Of a stretch of DNA of 32,190 nucleotides, positions 1 to 32,190 are shown piece by piece. Every line of letters starts with the position of its first letter. The stretch's first letter is position 1. The DNA comes from a bacterium. Lineage in GTDB: Bacteria > Patescibacteriota > Minisyncoccia > Phycocordibacterales > Zambryskibacteraceae. The notes beneath the pieces are model-generated. The model had not been told where the DNA came from, did no database searches, and saw only the letters and a list, made by a program, of their open reading frames with translations. The stretch is taken from assembly GCA_030674415.1 (NCBI GenBank), contig JAUSGP010000005.1, positions 1 to 32,190 of the forward strand, written 5' to 3'. The position numbers and the translations under genes were made by a program.

Positions 1-148
1 CCTCCTTGGACTGGAGTTCCAGCCTCTGGATATCCAGCTCCATCGATCCTTTCTTGCCGAGAGAAATGATCAGGCGCAGCAAATAGCCGAAGCCGATACC
101 GGCAGATGCGGCAAGTAATGCGAAAAGTAGCGCTAATTTTAGAGACAT
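1..148 (-). CDS. rny: Probable ribonuclease Y N-terminus (truncated by window edge)
   Basis: Reverse-strand reading from ATG at 148: MSLKLALLFALLAASAGIGFGYLLRLIISLGKKGSMELDIQRLELQSKE..., an N-terminal TM helix followed by the start of a charged region as in RNase Y. Only 49 aa visible. Confidence 0.45.
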   Translation of the reverse strand, partial: MSLKLALLFALLAASAGIGFGYLLRLIISLGKKGSMELDIQRLELQSKE

Positions 149-268
149 GACACTATGGCTAGGTTCTAGCGACTAGGTGCTAGGGAGTTCAACCGTGACC
201 GAGTTCGGGAGGAAACTACAAACGTTTCTAATTAATTTTTGAATTGGAACCCCCTTACAATACCAAGA

Positions 269-844
269 TTAGAGAATCTTGTCTATGATGCCGTATTTTT
301 TGGCTTCTTCAGAACCCATGGAGTAATCCCTATCAACATCTTTTTCGATGCGAGAGAGGGGTTGGCCGGTGTTTTGAGAGAGGATTCTATTGGTGATTTC
401 TCGCGCCTTCAAGATACGCTTAGCCGCAATTTCAATGTCGGTCGCTTGACCTTCGGCTCCGCCCAAAGGCTGATGGATTAAAATTTCCGAGTTGGGCAGC
501 GCAAAACGCTTGCCTTTCTTGCCAGCAGAGAGAATAACGGCACCCATCGAAGCGGCGATACCCACGCACACCGTGGAAACGTCGGGCTTAATGTTATTCA
601 TGGTATCGACGATAGCTAGGCCAGATGTAATAACGCCACCGGGGGAATTAACATAGAGAGTGATGTCTTTCTTTGGATCTTCCGACTGAAGGAATAGGAG
701 TTGGGCGATAATGGTATTAGCGACACCGTCATCGATCGGTCCACCGAGGAAAATGATGCGTTCGCGCAAGAGGCGAGAGTAGATATCATAAGCCCGCTCA
801 CCAAACTGGCTCTTCTCTATAACGGTTGGGATAAGATAACTCAT
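269..844 (-). CDS. clpP: ATP-dependent Clp protease proteolytic subunit ClpP
   Basis: 191 aa with ClpP motifs: [75 protein letters not shown]. Confidence 0.97.
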
Positions 845-871
845 GCGAAGTAGAGTAGCTCAAAGTTCTGA

Positions 872-877
872 TATAAT
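872..877 (+). promoter_or_regulatory. -10 box (TATAAT) 6 nt upstream of the TrmB-like ATG; implies leaderless mRNA
   Basis: ctgaTATAATcaagttATG; the predicted start site falls at about the initiation codon. Confidence 0.6.
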
Positions 878-883
878 CAAGTT

Positions 884-1624
884 ATGTTTGAAAAATACCT
901 CAAAGACATAGGCTTGAGTGATAAAGAAGCTGCCGTCTATTTAGCACTTTTATCTTTTGATAAAGCTCTCGTAACTGAAATAGCCGACAAGGCGAATATC
1001 AAGCGGCCTACTACTTATGTAATTCTTGAAAGTCTAGCCAAGAAAGGTCTTGTTAGTGAAGCCAATATTGGCAAGAAAACTTTTTACATTGCCGAGCCAC
1101 CTGAAAAGTTGGGGCTATTTGTCGAGAGACAAATTCATTTACTGGAGGAAAACAAAAAGAGTCTGGACATTATTGTTCCTCAACTTAAAGGAATTCAGAG
1201 GGAACAGGGAGAAAAACCAGTTGTTCAATTTTTTGAAGGTAAAGAAGGGGTAATAAGTTCTAGCCATAACATTTTCTCAAAAAAGATCAACGATGAACCT
1301 GTATATATAGTCTACTCAAAAGATACGGTTATGGACATGTTTTCAGAAAAGGAGGCGAAAGAGATGCGCGAACTGCGTATCTCTAGAGGAATCAAGTCAA
1401 AAGCAATTTACATCTCCAAAGAGGGGGAGAAACCTTCCGATGAAACAGGAGACAGAATAAAAATAGATGAAAACAAATATCCTATAAAAAGTGACATTAC
1501 CATCTATGGTGATCAGGTGAGAGTGGCAGTATTTGGGAAAAGGCTATCAGGTATTTTCGTAAAGAATCAAGAATTAGCAGACACTTTAAAAAGTCTCATT
1601 AAATATATTTTTGATCATAAATAA
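884..1624 (+). CDS. TrmB-family HTH transcriptional regulator
   Basis: 246 aa: LKDIGLSDKEAAVYLALLSFDKALVTEIADKANIKRPTTYVILESLAKKGLV is a TrmB-type wHTH. Confidence 0.85.
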   Translation: MFEKYLKDIGLSDKEAAVYLALLSFDKALVTEIADKANIKRPTTYVILESLAKKGLVSEANIGKKTFYIAEPPEKLGLFVERQIHLLEENKKSLDIIVPQLKGIQREQGEKPVVQFFEGKEGVISSSHNIFSKKINDEPVYIVYSKDTVMDMFSEKEAKEMRELRISRGIKSKAIYISKEGEKPSDETGDRIKIDENKYPIKSDITIYGDQVRVAVFGKRLSGIFVKNQELADTLKSLIKYIFDHK

Positions 1625-1663
1625 GAAGTGCCGTGGCAGAGAAGTGAATCTCTACCACGGCAC
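1617..1663 (-). terminator. Intrinsic terminator of minus-strand ncRNA; also abuts the TrmB stop codon
   Basis: Hairpin 1628-1663 with ~16 bp and one mismatch; T-rich tract on the minus strand. Confidence 0.75.
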
Positions 1664-1993
1664 AGGTCGGATCAGGCTGTAAGGGAGGGAGTTATCCTAC
1701 CCGCAACCTCTGAACATAAGCGTCATGCACTTCTTTCGTTCTGGCGATGGCTGATGCCCCCGCCTGGCTTGTGAAGAGAATCTGACTCTTGCTTCGATCC
1801 TACGTCCTACACTGGTTGGCGGCCGGACGCACTCCGCCTCGAGTTCTAGTCGTTCACTTCTTTATCCTCCACGATCTGTGACTAGAGATAAACTGGAGGC
1901 CTCACAGGGGCGTTGACAACACCCCTGCTCCCCAGCCGCCCTAGTCGTGCATAGAACCCTCCTTTTCGCCGGTAACACACCGGGTACTCGCTA
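1620..1993 (-). ncRNA. Candidate ~370-nt structured non-coding RNA, class unknown
   Basis: Minus-strand promoter TTGACA-N17-TATACT (2028 to 2000), no ORF of useful length, several GC-rich hairpins (e.g. CAGGGG...CCCCTG), ends in a terminator hairpin GTGCCGTGG.AGAGA...TCTCT.CCACGGCAC followed by TTCTTATTT. Confidence 0.65.
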
Positions 1994-1999
1994 GCAGGT

Positions 2000-2028
2000 A
2001 GTATATACCCACTAGTTTTAAATGTCAA
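2000..2028 (-). promoter_or_regulatory. sigma70 promoter for the minus-strand ncRNA
   Basis: Reverse complement TTGACA TTTAAAACTAGTGGGTA TATACT: 17-bp spacer, near-consensus. Confidence 0.8.
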
Positions 2029-2153
2029 GTTAGAATAACAAAATTAGTTAGTTTAAGTGTCAATTTTTATCTAGTTTAGTCAGACTCAATTAAATTCTAT
2101 ATTGTACAAAATGGCTATATTTCTAGCTATTTTAAATATTGTATAAGATGAAA

Positions 2154-2194
2154 TGTCAAAACTGCTTGACAAAATTACTCTTTAGGTATATACT
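2154..2194 (+). promoter_or_regulatory. Main island promoter with inverted repeat over the -35 box
   Basis: TTGACA (2166-2171), 17-nt spacer, TATACT (2189-2194). TGTCAA-AACTGC-TTGACA is a perfect 6-bp-arm inverted repeat (2154-2171). Confidence 0.8.
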
Positions 2195-2200
2195 CTCTTT

Positions 2201-2775
2201 GTACCTTGAAATCAGCACTGGTTAGCGACGGCAACCGTCTAGAAAATTATCACGGACCCGCAGTCAGACTGGCTTCAAAAGTACGGTTTCTATCCTGCGG
2301 AGGAACTACGTTCCTCCGCTCCAGAGGCTCAAAAGCCTGTGGGGCGGGGGTGGGTAAGGTGGCCTTAATACCGCATAGGGAGTCTTCCCCTTCAGCAAGG
2401 GAAGTATGCGGAACCAGACGCGAGCACAGACTCGCGGAGGGTAAACCAAGATGGGACGAGTTTTGTGCCTGAAGCCCCGTGAAGCTGCACGGTGTGCTAC
2501 GTCCCAGCCCGAACCCACTCCCCGCGATGTTCTTTTACAAAAAGTGGCTAACACCACTAGAGGACTGGAGGCAGAAGCCACCAAGATCCTCGCTCGGGCA
2601 GGTTTCAAGCCCGATGGCCAACGCAAGTCGATTCGCCGGGAAAGTGTGAGAGCAATCTCCACTCCCTGCGGCGGCAAGCCTGGTTATCGGAGGCGATAAC
2701 CGCCGGGTGCGTCATCTTCGGCCAAGGCACCGAAGTTGCTCCAAAATCCAGGAGTGTAAAAGCATGGGTAAGAAT
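2201..2775 (+). ncRNA. Large (~570 nt) structured non-coding RNA leading the island
   Basis: No SD-led ORF. Many strong local stems: GACGGcaaCCGTC (2227-2239), GCGGAGGAACtacGTTCCTCCGC (2297-2319), GCATA..TTCCC..GGGAA..TATGC nested stem, CGCGAG..CTCGCG, TCGGGC..GCCCGA, GGTTATCg..gCGATAACC. Contains TGTTCTTTTACAAAAA at 2528. Confidence 0.6.
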
Positions 2776-2868
2776 GGGTGAGCGGTAAAATATCGCTCGC
2801 CCTCCCATCAAAGCTTTCAAACTTTTGAAAATTTTGATGGGAAATGATTCCCAAATGTTCTTTGGAGA
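2776..2868 (+). promoter_or_regulatory. Island module 1: hairpins A-B-C plus boxA-like site
   Basis: A GGGTGAGCG..CGCTCGCCC (2776-2802); B CCCATCAAAG..TTTTGATGGG (2804-2841); C GGGAAATGATTCCC (2839-2852); TGTTCTTTGGAGA from 2856. Confidence 0.75.
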
Positions 2869-2875
2869 TAAAAAG

Positions 2876-3067
2876 ATGCTGAAAAAGATCGGTTTGTCTG
2901 TCCTGTCGGCGTTTTTCGCTGGCGGAGCAGTTCTCTGGTTCTGGGTTGCCTATACGCAATCCAATCCAGAGATGGCGAGGGCGGCTTTCATGATCGCTCT
3001 CGGCCCCACCACGGCCGCAATCCTCTTTGCCCACAAGGCGAGATGGATCAACAAACCCAATCGTTGA
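2876..3067 (+). CDS. Small two-TM membrane protein (63 aa)
   Basis: In-frame ATG after GGAGA SD: MLKKIGLSVLSAFFAGGAVLWFWVAYTQSNPEMARAAFMIALGPTTAAILFAHKARWINKPNR. The longer ORF start (2825) lies inside the structured module. Confidence 0.65.
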   Translation: MLKKIGLSVLSAFFAGGAVLWFWVAYTQSNPEMARAAFMIALGPTTAAILFAHKARWINKPNR

Positions 3068-3090
3068 TGATTGGGTTCCCACCAAAACAT

Positions 3091-3299
3091 GTCCAAGTCG
3101 GTGCAGCGGCTCGAGGACAACAACACTTCATTTAGGGACCTGCGAAAAGCACTGTAAGTGCTACACGGGCCCAGAAAGCTTGAAGTGTACGGTCTCAAAA
3201 GATCGAGATCACTGGGTTCGAATACGGGTGGCTTAGTGCTCTTCCGAAGGAGGTGGCCACAGCCCGTTATTCCATAGAACCTGGACTGCAACGTTCTTT
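3091..3299 (+). ncRNA. Pseudoknot-containing RNA element, copy 1
   Basis: GTCCAAGTCGGTGCAGCGGCTCGAGGAC ... CCTGGACTGCAACGTTCTTTAAAA; loop UGCAG (3102-3106) complementary to CUGCA (3286-3290). Confidence 0.6.
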
Positions 3300-3303
3300 A
3301 AAA

Positions 3304-3388
3304 GCCGAACTTCGGTTCGGCTTCCATCAGAGTTCTGAAAACTTTCAGAGTTGTGATGGGGAATGTTCCCCGCTGTTCTTTTCAGGAG
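3304..3388 (+). promoter_or_regulatory. Island module 2: hairpins A-B-C plus boxA-like site
   Basis: A GCCGAACTTCGGTTCGGC; B CCATCAGAGTTCTGAAAACTTTCAGAGTTGTGATGG; C GGGGAATGTTCCCC; TGTTCTTT 3374. Confidence 0.75.
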
Positions 3389-3393
3389 ATTAT

Positions 3394-3714
3394 ATGCCCA
3401 ATACGTTTGCCGAACTGGTCGTCCGGATCAACAATTCGGACAACGGGACTCTGTTCCAGCAGATCTGCGCAATGTTCGCGCAGGTCAGCACGATGGACGC
3501 TAACAGCGTTATCGTGTGCTGGCAGGCTCTCGACATGGTGAGGAGTCTGGACTCCCGCCACGGCTGCACCATTGCAGTCGACAAGCTCCAGCGCGCCTTG
3601 ATTGCCAGGATGCAAGTCCTGAGCAATCAAGAGTTTCCCCACGCCGTCCTCTACAACAGGATGACGCTGCGGGAAAAATTCAGATCAGTAATCGGTCCCG
3701 GGAGAGGGCTGTGA
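3394..3714 (+). CDS. Hypothetical protein (106 aa), island gene
   Basis: SD CAGGAGA before ATG 3394: MPNTFAELVVRINNSDNGTLFQQICAMFAQ...; translation of the upstream extension crosses the hairpins. Confidence 0.7.
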   Translation: MPNTFAELVVRINNSDNGTLFQQICAMFAQVSTMDANSVIVCWQALDMVRSLDSRHGCTIAVDKLQRALIARMQVLSNQEFPHAVLYNRMTLREKFRSVIGPGRGL

Positions 3715-3724
3715 TCTGGGCGCC

Positions 3725-3828
3725 GTCAGTCTCATTAGGTAACTGACGTTAAAGGGAGTTAAGCTGCCCGTCCGTCGTGTAGGACAAAGTGCTGATGACC
3801 AAGCGTCTGCCGGAGCGTCATCCCGGTG
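3725..3828 (+). ncRNA. Element D copy 1 plus post-stop hairpin E1
   Basis: Aligns with 6218-6322: ...GTTAAGCTGCCCGTCCGTCGTGTAGGACAAAGTGCTGATGA...GTCTGCCGGAGCGTCATCCCGGTGCTG; paired positions differ compensatorily. Confidence 0.6.
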
Positions 3829-3830
3829 CT

Positions 3831-3900
3831 GATTCGCAAGAATCGGCTTTCTATCAGAGAACTGAAAAATCAGTCTTCTGACGGGAAGCTGAAACTTCCC
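3831..3900 (+). promoter_or_regulatory. Island module 2b: hairpins A-B-C leading into pseudoknot element 2
   Basis: A GATTCgcaaGAATC; B TCAGAgAACTGA..TCAGTcTTCTGA; C GGGAAGctgaaaCTTCCC (3883-3900). Confidence 0.55.
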
Positions 3901-3908
3901 AAAACCAG

Positions 3909-4125
3909 AGGTCCAAGCCGGTGCAGCGGCTCAAGGACTGAGAGAGTTCAAGTTCACCTTTTAAATCCCAACTCTCTGGACGCTCAGAATCTGCTTTTGG
4001 ACTCGTGGAGCAATGCTCGCGAAATCCTAGCAGGAGCGCAAGGTGAATGGTGAACGTAAGTTCATCACCGAGGGCGGCGTGCCAAGCATGACTTGTCACT
4101 CTGCTCCGGACTGCACACGTTCTTT
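3909..4125 (+). ncRNA. Pseudoknot-containing RNA element, copy 2
   Basis: GGTCCAAGCCGGTGCAGCGGCTCAAGGACT ... CCGGACTGCACACGTTCTTT; GUGCAG (3921-3926) complementary to CUGCAC (4111-4116). Confidence 0.6.
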
Positions 4126-4194
4126 CTATAGGAGGTGAGTATGTAGACGCATACGTGTGCCGGCAGGTTGAGAGCGAGCCGGCACTGTCATTCA

Positions 4195-4280
4195 GCCGAA
4201 CTTCGGTTCGGCTTCCATCAAAGTTTTTAAACTCTTGAAAATTTTGATGGGACAATTCCGTCCCGAAAGTTCTTTGAGGA
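4195..4280 (+). promoter_or_regulatory. Island module 3: hairpins A-B-C plus boxA-like site
   Basis: A GCCGAACTTCGGTTCGGC 4195-4212; B CCATCAAAG..TTTTGATGG; C GGGACAATTCCGTCCC 4249-4264; AGTTCTTTGAGGAGA 4268. Confidence 0.75.
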
Positions 4281-4287
4281 GAGTGCT

Positions 4288-4662
4288 ATGCAGAATATCA
4301 TCGTTGGCGTGTCTATCCCGGACAACTACCAGATCGGCTCCAAAACCGAAGGTCGGCGGATGGCGGTGCACAGTTGGGATCTCACGAAGAGTGAGAGACT
4401 GACCACCGCCACCTACGGCAGCCGGCAGCACTCAACAACTTGGTTCGAGGACTGCGAAGTTCTCGACGCCGAGGGGGAGCTACCCGAAGCCCTGCACATT
4501 CTCGTCCGCTGTGGGCGTGAGTGGAATGGGTCGATCGGCGGGTCGTCGTGGTTCGCCAGTGAAGCTTTTGTCTCACGAGAACGTGCTGAAGAGTACGTCG
4601 CCAAGTGGGAGTCGGAGCTCAGCTGGTACTGGATCGTCACAACAAGGAGGTGTATCGAGTGA
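4288..4662 (+). CDS. Hypothetical protein (124 aa), island gene
   Basis: MQNIIVGVSIPDNYQIGSKTEGRRMAVHSWDLTKSERLTTATYGSRQHSTTWFEDCEVLD...; SD GAGGAGA. Confidence 0.75.
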   Translation: MQNIIVGVSIPDNYQIGSKTEGRRMAVHSWDLTKSERLTTATYGSRQHSTTWFEDCEVLDAEGELPEALHILVRCGREWNGSIGGSSWFASEAFVSRERAEEYVAKWESELSWYWIVTTRRCIE

Positions 4663-4674
4663 GTATAGCGTCTG

Positions 4675-4691
4675 CCGGAGCGTAATCCCGG
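4675..4691 (+). ncRNA. Post-stop hairpin E2
   Basis: CCGGAGCGTAATCCCGG, bulged C, conserved CGUAA loop. Confidence 0.5.
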
Positions 4692-4693
4692 TA

Positions 4694-4742
4694 CTGTTCA
4701 GAGATGCGTATCTCTGCTGATGAGCTCAAAAGAGCGAAACAG
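4694..4742 (+). ncRNA. Hammerhead-ribozyme-like motif, copy 1 (stem III open)
   Basis: CTGTT|CAGAGA tgcgta TCTCTG CTGATGA GCTC aaaa GAGC GAAACAG: all core strands (CUGAUGA, GAAA, NUH) and three stems present; predicted cleavage after U4698 (GUU site). Confidence 0.7.
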
Positions 4743-4762
4743 AAATTCTTTGAAATTTGGGT

Positions 4763-4801
4763 CCCCATTAGATAATTCAATTTTTGAATTATCTAATGGG
4801 G
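4763..4801 (+). repeat. Isolated B-type hairpin
   Basis: CCCCATTAGATAATTC aattttt GAATTATCTAATGGGG, perfect stem, preceded by AATTCTTTGAAAT. Confidence 0.6.
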
Positions 4802-4904
4802 AGATGTCACTACGCGAGGACAGGGAACAACAGAGCTAGCGTGCTAACGCCACGTGAATACTGCCCGCTGAAACTCCGTGATGCATGACTCTTCCCAAGT
4901 AACA

Positions 4905-5084
4905 CGGTCCAGGCCGGTGCAGCGGCCAGAGGACTAGTGGATTCGCTCGCCTGGATTGGTGGGCGGATGGCGACGAGTTCTCGTCGCAACCAGGTATAAG
5001 ACCGGGGGTTCAAATCGCTTCTGAAGGAGGTGCCCCGACCGGTGATAGAGTACCTGGACTGCACACGTTTTACTTTTGTTCTTT
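4905..5084 (+). ncRNA. Pseudoknot-containing RNA element, copy 3
   Basis: GGTCCAGGCCGGTGCAGCGGCCAGAGGACT ... CCTGGACTGCACACG...TGTTCTTTCAAAA; GUGCAG (4917-4922) complementary to CUGCAC (5059-5064). Confidence 0.6.
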
Positions 5085-5103
5085 CAAAAAGGAGATTAGA
5101 GAG

Positions 5104-5355
5104 ATGATGATCGGCCTTTCGAACTCGGAAGCCAGGGCTCGTTTGGTTGAGGGTGTGGTGTCCGACGATCGTCGCGACATCATCGGGCCGAACGGCCTGA
5201 AGTACAAGGTCAAGAACTACCTTGTACCCACCCTCATCCCAGGAGAGAAGGTGCGGTTCATTCCGCATCAGCGCTCCTGGAAGAGTCAGACCTATGCCGG
5301 CGAGGTCTGGCTGCAAAACGAGCGCCATCGCCGGCGCAAACCCGATCCTTCGTGA
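5104..5355 (+). CDS. Hypothetical protein (83 aa), island gene
   Basis: SD AAGGAGA before ATG: MMIGLSNSEARARLVEGVVSDDRRDIIGPNGLKYKVKNYLVPTLIPGEKVRFIPHQ...; stop lies at the loop/stem edge of hairpin A (5339-5362). Confidence 0.7.
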   Translation: MMIGLSNSEARARLVEGVVSDDRRDIIGPNGLKYKVKNYLVPTLIPGEKVRFIPHQRSWKSQTYAGEVWLQNERHRRRKPDPS

Positions 5356-5422
5356 TCGGGTTCCCATCAAAGTTTTCAAATCATTGAAGATTTTGATGGG
5401 AAATGATTCCCAAATGTTCTTT
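5339..5422 (+). promoter_or_regulatory. Island module 4: hairpins A-B-C plus boxA-like site
   Basis: A AACCCGATC..GATCGGGTT; B CCCATCAAAG..TTTTGATGGG 5363-5400; C GGGAAATGATTCCC 5398-5411; TGTTCTTTACAA 5415. Confidence 0.75.
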
Positions 5423-5440
5423 ACAACAGGAGAAGAGATA

Positions 5441-6205
5441 ATGAGAATTCTGGTAATTGACGACAACCCTCTTCATCATGCAAGTGCTCGGCAGACGCTC
5501 GGTGGCCACGAGGTCACGATCGTCGGCACGTACGACGAGGCGCACAAGCTCCTTGAGGAGCCGAGAGCGCACTGGAAAGCCGTGAATGATGAACTGGAAC
5601 GCCGCGGCTTCAAGAACCCATACGCGCCGAACATGACCGCGGAAGAGCGGGCGGCGGCGCGGGCCGAAGAGAAGCGCATTGAGCAGGAGCTCTGTCCGCC
5701 TCCGCCGTTCGAAGCCGTTCTCTCTGACTTGCTCATGCCAGCAAGCAGGATGACCATGGGTCCGGAAGGAGAGAAGTACATCGGGCAGGAAATGCCGGTG
5801 GGCTTCGCTCTCTCGCTCATGGCGGCTCTTCACGCGAAGTACGTGGCGGTCGTGACGGCAACCAACCATCACAACCATCCGGCCTCCGCCATGCTCGACG
5901 CCTTTGAGTCGAGATGCACCCACGAGCACGATTCGGTAGGCAAGCCCCCTCGTTTTGTCATCAACGGAGCGCGTGTCGGTTTCTACCACGCGCCGATGAC
6001 ATTCGTGGAGGGTACCACCTGTCCGGATTGCGGCGGCAGCGGCGACAAGGAGGTCTGCTACTGCGTCGAGCGCAACGCCGGCGTGGCCAAGCCTGATTGC
6101 GACACCTGCAAAGGTGCCGGCCGTCAGTGTTGGACTTGCCGCAATACCGGCAAGCAGTGGGGCAAGGACTGGGGCAAGGTCCTAACTCATATCACTGCTG
6201 GATAG
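5441..6205 (+). CDS. Response-regulator-receiver-like protein with C-terminal DnaJ-type zinc-binding repeats
   Basis: MRILVIDDNPLHHASARQTLGGHEVTIVGTYDEAHKLL...FEAVLSDLLMP... resembles REC; C-term CPDCGGSGDKEVCYC...CDTCKGAGRQCWTCRNTG is a CxxCxGxG-type cluster. SD AGGAGA; ATG 5441 preferred over 5222. Confidence 0.75.
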   Translation: MRILVIDDNPLHHASARQTLGGHEVTIVGTYDEAHKLLEEPRAHWKAVNDELERRGFKNPYAPNMTAEERAAARAEEKRIEQELCPPPPFEAVLSDLLMPASRMTMGPEGEKYIGQEMPVGFALSLMAALHAKYVAVVTATNHHNHPASAMLDAFESRCTHEHDSVGKPPRFVINGARVGFYHAPMTFVEGTTCPDCGGSGDKEVCYCVERNAGVAKPDCDTCKGAGRQCWTCRNTGKQWGKDWGKVLTHITAG

Positions 6206-6217
6206 CGGTGATAGCCC

Positions 6218-6322
6218 CGTGAGGCTTATCAGATAACTCACGTTAATGAGCGTTAAGCTGCTCGCCTGTTGTGTAAGGCAAAGTGCTAATGATCTGACGT
6301 CCGCCGGAGCGTCATCCCGGTA
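6218..6322 (+). ncRNA. Element D copy 2 plus post-stop hairpin E3
   Basis: GTTAAGCTGCTCGCCTGTTGTGTAAGGCAAAGTGCTAATGA...GTCCGCCGGAGCGTCATCCCGGTACTG; see copy 1. Confidence 0.6.
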
Positions 6323-6333
6323 CTGTTCTTTCC

Positions 6334-6417
6334 GCCGAACCTCGGTTCGGCTCCTACCAGAGTTCTGAAAAACTTCAGAATTGTGGTGGGACAATCCCGT
6401 CCCCTGTTCTTTGAGGA
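6334..6417 (+). promoter_or_regulatory. Island module 5: hairpins A-B-C plus boxA-like site
   Basis: A GCCGAACCTCGGTTCGGC; B ACCAGAGTTCTGAA..TTCAGAATTGTGGT (covaries with ATCA/TGAT elsewhere); C GGGACAATCCCGTCCC; TGTTCTTTGAGGA 6405. Confidence 0.75.
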
Positions 6418-6421
6418 AAAA

Positions 6422-6559
6422 ATGAAGAAGAAAATTCTTCGACTGCCTCGCGCACCACTACCGCGCCAGACTGGTGGATACCACAGTCCGGACAAGGGTC
6501 GCGGTGCCTACAACCGCCAGCATGAAAAACTGGCCACCAAAAAGGAGACGCAGGAATGA
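6422..6559 (+). CDS. 45-aa basic small protein
   Basis: Below ORF-track cutoff: MKKKILRLPRAPLPRQTGGYHSPDKGRGAYNRQHEKLATKKETQE; SD GAGGA; stop overlaps next ATG (ATGA). Confidence 0.65.
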   Translation: MKKKILRLPRAPLPRQTGGYHSPDKGRGAYNRQHEKLATKKETQE

Positions 6560-6768
6560 TGATGAAAACGATCCCGCAGCAGGTTCAGCGTCCTCGCGTT
6601 CACCAGCCACTGTTTCTGAAACAGAAGCTCGTCTGCTCGATGTGCAAGGTTAGGGAAGTGATCCCGCCGATTGCCGTCTGCTCGCCCTGCTTACAAATCC
6701 TCAACCAGAGGCGCAAGGAAGCAGAGAAGAGTGGGCGTCCGTGGTGGCGGCGATGGTTCTGGGGCTAA
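6556..6768 (+). CDS. Small zinc-ribbon-like protein (70 aa)
   Basis: CSMC-x14-CSPC; translationally coupled to upstream ORF by ATGA overlap. Confidence 0.65.
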   Translation: MMMKTIPQQVQRPRVHQPLFLKQKLVCSMCKVREVIPPIAVCSPCLQILNQRRKEAEKSGRPWWRRWFWG

Positions 6769-6783
6769 ATCACCCAGCGTCTT

Positions 6784-6800
6784 CCGGAGCGTCATCCCGG
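6784..6800 (+). ncRNA. Post-stop hairpin E4
   Basis: CCGGAGCGTCATCCCGG, same motif as E1-E3. Confidence 0.5.
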
Positions 6801-6802
6801 TA

Positions 6803-6851
6803 CTGTTCAGAGATGCGTATCTCTGCTGACGAAGTCGAAAGACAGAAACAG
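6803..6851 (+). ncRNA. Hammerhead-ribozyme-like motif, copy 2
   Basis: CTGTT|CAGAGA tgcgta TCTCTG CTGACGA AGTC gaaa GACA GAAACAG; stem II differs from copy 1 by a compensatory C-G to G-C change but has an A.A at its base. Confidence 0.6.
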
Positions 6852-6852
6852 A

Positions 6853-7131
6853 TGTTCTTTAAAAAAAATCTGCCTGCTTCCCAGAAAGTTCCTGAAATAT
6901 ATTCGGTACTTTTCTGGGGCGCAGGTATGGACAGATACCTTGGACGCCCGGGAAGCCTCCCACCCAATAACCACCTTAAGTCTGACGAGACAAGAGGAGA
7001 ATGGTTATTTGGTTAAAAATCGACCTTGACTTCGCGCTGGTCGATTAGGCCGCTCTTTGCAGGGATCGGAATAGGCATTCCTAAAGGTCTCGGATGATGC
7101 AACATTTGAGACCACTGTCCACCGTTCTTTT
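6853..7131 (+). ncRNA. ORF-less structured interval bounded by two boxA-like sites
   Basis: TGTTCTTTAAAA (6853) to CGTTCTTTTT (7123); stems CCAATAACCA..TGGTTATTTGG and AATCGACC..GGTCGATT. Confidence 0.4.
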
Positions 7132-7132
7132 T

Positions 7133-7215
7133 GCCGAACTCATGTTCGGCTTCCGTAAAAGTTTTTAAATCATTGAAAATTTTTACGGGACAATTTGGTC
7201 CCAACCTGTTCATTT
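7133..7215 (+). promoter_or_regulatory. Island module 6: hairpins A-B-C plus degenerate boxA
   Basis: A GCCGAACTCATGTTCGGC; B CCGTAAAAG..TTTTTACGG (compensatory vs CCATCAAAG/TTTTGATGG); C GGGACAATTTGGTCCC; TGTTCATTT. Confidence 0.7.
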
Positions 7216-7239
7216 CATCATCAGAAGGATGGCTTGGCT

Positions 7240-7599
7240 ATGGAAAAGAAGTTTGTTCTCTCTATTGTCGAATCCGAGAATACGAAGTATGGGTATAACC
7301 CATGTGAGTGCTCGGATTGCACCCACTGGAGTATCAACTTCGAGCCCTCGGCAGACGAGGCGGCGGTGAAGGAGCTTTGCGATTTCGTCAATCGAGTATC
7401 TCACTCGAAAGGCAAAATCAAGGAGCTTGGGGAGAAGGAGTGCAAATTCCTGTCGGCCCTTTTGGGAATCAACATCACAGGAGGTCTTCCTTATGTTGAA
7501 GCTAGATACTGGGAATACCAGGAACCTAGACCCGAACCGCCACCATCATCTGTTTCCGAGGCATTCCGGAGGTTGCACAATCTTAAGCGGGGATCCTAG
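7240..7599 (+). CDS. Hypothetical protein (119 aa), island gene
   Basis: MEKKFVLSIVESENTKYGYNPCECSDCTHWSINFEPSADEAAVKELCDFVNRV...; in-frame ATG after the module. Confidence 0.65.
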   Translation: MEKKFVLSIVESENTKYGYNPCECSDCTHWSINFEPSADEAAVKELCDFVNRVSHSKGKIKELGEKECKFLSALLGINITGGLPYVEARYWEYQEPRPEPPPSSVSEAFRRLHNLKRGS

Positions 7600-7635
7600 T
7601 GAATCCATAAGCTAGGGCGAGACCGCAGTGCATAT

Positions 7636-7725
7636 GGGTGAGCGGCAAAATATCGCTCGCCCTCCCATCAGAGTTTTTCAAAAATTGGAAAGTTCTGATG
7701 GGACAATAGTGTCCCTGTGTTCTTT
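7636..7725 (+). promoter_or_regulatory. Island module 7: hairpins A-B-C plus boxA-like site
   Basis: A GGGTGAGCG..CGCTCGCCC; B CCCATCAGAG..GTTCTGATGGG; C GGGACAATAGTGTCCC; TGTTCTTTCACA 7718. Confidence 0.75.
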
Positions 7726-7746
7726 CACAGCCTAAGGAGTGCGTCC

Positions 7747-8199
7747 ATGAAAAGCGTTGAAAAAGAGTTACCAGAAGTCTACGGGATCATCTCCCGCGAC
7801 CACGCCCAAAACGGCAAGAACAGCGCTGTCTCCAAGTACGTGAACGGCGGGTGTACCTCGGATTCAGCAGAGCCAGTACTGGCACTCGTGATGCCCTATT
7901 TCGAGAGCTACGAGATGTCCAGGCTCCTCGCTCTGTATGATGCGGTCTGGAGCGCTCATCAAGTCGGTCTGTTGCACCACATCAATTTCAGCAACAGGAA
8001 GATCAGAGAGGAGGCGCGCAAGTACGGCATCTCTGATGATCGGGTGTGGCCAGCGAAGCTCGTGGACATCGAGGAAATCAGCGTGGGCGACCCGGAGGAT
8101 ATCGGGTCTGCCATTGCGGAGATCCTCAGTGTCCTCATGAAAATGAGAGACATGGAGAGCTTCCTCGAGACTCGCGCCGATCAACTTCTGAGTTCTTAG
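7747..8199 (+). CDS. Hypothetical protein (150 aa), island gene
   Basis: SD AAGGAGT; MKSVEKELPEVYGIISRDHAQNGKNSAVSKYVNGG... Confidence 0.7.
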   Translation: MKSVEKELPEVYGIISRDHAQNGKNSAVSKYVNGGCTSDSAEPVLALVMPYFESYEMSRLLALYDAVWSAHQVGLLHHINFSNRKIREEARKYGISDDRVWPAKLVDIEEISVGDPEDIGSAIAEILSVLMKMRDMESFLETRADQLLSS

Positions 8200-8215
8200 G
8201 AATAAAATACGTCCA

Positions 8216-8232
8216 CTGGCGCGTAAGCCCAG
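8216..8232 (+). ncRNA. Post-stop hairpin E5 (covarying stem)
   Basis: CTGGCGCGTAAGCCCAG: C-C/G-G pairs of other copies replaced by T-A and C-G pairs; CGUAA loop kept. Confidence 0.5.
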
Positions 8233-8237
8233 TATCG

Positions 8238-8336
8238 TCCGAGGAAGTCATATATCCTCGGACTTCCTTCAGAGAATTTAACTTCGGTTGAATGTTCTGA
8301 AGGAACGAATGGTTCGTTCCATGTTCTTTGAGGAGA
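8238..8336 (+). promoter_or_regulatory. Island module 8: hairpins A-B-C plus boxA-like site
   Basis: A GTCCGAGGA..TCCTCGGAC; B CCTTCAGAGAATTTAACttcgGTTGAATGTTCTGAAGG; C GGAACGAATGGTTCGTTCC; TGTTCTTTGAGGAGA 8322. Confidence 0.75.
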
Positions 8337-8343
8337 TAAAAAG

Positions 8344-8733
8344 ATGGAAACAGAAAAGGATTTGTTCGAGCTTGAAATGGAGGAGAAGCGGAAGCAGGAA
8401 CCTCCGATCTCATCCGATAACCCCGCACCCTTCAAACAGCCGTTTCTGGTCATTACGTTCAAAGATCAGAAAATCCACGGCAACGTTGCCGACGGCTGGC
8501 ACGTCGAAGTCGACGGTCAGATTCAGAAGTACTTCGAAGAATTCACGGAGCGCACTCTCGAATGGGCTCCGCCGTTCAATTCAATGCACCGCGCGACGCC
8601 GCTTCTGAGGAGCATCGTCGAGTACTTCGCGAGCCGTGGCATGGAGGTCGCGAGTGTGGCCACGTACGCCGGATCGGCTGGCCCATCACATGTACTGAGG
8701 AACGGGGCGTTCTTCAAGCGCATGAGGTTCTAA
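8344..8733 (+). CDS. Hypothetical protein (129 aa), island gene
   Basis: METEKDLFELEMEEKRKQEPPISSDNPAPFKQPFLVITFKDQKIHG...; SD GAGGAGA. Confidence 0.7.
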   Translation: METEKDLFELEMEEKRKQEPPISSDNPAPFKQPFLVITFKDQKIHGNVADGWHVEVDGQIQKYFEEFTERTLEWAPPFNSMHRATPLLRSIVEYFASRGMEVASVATYAGSAGPSHVLRNGAFFKRMRF

Positions 8734-8754
8734 CGTTCATTAAAAGGAGGTAAT

Positions 8755-8853
8755 ATGCCACCGGATTCAAAAGGGATAGCTGAGCGGCCCGATTCAAGAC
8801 TCAGCCCTAGATCTTCGAGGTTTAGAGAGGTAACGGTACGTGCCTTCACGTGA
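8755..8853 (+). CDS. Possible 32-aa small ORF
   Basis: Strong SD AAAAGGAGGTAAT-ATG; MPPDSKGIAERPDSRLSPRSSRFREVTVRAFT. Confidence 0.4.
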   Translation: MPPDSKGIAERPDSRLSPRSSRFREVTVRAFT

Positions 8854-8864
8854 TCCGACCTAAT

Positions 8865-8968
8865 GGGGAAGAACCAAAACTTGGCCAACCTTCCCCTTTC
8901 ATCTAAGGTTTTAGAAAATTGAAATTTTAGATGAGAGAATAGTTCTCTCAATGTTCTTTGAGAAAAGA
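8865..8968 (+). promoter_or_regulatory. Island module 9: hairpins A-B-C plus boxA-like site
   Basis: A GGGGAAG..CTTCCCC; B TCATCTAAGGTTTTAG..AAATTTTAGATGA; C GAGAGAATAGTTCTCTC; TGTTCTTTGAGAAAAG 8952. Confidence 0.75.
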
Positions 8969-8974
8969 GGTGTC

Positions 8975-9298
8975 ATGTATCGAAGGATCGAACCTCCAGG
9001 CAGCTCGGCTATGACTCTTGGTTGCGAGGCAATGTGTCAGTCTGGTCTTCCGGATCCCCGCGGTTGGGTTCAAGGCACTCGACCAGTCGAATATTTCTTC
9101 ACCGAATACGGCTGGCGCAAAAGCGGTCATGCAGTTCTGAGCGAAATTCGCTCAAAGGGTGTTATCGCCAAAGTGATCGCAGTGAAGGAAAGGGACCCTC
9201 GTATCCATGTTCGCTACCAGGACAAGTGGCAAGTGATTGTCACCTGGGGATGTCGAAAGGAACATAACTCCAAACGAAGGGTATCAACCCAAAACTAG
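8975..9298 (+). CDS. Hypothetical protein (107 aa), island gene
   Basis: In-frame ATG after AGAGGTGTC: MYRRIEPPGSSAMTLGCEAMCQSGLPDPRGWVQ... Confidence 0.6.
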   Translation: MYRRIEPPGSSAMTLGCEAMCQSGLPDPRGWVQGTRPVEYFFTEYGWRKSGHAVLSEIRSKGVIAKVIAVKERDPRIHVRYQDKWQVIVTWGCRKEHNSKRRVSTQN

Positions 9299-9307
9299 GA
9301 GTGAGAA

Positions 9308-9508
9308 ATGTTCTTCGATAACCATGAAATTTTGGTCCAGGGTTCCACGCTTGTAGGTATTCAGAATGTAACCTTGCTTTGCAAGATTCACGACGAGCTC
9401 GAGCTCCTAATCATCGACACCCAAGCAATAGTGCCCGGCAAGATCGTTCGTTTAAGATGTCCGTATTGCAGAATGCTTGGCTACCTGATCACTAGCAAAG
9501 CTGAGTAA
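9308..9508 (+). CDS. Hypothetical small protein (66 aa)
   Basis: SD TAGGAGTGAGAA-ATG; MFFDNHEILVQGSTLVGIQNVTLLCKIHDELELLIIDTQAIVPGKIVRLRCPYCRMLGYLITSKAE. Confidence 0.6.
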   Translation: MFFDNHEILVQGSTLVGIQNVTLLCKIHDELELLIIDTQAIVPGKIVRLRCPYCRMLGYLITSKAE

Positions 9509-9518
9509 TAACTTGATC

Positions 9519-9605
9519 GGGCAAACTATGTTTGCCCTTCCGTCAGAGAGCTGAAAGATTTCAGAATTCTGACGGGACAATTCCGTCCCGTGTTCTTTGA
9601 GTGAA
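9519..9605 (+). promoter_or_regulatory. Island module 10: hairpins A-B-C plus boxA-like site
   Basis: A GGGCAAACTATGTTTGCCC; B CCGTCAGAGAGCTGAAAGATTTCAGAATTCTGACGG; C GGGACAATTCCGTCCC; TGTTCTTTGAG 9591. Confidence 0.75.
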
Positions 9606-9619
9606 GAGGAAGTGAAAGA

Positions 9620-9883
9620 ATGGAACAGCATCTGTCGGTTGCTCAAGCCGCAAGCGAAGTAATCCAACACGCCTGCGAGAATTTCTCTACCACGAGCCGA
9701 CAAGACGAACTTTGTGGAGAGATCCTCGCCGCTCTCACGATTGCGGCCAGGGTAGACATCCAGGCAAGGGAGCGCCACGCCTTTGTCTCTAGATGGCAAT
9801 CGCTTCTTCCGGAAGTCCTTCGTGCCAACGGAAGAGCGGTTTTTGCAGTCATCGTGGAGCAGAAGCTAGAAGAACTCCTTTAA
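9620..9883 (+). CDS. Hypothetical helical protein (87 aa), island gene
   Basis: MEQHLSVAQAASEVIQHACENFSTTSRQDELCGEILAALTIAARVDIQARERH... Confidence 0.65.
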   Translation: MEQHLSVAQAASEVIQHACENFSTTSRQDELCGEILAALTIAARVDIQARERHAFVSRWQSLLPEVLRANGRAVFAVIVEQKLEELL

Positions 9884-9894
9884 ACAAACGTTCA

Positions 9895-9911
9895 TCGGCA
9901 CGTAAGCCCGG
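9895..9911 (+). ncRNA. Post-stop hairpin E6
   Basis: TCGGCACGTAAGCCCGG, bulged C, CGUAA loop. Confidence 0.45.
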
Positions 9912-9913
9912 TT

Positions 9914-10006
9914 CCGAGGAAACCATAAATCCTCGGGTTTCCTTAAAAGATTTTCTAACAGGAAATTTTTTAAGGGGACAATTCCGTCCCAACTGTTCTT
10001 TGAGGA
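9914..10006 (+). promoter_or_regulatory. Island module 11: hairpins A-B-C plus boxA-like site
   Basis: A CCGAGGA..TCCTCGG; B CCTTAAAAGATTTTCTAACAGGAAATTTTTTAAGG; C GGGACAATTCCGTCCC; TGTTCTTTGAGGA 9994. Confidence 0.75.
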
Positions 10007-10013
10007 AAATACG

Positions 10014-10358
10014 ATGAGAATGATTCTGTGTCTTTGTTTTCTGTCCGTTGCTCTCGTCGCGGCGCAAGAACCGGCGCAACAACCGGTATTCCCCGCACTG
10101 ACCGAGCCGGCTTACGTCGGCGTCGGCCAGGTTGATCTCAAGAAGATTTCCTTGAGGTCGGCACGCGACTTGGGCATCATCCGGGCGCAGGGAGCGCTCG
10201 CACGCGCAATCTGCGACCCGAACAACGAGAAGGAGCGCGTCCGCGCTTTCATCGTTGGCAAGCGTCATACCGACGAACTTCGAGTCGGTGACGTGCTCTG
10301 GGTCCGTATCTGGATCCGGAAGGACGAGGTCGAGGTGGACAAAGTCTGCCTCGACTGA
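10014..10358 (+). CDS. Hypothetical exported protein (114 aa)
   Basis: N-terminal signal-like MRMILCLCFLSVALVAAQ; SD GAGGA. Confidence 0.65.
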   Translation: MRMILCLCFLSVALVAAQEPAQQPVFPALTEPAYVGVGQVDLKKISLRSARDLGIIRAQGALARAICDPNNEKERVRAFIVGKRHTDELRVGDVLWVRIWIRKDEVEVDKVCLD

Positions 10359-10388
10359 AACGGAAACGAATTCATTTTTGGAGGGTGT

Positions 10389-10676
10389 ATGCAACAGAGT
10401 GTGCTCGGCGAACTCATCACGCTCATTTTGGTCATCGTGATCATGCTCGGAGGCATGACAATGATCGTGGGCGGCCCGTCTCTTACGGGACGGTGGTACC
10501 GGTGGATCTTCCGAACTGTAGTACTCGCTCCCCTCGGTTGGGGGCTGCGCCAGATCGGCAGAGGCGTCGAGTGGCTCCTACGATGGAGCGCCCGACAACT
10601 CGGACGACTCCTACTCTATCTCGCTCGACTCACGGGCAGAGGTATCCACTACGCCTGGGTCAGGTTAACCACCTGA
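10389..10676 (+). CDS. Hypothetical membrane protein with amphipathic basic C-terminus (95 aa)
   Basis: MQQSVLGELITLILVIVIMLGGMTMIVGGPSLTGRWYRWIFRTVV...; SD GGAGGGTGT. Confidence 0.65.
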   Translation: MQQSVLGELITLILVIVIMLGGMTMIVGGPSLTGRWYRWIFRTVVLAPLGWGLRQIGRGVEWLLRWSARQLGRLLLYLARLTGRGIHYAWVRLTT

Positions 10677-10686
10677 CCCAGTTTTG
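10655..10686 (+). terminator. Intrinsic terminator closing the island
   Basis: CTGGGTCAGGT taacc ACCTGACCCAG TTTTGT; perfect 11-bp stem overlapping the last stop codon. Confidence 0.85.
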
Positions 10687-10735
10687 TCATATTCTAAGCC
10701 ATATTTTGATAAATTAGAGGTAAAAATAGACAATA

Positions 10736-10767
10736 TACTTGACAATATTTCAAGTATATGATAGGAT
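10736..10767 (+). promoter_or_regulatory. Promoter with operator-like inverted repeat
   Basis: TTGACA-N17-TAGGAT; ATACTTGA-CAATATT-TCAAGTAT has perfect 8-bp arms (10736-10758) covering the -35. Confidence 0.65.
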
Positions 10768-10775
10768 AGTAATAG

Positions 10776-10976
10776 ATGCAGGCGTTTATCGTCGGCACCA
10801 GGACGGTCGTCAGCAACTTCGTTGACGGCACCCGAATCGTGGAGCAGAGGTTTCGGGAAACCGAAGCGGATGCTCTTGCTCACGCTCTGTGGCTCGAAAG
10901 CCACGGCAAGCGTGAGGAAGCTGTGGAATATCTGGACGACTACCTCCAGAGACACCCAGCCCCGACTCGCCACTAA
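10776..10976 (+). CDS. Hypothetical small protein (66 aa)
   Basis: MQAFIVGTRTVVSNFVDGTRIVEQRFRETEADALAHALWLESHGKREEAVEYLDDYLQRHPAPTRH; promoter -10 lies 8 nt upstream. Confidence 0.65.
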   Translation: MQAFIVGTRTVVSNFVDGTRIVEQRFRETEADALAHALWLESHGKREEAVEYLDDYLQRHPAPTRH

Positions 10977-11047
10977 GGTGGGGGTGCAATGGGGATGTCA
11001 TCGCAGTCCCTGTAAATAAAATGCGTGCCCTTAGCCGGGTCACAAGC

Positions 11048-11078
11048 AAGGCCATTCTTAACCGAACGGCCTTTTTGT
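11048..11078 (+). terminator. Intrinsic terminator
   Basis: AAGGCCattcttaaccgaacGGCCTTTTTGTTTT. Confidence 0.7.
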
Positions 11079-11084
11079 TTTACA

Positions 11085-11110
11085 ACAAACCCGCCAATTG
11101 GCGGGTTTGT
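11085..11110. terminator. Bidirectional terminator
   Basis: ACAAACCCGCCAATTGGCGGGTTTGT perfect 26-nt palindrome between convergent genes. Confidence 0.75.
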
Positions 11111-11134
11111 GTTTCTTAATTAACTAGAAGGATT

Positions 11135-11392
11135 TTAAGAAGCGTTCATTTCGGCATCGAGATTTTCGAGCTCGGTAGAGTTGAGATCAGCTTCGATGTC
11201 AGCGGTAGTATCAGATTCGCTCTGGATGTTGATGGTATCGAGTTCATTGTTTAGTGCCTGACTCTCACTACGCTGTCCCCAGAAGTAGAGTGCTCCGAAG
11301 ATCACAACAGCGAGAATGACGATAGCGCCGATGATGGGGCCGGCGGAGGAGCCAGACTGAACTGCTGCATTGACGTTGCTTTGTTCGTCCAT
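11135..11392 (-). CDS. Small single-TM hypothetical protein
   Basis: MDEQSNVNAAVQSGSSAGPIIGAIVILAVVIFGALYFWGQRSES... then acidic tail. Confidence 0.75.
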   Translation of the reverse strand: MDEQSNVNAAVQSGSSAGPIIGAIVILAVVIFGALYFWGQRSESQALNNELDTINIQSESDTTADIEADLNSTELENLDAEMNAS

Positions 11393-11415
11393 GTTATTAG
11401 ATGGCTAAATAATAA

Positions 11416-12123
11416 TTAATCGTCGTCTTCCACTTCAACAATTGAGGTGGCATTTGCTTCGACCCTAGTCTTGCCGAGAGCACCGAGGGAGCGAAGTGCC
11501 TTCATGAGACTGGTGTGAGCCTCACGAATATGGCCCTTAACTTCAGCAGCAATATTGCGTACTCGTTCGAAGTTTTCCTGCGCCTTGTCTCCAGAGAGAT
11601 CAACAGAGGCAAAAAGGGCAATGCTCGTCTTGGCTGCAGAGAGATGAACTTTTGCCTCCGCTACGAAACCTTCGGCTTCGGCTGTATTCTTACCCTCGGC
11701 CTTAACCTTCTCTATTCTAGACTCTATCCTGGTAAGAATTTTCTCCAGTCGTTCAACGGTAGCCATGAGCAATCGAGCAGTGTGTTCGGCCTTCTTCTTA
11801 GCTAGACCTCTCTGCATCTCCACGCGCTTAGCTGTTGAGGAAGCTTGGCGCACTTCGCGGTTCTCTTTCATTTCTTCTTTACGAGTTTCGATATTGGCCT
11901 TGATTTCGACTCGACGCTCGGTACTCGATGCCTTACGATTCTCGGCCTCAATCTTCCTCTCTTCTACTCTAGCCTTAACATCAACACCAACCCTTTCGGC
12001 TGGTACAGGAACAGGACGACCACCGAGGTTCTTGTCTCGATAATCAGTATCCAAGGCGAAAGCCGGAGTGGCCAAGGCAACAAGTGCCAAGGCGAGGGTA
12101 GCAGTAATAAATTTTTGTTTCAT
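11416..12123 (-). CDS. Exported coiled-coil hypothetical protein
   Basis: Signal peptide MKQKFITATLALALVALATPAFA followed by charged coiled-coil region. Confidence 0.75.
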   Translation of the reverse strand: MKQKFITATLALALVALATPAFALDTDYRDKNLGGRPVPVPAERVGVDVKARVEERKIEAENRKASSTERRVEIKANIETRKEEMKENREVRQASSTAKRVEMQRGLAKKKAEHTARLLMATVERLEKILTRIESRIEKVKAEGKNTAEAEGFVAEAKVHLSAAKTSIALFASVDLSGDKAQENFERVRNIAAEVKGHIREAHTSLMKALRSLGALGKTRVEANATSIVEVEDDD

Positions 12124-12213
12124 TTAATATGATTAGCTCTTAATCAGCCATTACCGTAGACGTTAATTATAGCTAATTACTACCACCCCTGCGAATACTT
12201 TTCGTTGTAGAGT

Positions 12214-12798
12214 TTATTCTAGATTCTTGAGATAAATGTCCTTATATCTCTGTTCACATTCTTTGATAACCTTAAGAGCTTCTTCTTTGTCGAAGAACCC
12301 CTTAGGAATACTTTGTCCTGGTTTTTTAAGATCCTTATAATGCTCTAAGAAGTACTCCGTTTCCTTCTTGAATTGTTCTCCTAAATCATCGATATTCTGG
12401 ATGTGATCACTCCTCTTATCATCAGCAAGAACTCCAATGATCTTATCGTCGACTTCTCCAGCATCTTCAAATTTTATCACTCCGATAATACGGACTTCAG
12501 CTAAGCAGCCCAGAGCAAGAGGCTCCATGACGTTAACAATAGCGATATCAAGAGGATCCCCGTCATGATCCCAGGTTTGAGGAATAGCTCCATAGGTGTA
12601 GGGGAACGCCAGGGATGAGTAGCCGACACGATCAAGCTTGAGTTGACCTGATTCAGTAATGATTTCGTATTTGTTGAGAGTTCCAGTATTAATCTCGACA
12701 ATAGTGTTTACTACGTCATTCTTTCCCTCTACAAACGGTGGTAGGACAAGCAAGAGATTGAGCATGAACTTTGACGGCTTGTGGTTTATGTTTGCCAT
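12214..12798 (-). CDS. ppa: Inorganic pyrophosphatase
   Basis: VVNTIVEINTGTLNKYEI...YGAIPQTWDHDGDPLDIAIV...DDKIIGVL...HYKDLKKPGQ match family I PPase. Confidence 0.93.
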   Translation of the reverse strand: MANINHKPSKFMLNLLLVLPPFVEGKNDVVNTIVEINTGTLNKYEIITESGQLKLDRVGYSSLAFPYTYGAIPQTWDHDGDPLDIAIVNVMEPLALGCLAEVRIIGVIKFEDAGEVDDKIIGVLADDKRSDHIQNIDDLGEQFKKETEYFLEHYKDLKKPGQSIPKGFFDKEEALKVIKECEQRYKDIYLKNLE

Positions 12799-12826
12799 AT
12801 ATTTATCTATTTAATTTTAACACAAA

Positions 12827-13987
12827 TTAATTTTCTTCTGGAGCTGGAACCTCGGCAGTAGCAAGTTCTTCTCCACGCGCAGACTGAATGTCGATCTTCC
12901 AGCCGGTAAGCTTGGCCGCCAGACGCACGTTCTGTCCGCCCTTGCCGATTGCGAGAGACTGCTGATCTTCAGCAACAATCACGGATGCAGCTTTTTCTTC
13001 TTCGTTTATTTTAATGTCCAAAACCTTAGCCGGGGAGAGAGCTTCTTCAATAAACTTCTTCGGCTCGGCTGACCATTCGATGATGTCAATCTTCTCACCG
13101 CGGAGCTCACTCATGACAGTAGATACACGTACCCCACGCTGGCCGACCAGAGCGCCGATTGGGTCGATATGAGTGTCTACGGCTTGTGCGGCAATCTTGG
13201 AGCGGTAACCCGCTTCTCGGGCAATAGCCTTGATAACTATTGCGCCACTCGCCAGTTCCGGGGCTTCCGCTTCGAAGAGCTTCTCAAGAAACTTCGGATG
13301 AGAGCGGGAAAGTCTGAGGAAGACTCCGCGCGGAGACTCTTCCACTCTATAGAGATAAGCGCGCACGCGTTCGCCTTGGCTGAAGCGCTCACTCGGTATC
13401 TGCTCCTCGTAGGCTAGAAGACCCGTAGCCCGACCCATGTCTACGAAGATATTGCCGCGCTCTATCCTCTGGACGGTGCCGTTCACTATCTCGCCTTCAC
13501 GCTTACCGAATTCGGACACGACAGAAGTTTTCTCCGCCTCACGAATCTTCTGCATGATCACTTGCTTAGCCGTTTGTGCGGCGATGCGACCATACTCACC
13601 CTTAGACTCAATAGGGAAAATAATTTCTTCATCGATCTGGGCGTCCTTCTTAATCTTACGCGCATCTTCAAGGAGGATATGATGCTCCGGATTGTAGACA
13701 ACTCTTTCATCTGCTGAAACAACCGCTTCGTCAACTTCACTTTCTGGAGTTTCTTCGTCTTCAAATATAACGCGTGATTCATCCACCACAATTTTCACCT
13801 GGAAGAAATTAGTTTCCCCAGTCGACAGGTCGAAGGAGGTACGGATAATCTGACCCTTCTTGCCGTACTCCTTCTTATAAGCGGTAGCGAGAGCGGCTTC
13901 AATGGCTTCGATGATCGAGGCCCGCGGAATACCGCGGGCTTCTTCAAGCTCGCTTAGGACTGAATTGATGACTTTGAGATCAAACAT
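12827..13987 (-). CDS. nusA: Transcription termination/antitermination factor NusA
   Basis: ORF track start 14020; MFDLKVINSVLSELEEARGIPRASIIEAIEAALATAYKKEYGKKGQ, S1 region GTVQRIERGNIFVDMG, KH region DPIGALVGQRGVRVSTVMSELRGEKIDII...AIGKGGQNVRLAAKLTGWKIDI. Confidence 0.95.
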   Translation of the reverse strand: MFDLKVINSVLSELEEARGIPRASIIEAIEAALATAYKKEYGKKGQIIRTSFDLSTGETNFFQVKIVVDESRVIFEDEETPESEVDEAVVSADERVVYNPEHHILLEDARKIKKDAQIDEEIIFPIESKGEYGRIAAQTAKQVIMQKIREAEKTSVVSEFGKREGEIVNGTVQRIERGNIFVDMGRATGLLAYEEQIPSERFSQGERVRAYLYRVEESPRGVFLRLSRSHPKFLEKLFEAEAPELASGAIVIKAIAREAGYRSKIAAQAVDTHIDPIGALVGQRGVRVSTVMSELRGEKIDIIEWSAEPKKFIEEALSPAKVLDIKINEEEKAASVIVAEDQQSLAIGKGGQNVRLAAKLTGWKIDIQSARGEELATAEVPAPEEN

Positions 13988-14171
13988 GTTGGTTTTGGTT
14001 ACGAAATGGGTTCGCCTCACGGCGAACCCACCTCAAGCAAACTTATTACTTATTTACTCTACCAAATGCCTTTAGGGTTTGTCAACTCCCTACGGTCGTT
14101 AGCTTCAGGTTCACTCGGACTCTAAAAACAAAGCGCCGAAGCGAAAGCTGAGGCGGTCTTTCATTTTGTAT

Positions 14172-14426
14172 TTATTCCCACTCTCCAATTATTAACCTCC
14201 CCTTCTTTTCCTTAGTCCATCTCTTTATTTGTGCTTCTCGTTTTCTAGCTGAAGATTTGTCTAAAAATTTTTTTGATACGTAGACAAGATTGAATGGCCC
14301 TTGTTGTTTGGCCATTTGAGATCCCTCACCAGAATTATGTTTGATTATTCTTAAGGCTGGATTAGTAGTGATACCAGTATAAAAATGTTTGAATCTAGAT
14401 TCAGCGATATAGACATACCAGGACAT
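14172..14426 (-). CDS. GIY-YIG nuclease family protein
   Basis: MSWYVYIAESRFKHFYTGITTNPALRIIKHNSGEGSQMAKQQGPFNLVYV... Confidence 0.9.
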   Translation of the reverse strand: MSWYVYIAESRFKHFYTGITTNPALRIIKHNSGEGSQMAKQQGPFNLVYVSKKFLDKSSARKREAQIKRWTKEKKGRLIIGEWE

Positions 14427-14602
14427 TACTGAATTATACTCCTTCGATATAACTCAGGATAAAGCCCTTCGACTCTCGCCTGCGGTGAGCGCAGTCGAAC
14501 CGCTCAGGGTACTTCTCCTAAGTGCTTTTATGAGGTTTACACTGAGCAATAGCTATTGAGCGAGCACTTGCGGTGCGAAGCGAAATATGCTATAGTCGAA
14601 GT

Positions 14603-14869
14603 GTGATTTCCAAGACCAAAAAGCAGAAGCTCATAAGTGAAGTACGGGTCCACGACACGGATACCGGCTCCCCTGAAGTGCAAATTTCCATATTGACTAA
14701 GCGCATTGAGGAGCTGGCAAAACACCTCAAGGCAAATGCTAAAGACAATCACTCGCGTCGAGGCCTCTTGGCTATGGTAGCCAACCGCCAGACGCATCTG
14801 AAATATTTGGAAAAGAAGAATCCGAAGCGAGCCTCAGCTTTACAAAAGAAACTTGGTCTCAAGAAATAA
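14603..14869 (+). CDS. rpsO: 30S ribosomal protein S15
   Basis: V/MISKTKKQKLISEVRVHDTDTGSPEVQISILTKRIEELAKHLKANAKDNHSRRGLLAMVANRQTHLKYL; GTG start 6 nt after TATAGT. Confidence 0.95.
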   Translation: MISKTKKQKLISEVRVHDTDTGSPEVQISILTKRIEELAKHLKANAKDNHSRRGLLAMVANRQTHLKYLEKKNPKRASALQKKLGLKK

Positions 14870-14971
14870 CCCCGGGCAGCTTTTAGCTGCTAGGGACTAG
14901 CTGTTAGCTTAAATTTCGCACGCGAATTCAAAAGCTAGAAGCTAGAAGCTAATAGCTATAACCTAATTTAT

Positions 14972-15520
14972 ATGTCAGTTATCAAACATAAAGCCCAGCG
15001 GGTCGGCATTTTCATAGACACGCAAAACATTTATCATTCCGCCAAGAACTTGCATCATGCCAAGGCCAACTTCGGCGCCATTGTCAAAGACGCTCTCGAT
15101 GGACGAGTACTCGTCCGCGCTATAGCCTATGTAGCTTCCACGGAAGGAGGGGAAGAAAACGCCTTTTTCGGCGCGCTTTCTAAGGTGGGAATTGAAACCC
15201 GCACCAAGCCGCTTCAAATATTCATCGGCGGAGCCAAGAAAGCCAACTGGGACATCGACATGGCTATGGACGCGGTCAAGCTTGCTCCCAAGCTCGACGC
15301 TATCATCCTCATCACTGGCGATGGAGACTTCGTCTCTCTTGTAGAGTACTTACAAAACACTCACGGTACCCAGGTAGAAGTGGTCTCCTTCGGTAAATCA
15401 TCTTCATCTAAGCTTATCGAGGCTGCGGATGATTTCCTCGACCTAGACCTCAATCCTCGCAAATATCTACTCTCCGGCAATAGTATGGGCATGAGTAATC
15501 CACGAAGGATTTTGAAATAG
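14972..15520 (+). CDS. NYN-domain (LabA/DUF88-type) protein
   Basis: RVGIFIDTQNIYHSAKNLH...KANWDIDMAMDAVKLAPKLDAIILITGDGDFVSLVEYLQ. Confidence 0.88.
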   Translation: MSVIKHKAQRVGIFIDTQNIYHSAKNLHHAKANFGAIVKDALDGRVLVRAIAYVASTEGGEENAFFGALSKVGIETRTKPLQIFIGGAKKANWDIDMAMDAVKLAPKLDAIILITGDGDFVSLVEYLQNTHGTQVEVVSFGKSSSSKLIEAADDFLDLDLNPRKYLLSGNSMGMSNPRRILK

Positions 15521-15580
15521 TTCGATAAACTCACCACGAGTAGTTCGACCAGCTCACTACAAGTAGGTTAGAATAGAGGG

Positions 15581-16489
15581 ATGGATCCGGAAGAAAAGTC
15601 TCCTTTAAAGCAAATACGCACCTTCCAGGGTGACGTGGCTGACGCCCTTCATCGGCAGAACGAATCGCTTGTTTCCATCCAACAAACCGAGGCCTCTAGG
15701 AGGCGCGCTTCTCCAGACGAAGTTGTTGATTCAGAAATCTCGGAGAGAAGGAAAAAAACTTTCTTCCTTCTCATAGGCAGTCTCTTCTTTATCATCCTCG
15801 GCATAGCGGGAGCCTGGTACGGTTACCGGGAATATTTGAGGAAAACGGCACCGCCTACACCCGTAACCCCTTCTAGTCGGCTCATATCGCCGGAGAGTGC
15901 CGTCACCCTCGATCTTTCGACAGCGAGTCGCGAAATATTTCTCTCCCGATTTGCCGAAGCAATCATAGACGTGCCAGCTGGAGCCTTGCGACACGTCATC
16001 TTGAGGAACGGCCCGACCGTTAATTCACCACTCCTTGAAACCGCAGGTTTTTTCAAAATTCTCGAGAGTCAGGCGCCCGCTAGCCTGGTGCGCTCCTTCG
16101 AGCCCATCTTTATGGTCGGAGCGTTGGGAGAGAGTCCGTTTCTGATCATTAAGCTTAGTAGCTTCGAAAGTGCCTTCGCGGGCATGCTTGCATGGGAGCC
16201 AAATATGGCTCCAGACGTTGCCCCACTTCTAGGAACCGAAGAACTTTTGAAAGTGATTCCTTCCACATCCGTCTTTAAGGATGTGATCGTCAGGAACAAG
16301 GACGTCCGCATGCTCGAATCTAGCTCGGTTTCGACCACTTCGACGAGCTCAGGGCAAGCAAGCTCACCGCAAGCAACTCCGATAATCCTTTATTCCTTCT
16401 TCGACAACCGGATACTCATTATTACGGAGAATTCAGAAACGCTCCAAATCCTCATGGACCGCCTGACCAGGGAGAAATTGTCCCGTTAG
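15581..16489 (+). CDS. Hypothetical single-TM protein
   Basis: TM FFLLIGSLFFIILGIAGAWYGY; contains a low-complexity insertion derived from an intergenic repeat (16329-16380). Confidence 0.75.
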   Translation: MDPEEKSPLKQIRTFQGDVADALHRQNESLVSIQQTEASRRRASPDEVVDSEISERRKKTFFLLIGSLFFIILGIAGAWYGYREYLRKTAPPTPVTPSSRLISPESAVTLDLSTASREIFLSRFAEAIIDVPAGALRHVILRNGPTVNSPLLETAGFFKILESQAPASLVRSFEPIFMVGALGESPFLIIKLSSFESAFAGMLAWEPNMAPDVAPLLGTEELLKVIPSTSVFKDVIVRNKDVRMLESSSVSTTSTSSGQASSPQATPIILYSFFDNRILIITENSETLQILMDRLTREKLSR

Positions 16490-16567
16490 CTGGAATCATA
16501 GCGTTCTGTTAAAATGGTTCGACAAGCCCCTTCGACAGGCTCAGGATAAATCACTATAAATAGCAAT

Positions 16568-16930
16568 ATGACCATAGACTACAAACATTTTAAAAATAAG
16601 CTCGAGGAAGAGAAGAAAATCCTCGAGAAGGAACTGGCCCAAGTCGGCCGTATCAATCCTGATAACCCATCGGACTGGGAAGCTACTCCACCCGCCGACC
16701 GAGACATCTCGCAAGCAGATGAAAACACTGCCGCCGATGCCATCGAAGGCTACGAGGACAACGTGGCAATTGTTAAAACTCTCGAAGAGCGCTACAACGA
16801 CATCAAGAGCGGTTTAGATAAAATAAAGCACGGCACTTACGGCGTCTGTCAGGTTTGTCAGAAAGAAATTGAGGTCGATCGTCTCGAAGCCAACCCCTCC
16901 GCAAGGACGTGTAAACAACACATGGACTAA
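16568..16930 (+). CDS. DksA/TraR-family zinc finger protein
   Basis: LDKIKHGTYGVCQVCQKEIEVDRLEANPSARTCKQHMD. Confidence 0.88.
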   Translation: MTIDYKHFKNKLEEEKKILEKELAQVGRINPDNPSDWEATPPADRDISQADENTAADAIEGYEDNVAIVKTLEERYNDIKSGLDKIKHGTYGVCQVCQKEIEVDRLEANPSARTCKQHMD

Positions 16931-17034
16931 ATATAAGAAAAGCGCCGGATTGCTCCGACGCCCTTTTGCGGTCTCGCCCTGCCTTATTGTTGTCGAGGTG
17001 GCTAGTCTCGACTGATTTCGTGCAGGATCCCCGC

Positions 17035-17406
17035 TCAAGATTTCTGGTGAGCTACCAGCTTGCAACCGAGCTTCTCTTCCAAGAAAGCTACGATTTGTTC
17101 GACTGTCATTTCTCGATACCAGCGATCAATCCACGGCTCTCCCCAGAGAGGATCTGTGGGAATTGGATCCCCACCGATCCTTTCCGCCACATCCCTTAAG
17201 TAGGCATACTTTTGGAACATGGGGAGGATACTGCCCTGGCAACTCTCACCGATCCCATGATCGTCGAGAAGCCAAATTCTGACAGAATTTTTTCCATCAG
17301 GGCTGTCGTCGCTAGTATCAACCATGACCCTGAGTTTCGCTGGATGCAGACGGTAGAGCCTGAACTCTTCCGTATCGAAACCTTTAACGTCTGCTGCACT
17401 TCTCAT
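17035..17406 (-). CDS. Hypothetical protein
   Basis: MRSAADVKGFDTEEFRLYRLHPAKLRVMVDTSDDSPDG...; strong SD GGAGGTGTGAG-ATG. Confidence 0.65.
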   Translation of the reverse strand: MRSAADVKGFDTEEFRLYRLHPAKLRVMVDTSDDSPDGKNSVRIWLLDDHGIGESCQGSILPMFQKYAYLRDVAERIGGDPIPTDPLWGEPWIDRWYREMTVEQIVAFLEEKLGCKLVAHQKS

Positions 17407-17459
17407 CTCACACCTCCTTCCTTCTCCGCAGCCACGCGGAGTTAATTGTAAGAACTTTA

Positions 17460-17858
17460 CTAAGTGAACCTCCTTTCCAAATCAGAAGGAAGTAGAGGAC
17501 GCTGCCGCTGCCGGGTAAAGCCGATACCAAGGACCAACCCCTCATCGAACACGAACCTCAAGCCGAGTTCGCTCGCGTGCTCAATGCAGTACTTTCCAAG
17601 CTCCTCCCAAGATTTGTTGCTAGGAAAAAGCTCCGCGAGCTTATCCTTGGCAATCCCAGCAGAAGTAAGACTGTGAAGGGGATCAGTTTCCCGATAAAAC
17701 ATCTTCACAACCAGCTCTCCTACTGCCTTGGGGATAGTTGTGCCACCGTAGGAAATGGGCACTGGATCACCCTCACATCTTGCACCCCAACTAAGCCCGC
17801 TCAAGTAGGGCCAAGCCCAGCACAGAGGAGGTGGGGCCTCGCCAATCATGATTACCAT
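17460..17858 (-). CDS. Hypothetical protein
   Basis: MVIMIGEAPPPLCWAWPYLSGLSWGARCEGDPVPISYGG...; SD GAGAGGTAGAG. Confidence 0.6.
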   Translation of the reverse strand: MVIMIGEAPPPLCWAWPYLSGLSWGARCEGDPVPISYGGTTIPKAVGELVVKMFYRETDPLHSLTSAGIAKDKLAELFPSNKSWEELGKYCIEHASELGLRFVFDEGLVLGIGFTRQRQRPLLPSDLERRFT

Positions 17859-17880
17859 CTCTACCTCTCTTTCTGTATTA

Positions 17881-17909
17881 ATCCTATCACAAACGTTAGT
17901 TTATGTCAA
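17881..17909 (-). promoter_or_regulatory. Promoter for the 17858-17035 gene pair
   Basis: Reverse complement TTGACA TAAACTAACGTTTGTGA TAGGAT, 17-nt spacer. Confidence 0.65.
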
Positions 17910-17960
17910 CTTAGCGAAGCTAAAATACGGCTTATATGGCTCAGTAACAATGTGTAATAT

Positions 17961-17990
17961 TGTTGACAAATTTCAACAACTTGCTAACAT
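17961..17990 (+). promoter_or_regulatory. Promoter/operator of second TrmB-like gene
   Basis: TGTTGA-CAAATT-TCAACA inverted repeat covering TTGACA; -10 TAACAT ends 6 nt before ATG. Confidence 0.6.
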
Positions 17991-17996
17991 TAGAGC

Positions 17997-18734
17997 ATGA
18001 TTCGAGAGCAATTAGAGAAATTGGGATTAAGCACGAAAGAAATTACCTTGTACTTAGCTATCCTTCAAAAAGGCCGAGTTTCCATACCCGAAGTGGCTCA
18101 AATAACAGGTATAAACCGCACTACTGTTTATAGCGTGGCGGAGATATTGGGAGATAAGGGCTATATCATTCAGGACCTCGGTAGTAGGCCCAATATGCTT
18201 ATTGCGGTACCCCCAGAGGAACTGCGTTCTATCGTCCAGAGGCAGAAAAATATTGTGGAAAGTCTTATTCCTGAACTTCATGCAATTTCAAAAGACACGG
18301 GCTATTCCATACCGAAGATCAAATTCGTGCCTGAAGTTGATCTTGAGAGCTATCTCTATTCGGAAGCAGACAGATGGGATAAAAGCATGATGGAGGTAGA
18401 CTCGATACTTTGGAGCGTTCAAGATCCAACCTTTGGACCCAAGTACCAGGAATGGATCAAGTGGTATTACACGAGACCTCATACAAACAATTTTAAATCT
18501 AACGTGATTACAAATGGTGAAGAGCGGGGGATGCCGGAATTTCGTCAGAGAAAAGCGGCAATTTTAGGCGAAGACTTGGACTTCAATTCAGCAGTCTGGG
18601 TGCGCGGACATTACATCGTCATGGTCTCTTACAAAGAGAAGCCGAATTACCTCATTGAGATATACGATAAGCGACTTGCACACAATCTCCGAGAATTGAT
18701 GAGAGGTATTTGGACGCAAAATCAAAAATTGTAG
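17997..18734 (+). CDS. TrmB-family HTH transcriptional regulator
   Basis: MIREQLEKLGLSTKEITLYLAILQKGRVSIPEVAQITGINRTTVYSVAEILGDKGYI. Confidence 0.85.
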   Translation: MIREQLEKLGLSTKEITLYLAILQKGRVSIPEVAQITGINRTTVYSVAEILGDKGYIIQDLGSRPNMLIAVPPEELRSIVQRQKNIVESLIPELHAISKDTGYSIPKIKFVPEVDLESYLYSEADRWDKSMMEVDSILWSVQDPTFGPKYQEWIKWYYTRPHTNNFKSNVITNGEERGMPEFRQRKAAILGEDLDFNSAVWVRGHYIVMVSYKEKPNYLIEIYDKRLAHNLRELMRGIWTQNQKL

Positions 18735-18964
18735 GTATTGTCGTCTTTTCTGGATAAATCCACTACATGCAGGGAATTATCTTTTTCTCTAGCGCAAATA
18801 AATCTAAACTGCATTTTGCGCACTCGATACATATTTTCTTTTCCTCCTAACTTCTTTATATTCAAACCCGCCAGTTTTCCGCTCTTAATATTATCTATTA
18901 TTTCAAGAACCTTAGGCTTGTCCTTACTATTTAACCTGTCGATGAACTTTTGAAGATCTTTCAT
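18722..18964 (-). CDS. RelE/ParE-type toxin-like protein
   Basis: MKDLQKFIDRLNSKDKPKVLEIIDNIKSGKLAGLNIKKLGGKENMYRVRKMQFRFICAREKDNSLHVVDLSRKDDNTYNF; downstream of antitoxin-like ORF. Confidence 0.75.
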   Translation of the reverse strand: MKDLQKFIDRLNSKDKPKVLEIIDNIKSGKLAGLNIKKLGGKENMYRVRKMQFRFICAREKDNSLHVVDLSRKDDNTYNF

Positions 18965-19208
18965 CTTTCTTGATGCTTTTTCTAAGGGCCTTAATCACAT
19001 CGTCTACAGGAACCCCGCGCGGATTGATTTTCCTAAAGTCTATAAGAGTTTTCCAATTACCCTCATCGCCCCATTCATCAACTGGAGTGACTCTAAAGAC
19101 CGGCTTAGAACGCCGAACTACGACGAAAGACTTACCCTTCCCGACCTGGGCAATGTAGTTCTCGGTATTTTCCCTCAAATCCCTAAGCCCGATAATGTTA
19201 ATTTTCAT
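18927..19208 (-). CDS. Phd/YefM-type antitoxin-like protein
   Basis: MKINIIGLRDLRENTENYIAQVGKGKSFVVVRRSKPVFRVTPVD. Confidence 0.7.
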   Translation of the reverse strand: MKINIIGLRDLRENTENYIAQVGKGKSFVVVRRSKPVFRVTPVDEWGDEGNWKTLIDFRKINPRGVPVDDVIKALRKSIKKDERSSKVHRQVK

Positions 19209-19300
19209 AACAGTAAGTTTATCTTAAGATTAACTTATATACAAGTATTAAACGATACAGAGTATGAATAATTACAAGCGCGTGTTGTACAATATAAAGC

Positions 19301-20830
19301 ATGAGTTTTTCTAAAGTTTATAGCGCTCAGACAAATCTTTTAAATGTTACGCCGATCTCCGTTGAGACGGACATCTCTCGTGGTCTACATTCTTTCGCCG
19401 TTGTCGGACTACCAGACAAGGCAGTAGAGGAAGCGCGAGACAGAGTAAGCGCCGCTATAAAGAATTCCGGTTTTGATTCTCCTAAATCCAAAAATCACAA
19501 AATTATAATTTCCCTTGCGCCCGCGGATGTTAAGAAAGAGGGAACTCATTTTGATGTAGCCATCGCCCTCTCATATCTAACAGCTAATGGCGAGCTGGCC
19601 TTCGACCATGAGCGCAAATTATTTTTAGGTGAACTATCACTCGATGGTAAGGTGCGCCCGATTCGTGGGACTCTTCCGATCGCTCGTTTTGCCAAGCAAA
19701 ATAAATTCAAAGAACTCTATGTGCCGGAAGAAAATGCCGCGGAAGCGGCACTGATAGACGGGATTCTCGTCTTCGGTATCTCGACGCTTTCACAACTAAT
19801 CAATCATTTGAATGGCGAAGAACTGCTTGATGCGACACCTCTCACTCAACTTTCAAAAGAGCGGATTGTTTCTACGACTGACTTTGCTGATGTAAGAAGT
19901 CAGGAGAGAGCTAAGAGAGGGTTGCTTATTGCGGCGGCTGGCGGACACAATGTCGCCATGTACGGTCCGCCCGGCACCGGGAAAACCATGCTGGCCAAAG
20001 CTTTCACGGGTATATTGCCGGAGCTCACTTTCGAAGAAGCGCTTGAAGCGACAAGCATTCACTCGGTCGCGGGAACTCTCACGGAGACATTCATCACCAA
20101 TCCGCCATTCCGCTCGCCCCACCATACTTCTTCTTACGTTTCATTAGTCGGCGGAGGAGCGACACCTAGACCTGGCGAGATAACGCTCGCACACCACGGC
20201 GTGTTATTCATGGACGAGTTTCCAGAGTTTGAAAGACGAGTGTTAGAAAGTTTAAGACAACCACTAGAAGATAAAGTGATTTCTGTCGCCCGCGCCAAGG
20301 GCACCGCGCATTTCCCGGCCAATGTCATGCTCGTGGCCGCTATGAATCCGTGCCCGTGCGGTAACTACGGCTTCCGCGGCAAGCAGTGTGTTTGCACACC
20401 ATCATCACTCCAAAGGTACAGAAGGAAGATGTCTGGACCGATCATGGATAGGATCGACTTGTGGCTCGAAGTGGACAGGATATTGCCGCACGAATTAGGT
20501 AGTGCCGGACCGGAGGGAGACAAAAGTGAATTATTTAGAGAAAAAGTTTCAAAAGCGCGCAAGCTTCAGCAGAAAAGATTTGATGGTAAAAAAGGTGTGA
20601 CCAGAAACGCCGAGATGAGCCCGCGTGATCTTGTTTCGCTTATCAAGCTCGACAAAGAATCCGAGAAGACGCTGAACCTCGCCGCTGAACGCTTAGGCTT
20701 TTCTCCACGTGTCTATCACCGCATGATCAAAGTAGCGCGCACCATCGCTGACCTAGAGGGAAGTGAGAATATTACCGCAAACCATATCCTCGAAGCCGTA
20801 GAATATCGCCCGAAAAAGTTTGATATATAA
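19301..20830 (+). CDS. YifB/ComM-family Mg-chelatase-like AAA ATPase
   Basis: VYSAQTNLLNVTPISVETDISRGLHSFAVVGLPDKAVEEARDRV; Walker A GPPGTGKTML; MNPCPCGNYG. Confidence 0.95.
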   Translation: MSFSKVYSAQTNLLNVTPISVETDISRGLHSFAVVGLPDKAVEEARDRVSAAIKNSGFDSPKSKNHKIIISLAPADVKKEGTHFDVAIALSYLTANGELAFDHERKLFLGELSLDGKVRPIRGTLPIARFAKQNKFKELYVPEENAAEAALIDGILVFGISTLSQLINHLNGEELLDATPLTQLSKERIVSTTDFADVRSQERAKRGLLIAAAGGHNVAMYGPPGTGKTMLAKAFTGILPELTFEEALEATSIHSVAGTLTETFITNPPFRSPHHTSSYVSLVGGGATPRPGEITLAHHGVLFMDEFPEFERRVLESLRQPLEDKVISVARAKGTAHFPANVMLVAAMNPCPCGNYGFRGKQCVCTPSSLQRYRRKMSGPIMDRIDLWLEVDRILPHELGSAGPEGDKSELFREKVSKARKLQQKRFDGKKGVTRNAEMSPRDLVSLIKLDKESEKTLNLAAERLGFSPRVYHRMIKVARTIADLEGSENITANHILEAVEYRPKKFDI

Positions 20831-20853
20831 AAATCCGGAAGGATTTTGTAATC

Positions 20854-21837
20854 CTAAAATGGATTCCTTGCACCACGAACTTCAAAGTGGACGTGAGGGC
20901 CGGTGGTCTTGCCGGTCATGCCGATAGAGCCGATCACTTGGCCTTGCGTGACAACTTCACCAACTTCGACATTGTTCTTGCTCATGTGAGCATAGAGGGT
21001 TTGAGTGCCATTCGGGTGACTCACAACTACATAAGTTCCATAACCGCCATTGTAACCTCCTGTACGCGAGACGATAACCTTACCGGAAGCTGAAGCCATG
21101 ATCGGAGTGCCGATCGAAGAGGCGAGGTCAACACCGTTGTGTCCGTGAATGCCCTGGCTCTTCCTACCGCCATTAATAGGCCTGATGTAATAACCGCTTA
21201 CGACATTGGTCTGGCTAGTGACAGTACCGGAAGAATTTGAAACGCCACTAACCACTCCATCAGGAATGATGATAGTATCGCCCACTGCGAGCTTAGCTCC
21301 GGTCGGAATGTTGTTGTATGAAATGATCTCGTCGAGATCAGCTTTGTATTTGTTAGCGAGAGACTGGAGAGTATCTCCCGATTTAACAGTATGCTTCACA
21401 CCCGAGATTGGGAGGATGACAAGTTCTTGGCCCTCCTTCAAGATCTTACTCTTCAAGTCGTTGGCCCAGAGTATGGTATTGGTCGAGACGCCGAACATTT
21501 CCGCAATCTCGCCGATAGTATCCCCCTTGCGCACTATATAGACGCTAATCTCGCCGTTGCCGGAGCGGCCAAGGTCGACGAAAGCGCCAGAATCATCACC
21601 GCCGGAGGAGAGAGCAGTCTCGTCAACAATAGCGACCGAAGGGCCACCGATGCCAGCCGGATTGGTATTCAAATAGCCTTCGAGCAATTCCATAGTTTGG
21701 GAATTGCCGGCACTACGCGTTTCCGGAGCTCGCAAGACCTTACCTCCTTGATTCTTGGCCTCTATGAGTGCTGGGGAGATAATCAGGCCCAATATGACGA
21801 AATGGCTCAATAGAGCCATGTGACCACGTGCTTTCAT
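20854..21837 (-). CDS. LysM-repeat M23-family metallopeptidase
   Basis: Two LysM (YIVRKGDTIGEIAEMFGVSTNTILWAND; HTVKSGDTLQSLANKYKADLDEIISYN) and M23 (HNGVDLASSIGTPIMASASGKV...LYAHMS...GPHVHFEVR). Confidence 0.93.
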   Translation of the reverse strand: MKARGHMALLSHFVILGLIISPALIEAKNQGGKVLRAPETRSAGNSQTMELLEGYLNTNPAGIGGPSVAIVDETALSSGGDDSGAFVDLGRSGNGEISVYIVRKGDTIGEIAEMFGVSTNTILWANDLKSKILKEGQELVILPISGVKHTVKSGDTLQSLANKYKADLDEIISYNNIPTGAKLAVGDTIIIPDGVVSGVSNSSGTVTSQTNVVSGYYIRPINGGRKSQGIHGHNGVDLASSIGTPIMASASGKVIVSRTGGYNGGYGTYVVVSHPNGTQTLYAHMSKNNVEVGEVVTQGQVIGSIGMTGKTTGPHVHFEVRGARNPF

Positions 21838-21950
21838 TGCTGTAAATACATTCTACCACTCATACAAAACTGTGCCACTTGGCAATCCCCATACCTCGTC
21901 CCGTAGTAATTTCATCAGAAATTTACTATCGGGATGTTATAGTGTCATTT

Positions 21951-23930
21951 ATGTCGTCAAAACTCTTCGAAAATCTTAACGCTGAACAAAAAAGGGCGGT
22001 CATGGCTACCGAAGGCCCCGTTTTGGTACTCGCCGGCGCAGGTGCCGGCAAGACCAAGACCATCGCCGAGCGCATAAGGCACCTCGTCTATAAAGGAGTG
22101 GCTCCATCACAAATTCTCGCCATCACCTTCACCAACAAGGCTTCCAAAGAAATGCGTGAAAGGATAGAAAAAGGTTTGCGCGAGGACCCGACGCTCAACT
22201 TACCCGTCTCCTTTAATGAACGGCCGTTTGTCAGCACCTTCCACGCACTCGGAGTCCACATTTTGCGCGAGCAGTCGGCGGCGGCTGGACTGACCCGACA
22301 CTTCAGCATCTTCGACCGCGACGACAGCAAGAAGGCGATCAAAGAGGTGCTGGTAAATCTCGGCCTAGATCCGAAAACTCATGACCCCAATCTCATCATC
22401 AGTATTATTTCCAAGGAAAAGGGGCGCGGTATGAACGCCGAAGAATGGTCTGGTGGGGATAGAGGAGGTTATATCGCCGACGTAGTGGCCCAAGTCTGGC
22501 CCGCGTATGAAAAGATTTTGAAGAGAGAGAACGCCCTCGATTTCGACGACCTATTACTCAAGACCAATAATCTTTTGCGAGAGAATCGGTCTGTCCGCGA
22601 GTATTACCGCCAGGTGTGGCGCTATATTCACATCGATGAGTATCAGGATACCAATAGAGTTCAGTACGAAATATCGCAATCTCTAGTGGGAGAAGCCTCT
22701 AATCTCTGCGTGGTCGGAGACATAGACCAAAACATTTATTCCTGGCGTGGCGCGGATATAAAAAACATTCTAGCCTTCGAACAGGATTATCCGGGTGCCA
22801 CGGTCATCACCTTAGAGGAGAATTATCGCTCGACCAAAACCATTTTGGAAGCAGCCAATACAGTCATCGAGAAGAATAAAATTAGACGCAAGAAAAATCT
22901 TTTTACCAACAAAGCCGATGGGGATAAAATCGGTCTCCATGGCAGTCTAGACGAAGTAGGCGAAGCGGGCTTTATCGCATCGAAGGCCGGTGAACTTATT
23001 AAAAACGGCACCGGTGCGGACGAAATAGCCGTACTCTACAGAGCGAACTTCCAATCACGCGTCTTGGAAGAAGCTTTCATGAATCTTGGTGTCCCATACC
23101 AAATCCTCGGCACACGCTTCTTTGAACGCAAGGAGGTGAAAGATATTATTTCTTATCTACGCGCCTCGCTTAATCCGCAGTCTCTCTCTGATCTTAAACG
23201 CATCATCAATGTCCCAGCTCGTGGCATCGGCAAAACCACGATTGTGAAAATTTTCGGCAATAGCGAATCAGACTTGCCACCAGCCATGAAGAGTAAGATT
23301 GCCGCCTTCCGCGCGTTGCTCACCAACATTGCGGAAATTTCCAGAACTAAAACTCCGAGCGAAACTATCGCCTTCATCATCAAGGAATCGAGACTCGAGG
23401 AAGAATACGGGGGGGAGCATGGTCATGCTTCCGACCGCAAAGAAGACGGTGCGGCCAGACTCGAAAACGCCTACGAATTGGTCAGCTTCGCCTCTCGCTA
23501 CGACGACCAAGCGCCGGAAGAAGGTATTCTTAACTTTCTCTCTGAAACGGCTCTACAGAGCGACCAGGATGAATTGAAGGAGGAGGTGAAGGCGGTAAGA
23601 CTGATGACAGTTCATGCCGCCAAGGGTCTTGAATTCGATGTCGTCTTCATCGCCGGACTTGAAGACGGATTATTTCCACATCGGCGTGCCAATGAATCTA
23701 ATATCAGTCCGGAAGAGGCCGAAGAAGAGAGGCGGCTTTTCTATGTCGCGCTCACGCGCGCGAGGAAAAAAGTTTTTCTTTCTTACGCGCAAGTGCGCAC
23801 CGTCTTCGGCCGACAACAGGTCAACATGCCATCTGAATTCATTTACGACATTCCGGAACAATTAGTCGAGGACGTGGTCTTTGACAACAGCGGTCTGAAG
23901 CGTCGGCCACTACTTGATATAGAATTTTAG
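21951..23930 (+). CDS. UvrD/PcrA/Rep-type DNA helicase
   Basis: LNAEQKRAVMATEGPVLVLAGAGAGKTKTIAERI...ITFTNKASKEM...VDEYQDTNRVQYE...VVGDIDQNIYSWRGA; ATG 21951 preferred, 7 nt after TATAGT. Confidence 0.94.
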   Translation: MSSKLFENLNAEQKRAVMATEGPVLVLAGAGAGKTKTIAERIRHLVYKGVAPSQILAITFTNKASKEMRERIEKGLREDPTLNLPVSFNERPFVSTFHALGVHILREQSAAAGLTRHFSIFDRDDSKKAIKEVLVNLGLDPKTHDPNLIISIISKEKGRGMNAEEWSGGDRGGYIADVVAQVWPAYEKILKRENALDFDDLLLKTNNLLRENRSVREYYRQVWRYIHIDEYQDTNRVQYEISQSLVGEASNLCVVGDIDQNIYSWRGADIKNILAFEQDYPGATVITLEENYRSTKTILEAANTVIEKNKIRRKKNLFTNKADGDKIGLHGSLDEVGEAGFIASKAGELIKNGTGADEIAVLYRANFQSRVLEEAFMNLGVPYQILGTRFFERKEVKDIISYLRASLNPQSLSDLKRIINVPARGIGKTTIVKIFGNSESDLPPAMKSKIAAFRALLTNIAEISRTKTPSETIAFIIKESRLEEEYGGEHGHASDRKEDGAARLENAYELVSFASRYDDQAPEEGILNFLSETALQSDQDELKEEVKAVRLMTVHAAKGLEFDVVFIAGLEDGLFPHRRANESNISPEEAEEERRLFYVALTRARKKVFLSYAQVRTVFGRQQVNMPSEFIYDIPEQLVEDVVFDNSGLKRRPLLDIEF

Positions 23931-23957
23931 TTCGACTACGCTCACTATAAATAAAAT

Positions 23958-24758
23958 ATGTACGCGAAGAAATCACTCGGTCAGCATTTTTTGAAATCAG
24001 AGAGAGCGCTTACGGTCATTGTTGAGTCTGGGAAAATTGTCCCCGGAGAAACAGTTTTAGAAATCGGCCCTGGTACCGGAGCGCTAACTGAAAAGCTGTT
24101 AGCTACTAGCTGTCAGGTCCTAGCTGTCGAGAAGGACGATAATTTATACGAACTACTGAAGAATAAATTCCAGAAAGAAATTTCTTCCGGACAGCTAAAT
24201 TTAATTCATGATGACATTTTAAAATTTATTGAAAATTCTAAATTAAAAATTGAAAATTATAAACTCATCGCCAACATTCCCTACAACATCACCGGGGCGA
24301 TACTCGAGAAGTTCCTTTCATCTGATCATCAGCCGGTAAGAATGGTGCTTCTGGTGCAAAAAGAAGTGGCAAAAAGGATTATTGGAGATTCTGGACACGG
24401 GGCGTCCAGAATCAAAGAGAGCATCCTCTCTATTTCGGTCAAAACTTACGGTACACCGCGCTACGTTGAGACGGTTAAGGCCGGCTCATTTTCCCCAGCT
24501 CCTTCAGTGGACTCGGCCATCATTACTGTCGAGAATATCTCGAAAGTCTTTTTCAACAATTTCAGCGAGAAAGATTTCTTTATTATGCTTCAGGCGGGCT
24601 TCCAAGCCAAACGCAAGAAATTTTCTTCAAATCTAGCGGTAATTTGCGATAAGAAAGCGGTCTTGGACGCATTTCATAAGCTTGATTTGGACGAAAACAC
24701 GCGTGCGGAAGATGTGGGTATAGAAACTTGGCAAAAATTGGCTGAAAATCTGATATAA
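23958..24758 (+). CDS. rsmA: 16S rRNA dimethyladenosine transferase
   Basis: KKSLGQHFLKSERAL...VLEIGPGTGALTEKLL...LIANIPYNITGAILEKFL. Confidence 0.94.
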   Translation: MYAKKSLGQHFLKSERALTVIVESGKIVPGETVLEIGPGTGALTEKLLATSCQVLAVEKDDNLYELLKNKFQKEISSGQLNLIHDDILKFIENSKLKIENYKLIANIPYNITGAILEKFLSSDHQPVRMVLLVQKEVAKRIIGDSGHGASRIKESILSISVKTYGTPRYVETVKAGSFSPAPSVDSAIITVENISKVFFNNFSEKDFFIMLQAGFQAKRKKFSSNLAVICDKKAVLDAFHKLDLDENTRAEDVGIETWQKLAENLI

Positions 24759-24769
24759 TTTCAAGCAAG

Positions 24770-25501
24770 ATGCGTTGGAATCTTGCATTAGCGTTTTCAG
24801 TATCACTTCTCCTCGTCGGATACGCTTCTTGGTCTCGCTTCACCACCGCGAGTACGACCACGCCTAATCTCATTGCCGTGGAATCGCAAGCAACGAATGA
24901 GGCTGACTATCAGGAAATTCTCAATGACTTCCTGGAGCCGAAGGCCACTTCTTCCACACCCGTGGTAACACAAGCCCAGCCACTCACCAAGACAGACATG
25001 CTTAGCCGAGAGCTTTTCTCGGACTATATAGGACTTGCCGGCAGTGGGCAGGCTACCGAGGGTACCATTACCGCTCTGGCGAATAAGTATGTAGAGAATC
25101 TTCCCAAGCTCAATTCAACCGAAGTTGTGAGCTTTTCAGATCTTCGAGTAGTGTCCAATACTAAGGCTAACTTCCAGAAATATGCCGAGGAGTTTGCCGA
25201 GATCGAGAACACATTCGCCGAAGCTCTCGGCTCCAATGATTCACCATTAAGTTTCAGCAAAGCATATACTGTGGCCGCCAAAAGCTTGAAAAAAACTGGT
25301 GTTCCTTCTGCTCTAACTTCCCAACATTTACAGCTTATCAATAGCTATCTCTTAAGCAGTACAGGAATGGAGGTTCTGTCCCGGATGGATAGCGATCCGA
25401 CTACTGCCTTCTCCGGCTTGGTAGCAGTGAATGAAGATTTAGAAAAAGAAGCCCAACTTATTAAGAATATTACGGATATTCTTAAGTCAAATGGAATATA
25501 A
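24770..25501 (+). CDS. Hypothetical exported protein, first gene of secretion cluster
   Basis: MRWNLALAFSVSLLLVGYASWSRF signal anchor; promoter TATAAT at 24754-24759. Confidence 0.7.
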   Translation: MRWNLALAFSVSLLLVGYASWSRFTTASTTTPNLIAVESQATNEADYQEILNDFLEPKATSSTPVVTQAQPLTKTDMLSRELFSDYIGLAGSGQATEGTITALANKYVENLPKLNSTEVVSFSDLRVVSNTKANFQKYAEEFAEIENTFAEALGSNDSPLSFSKAYTVAAKSLKKTGVPSALTSQHLQLINSYLLSSTGMEVLSRMDSDPTTAFSGLVAVNEDLEKEAQLIKNITDILKSNGI

Positions 25502-25511
25502 TTTAAATAAA

Positions 25512-26957
25512 ATGTTCGCGAAACGTTCATTTACTTTTCTGGTAATTATCTCTCTTCTTTCCGTAAACTTTTTACCCATCTTCACCCCTAGAGCAGAAGC
25601 TCAATTCGGAGGAATTGTGCACGACCCTATTATAGGAGCTCTTGTGGCTGCCGAAAAAGTTTACAAACTTGCCAAAGATAAGCTCGATTCCGTGGCAATG
25701 ATAGCGGCGAGACTAGCAATACAGCAGATAGTAAATTCTACAGTGAGATGGGCGCAGAGCGGCTTCGACGGCAACCCGGCTTATATGACCGACCCACGGC
25801 AATATTTTACTGACATGGGTGATGGAATCGCGGGAGACTTTATTGGCGGACCCAAGAGCCCGCTCAATTTCCTTTGTTCGCCATTCCAAACCCAGATACG
25901 ACTATCACTGCGCAATCAATACCTGCAGGATAATCAGTTCCAATGCACCCTGACTGATGTCGTCGCTAATATTGACGCTTTCTACAATGACTTCAGCCAA
26001 GGCGGCTGGGATGGGTGGTTTGCCATGACGCAAAACAGTTCTAACAACCCTTATGGGGCCTATCTCGACGCCCAAATCGAACTGGATTCGCGTATTGCCA
26101 GCGCTGCTGGCTTGAAACAGGATCAGCTCAACAGAAGTAGTGGTTTTCTTTCTTGGGAAGAATGCAAGCCAGAATATATTTTGACCCAGCAAGATATAGA
26201 CAACAGCTACGGAGAATACTATGACAATAATAAAGGCAGGTATTACCAAGCGGGGGATTGTTACGATGACGGATCGGGAAGCAGCAAGACGACGGTGACG
26301 CCTGGTCCTATTATCAAAAGCGGACTGGACAAGGTACTGCCTTCCGGCCTAGAGAGCTTAATCACCGTTAACCATATTGAGCAATTAATAGAAGCTTTTG
26401 CTACTGGCGTACTCAATAAGTATGTGTTCGGCTCTCAAGGCCTTTTTGGCAAAGGCCCAGGGTTACCTACTGATAGACCGAAGGGTGGTCCGGCGGGGGG
26501 TGATCCGGGTAGCGGAGTTGTTGGGGTAGATATAGATGGTGATGGGCTTAATGACATTATCGACAGCGATGGAGACGGAAATATAGATAATTGCCTCTAC
26601 GATGGTGAGTACCCAAGTTGCAAAGGCTCAAAGGAAGCGGCTGCCAATAGCAGTACGATCTGGGGTTACATCTTCGAAGATACGAATAGAAACGGCACAC
26701 AAGATAGCGGGGAATCGCGCCCCTCCGGCATAACGGTTCGTATCAAATCAGCAGACGGCGAGACTGAATTGGGTACTAGCCAAACTTATAACGGCCTCTA
26801 CTCGTTCGCCAATCTGGCAAATGGACAAACTTATAAAGCGGAGGTCATCGTCCCATCCGGTTACGTGACGACCTCGCCCAATGACGTCTCTGTCACGGCC
26901 AATCCTCTGGTCCCGAACCAGCCGGTCAAGAACTTTGGCATCGCTCCTGAACAATGA
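25512..26957 (+). CDS. Exported protein with SdrD-B-like domain
   Basis: MFAKRSFTFLVIISLLSVNFLPIFTPRAEAQ signal peptide; WGYIFEDTNRNGTQDSGESRPSGITVRIKSADG. ATG 25512 preferred over 25491. Confidence 0.8.
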   Translation: MFAKRSFTFLVIISLLSVNFLPIFTPRAEAQFGGIVHDPIIGALVAAEKVYKLAKDKLDSVAMIAARLAIQQIVNSTVRWAQSGFDGNPAYMTDPRQYFTDMGDGIAGDFIGGPKSPLNFLCSPFQTQIRLSLRNQYLQDNQFQCTLTDVVANIDAFYNDFSQGGWDGWFAMTQNSSNNPYGAYLDAQIELDSRIASAAGLKQDQLNRSSGFLSWEECKPEYILTQQDIDNSYGEYYDNNKGRYYQAGDCYDDGSGSSKTTVTPGPIIKSGLDKVLPSGLESLITVNHIEQLIEAFATGVLNKYVFGSQGLFGKGPGLPTDRPKGGPAGGDPGSGVVGVDIDGDGLNDIIDSDGDGNIDNCLYDGEYPSCKGSKEAAANSSTIWGYIFEDTNRNGTQDSGESRPSGITVRIKSADGETELGTSQTYNGLYSFANLANGQTYKAEVIVPSGYVTTSPNDVSVTANPLVPNQPVKNFGIAPEQ

Positions 26958-29116
26958 TGAAAAAACTTTTACCAAAAATTTCTGGATTCATTCTGACCTT
27001 CGCGGTTTTTTTTGCGGTGGGTGGGTTTGTTTTTTATAGCCATCTAGAAGCACATGTAATAGACCCGATCCCAGCAGGTGGATGCCCAGCAGGCCATAGT
27101 AAGGTCGACATTGTTGAGGGTGATGTCATAAATTCGTTTTGCGAGGATGGTACACCAGAAGAGGCACAGAACTCGGTCAATAATGCTGTTGGGGCTAGCG
27201 GTTTATGGGCCGGGTTAGCAAATGCTGTCGCCTTTATCCCTGGAGTGATTTCTATAGGCATATTGAAAATTGCGAGCCTCCTCACTTATCTGGCTGGCGC
27301 TCTCTTGAATCTCGTAGTGCAATATTCTGTTGTTGACATGAAAAAACATTTTGATGAAGCAGATGCTGTCAACAATGCTTGGAAAGTCATCCGGGATGTT
27401 TCTAATATGACTTTCATCTTCGTTCTTCTCTACGCGGCTATCAAAACTATTCTTGGAATAGGAACTGACACCAAGAAACTGATCGTCAATATCGTAGTGG
27501 TGGCGATACTCGTCAACTTCAGCCTTTTCTTTACCAAATTTGTGATTGATGTTTCGAACGTCCTTGCCGTAACTTTCTACGACGCCATTGCTCCGGGAGC
27601 GCTTACTAGCACTGCAACAGGTTTATTGGGTAAAACAGGAATAGCCGACAGCCTAATGCAGCCGCTCGGTGTTCAATCTATTTGGAATACTACGGGCTTA
27701 AGTGGGACCAAAATACTCACTGTGGGAGTCATGGGTACTATTGTGACTCTGATCGCCGCCTTCGTCTTCTTCGCCATAGCTATCATGTTTATCATTCGTT
27801 TTGTTGTACTTATATTTGTACTGATACTCTCGCCAATCGCTTTCATCGCCTTTATCCTCCCTCAAGCGGAGAAATATCGAAAGCAATGGTCTGAGGCACT
27901 TATCGGGCAGGCATTCTTTGCTCCTATTTACTTTATGCTGACTTGGATAGTGATAGTGGTTTCCCGCGGGTTACTTCGGAGCGGTGGCAATCTGAGTCTG
28001 GCTGATGCCCTTGGTGGCACAATTGGAGCAGGCGGTCAGGCGCAAGCTCCGACTCCTGAAAATCTCGCAATCTTGATGAACTTTATTATCATGATCGTCC
28101 TTCTTATCGCTTCTCTGATAATAGCAAAAGAATGGTCCAACAAAGCCGGTTCTGGAGTAGCGGGGCTAACCAAATGGGCTACTGGTGCGGCGGGGGGAGT
28201 AACTTTGGGTATGGCGGGGAGATTTGGCAGAGGTACATTTGGTCGGGCTGGAACAGCTATATCAGAGAATGAAAGGCTCAAAACCGCTGCTTCTAAGGGT
28301 GGTGTTGGTGGAATGGCTGCGAGACTTGCCTTGGCCACAACCAGAAAAACTGGTGGCGCAAGCTTTGATGTTAGAGGTAGTGCCCTTGGCGGCCAGCTAG
28401 ATGCCGGTAAGGCACAAGCAGGCGGGTTTGCAAAAGATCTTAAGGATAAAACGGAAGCTGAAAAGAAATACGCCGATTCTCTTAAACCTTCTGAATTAAT
28501 TGTCGCAGCAGCTGAACGAAAACTTGAGGAGACAAAGAAAACGGGAAGTGTTGGAGATGTTGCTAGAGCTCAAGCAGAAGTAGACAGAATAAAGGGTGCT
28601 AGTGAAGAGGATATACGCAATAGAAAGATTAAAGAATTTAGAGCTCAGGGCCTTAACAAAAAAGCAGCGAGAGCCCAGGTGGATAAACTTGAGGATATGA
28701 GATTAAAGAGAATTAATGAACTGAGAAATGCTGGTAAAACAGAAACGGAAGCAAAAGAACAAGCCAAAACAGAAAAAATTGGCTGGGAAGCGGAAAAAGT
28801 TAAGGGTCTAGGTGTAGAAAGAAAAGAGGCTTATGCAAAAGAAAAAGAAACTTCGACCACATTAAATATACCGCTACCTAGGGGCAAGGTAATACCATTT
28901 AGCTTTTCTGGTCGAGTGGGTATGGTTGGTAAAATTAAGAGAGAAAGACTCGAGGAAGCCATTGCTATTAGAAAGAGTGTTAAAGAAAAGAAACCGGCAG
29001 AAAAAATTGCAGAGGAGATAAAAAATCAGAGTGAATCTGCTGCTGATACTAGCGGACCAGAACCAACAGCGCCACCGACACCATCTACTGGAGGAGGAAC
29101 ACCACCAACAACATGA
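26954..29116 (+). CDS. Polytopic TrbL/VirB6-like type IV secretion membrane protein with charged C-terminal extension
   Basis: Multiple TM segments (FVLLYAAIKTILGIG, LIVNIVVVAILVNFSLFFTKFVIDVSN, IAIMFIIRFVVLIFVLILSPIAFI), then a long Lys/Glu/Ala-rich tail; overlaps upstream stop by ATGA. Confidence 0.7.
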   Translation: MMKKLLPKISGFILTFAVFFAVGGFVFYSHLEAHVIDPIPAGGCPAGHSKVDIVEGDVINSFCEDGTPEEAQNSVNNAVGASGLWAGLANAVAFIPGVISIGILKIASLLTYLAGALLNLVVQYSVVDMKKHFDEADAVNNAWKVIRDVSNMTFIFVLLYAAIKTILGIGTDTKKLIVNIVVVAILVNFSLFFTKFVIDVSNVLAVTFYDAIAPGALTSTATGLLGKTGIADSLMQPLGVQSIWNTTGLSGTKILTVGVMGTIVTLIAAFVFFAIAIMFIIRFVVLIFVLILSPIAFIAFILPQAEKYRKQWSEALIGQAFFAPIYFMLTWIVIVVSRGLLRSGGNLSLADALGGTIGAGGQAQAPTPENLAILMNFIIMIVLLIASLIIAKEWSNKAGSGVAGLTKWATGAAGGVTLGMAGRFGRGTFGRAGTAISENERLKTAASKGGVGGMAARLALATTRKTGGASFDVRGSALGGQLDAGKAQAGGFAKDLKDKTEAEKKYADSLKPSELIVAAAERKLEETKKTGSVGDVARAQAEVDRIKGASEEDIRNRKIKEFRAQGLNKKAARAQVDKLEDMRLKRINELRNAGKTETEAKEQAKTEKIGWEAEKVKGLGVERKEAYAKEKETSTTLNIPLPRGKVIPFSFSGRVGMVGKIKRERLEEAIAIRKSVKEKKPAEKIAEEIKNQSESAADTSGPEPTAPPTPSTGGGTPPTT

Positions 29117-29661
29117 ACGAAACAGATAAACTCATAACAGATCAGTTTGATAGATTGCCTAAACCGCTTCAGCAAGCGATTAATACTGTGCCGTGGAAAT
29201 CTTCGGTTAACGAAATTTCTTTACTTAAAACATTACCTTTAGAGCAGATTGCAACCGTTGAAAGAGAGACCATGTTTATCATCTACGGCTTCGAGAATCC
29301 AGATGATTACATTGCAAATATTATGCGCGAAGCGCAAATCGATGAAGCAACCGCCACAGCTATTGCCGAAGAAGTTAATGAGAAAGTGCTTAATGTAATA
29401 GCTCTCAAAGCAGAAGAATTTGAGAAGCAAGGTCCGACGACAGTTACTGCATCGGTCCCAGAAATCTCTCCGCACAACCTGCCGATGGTCGAACCGGGGG
29501 GGACGGTGCATGATGTACCACACACAGAACCAACGACTAACGACCAACGACTAACGACAGAAAGCCAGAAACAATCTTGGGTACGAAAACCGTGGAATGC
29601 GTCAGTGCCCACCTATAAATACCCAGGCGGGAAAGACCCGTACCATGAGCCACTACAATAA
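29113..29661 (+). CDS. Hypothetical protein
   Basis: MNETDKLITDQFDRLPKPLQQAINTVPW...; ATGA overlap with upstream gene. Confidence 0.75.
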   Translation: MNETDKLITDQFDRLPKPLQQAINTVPWKSSVNEISLLKTLPLEQIATVERETMFIIYGFENPDDYIANIMREAQIDEATATAIAEEVNEKVLNVIALKAEEFEKQGPTTVTASVPEISPHNLPMVEPGGTVHDVPHTEPTTNDQRLTTESQKQSWVRKPWNASVPTYKYPGGKDPYHEPLQ

Positions 29662-29678
29662 CCGCCTATTGTAGTGGC
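29649..29678 (+). terminator. Strong hairpin over stop codon
   Basis: GCCACTACAATA accgcc TATTGTAGTGGC, perfect 12-bp stem; no clear U-tract follows. Confidence 0.5.
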
Positions 29679-29704
29679 GAATAACGAATGATGAATAAGG
29701 AATA

Positions 29705-30085
29705 ATGAATGAACTCGACATTCAGATAAAAAAGATTGAAAAATTCCAAGACTTAGATGCTTGGAAAGAGGGTCACAAGCTTGTCATAGAGGTATACAAA
29801 ATTTCTCGTCTATTCCCCAAAGAAGAATCCTTCGGCCTTACTAGCCAGATCCGGCGCGCGGTAGTCTCAGTTACTTCTAATATTGCAGAGGGATTTGGCA
29901 GGCAATCATATAAAGACAAGAATAACTTTTACCAAATGGCTTTTGGCTCTATAATTGAAGTGCGGAATCAATTGCTTATTTCAAGAGATGTTGGTTACAT
30001 AAATCAGTCAAATTTTGAGACTCTTGATAACCAGGCAATAAAAGTTGAGAAAATCTGCAGAGGACTAATTAAAAAAATCTCGTGA
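29705..30085 (+). CDS. Four-helix bundle protein (23S rRNA intervening-sequence protein family)
   Basis: FQDLDAWKEGHKLVIEVYKISRLFPKEESFGLTSQIRRAVVSVTSNIAEGFGRQSYKDKNNFYQMAFGSIIEVRNQLLI. Confidence 0.92.
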   Translation: MNELDIQIKKIEKFQDLDAWKEGHKLVIEVYKISRLFPKEESFGLTSQIRRAVVSVTSNIAEGFGRQSYKDKNNFYQMAFGSIIEVRNQLLISRDVGYINQSNFETLDNQAIKVEKICRGLIKKIS

Positions 30086-30149
30086 ATTCTATTCATAATT
30101 CCTTATTCTCTATTCCTTATTCATTATTCATTATTCGTTATTCATCCCC

Positions 30150-30593
30150 ATGAGATTCCAAGTCCCACAATTTATCGAAGTAGAAGACAAGATTTTCGGC
30201 CCTTTTACCTTCAAGCAGTTCATCTATCTGGCCGGCGGGGTCGGTGCGGCGGTCGTGCTCTACACTCTTCTACCTAAATTCCTGGCCATTTTACTTGCCT
30301 TGCCTATACTCGTCTTCGCCGCCGCGCTCACTTTCTATAAGCCAAACGATAAACCATTTATCCACTTAGTCGAAGCCTTTTTCAATTACACTCTCACTAA
30401 TAAGCTTTATATTTGGAAAAAGGAAGATAAACCAATAAACAATAGACAAGAAACAATGAACAATAAGCCCTTGGAGCAGGTTTACGTCCCCAAGCTTTCT
30501 GAATCTAAGTTAAAAGATCTGTCGTGGAGTCTGGATATCAAAGAGAATCGGAATCCTGTAACCCAGGATTCCGATTCTCTGACCAACAACTAA
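30150..30593 (+). CDS. PrgI family protein
   Basis: MRFQVPQFIEVEDKIFGPFTFKQFIYLAGGVGAAVVLYTLLPKFLAILLALPILVFAAALTFYKPNDKPF. Confidence 0.88.
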   Translation: MRFQVPQFIEVEDKIFGPFTFKQFIYLAGGVGAAVVLYTLLPKFLAILLALPILVFAAALTFYKPNDKPFIHLVEAFFNYTLTNKLYIWKKEDKPINNRQETMNNKPLEQVYVPKLSESKLKDLSWSLDIKENRNPVTQDSDSLTNN

Positions 30594-30611
30594 CAACCGG
30601 CGACCTACAAC

Positions 30612-30971
30612 ATGAAGCAATTCAGGTTCCGCGAATGGAAAGTGTACCAAGATGCCCATAGACTTTTCTCCCTCCTTTTAAAAGTAGTTAAGAAGTTACC
30701 GAAAGAATATAGATTTGAACTAGGAAGTCAGCTTGTAAGATCCAGCTCATCTATCCTCCTAAATATTGCTGAGGGTAGCGGGAAACAATCAGAAAAAGAG
30801 CTTAATAGGTTTATCGAAACAGCACTTGGCTCCGCCTACGAAACTCTGGCAAATATCGATATTCTTAGGTTTAATAATTTGATTGAGGAAAAAGATTTTG
30901 GGGACGCACAACAAATAATTACTGATATTTGCAGTCAACTTGGCGCTTTTAAGAAAAAGTTGGATTTATGA
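30612..30971 (+). CDS. Four-helix bundle protein (second copy)
   Basis: FREWKVYQDAHRLFSLLLKVVKKLPKEYRFELGSQLVRSSSSILLNIAEGSGKQSEKELNRFIETALGSAYET. Confidence 0.9.
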   Translation: MKQFRFREWKVYQDAHRLFSLLLKVVKKLPKEYRFELGSQLVRSSSSILLNIAEGSGKQSEKELNRFIETALGSAYETLANIDILRFNNLIEEKDFGDAQQIITDICSQLGAFKKKLDL

Positions 30972-31017
30972 GTAAGCTGTTGGTAGTAGGTTGTCGGTTG
31001 TAGGTTATAATAAACGC

Positions 31018-31668
31018 ATGGCTGCGGCAACTAACGCTACTCAAGAGTTTGTTCCTATTAAAGAAGTTCGAGATGGCATCGTCATCCTTAAGGACGGTGG
31101 CATGCGCGCCATCCTGCTCTGCTCCTCGCTCAACTTCTCGCTCAAAGGGGAGGATGAGAGGAACGCGATCCTGCTCCAGTTCCAAGACTTTCTCAACTCG
31201 CTCGACTTTTCTATCGAGATATTAGTTCAATCCCGCAAATTAGACATCCGCCCTTACCTCGCGCTCCTCGAAGCGCAGGAGGGTAAGCAGACCAACAGCC
31301 TGCTGAAGATTCAGGTACGGGAATATATCGAGTTCATCAAGAATTTCACCGAGAATACCAATATTATGACCAAGCACTTCTTCATCGTGGTGCCTTATAG
31401 CCCATCTACACTCGGATCGGCCACAGCGGGAGGGGTGCTCTCGAGCCTGGGCCTGGGTAAGAAGGAGACTCCAGCAATCAAAGCGGAGAAAAAGGAGGGA
31501 AGCTTCGATGAGAGTCGAAGTCAGCTCGAAGAGCGCCTTTCGGTAGTCGAGCAAGGACTGGTGCGCACGGGTATTAGAATCGCGAGATTAGGAACTGAAG
31601 AGGTTATAGAACTATTTTATAAAGCATTCAATCCCGGAGAAACCGAAAAACCGATTAAGATAAATTAG
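31018..31668 (+). CDS. Hypothetical protein, secretion-cluster component
   Basis: ATG 6 nt after TATAAT (31006-31011): MAAATNATQEFVPIKEVRDGIVILKDGGMRAILLCSSLNFSLK... resembles N-terminal region of VirB4/TraC-type cluster proteins. Confidence 0.7.
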   Translation: MAAATNATQEFVPIKEVRDGIVILKDGGMRAILLCSSLNFSLKGEDERNAILLQFQDFLNSLDFSIEILVQSRKLDIRPYLALLEAQEGKQTNSLLKIQVREYIEFIKNFTENTNIMTKHFFIVVPYSPSTLGSATAGGVLSSLGLGKKETPAIKAEKKEGSFDESRSQLEERLSVVEQGLVRTGIRIARLGTEEVIELFYKAFNPGETEKPIKIN

Positions 31669-31669
31669 T

Positions 31670-32190
31670 ATGAGTATTTTTGATAAAATTTTAGGGAAAA
31701 AGGAGAAGGAACAAGAGATTAGTTCCATCTTGCCTCAAGAAATCTTTGAAGCTGGAGTTTTGGAGCTTAAAGATATCATCGCTCCATCGGCGCTGAAGGT
31801 TACACCTAAGGAGATTAACCTGGGCGAGAAAATCTTGCGCAGTTTCTTCGTCATCTCGTATCCGCGCTTCCTCTCGGAAGGCTGGTTCTCCCCGATAATC
31901 AATATGGATAAGGTCTTCGACGTCGCGATCTTCGTTCACCCGATCGAGACTTCAAAAGTTTTGCACCAATTCCAACGCAAGGTCGCCGAGGTCCAGAGTC
32001 AGATCCACACAAGGGAAGAGAAGGGCTTGGTGCGCGACCCGATGCTCGACGTCGCCTACCAGGACCTCGAGAACCTGCGCGACCAGCTCCAACAAGCGCA
32101 GGAGAAACTCTTTGACGTCGGGCTCTATATCACTATTTATGGCGACTCTGACTCCGAGCTCGATAAGGTCGAAACCGAGATTAAGAGTAT
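31670..32190 (+). CDS. VirB4/TraC-like ATPase N-terminus (truncated by window edge)
   Basis: Open frame to window end: MSIFDKILGKKEKEQEISSILPQEIFEAGVLELKDIIAPSALKVTPKEINLGEKILRSFFVISYPRFLSEGWFSPIINMDKVFDVAIFVHPIE... Confidence 0.75.
   Translation, partial: MSIFDKILGKKEKEQEISSILPQEIFEAGVLELKDIIAPSALKVTPKEINLGEKILRSFFVISYPRFLSEGWFSPIINMDKVFDVAIFVHPIETSKVLHQFQRKVAEVQSQIHTREEKGLVRDPMLDVAYQDLENLRDQLQQAQEKLFDVGLYITIYGDSDSELDKVETEIKS

Follow-up and report, generated by a model that had tools for sequence, protein, structure and literature searches.

What does an RNA structure do that recurs before one small gene after another? The question is raised by a locus within a window of 32,190 nucleotides (the whole stretch of DNA analysed) from a member of the Patescibacteria, in which small, uncharacterised genes form an island, most of them with an RNA of three hairpins, A-B-C, upstream. 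At least 11 copies in the order A-B-C, boxA, SD and ATG had been predicted, and 11 were confirmed by alignment, pairing and folding, all on the + strand between positions 2776 and 10001. Hairpins A and B are adjacent, and C is followed immediately by boxA and usually by an SD and a start codon.

2776..2863, + strand, module M1 (A 2776-2802, B 2803-2842, C 2839-2852, boxA 2856-2863)
3304..3381, + strand, module M2
4195..4275, + strand, module M3
5341..5422, + strand, module M4 (hairpin A and the upstream ORF's stop codon overlap)
6334..6412, + strand, module M5
7133..7214, + strand, module M6 (boxA is GTTCATT)
7636..7725, + strand, module M7
8239..8329, + strand, module M8
8865..8959, + strand, module M9
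9519..9598, + strand, module M10
9914..10001, + strand, module M11
3829..3904, + strand, twelfth A-B-C copy, weaker and lacking boxA, with a type-2 RNA after it (covariance model, 31.1 bits, E 0.0017)

The original prediction placed a module before each cistron; this held for most, but the ORFs at 5104, 6556, 9308, 10389 and 10776 have none, the one at 5104 having a boxA, but after a different RNA.

Each of the 11 modules folded more stably than all 200 of its dinucleotide shuffles (z −3.5 to −7.8). When the modules were aligned, with the register set by hand, 97.9% of cells were paired (A 100%, B 96%, C 100%), both partners had changed at 22 of the 26 pairs (61 cells with a double change), and the covariation score was 0.691 as against 0.213 for shuffles, none of 500 reaching it; helices slid by 1-3 nt scored 0.06-0.21. 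Chance inverted repeats were thus ruled out by the shuffled folds and the covariation score, and the claim that covariation here reflects a selected RNA structure was borne out. A covariance model found about 50 further copies in relatives across the order, and the fold is kept by compensatory changes in some 25 related genomes. In 48 non-redundant modules of other genomes 94.1% of cells were paired (65.2% when shuffled), and 25 of the 26 pairs showed double changes, whether all 58 sequences or only those of the other genomes were counted. Lack of covariation over a broad set had been named as what would speak against the prediction; instead, ranking by APC-corrected G statistics placed A, B or C pairs at all of ranks 1-19 of 3160 column pairs, and at 23 of the top 30, in an alignment of the 58 sequences that was fitted to the covariance model and somewhat favours its pairs; the window alignment registered by hand led to the same result. 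The modules are almost certainly structured RNAs, and we read them as repeats of one new leader; searched against Rfam 15, the modules of the window matched no family, with nothing at E ≤ 1 on their + strand.

The pairing of the B and C arms as originally listed proved real, but the arms are not separate: they overlap because GGGA is common to both. The 3' arm of B ends in a G-tract able either to extend B or to close the downstream C, and since this tract is shared, the outer pairs of B and the stem that closes C are predicted to be mutually exclusive. In 51 of 52 modules each of the two can form no fewer than 3 of its 4 pairs, and compensatory changes were found in both. C itself may be no more than a 5-bp hairpin or may be a domain of 47-128 nt, closed by a helix that starts at the same G-tract.

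The modules lie in an operon of about 8.5 kb of orphan ORFs with variable cargo, bracketed by one strong + strand promoter and one terminator.

2166..2194, + strand, sigma-70-like island promoter TTGACA-17-TATACT (11/12 matches)
2205..2535, + strand, long structured 5' leader RNA with boxA (2528-2535) at its end (fold −134 kcal/mol)
10655..10690, + strand, intrinsic terminator of the operon (terminator scan)

The promoter region is kept in the relatives G016 and G307, the leader region (1821-2542) shows 79% identity with G016, and 31 nt of the terminator recur with 97% identity at the end of the G016 island. The boxA core GTTCTTT has 17 + strand copies, all within 2529-10001; the expectation for the whole window on both strands is 6.8, and none of 100 shuffles reached 19. 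Nine of the 11 modules carry TGTTCTTT, M3 carries AGTTCTTT and M6 TGTTCATT (GTTCATT); by sequence, the module sites agree with the GYTCTTT boxA core at a fixed transcript position, and about 18 of 62 module matches were without a clear boxA. NusB was found in 14 of 14 genomes and RNase III in 13 of 14, no match to RNase III being detected in G075, although modules are present there. In G504 nusB lies close to the island in an ordinary-looking L32-nusB neighbourhood, and its nearness was taken as chance. Further RNAs were located by sequence and fold (type 2) or stand between stop codon and module (element D).

3091..3299, + strand, type-2 structured RNA copy 1 (GTCCA..GTGCAG..GAGGAC ... AAGGAGGTGGCC ... 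CTGCA, boxA)
3911..4125, + strand, type-2 structured RNA copy 2 (boxA at 4119)
4907..5084, + strand, type-2 structured RNA copy 3 (boxA at 5077)
8207..8238, + strand, example of element D (short hairpin, possibly a pseudoknot)
3804, 4669, 6298, 6778 and 9889, further copies of element D

The slot of the module is at times taken by a different element, in that the A-B-C leader appears to be replaced by a predicted self-cleaving hammerhead.

4693..4742, + strand, type III hammerhead motif, then boxA-like ATTCTTTGAAA (descriptor; RF00008 24.5 bits, below gathering)
6802..6852, + strand, hammerhead variant (CUGACGA; stem II with an extra A on either side), boxA at 6853 (sequence)

The descriptor (core CUGANGA...GAAA, stems I, II and III with stem III open, UH cleavage site) matched the first of these and copies in G058, G101, G307, G283 and G075, with no match in 575 kb of reversed sequence. 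All RF00008 scores fell under the gathering cut-off of 48.5 bits (best 42.7 bits, in G307), and we therefore speak of a motif and not of a certified member; apart from this sub-gathering match, Rfam and tRNA searches revealed no known family or tRNA in the island. Module-bearing islands hold 15 type III motifs, 11 of them with GTTC[TA]TT within 20 nt downstream, and a hairpin usually lies directly 5' of stem III. The variant stem II occurs also in G008, where a hammerhead variant precedes the homologue of a two-TM cistron that is led by A-B-C in the window. Because a conserved unpaired core is absent from A-B-C, the leader is probably no ribozyme in its own right, and self-cleavage of the module was rejected on this ground.

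2876..3067, + strand, small two-TM ORF led by M1
8344..8733, + strand, orphan ORF led by M8, common to G016 (81% aa)

Cargo varies between close relatives. The second of these ORFs differs from its G016 counterpart 15, 12 and 48 times by codon position, and homology of the shared cassette begins in helix B and stops at the stop codon. Pfam searches with 76 ORFs of related loci, those of flanking genes among them, gave few matches and no function that recurred. The island yielded no similar phage or plasmid DNA and no PHROGs family (one sub-threshold match, E 0.09), so that such an origin was rejected; in IMG/VR seven contigs fit a loose B pattern, none with a module by the covariance model, and the hammerhead-boxA pattern had no match. 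No description of such islands in Patescibacteria was found among open-licence papers.

The 5' end of tmRNA is made by processing. In six of about 30 genomes examined a B-like hairpin precedes tmRNA, its outer pairs using the 5' G-tract of the tmRNA, and only one of these leaders clearly passes the covariance model. We propose that A-B-C is a maturation, or 5'-end, leader individualising the messages of one long polycistronic transcript protected by boxA-type antitermination through Nus factors presumed to bind it, a reading to which, as a whole, we give a probability of about 0.45. A-B would be the 5' maturation leader of the RNA downstream, and C would close once the RNA is cut, or strands exchange, at the B/C border, leaving an RNA that starts with a hairpin followed by boxA and ribosome site. 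The type III hammerheads could achieve the same by self-cleavage in the same slot, their new 5' end also carrying a hairpin, and B-like leaders may act before tmRNA in like manner. With a maturation step at each leader, the transcript would thus be individualised into capped single-gene messages, while cassettes would be exchanged with breakpoints within modules. The conserved fold of the leader and its occasional replacement by a hammerhead point to an undescribed cutting and capping of one long transcript. As G075 has modules and RNase III went undetected there, RNase III need not be the presumed enzyme, and its role as obligatory cutter is weakened. RNase P is normally not expected to accept a 5-bp C hairpin, which counts against the maturation reading, as do the module matches without a clear boxA and the small share of genomes with tmRNA leaders. 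More tentatively, A-B might be a general maturation leader of one order of Patescibacteria, serving small-ORF cistrons, non-coding domains and tmRNA and interchangeable with hammerheads, boxA-protected transcripts being individualised by ribozymes and an undescribed processing signal.

The same features were weighed under other readings. The exclusive B-outer and C helices, a C hairpin that with the following UGUUCUUU scored terminator-like in about ten copies, and a boxA closely upstream of the SD would suit an attenuator or antitermination switch, in which C and the U-rich boxA form a weak terminator or pause, extended B the antiterminator, and NusB-S10 decides. We consider this unlikely: the tail keeps G and C at set positions (GUUCUUU), which fits boxA and which a U-tract need not keep, boxA also follows hammerheads and other RNAs without a C hairpin, and C is a large domain in many copies. 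At suhB of E. coli, where a BoxA lies 6 nt from the SD, NusB/E acting on it represses translation and favours termination by Rho (PMC5725501), and most boxA sites of the window lie about 0-20 nt from an SD, so that A-B-C might present or hide a repressor site; this would leave A and B unexplained, boxA also follows non-coding RNAs of the island (the 5' leader and type 2), and we regard the idea as distinctly unlikely.

A leader sensing a ligand or protein, riboswitch-like or ribosomal-protein-like, and regulating a set of small proteins would account for many copies per genome before unrelated genes and for the conserved (A/G)AG facing UU(U/C)U inside helix B, but it is improbable given that a conserved unpaired aptamer core is absent and helix A is freely variable in sequence. 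It is still harder to believe that the repeats act as DNA, as integron-like recombination sites with RNA structure as a by-product: the variable cargo and the span of the shared cassette are as expected, whereas the modules always lie on the coding strand 5' of boxA-SD-ATG, a G-U pair kept at column 45/66 in 10 of 11 window modules suits RNA, and hammerheads take the place of the element.

Beyond the original prediction, the B/C overlap, hammerheads in the module slot, large C domains, tmRNA leaders and the single-operon context are new. They describe a novel RNA family with covariance support from a vast bacterial radiation most of which is uncultured, and strong clues to its function lie in the slot common with hammerheads, the G-tract common with a downstream domain or tmRNA, and the constant boxA. 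The maturation-leader reading opens the way to testing how Patescibacteria cut and cap polycistronic RNA, and the modules mark RNA-rich, fast-changing islands of small orphan proteins of a kind that gene finders treat as noise.

Among known systems, polycistronic RNA is cut by arrays of hammerheads in prophages (Perreault et al. 2011, PMC3088659), where cleavage was shown in vitro, and at one locus also in E. coli. As there, several hammerheads, here motifs with predicted cleavage, flank individual genes, of varying identity, within a single transcript; unlike there, the slot is shared with a non-ribozyme A-B-C leader, the hammerheads are mostly followed by boxA, and the host belongs to the Patescibacteria, with no phage or plasmid DNA match found. 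As in boxA of the rRNA or suhB type (PMC5725501), GTTCTTT agrees with the GYTCTTT core and stands both in non-translated leaders and just before an SD, and in G012, a member of this genus, 16S is preceded by GCTCTTTAAAA; the island differs in its 17 copies in one operon, mostly after structured RNA, as putative NusB-S10 sites. Pre-tmRNA 5' leaders resemble the modules in the B-like hairpin, which in six genomes of this order pairs with the G-tract at the 5' end of the mature RNA, whereas the downstream RNA in the island is a small C hairpin or other domain plus mRNA. A terminator/antiterminator attenuator would have two mutually exclusive helices, one of them followed by a U-tract; the modules have the exclusive helices, and their tail is a conserved boxA more than a plain U-run. 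Like integron cassette arrays, the island consists of orphan cassettes that vary, with a foldable element recurring between them; unlike in these, the element stands 5' of the ORF, together with boxA and SD.

In the window, eleven copies of the module (M1–M11; 2776–10001, + strand), aligned by hand registration, share one architecture: hairpin A (7–9 bp, free in sequence), hairpin B 0–2 nt after it with up to 18 pairs, hairpin C directly after B with no gap, and 1–4 nt beyond C the boxA, SD and start codon. In this alignment 97.9% of 286 cells were paired and 22 of the 26 pairs showed double changes. No shuffle reached either the observed proportion of pairing or the observed score, a shift of the partners by one to three columns left pairing at only 35–61%, and every copy was far more stable than its own shuffles. 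This confirmed the original prediction of repeated hairpin modules with kept pairing, and A-B-C is almost certainly a real structured module (probability above 0.97).

Covariance models were built from the eleven window copies (R1) and from 28 sequences (R2). Of the 17 genomes searched within the genus, 7 carried modules; in the order it was 19 of 299, spread over 15 genera, and a phylum-wide sample of 389 contained them in two genomes besides the window's own, G549 and G504, the latter with a complete A-B-C-boxA. Among 48 non-redundant copies from other genomes, in an alignment fitted to the model, 94.1% of cells were paired as against 65.2% after shuffling, and 25 of 26 pairs were doubly changed. 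In a covariation ranking of all 3160 column pairs, made on the fitted alignment of 58 sequences, ranks 1–19 were all pairs of A, B or C. The claim of selected RNA structure was thus supported outside this genome, which answers the objection that a phylogenetically broad set might hold no significant covarying pairs; the finding is larger than first described.

The window is an entire contig (32190 bp) of a 485 kb genome that is 80% complete, and its closest named relative is Candidatus Zambryskibacteria RIFCSPHIGHO2_02_FULL_43_14 (G016), whose TrmB-type regulator is 85% identical to that at 884–1621. The features discussed are as follows.

Features of the island and of related loci (L-numbers, loci in related genomes; G-numbers, genomes)
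Between the TrmB-type regulator gene (884–1621) and genes after ~11.1 kb, + strand: island of small ORFs
2166–2194, + strand: strong promoter, upstream bracket of the island
10655–10690: strong terminator, downstream bracket of the island
3091–3299, 3911–4125, 4907–5084; L025:1733; L091:9126(−): type-2 RNA
3804, 4669, 6298, 6778, 8210, 9889; L024:243(−); L026:6960: element D
L095 4556–4650, 5013–5085, 5389–5455; L099: small hairpin of family f46
L024:1188–1062(−), L091:11665–11540(−), L092:9724–9846: ~41-aa first ORF
L151/L104 (G183), L150 (G044), L184 (G058), L192 (G137), L191 (G022), L193 (G128): pre-tmRNA leader hairpins resembling helix B

The island ORFs are orphans, having no Pfam match over the curated cut-off, and the ten scanned against PHROGs gave no confident match. 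Among ORFs scanned from related loci, two matched the RNA polymerase alpha C-terminal domain; related ORFs adjoining module islands in G075 (L095:3628–4476 and L094:4304–5152) look, from their sequences, like candidates for this match. The promoter/leader region and the terminator recur in G016 (79% identity over 1821–2542 and 97% over 31 nt, respectively), with cargo that is mostly different. A divergent transcript (2000–1660, − strand) with its own promoter-like site (2028–2000) is conserved at the same place in G016 (L024) and carries tiny ORFs, e.g. AGGAGGGTTCTATGCACGACTAG (Met-His-Asp-stop). Related islands in three genomes begin with a conserved ORF of ~41 aa, M-x-x-LL-x-AL-x-GS-(K/R)-L...HYLLP-x-G-x-V, and none was seen in the window.

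Two further structured elements occur in the island. The type-2 RNA (~180–210 nt), common to several families, has a GTCCA..GTGCAG..GAGGAC hairpin whose loop complements a CTGCAC farther downstream; AAGGAGGTG, which could pair with the 3′ end of 16S rRNA by its complementarity, is present in most copies, and most end in boxA. The short element D (ACGTC-nn-CCGG-loop with GCGT-CCGG), lying after ORF stops or before modules and hammerheads, is possibly an H-type pseudoknot and may cap the 3′ end of the upstream RNA. Family f46 carries an extra small hairpin, TTCCAnTAAA..CCTGACCGnAAACGGCAGGT..TGGAA, between boxA and SD.

The single ORF clearly shared with G016 (8344–8733, 81% protein identity) differs at 15/12/48 sites by codon position, indicating coding constraint. 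Its cassette can be aligned only from a point within the 3′ arm of helix B as far as the stop codon; in A and the 5′ arm of B the two genomes have different sequences that fold alike. This pattern fits cassette exchange at modules; alternatively, rapid compensatory drift may have produced it. The second codon of the G016 homologue is TAA (ATGTAA, L025:1092–1103), so that it starts later or is broken.

The GGGA ending the 3′ arm of B doubles as the 5′ arm of C, so that formation of the four outermost pairs of B precludes that of C's first four, and vice versa, a switch-like overlap. Each could form at least three of its four pairs in 51 of 52 modules, with compensatory change in both (e.g. GGAA, GAGA or GGGC tracts, each facing a matching partner). 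Many copies have, in place of a small C hairpin, a domain of 47–128 nt whose closing helix is longer, mostly of 8–13 pairs, and begins at the same shared G-tract. One model match (L104, in G183) lies just ahead of a tmRNA as its leader, with helix B ending at the tmRNA start, GGGGAUGAUC (5′ end assigned by model). Similar hairpins paired with the tmRNA 5′ G-tract (fold z −2.9 to −9.5) occur in the other genomes listed and were absent from most others checked, and only the G183 copy has a good R2 score; a B-like leader before tmRNA is thus a lead, not proof.

Hammerhead motifs fill the same position as A-B-C. A sub-threshold match to Rfam Hammerhead_3 at 4698–4745 was confirmed as a canonical type III motif by a structural descriptor, which also found type III motifs in or near module islands of G058, G101, G307 (three), G283 and G075, and none in 575 kb of reversed sequence. 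A variant (CUGAYGA plus an extra A on either side of stem II) lies at 6802–6852 and in G008, and a genome search added motifs in G001, G025, G060, G032 and once more in G307. GTTC[TA]TT follows within 20 nt in 11 of 15 motifs (~0.04 expected, an estimate on uniform bases), and a hairpin usually lies directly upstream of stem III. Matches at the search threshold occurred in 8 of 23 module-bearing genomes (9 with the G008 variant) versus 2 of 28 others. The first small ORF of the window (2876, two apparent membrane spans) is preceded by A-B-C, whereas its homologue in G008 (36% identity, E 2e-12, single comparison) carries the hammerhead variant, and hence both fill one position.

From the structure, conservation, overlap and positions shown here we infer cleavage at A-B-C, an enzyme for it, Nus binding and an effect on expression, and propose, at slightly less than even odds, that A-B is a maturation leader. 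Fully formed B would hold the G-tract; a cut at the border or strand exchange would let C close, so that the downstream RNA would start with C, or close to it, and run on into boxA, SD and ORF. Hammerheads would reach this end unaided, as the RNA downstream of a type III cut would start with stem I. A boxA in each unit would keep RNA polymerase from stopping within a long operon with little translation, the role that boxA has in rRNA operons; NusB genes occur in 14/14 genomes examined and RNase III genes in 13/14. A rival explanation is that boxA represses translation, for which suhB, whose boxA and SD lie 6 nt apart, is a precedent (PMC5725501). For a maturation leader, and the cutting of polycistronic RNA proposed for the island, the precedent is that of prophage hammerhead arrays, which cut polycistronic RNA (PMC3088659).
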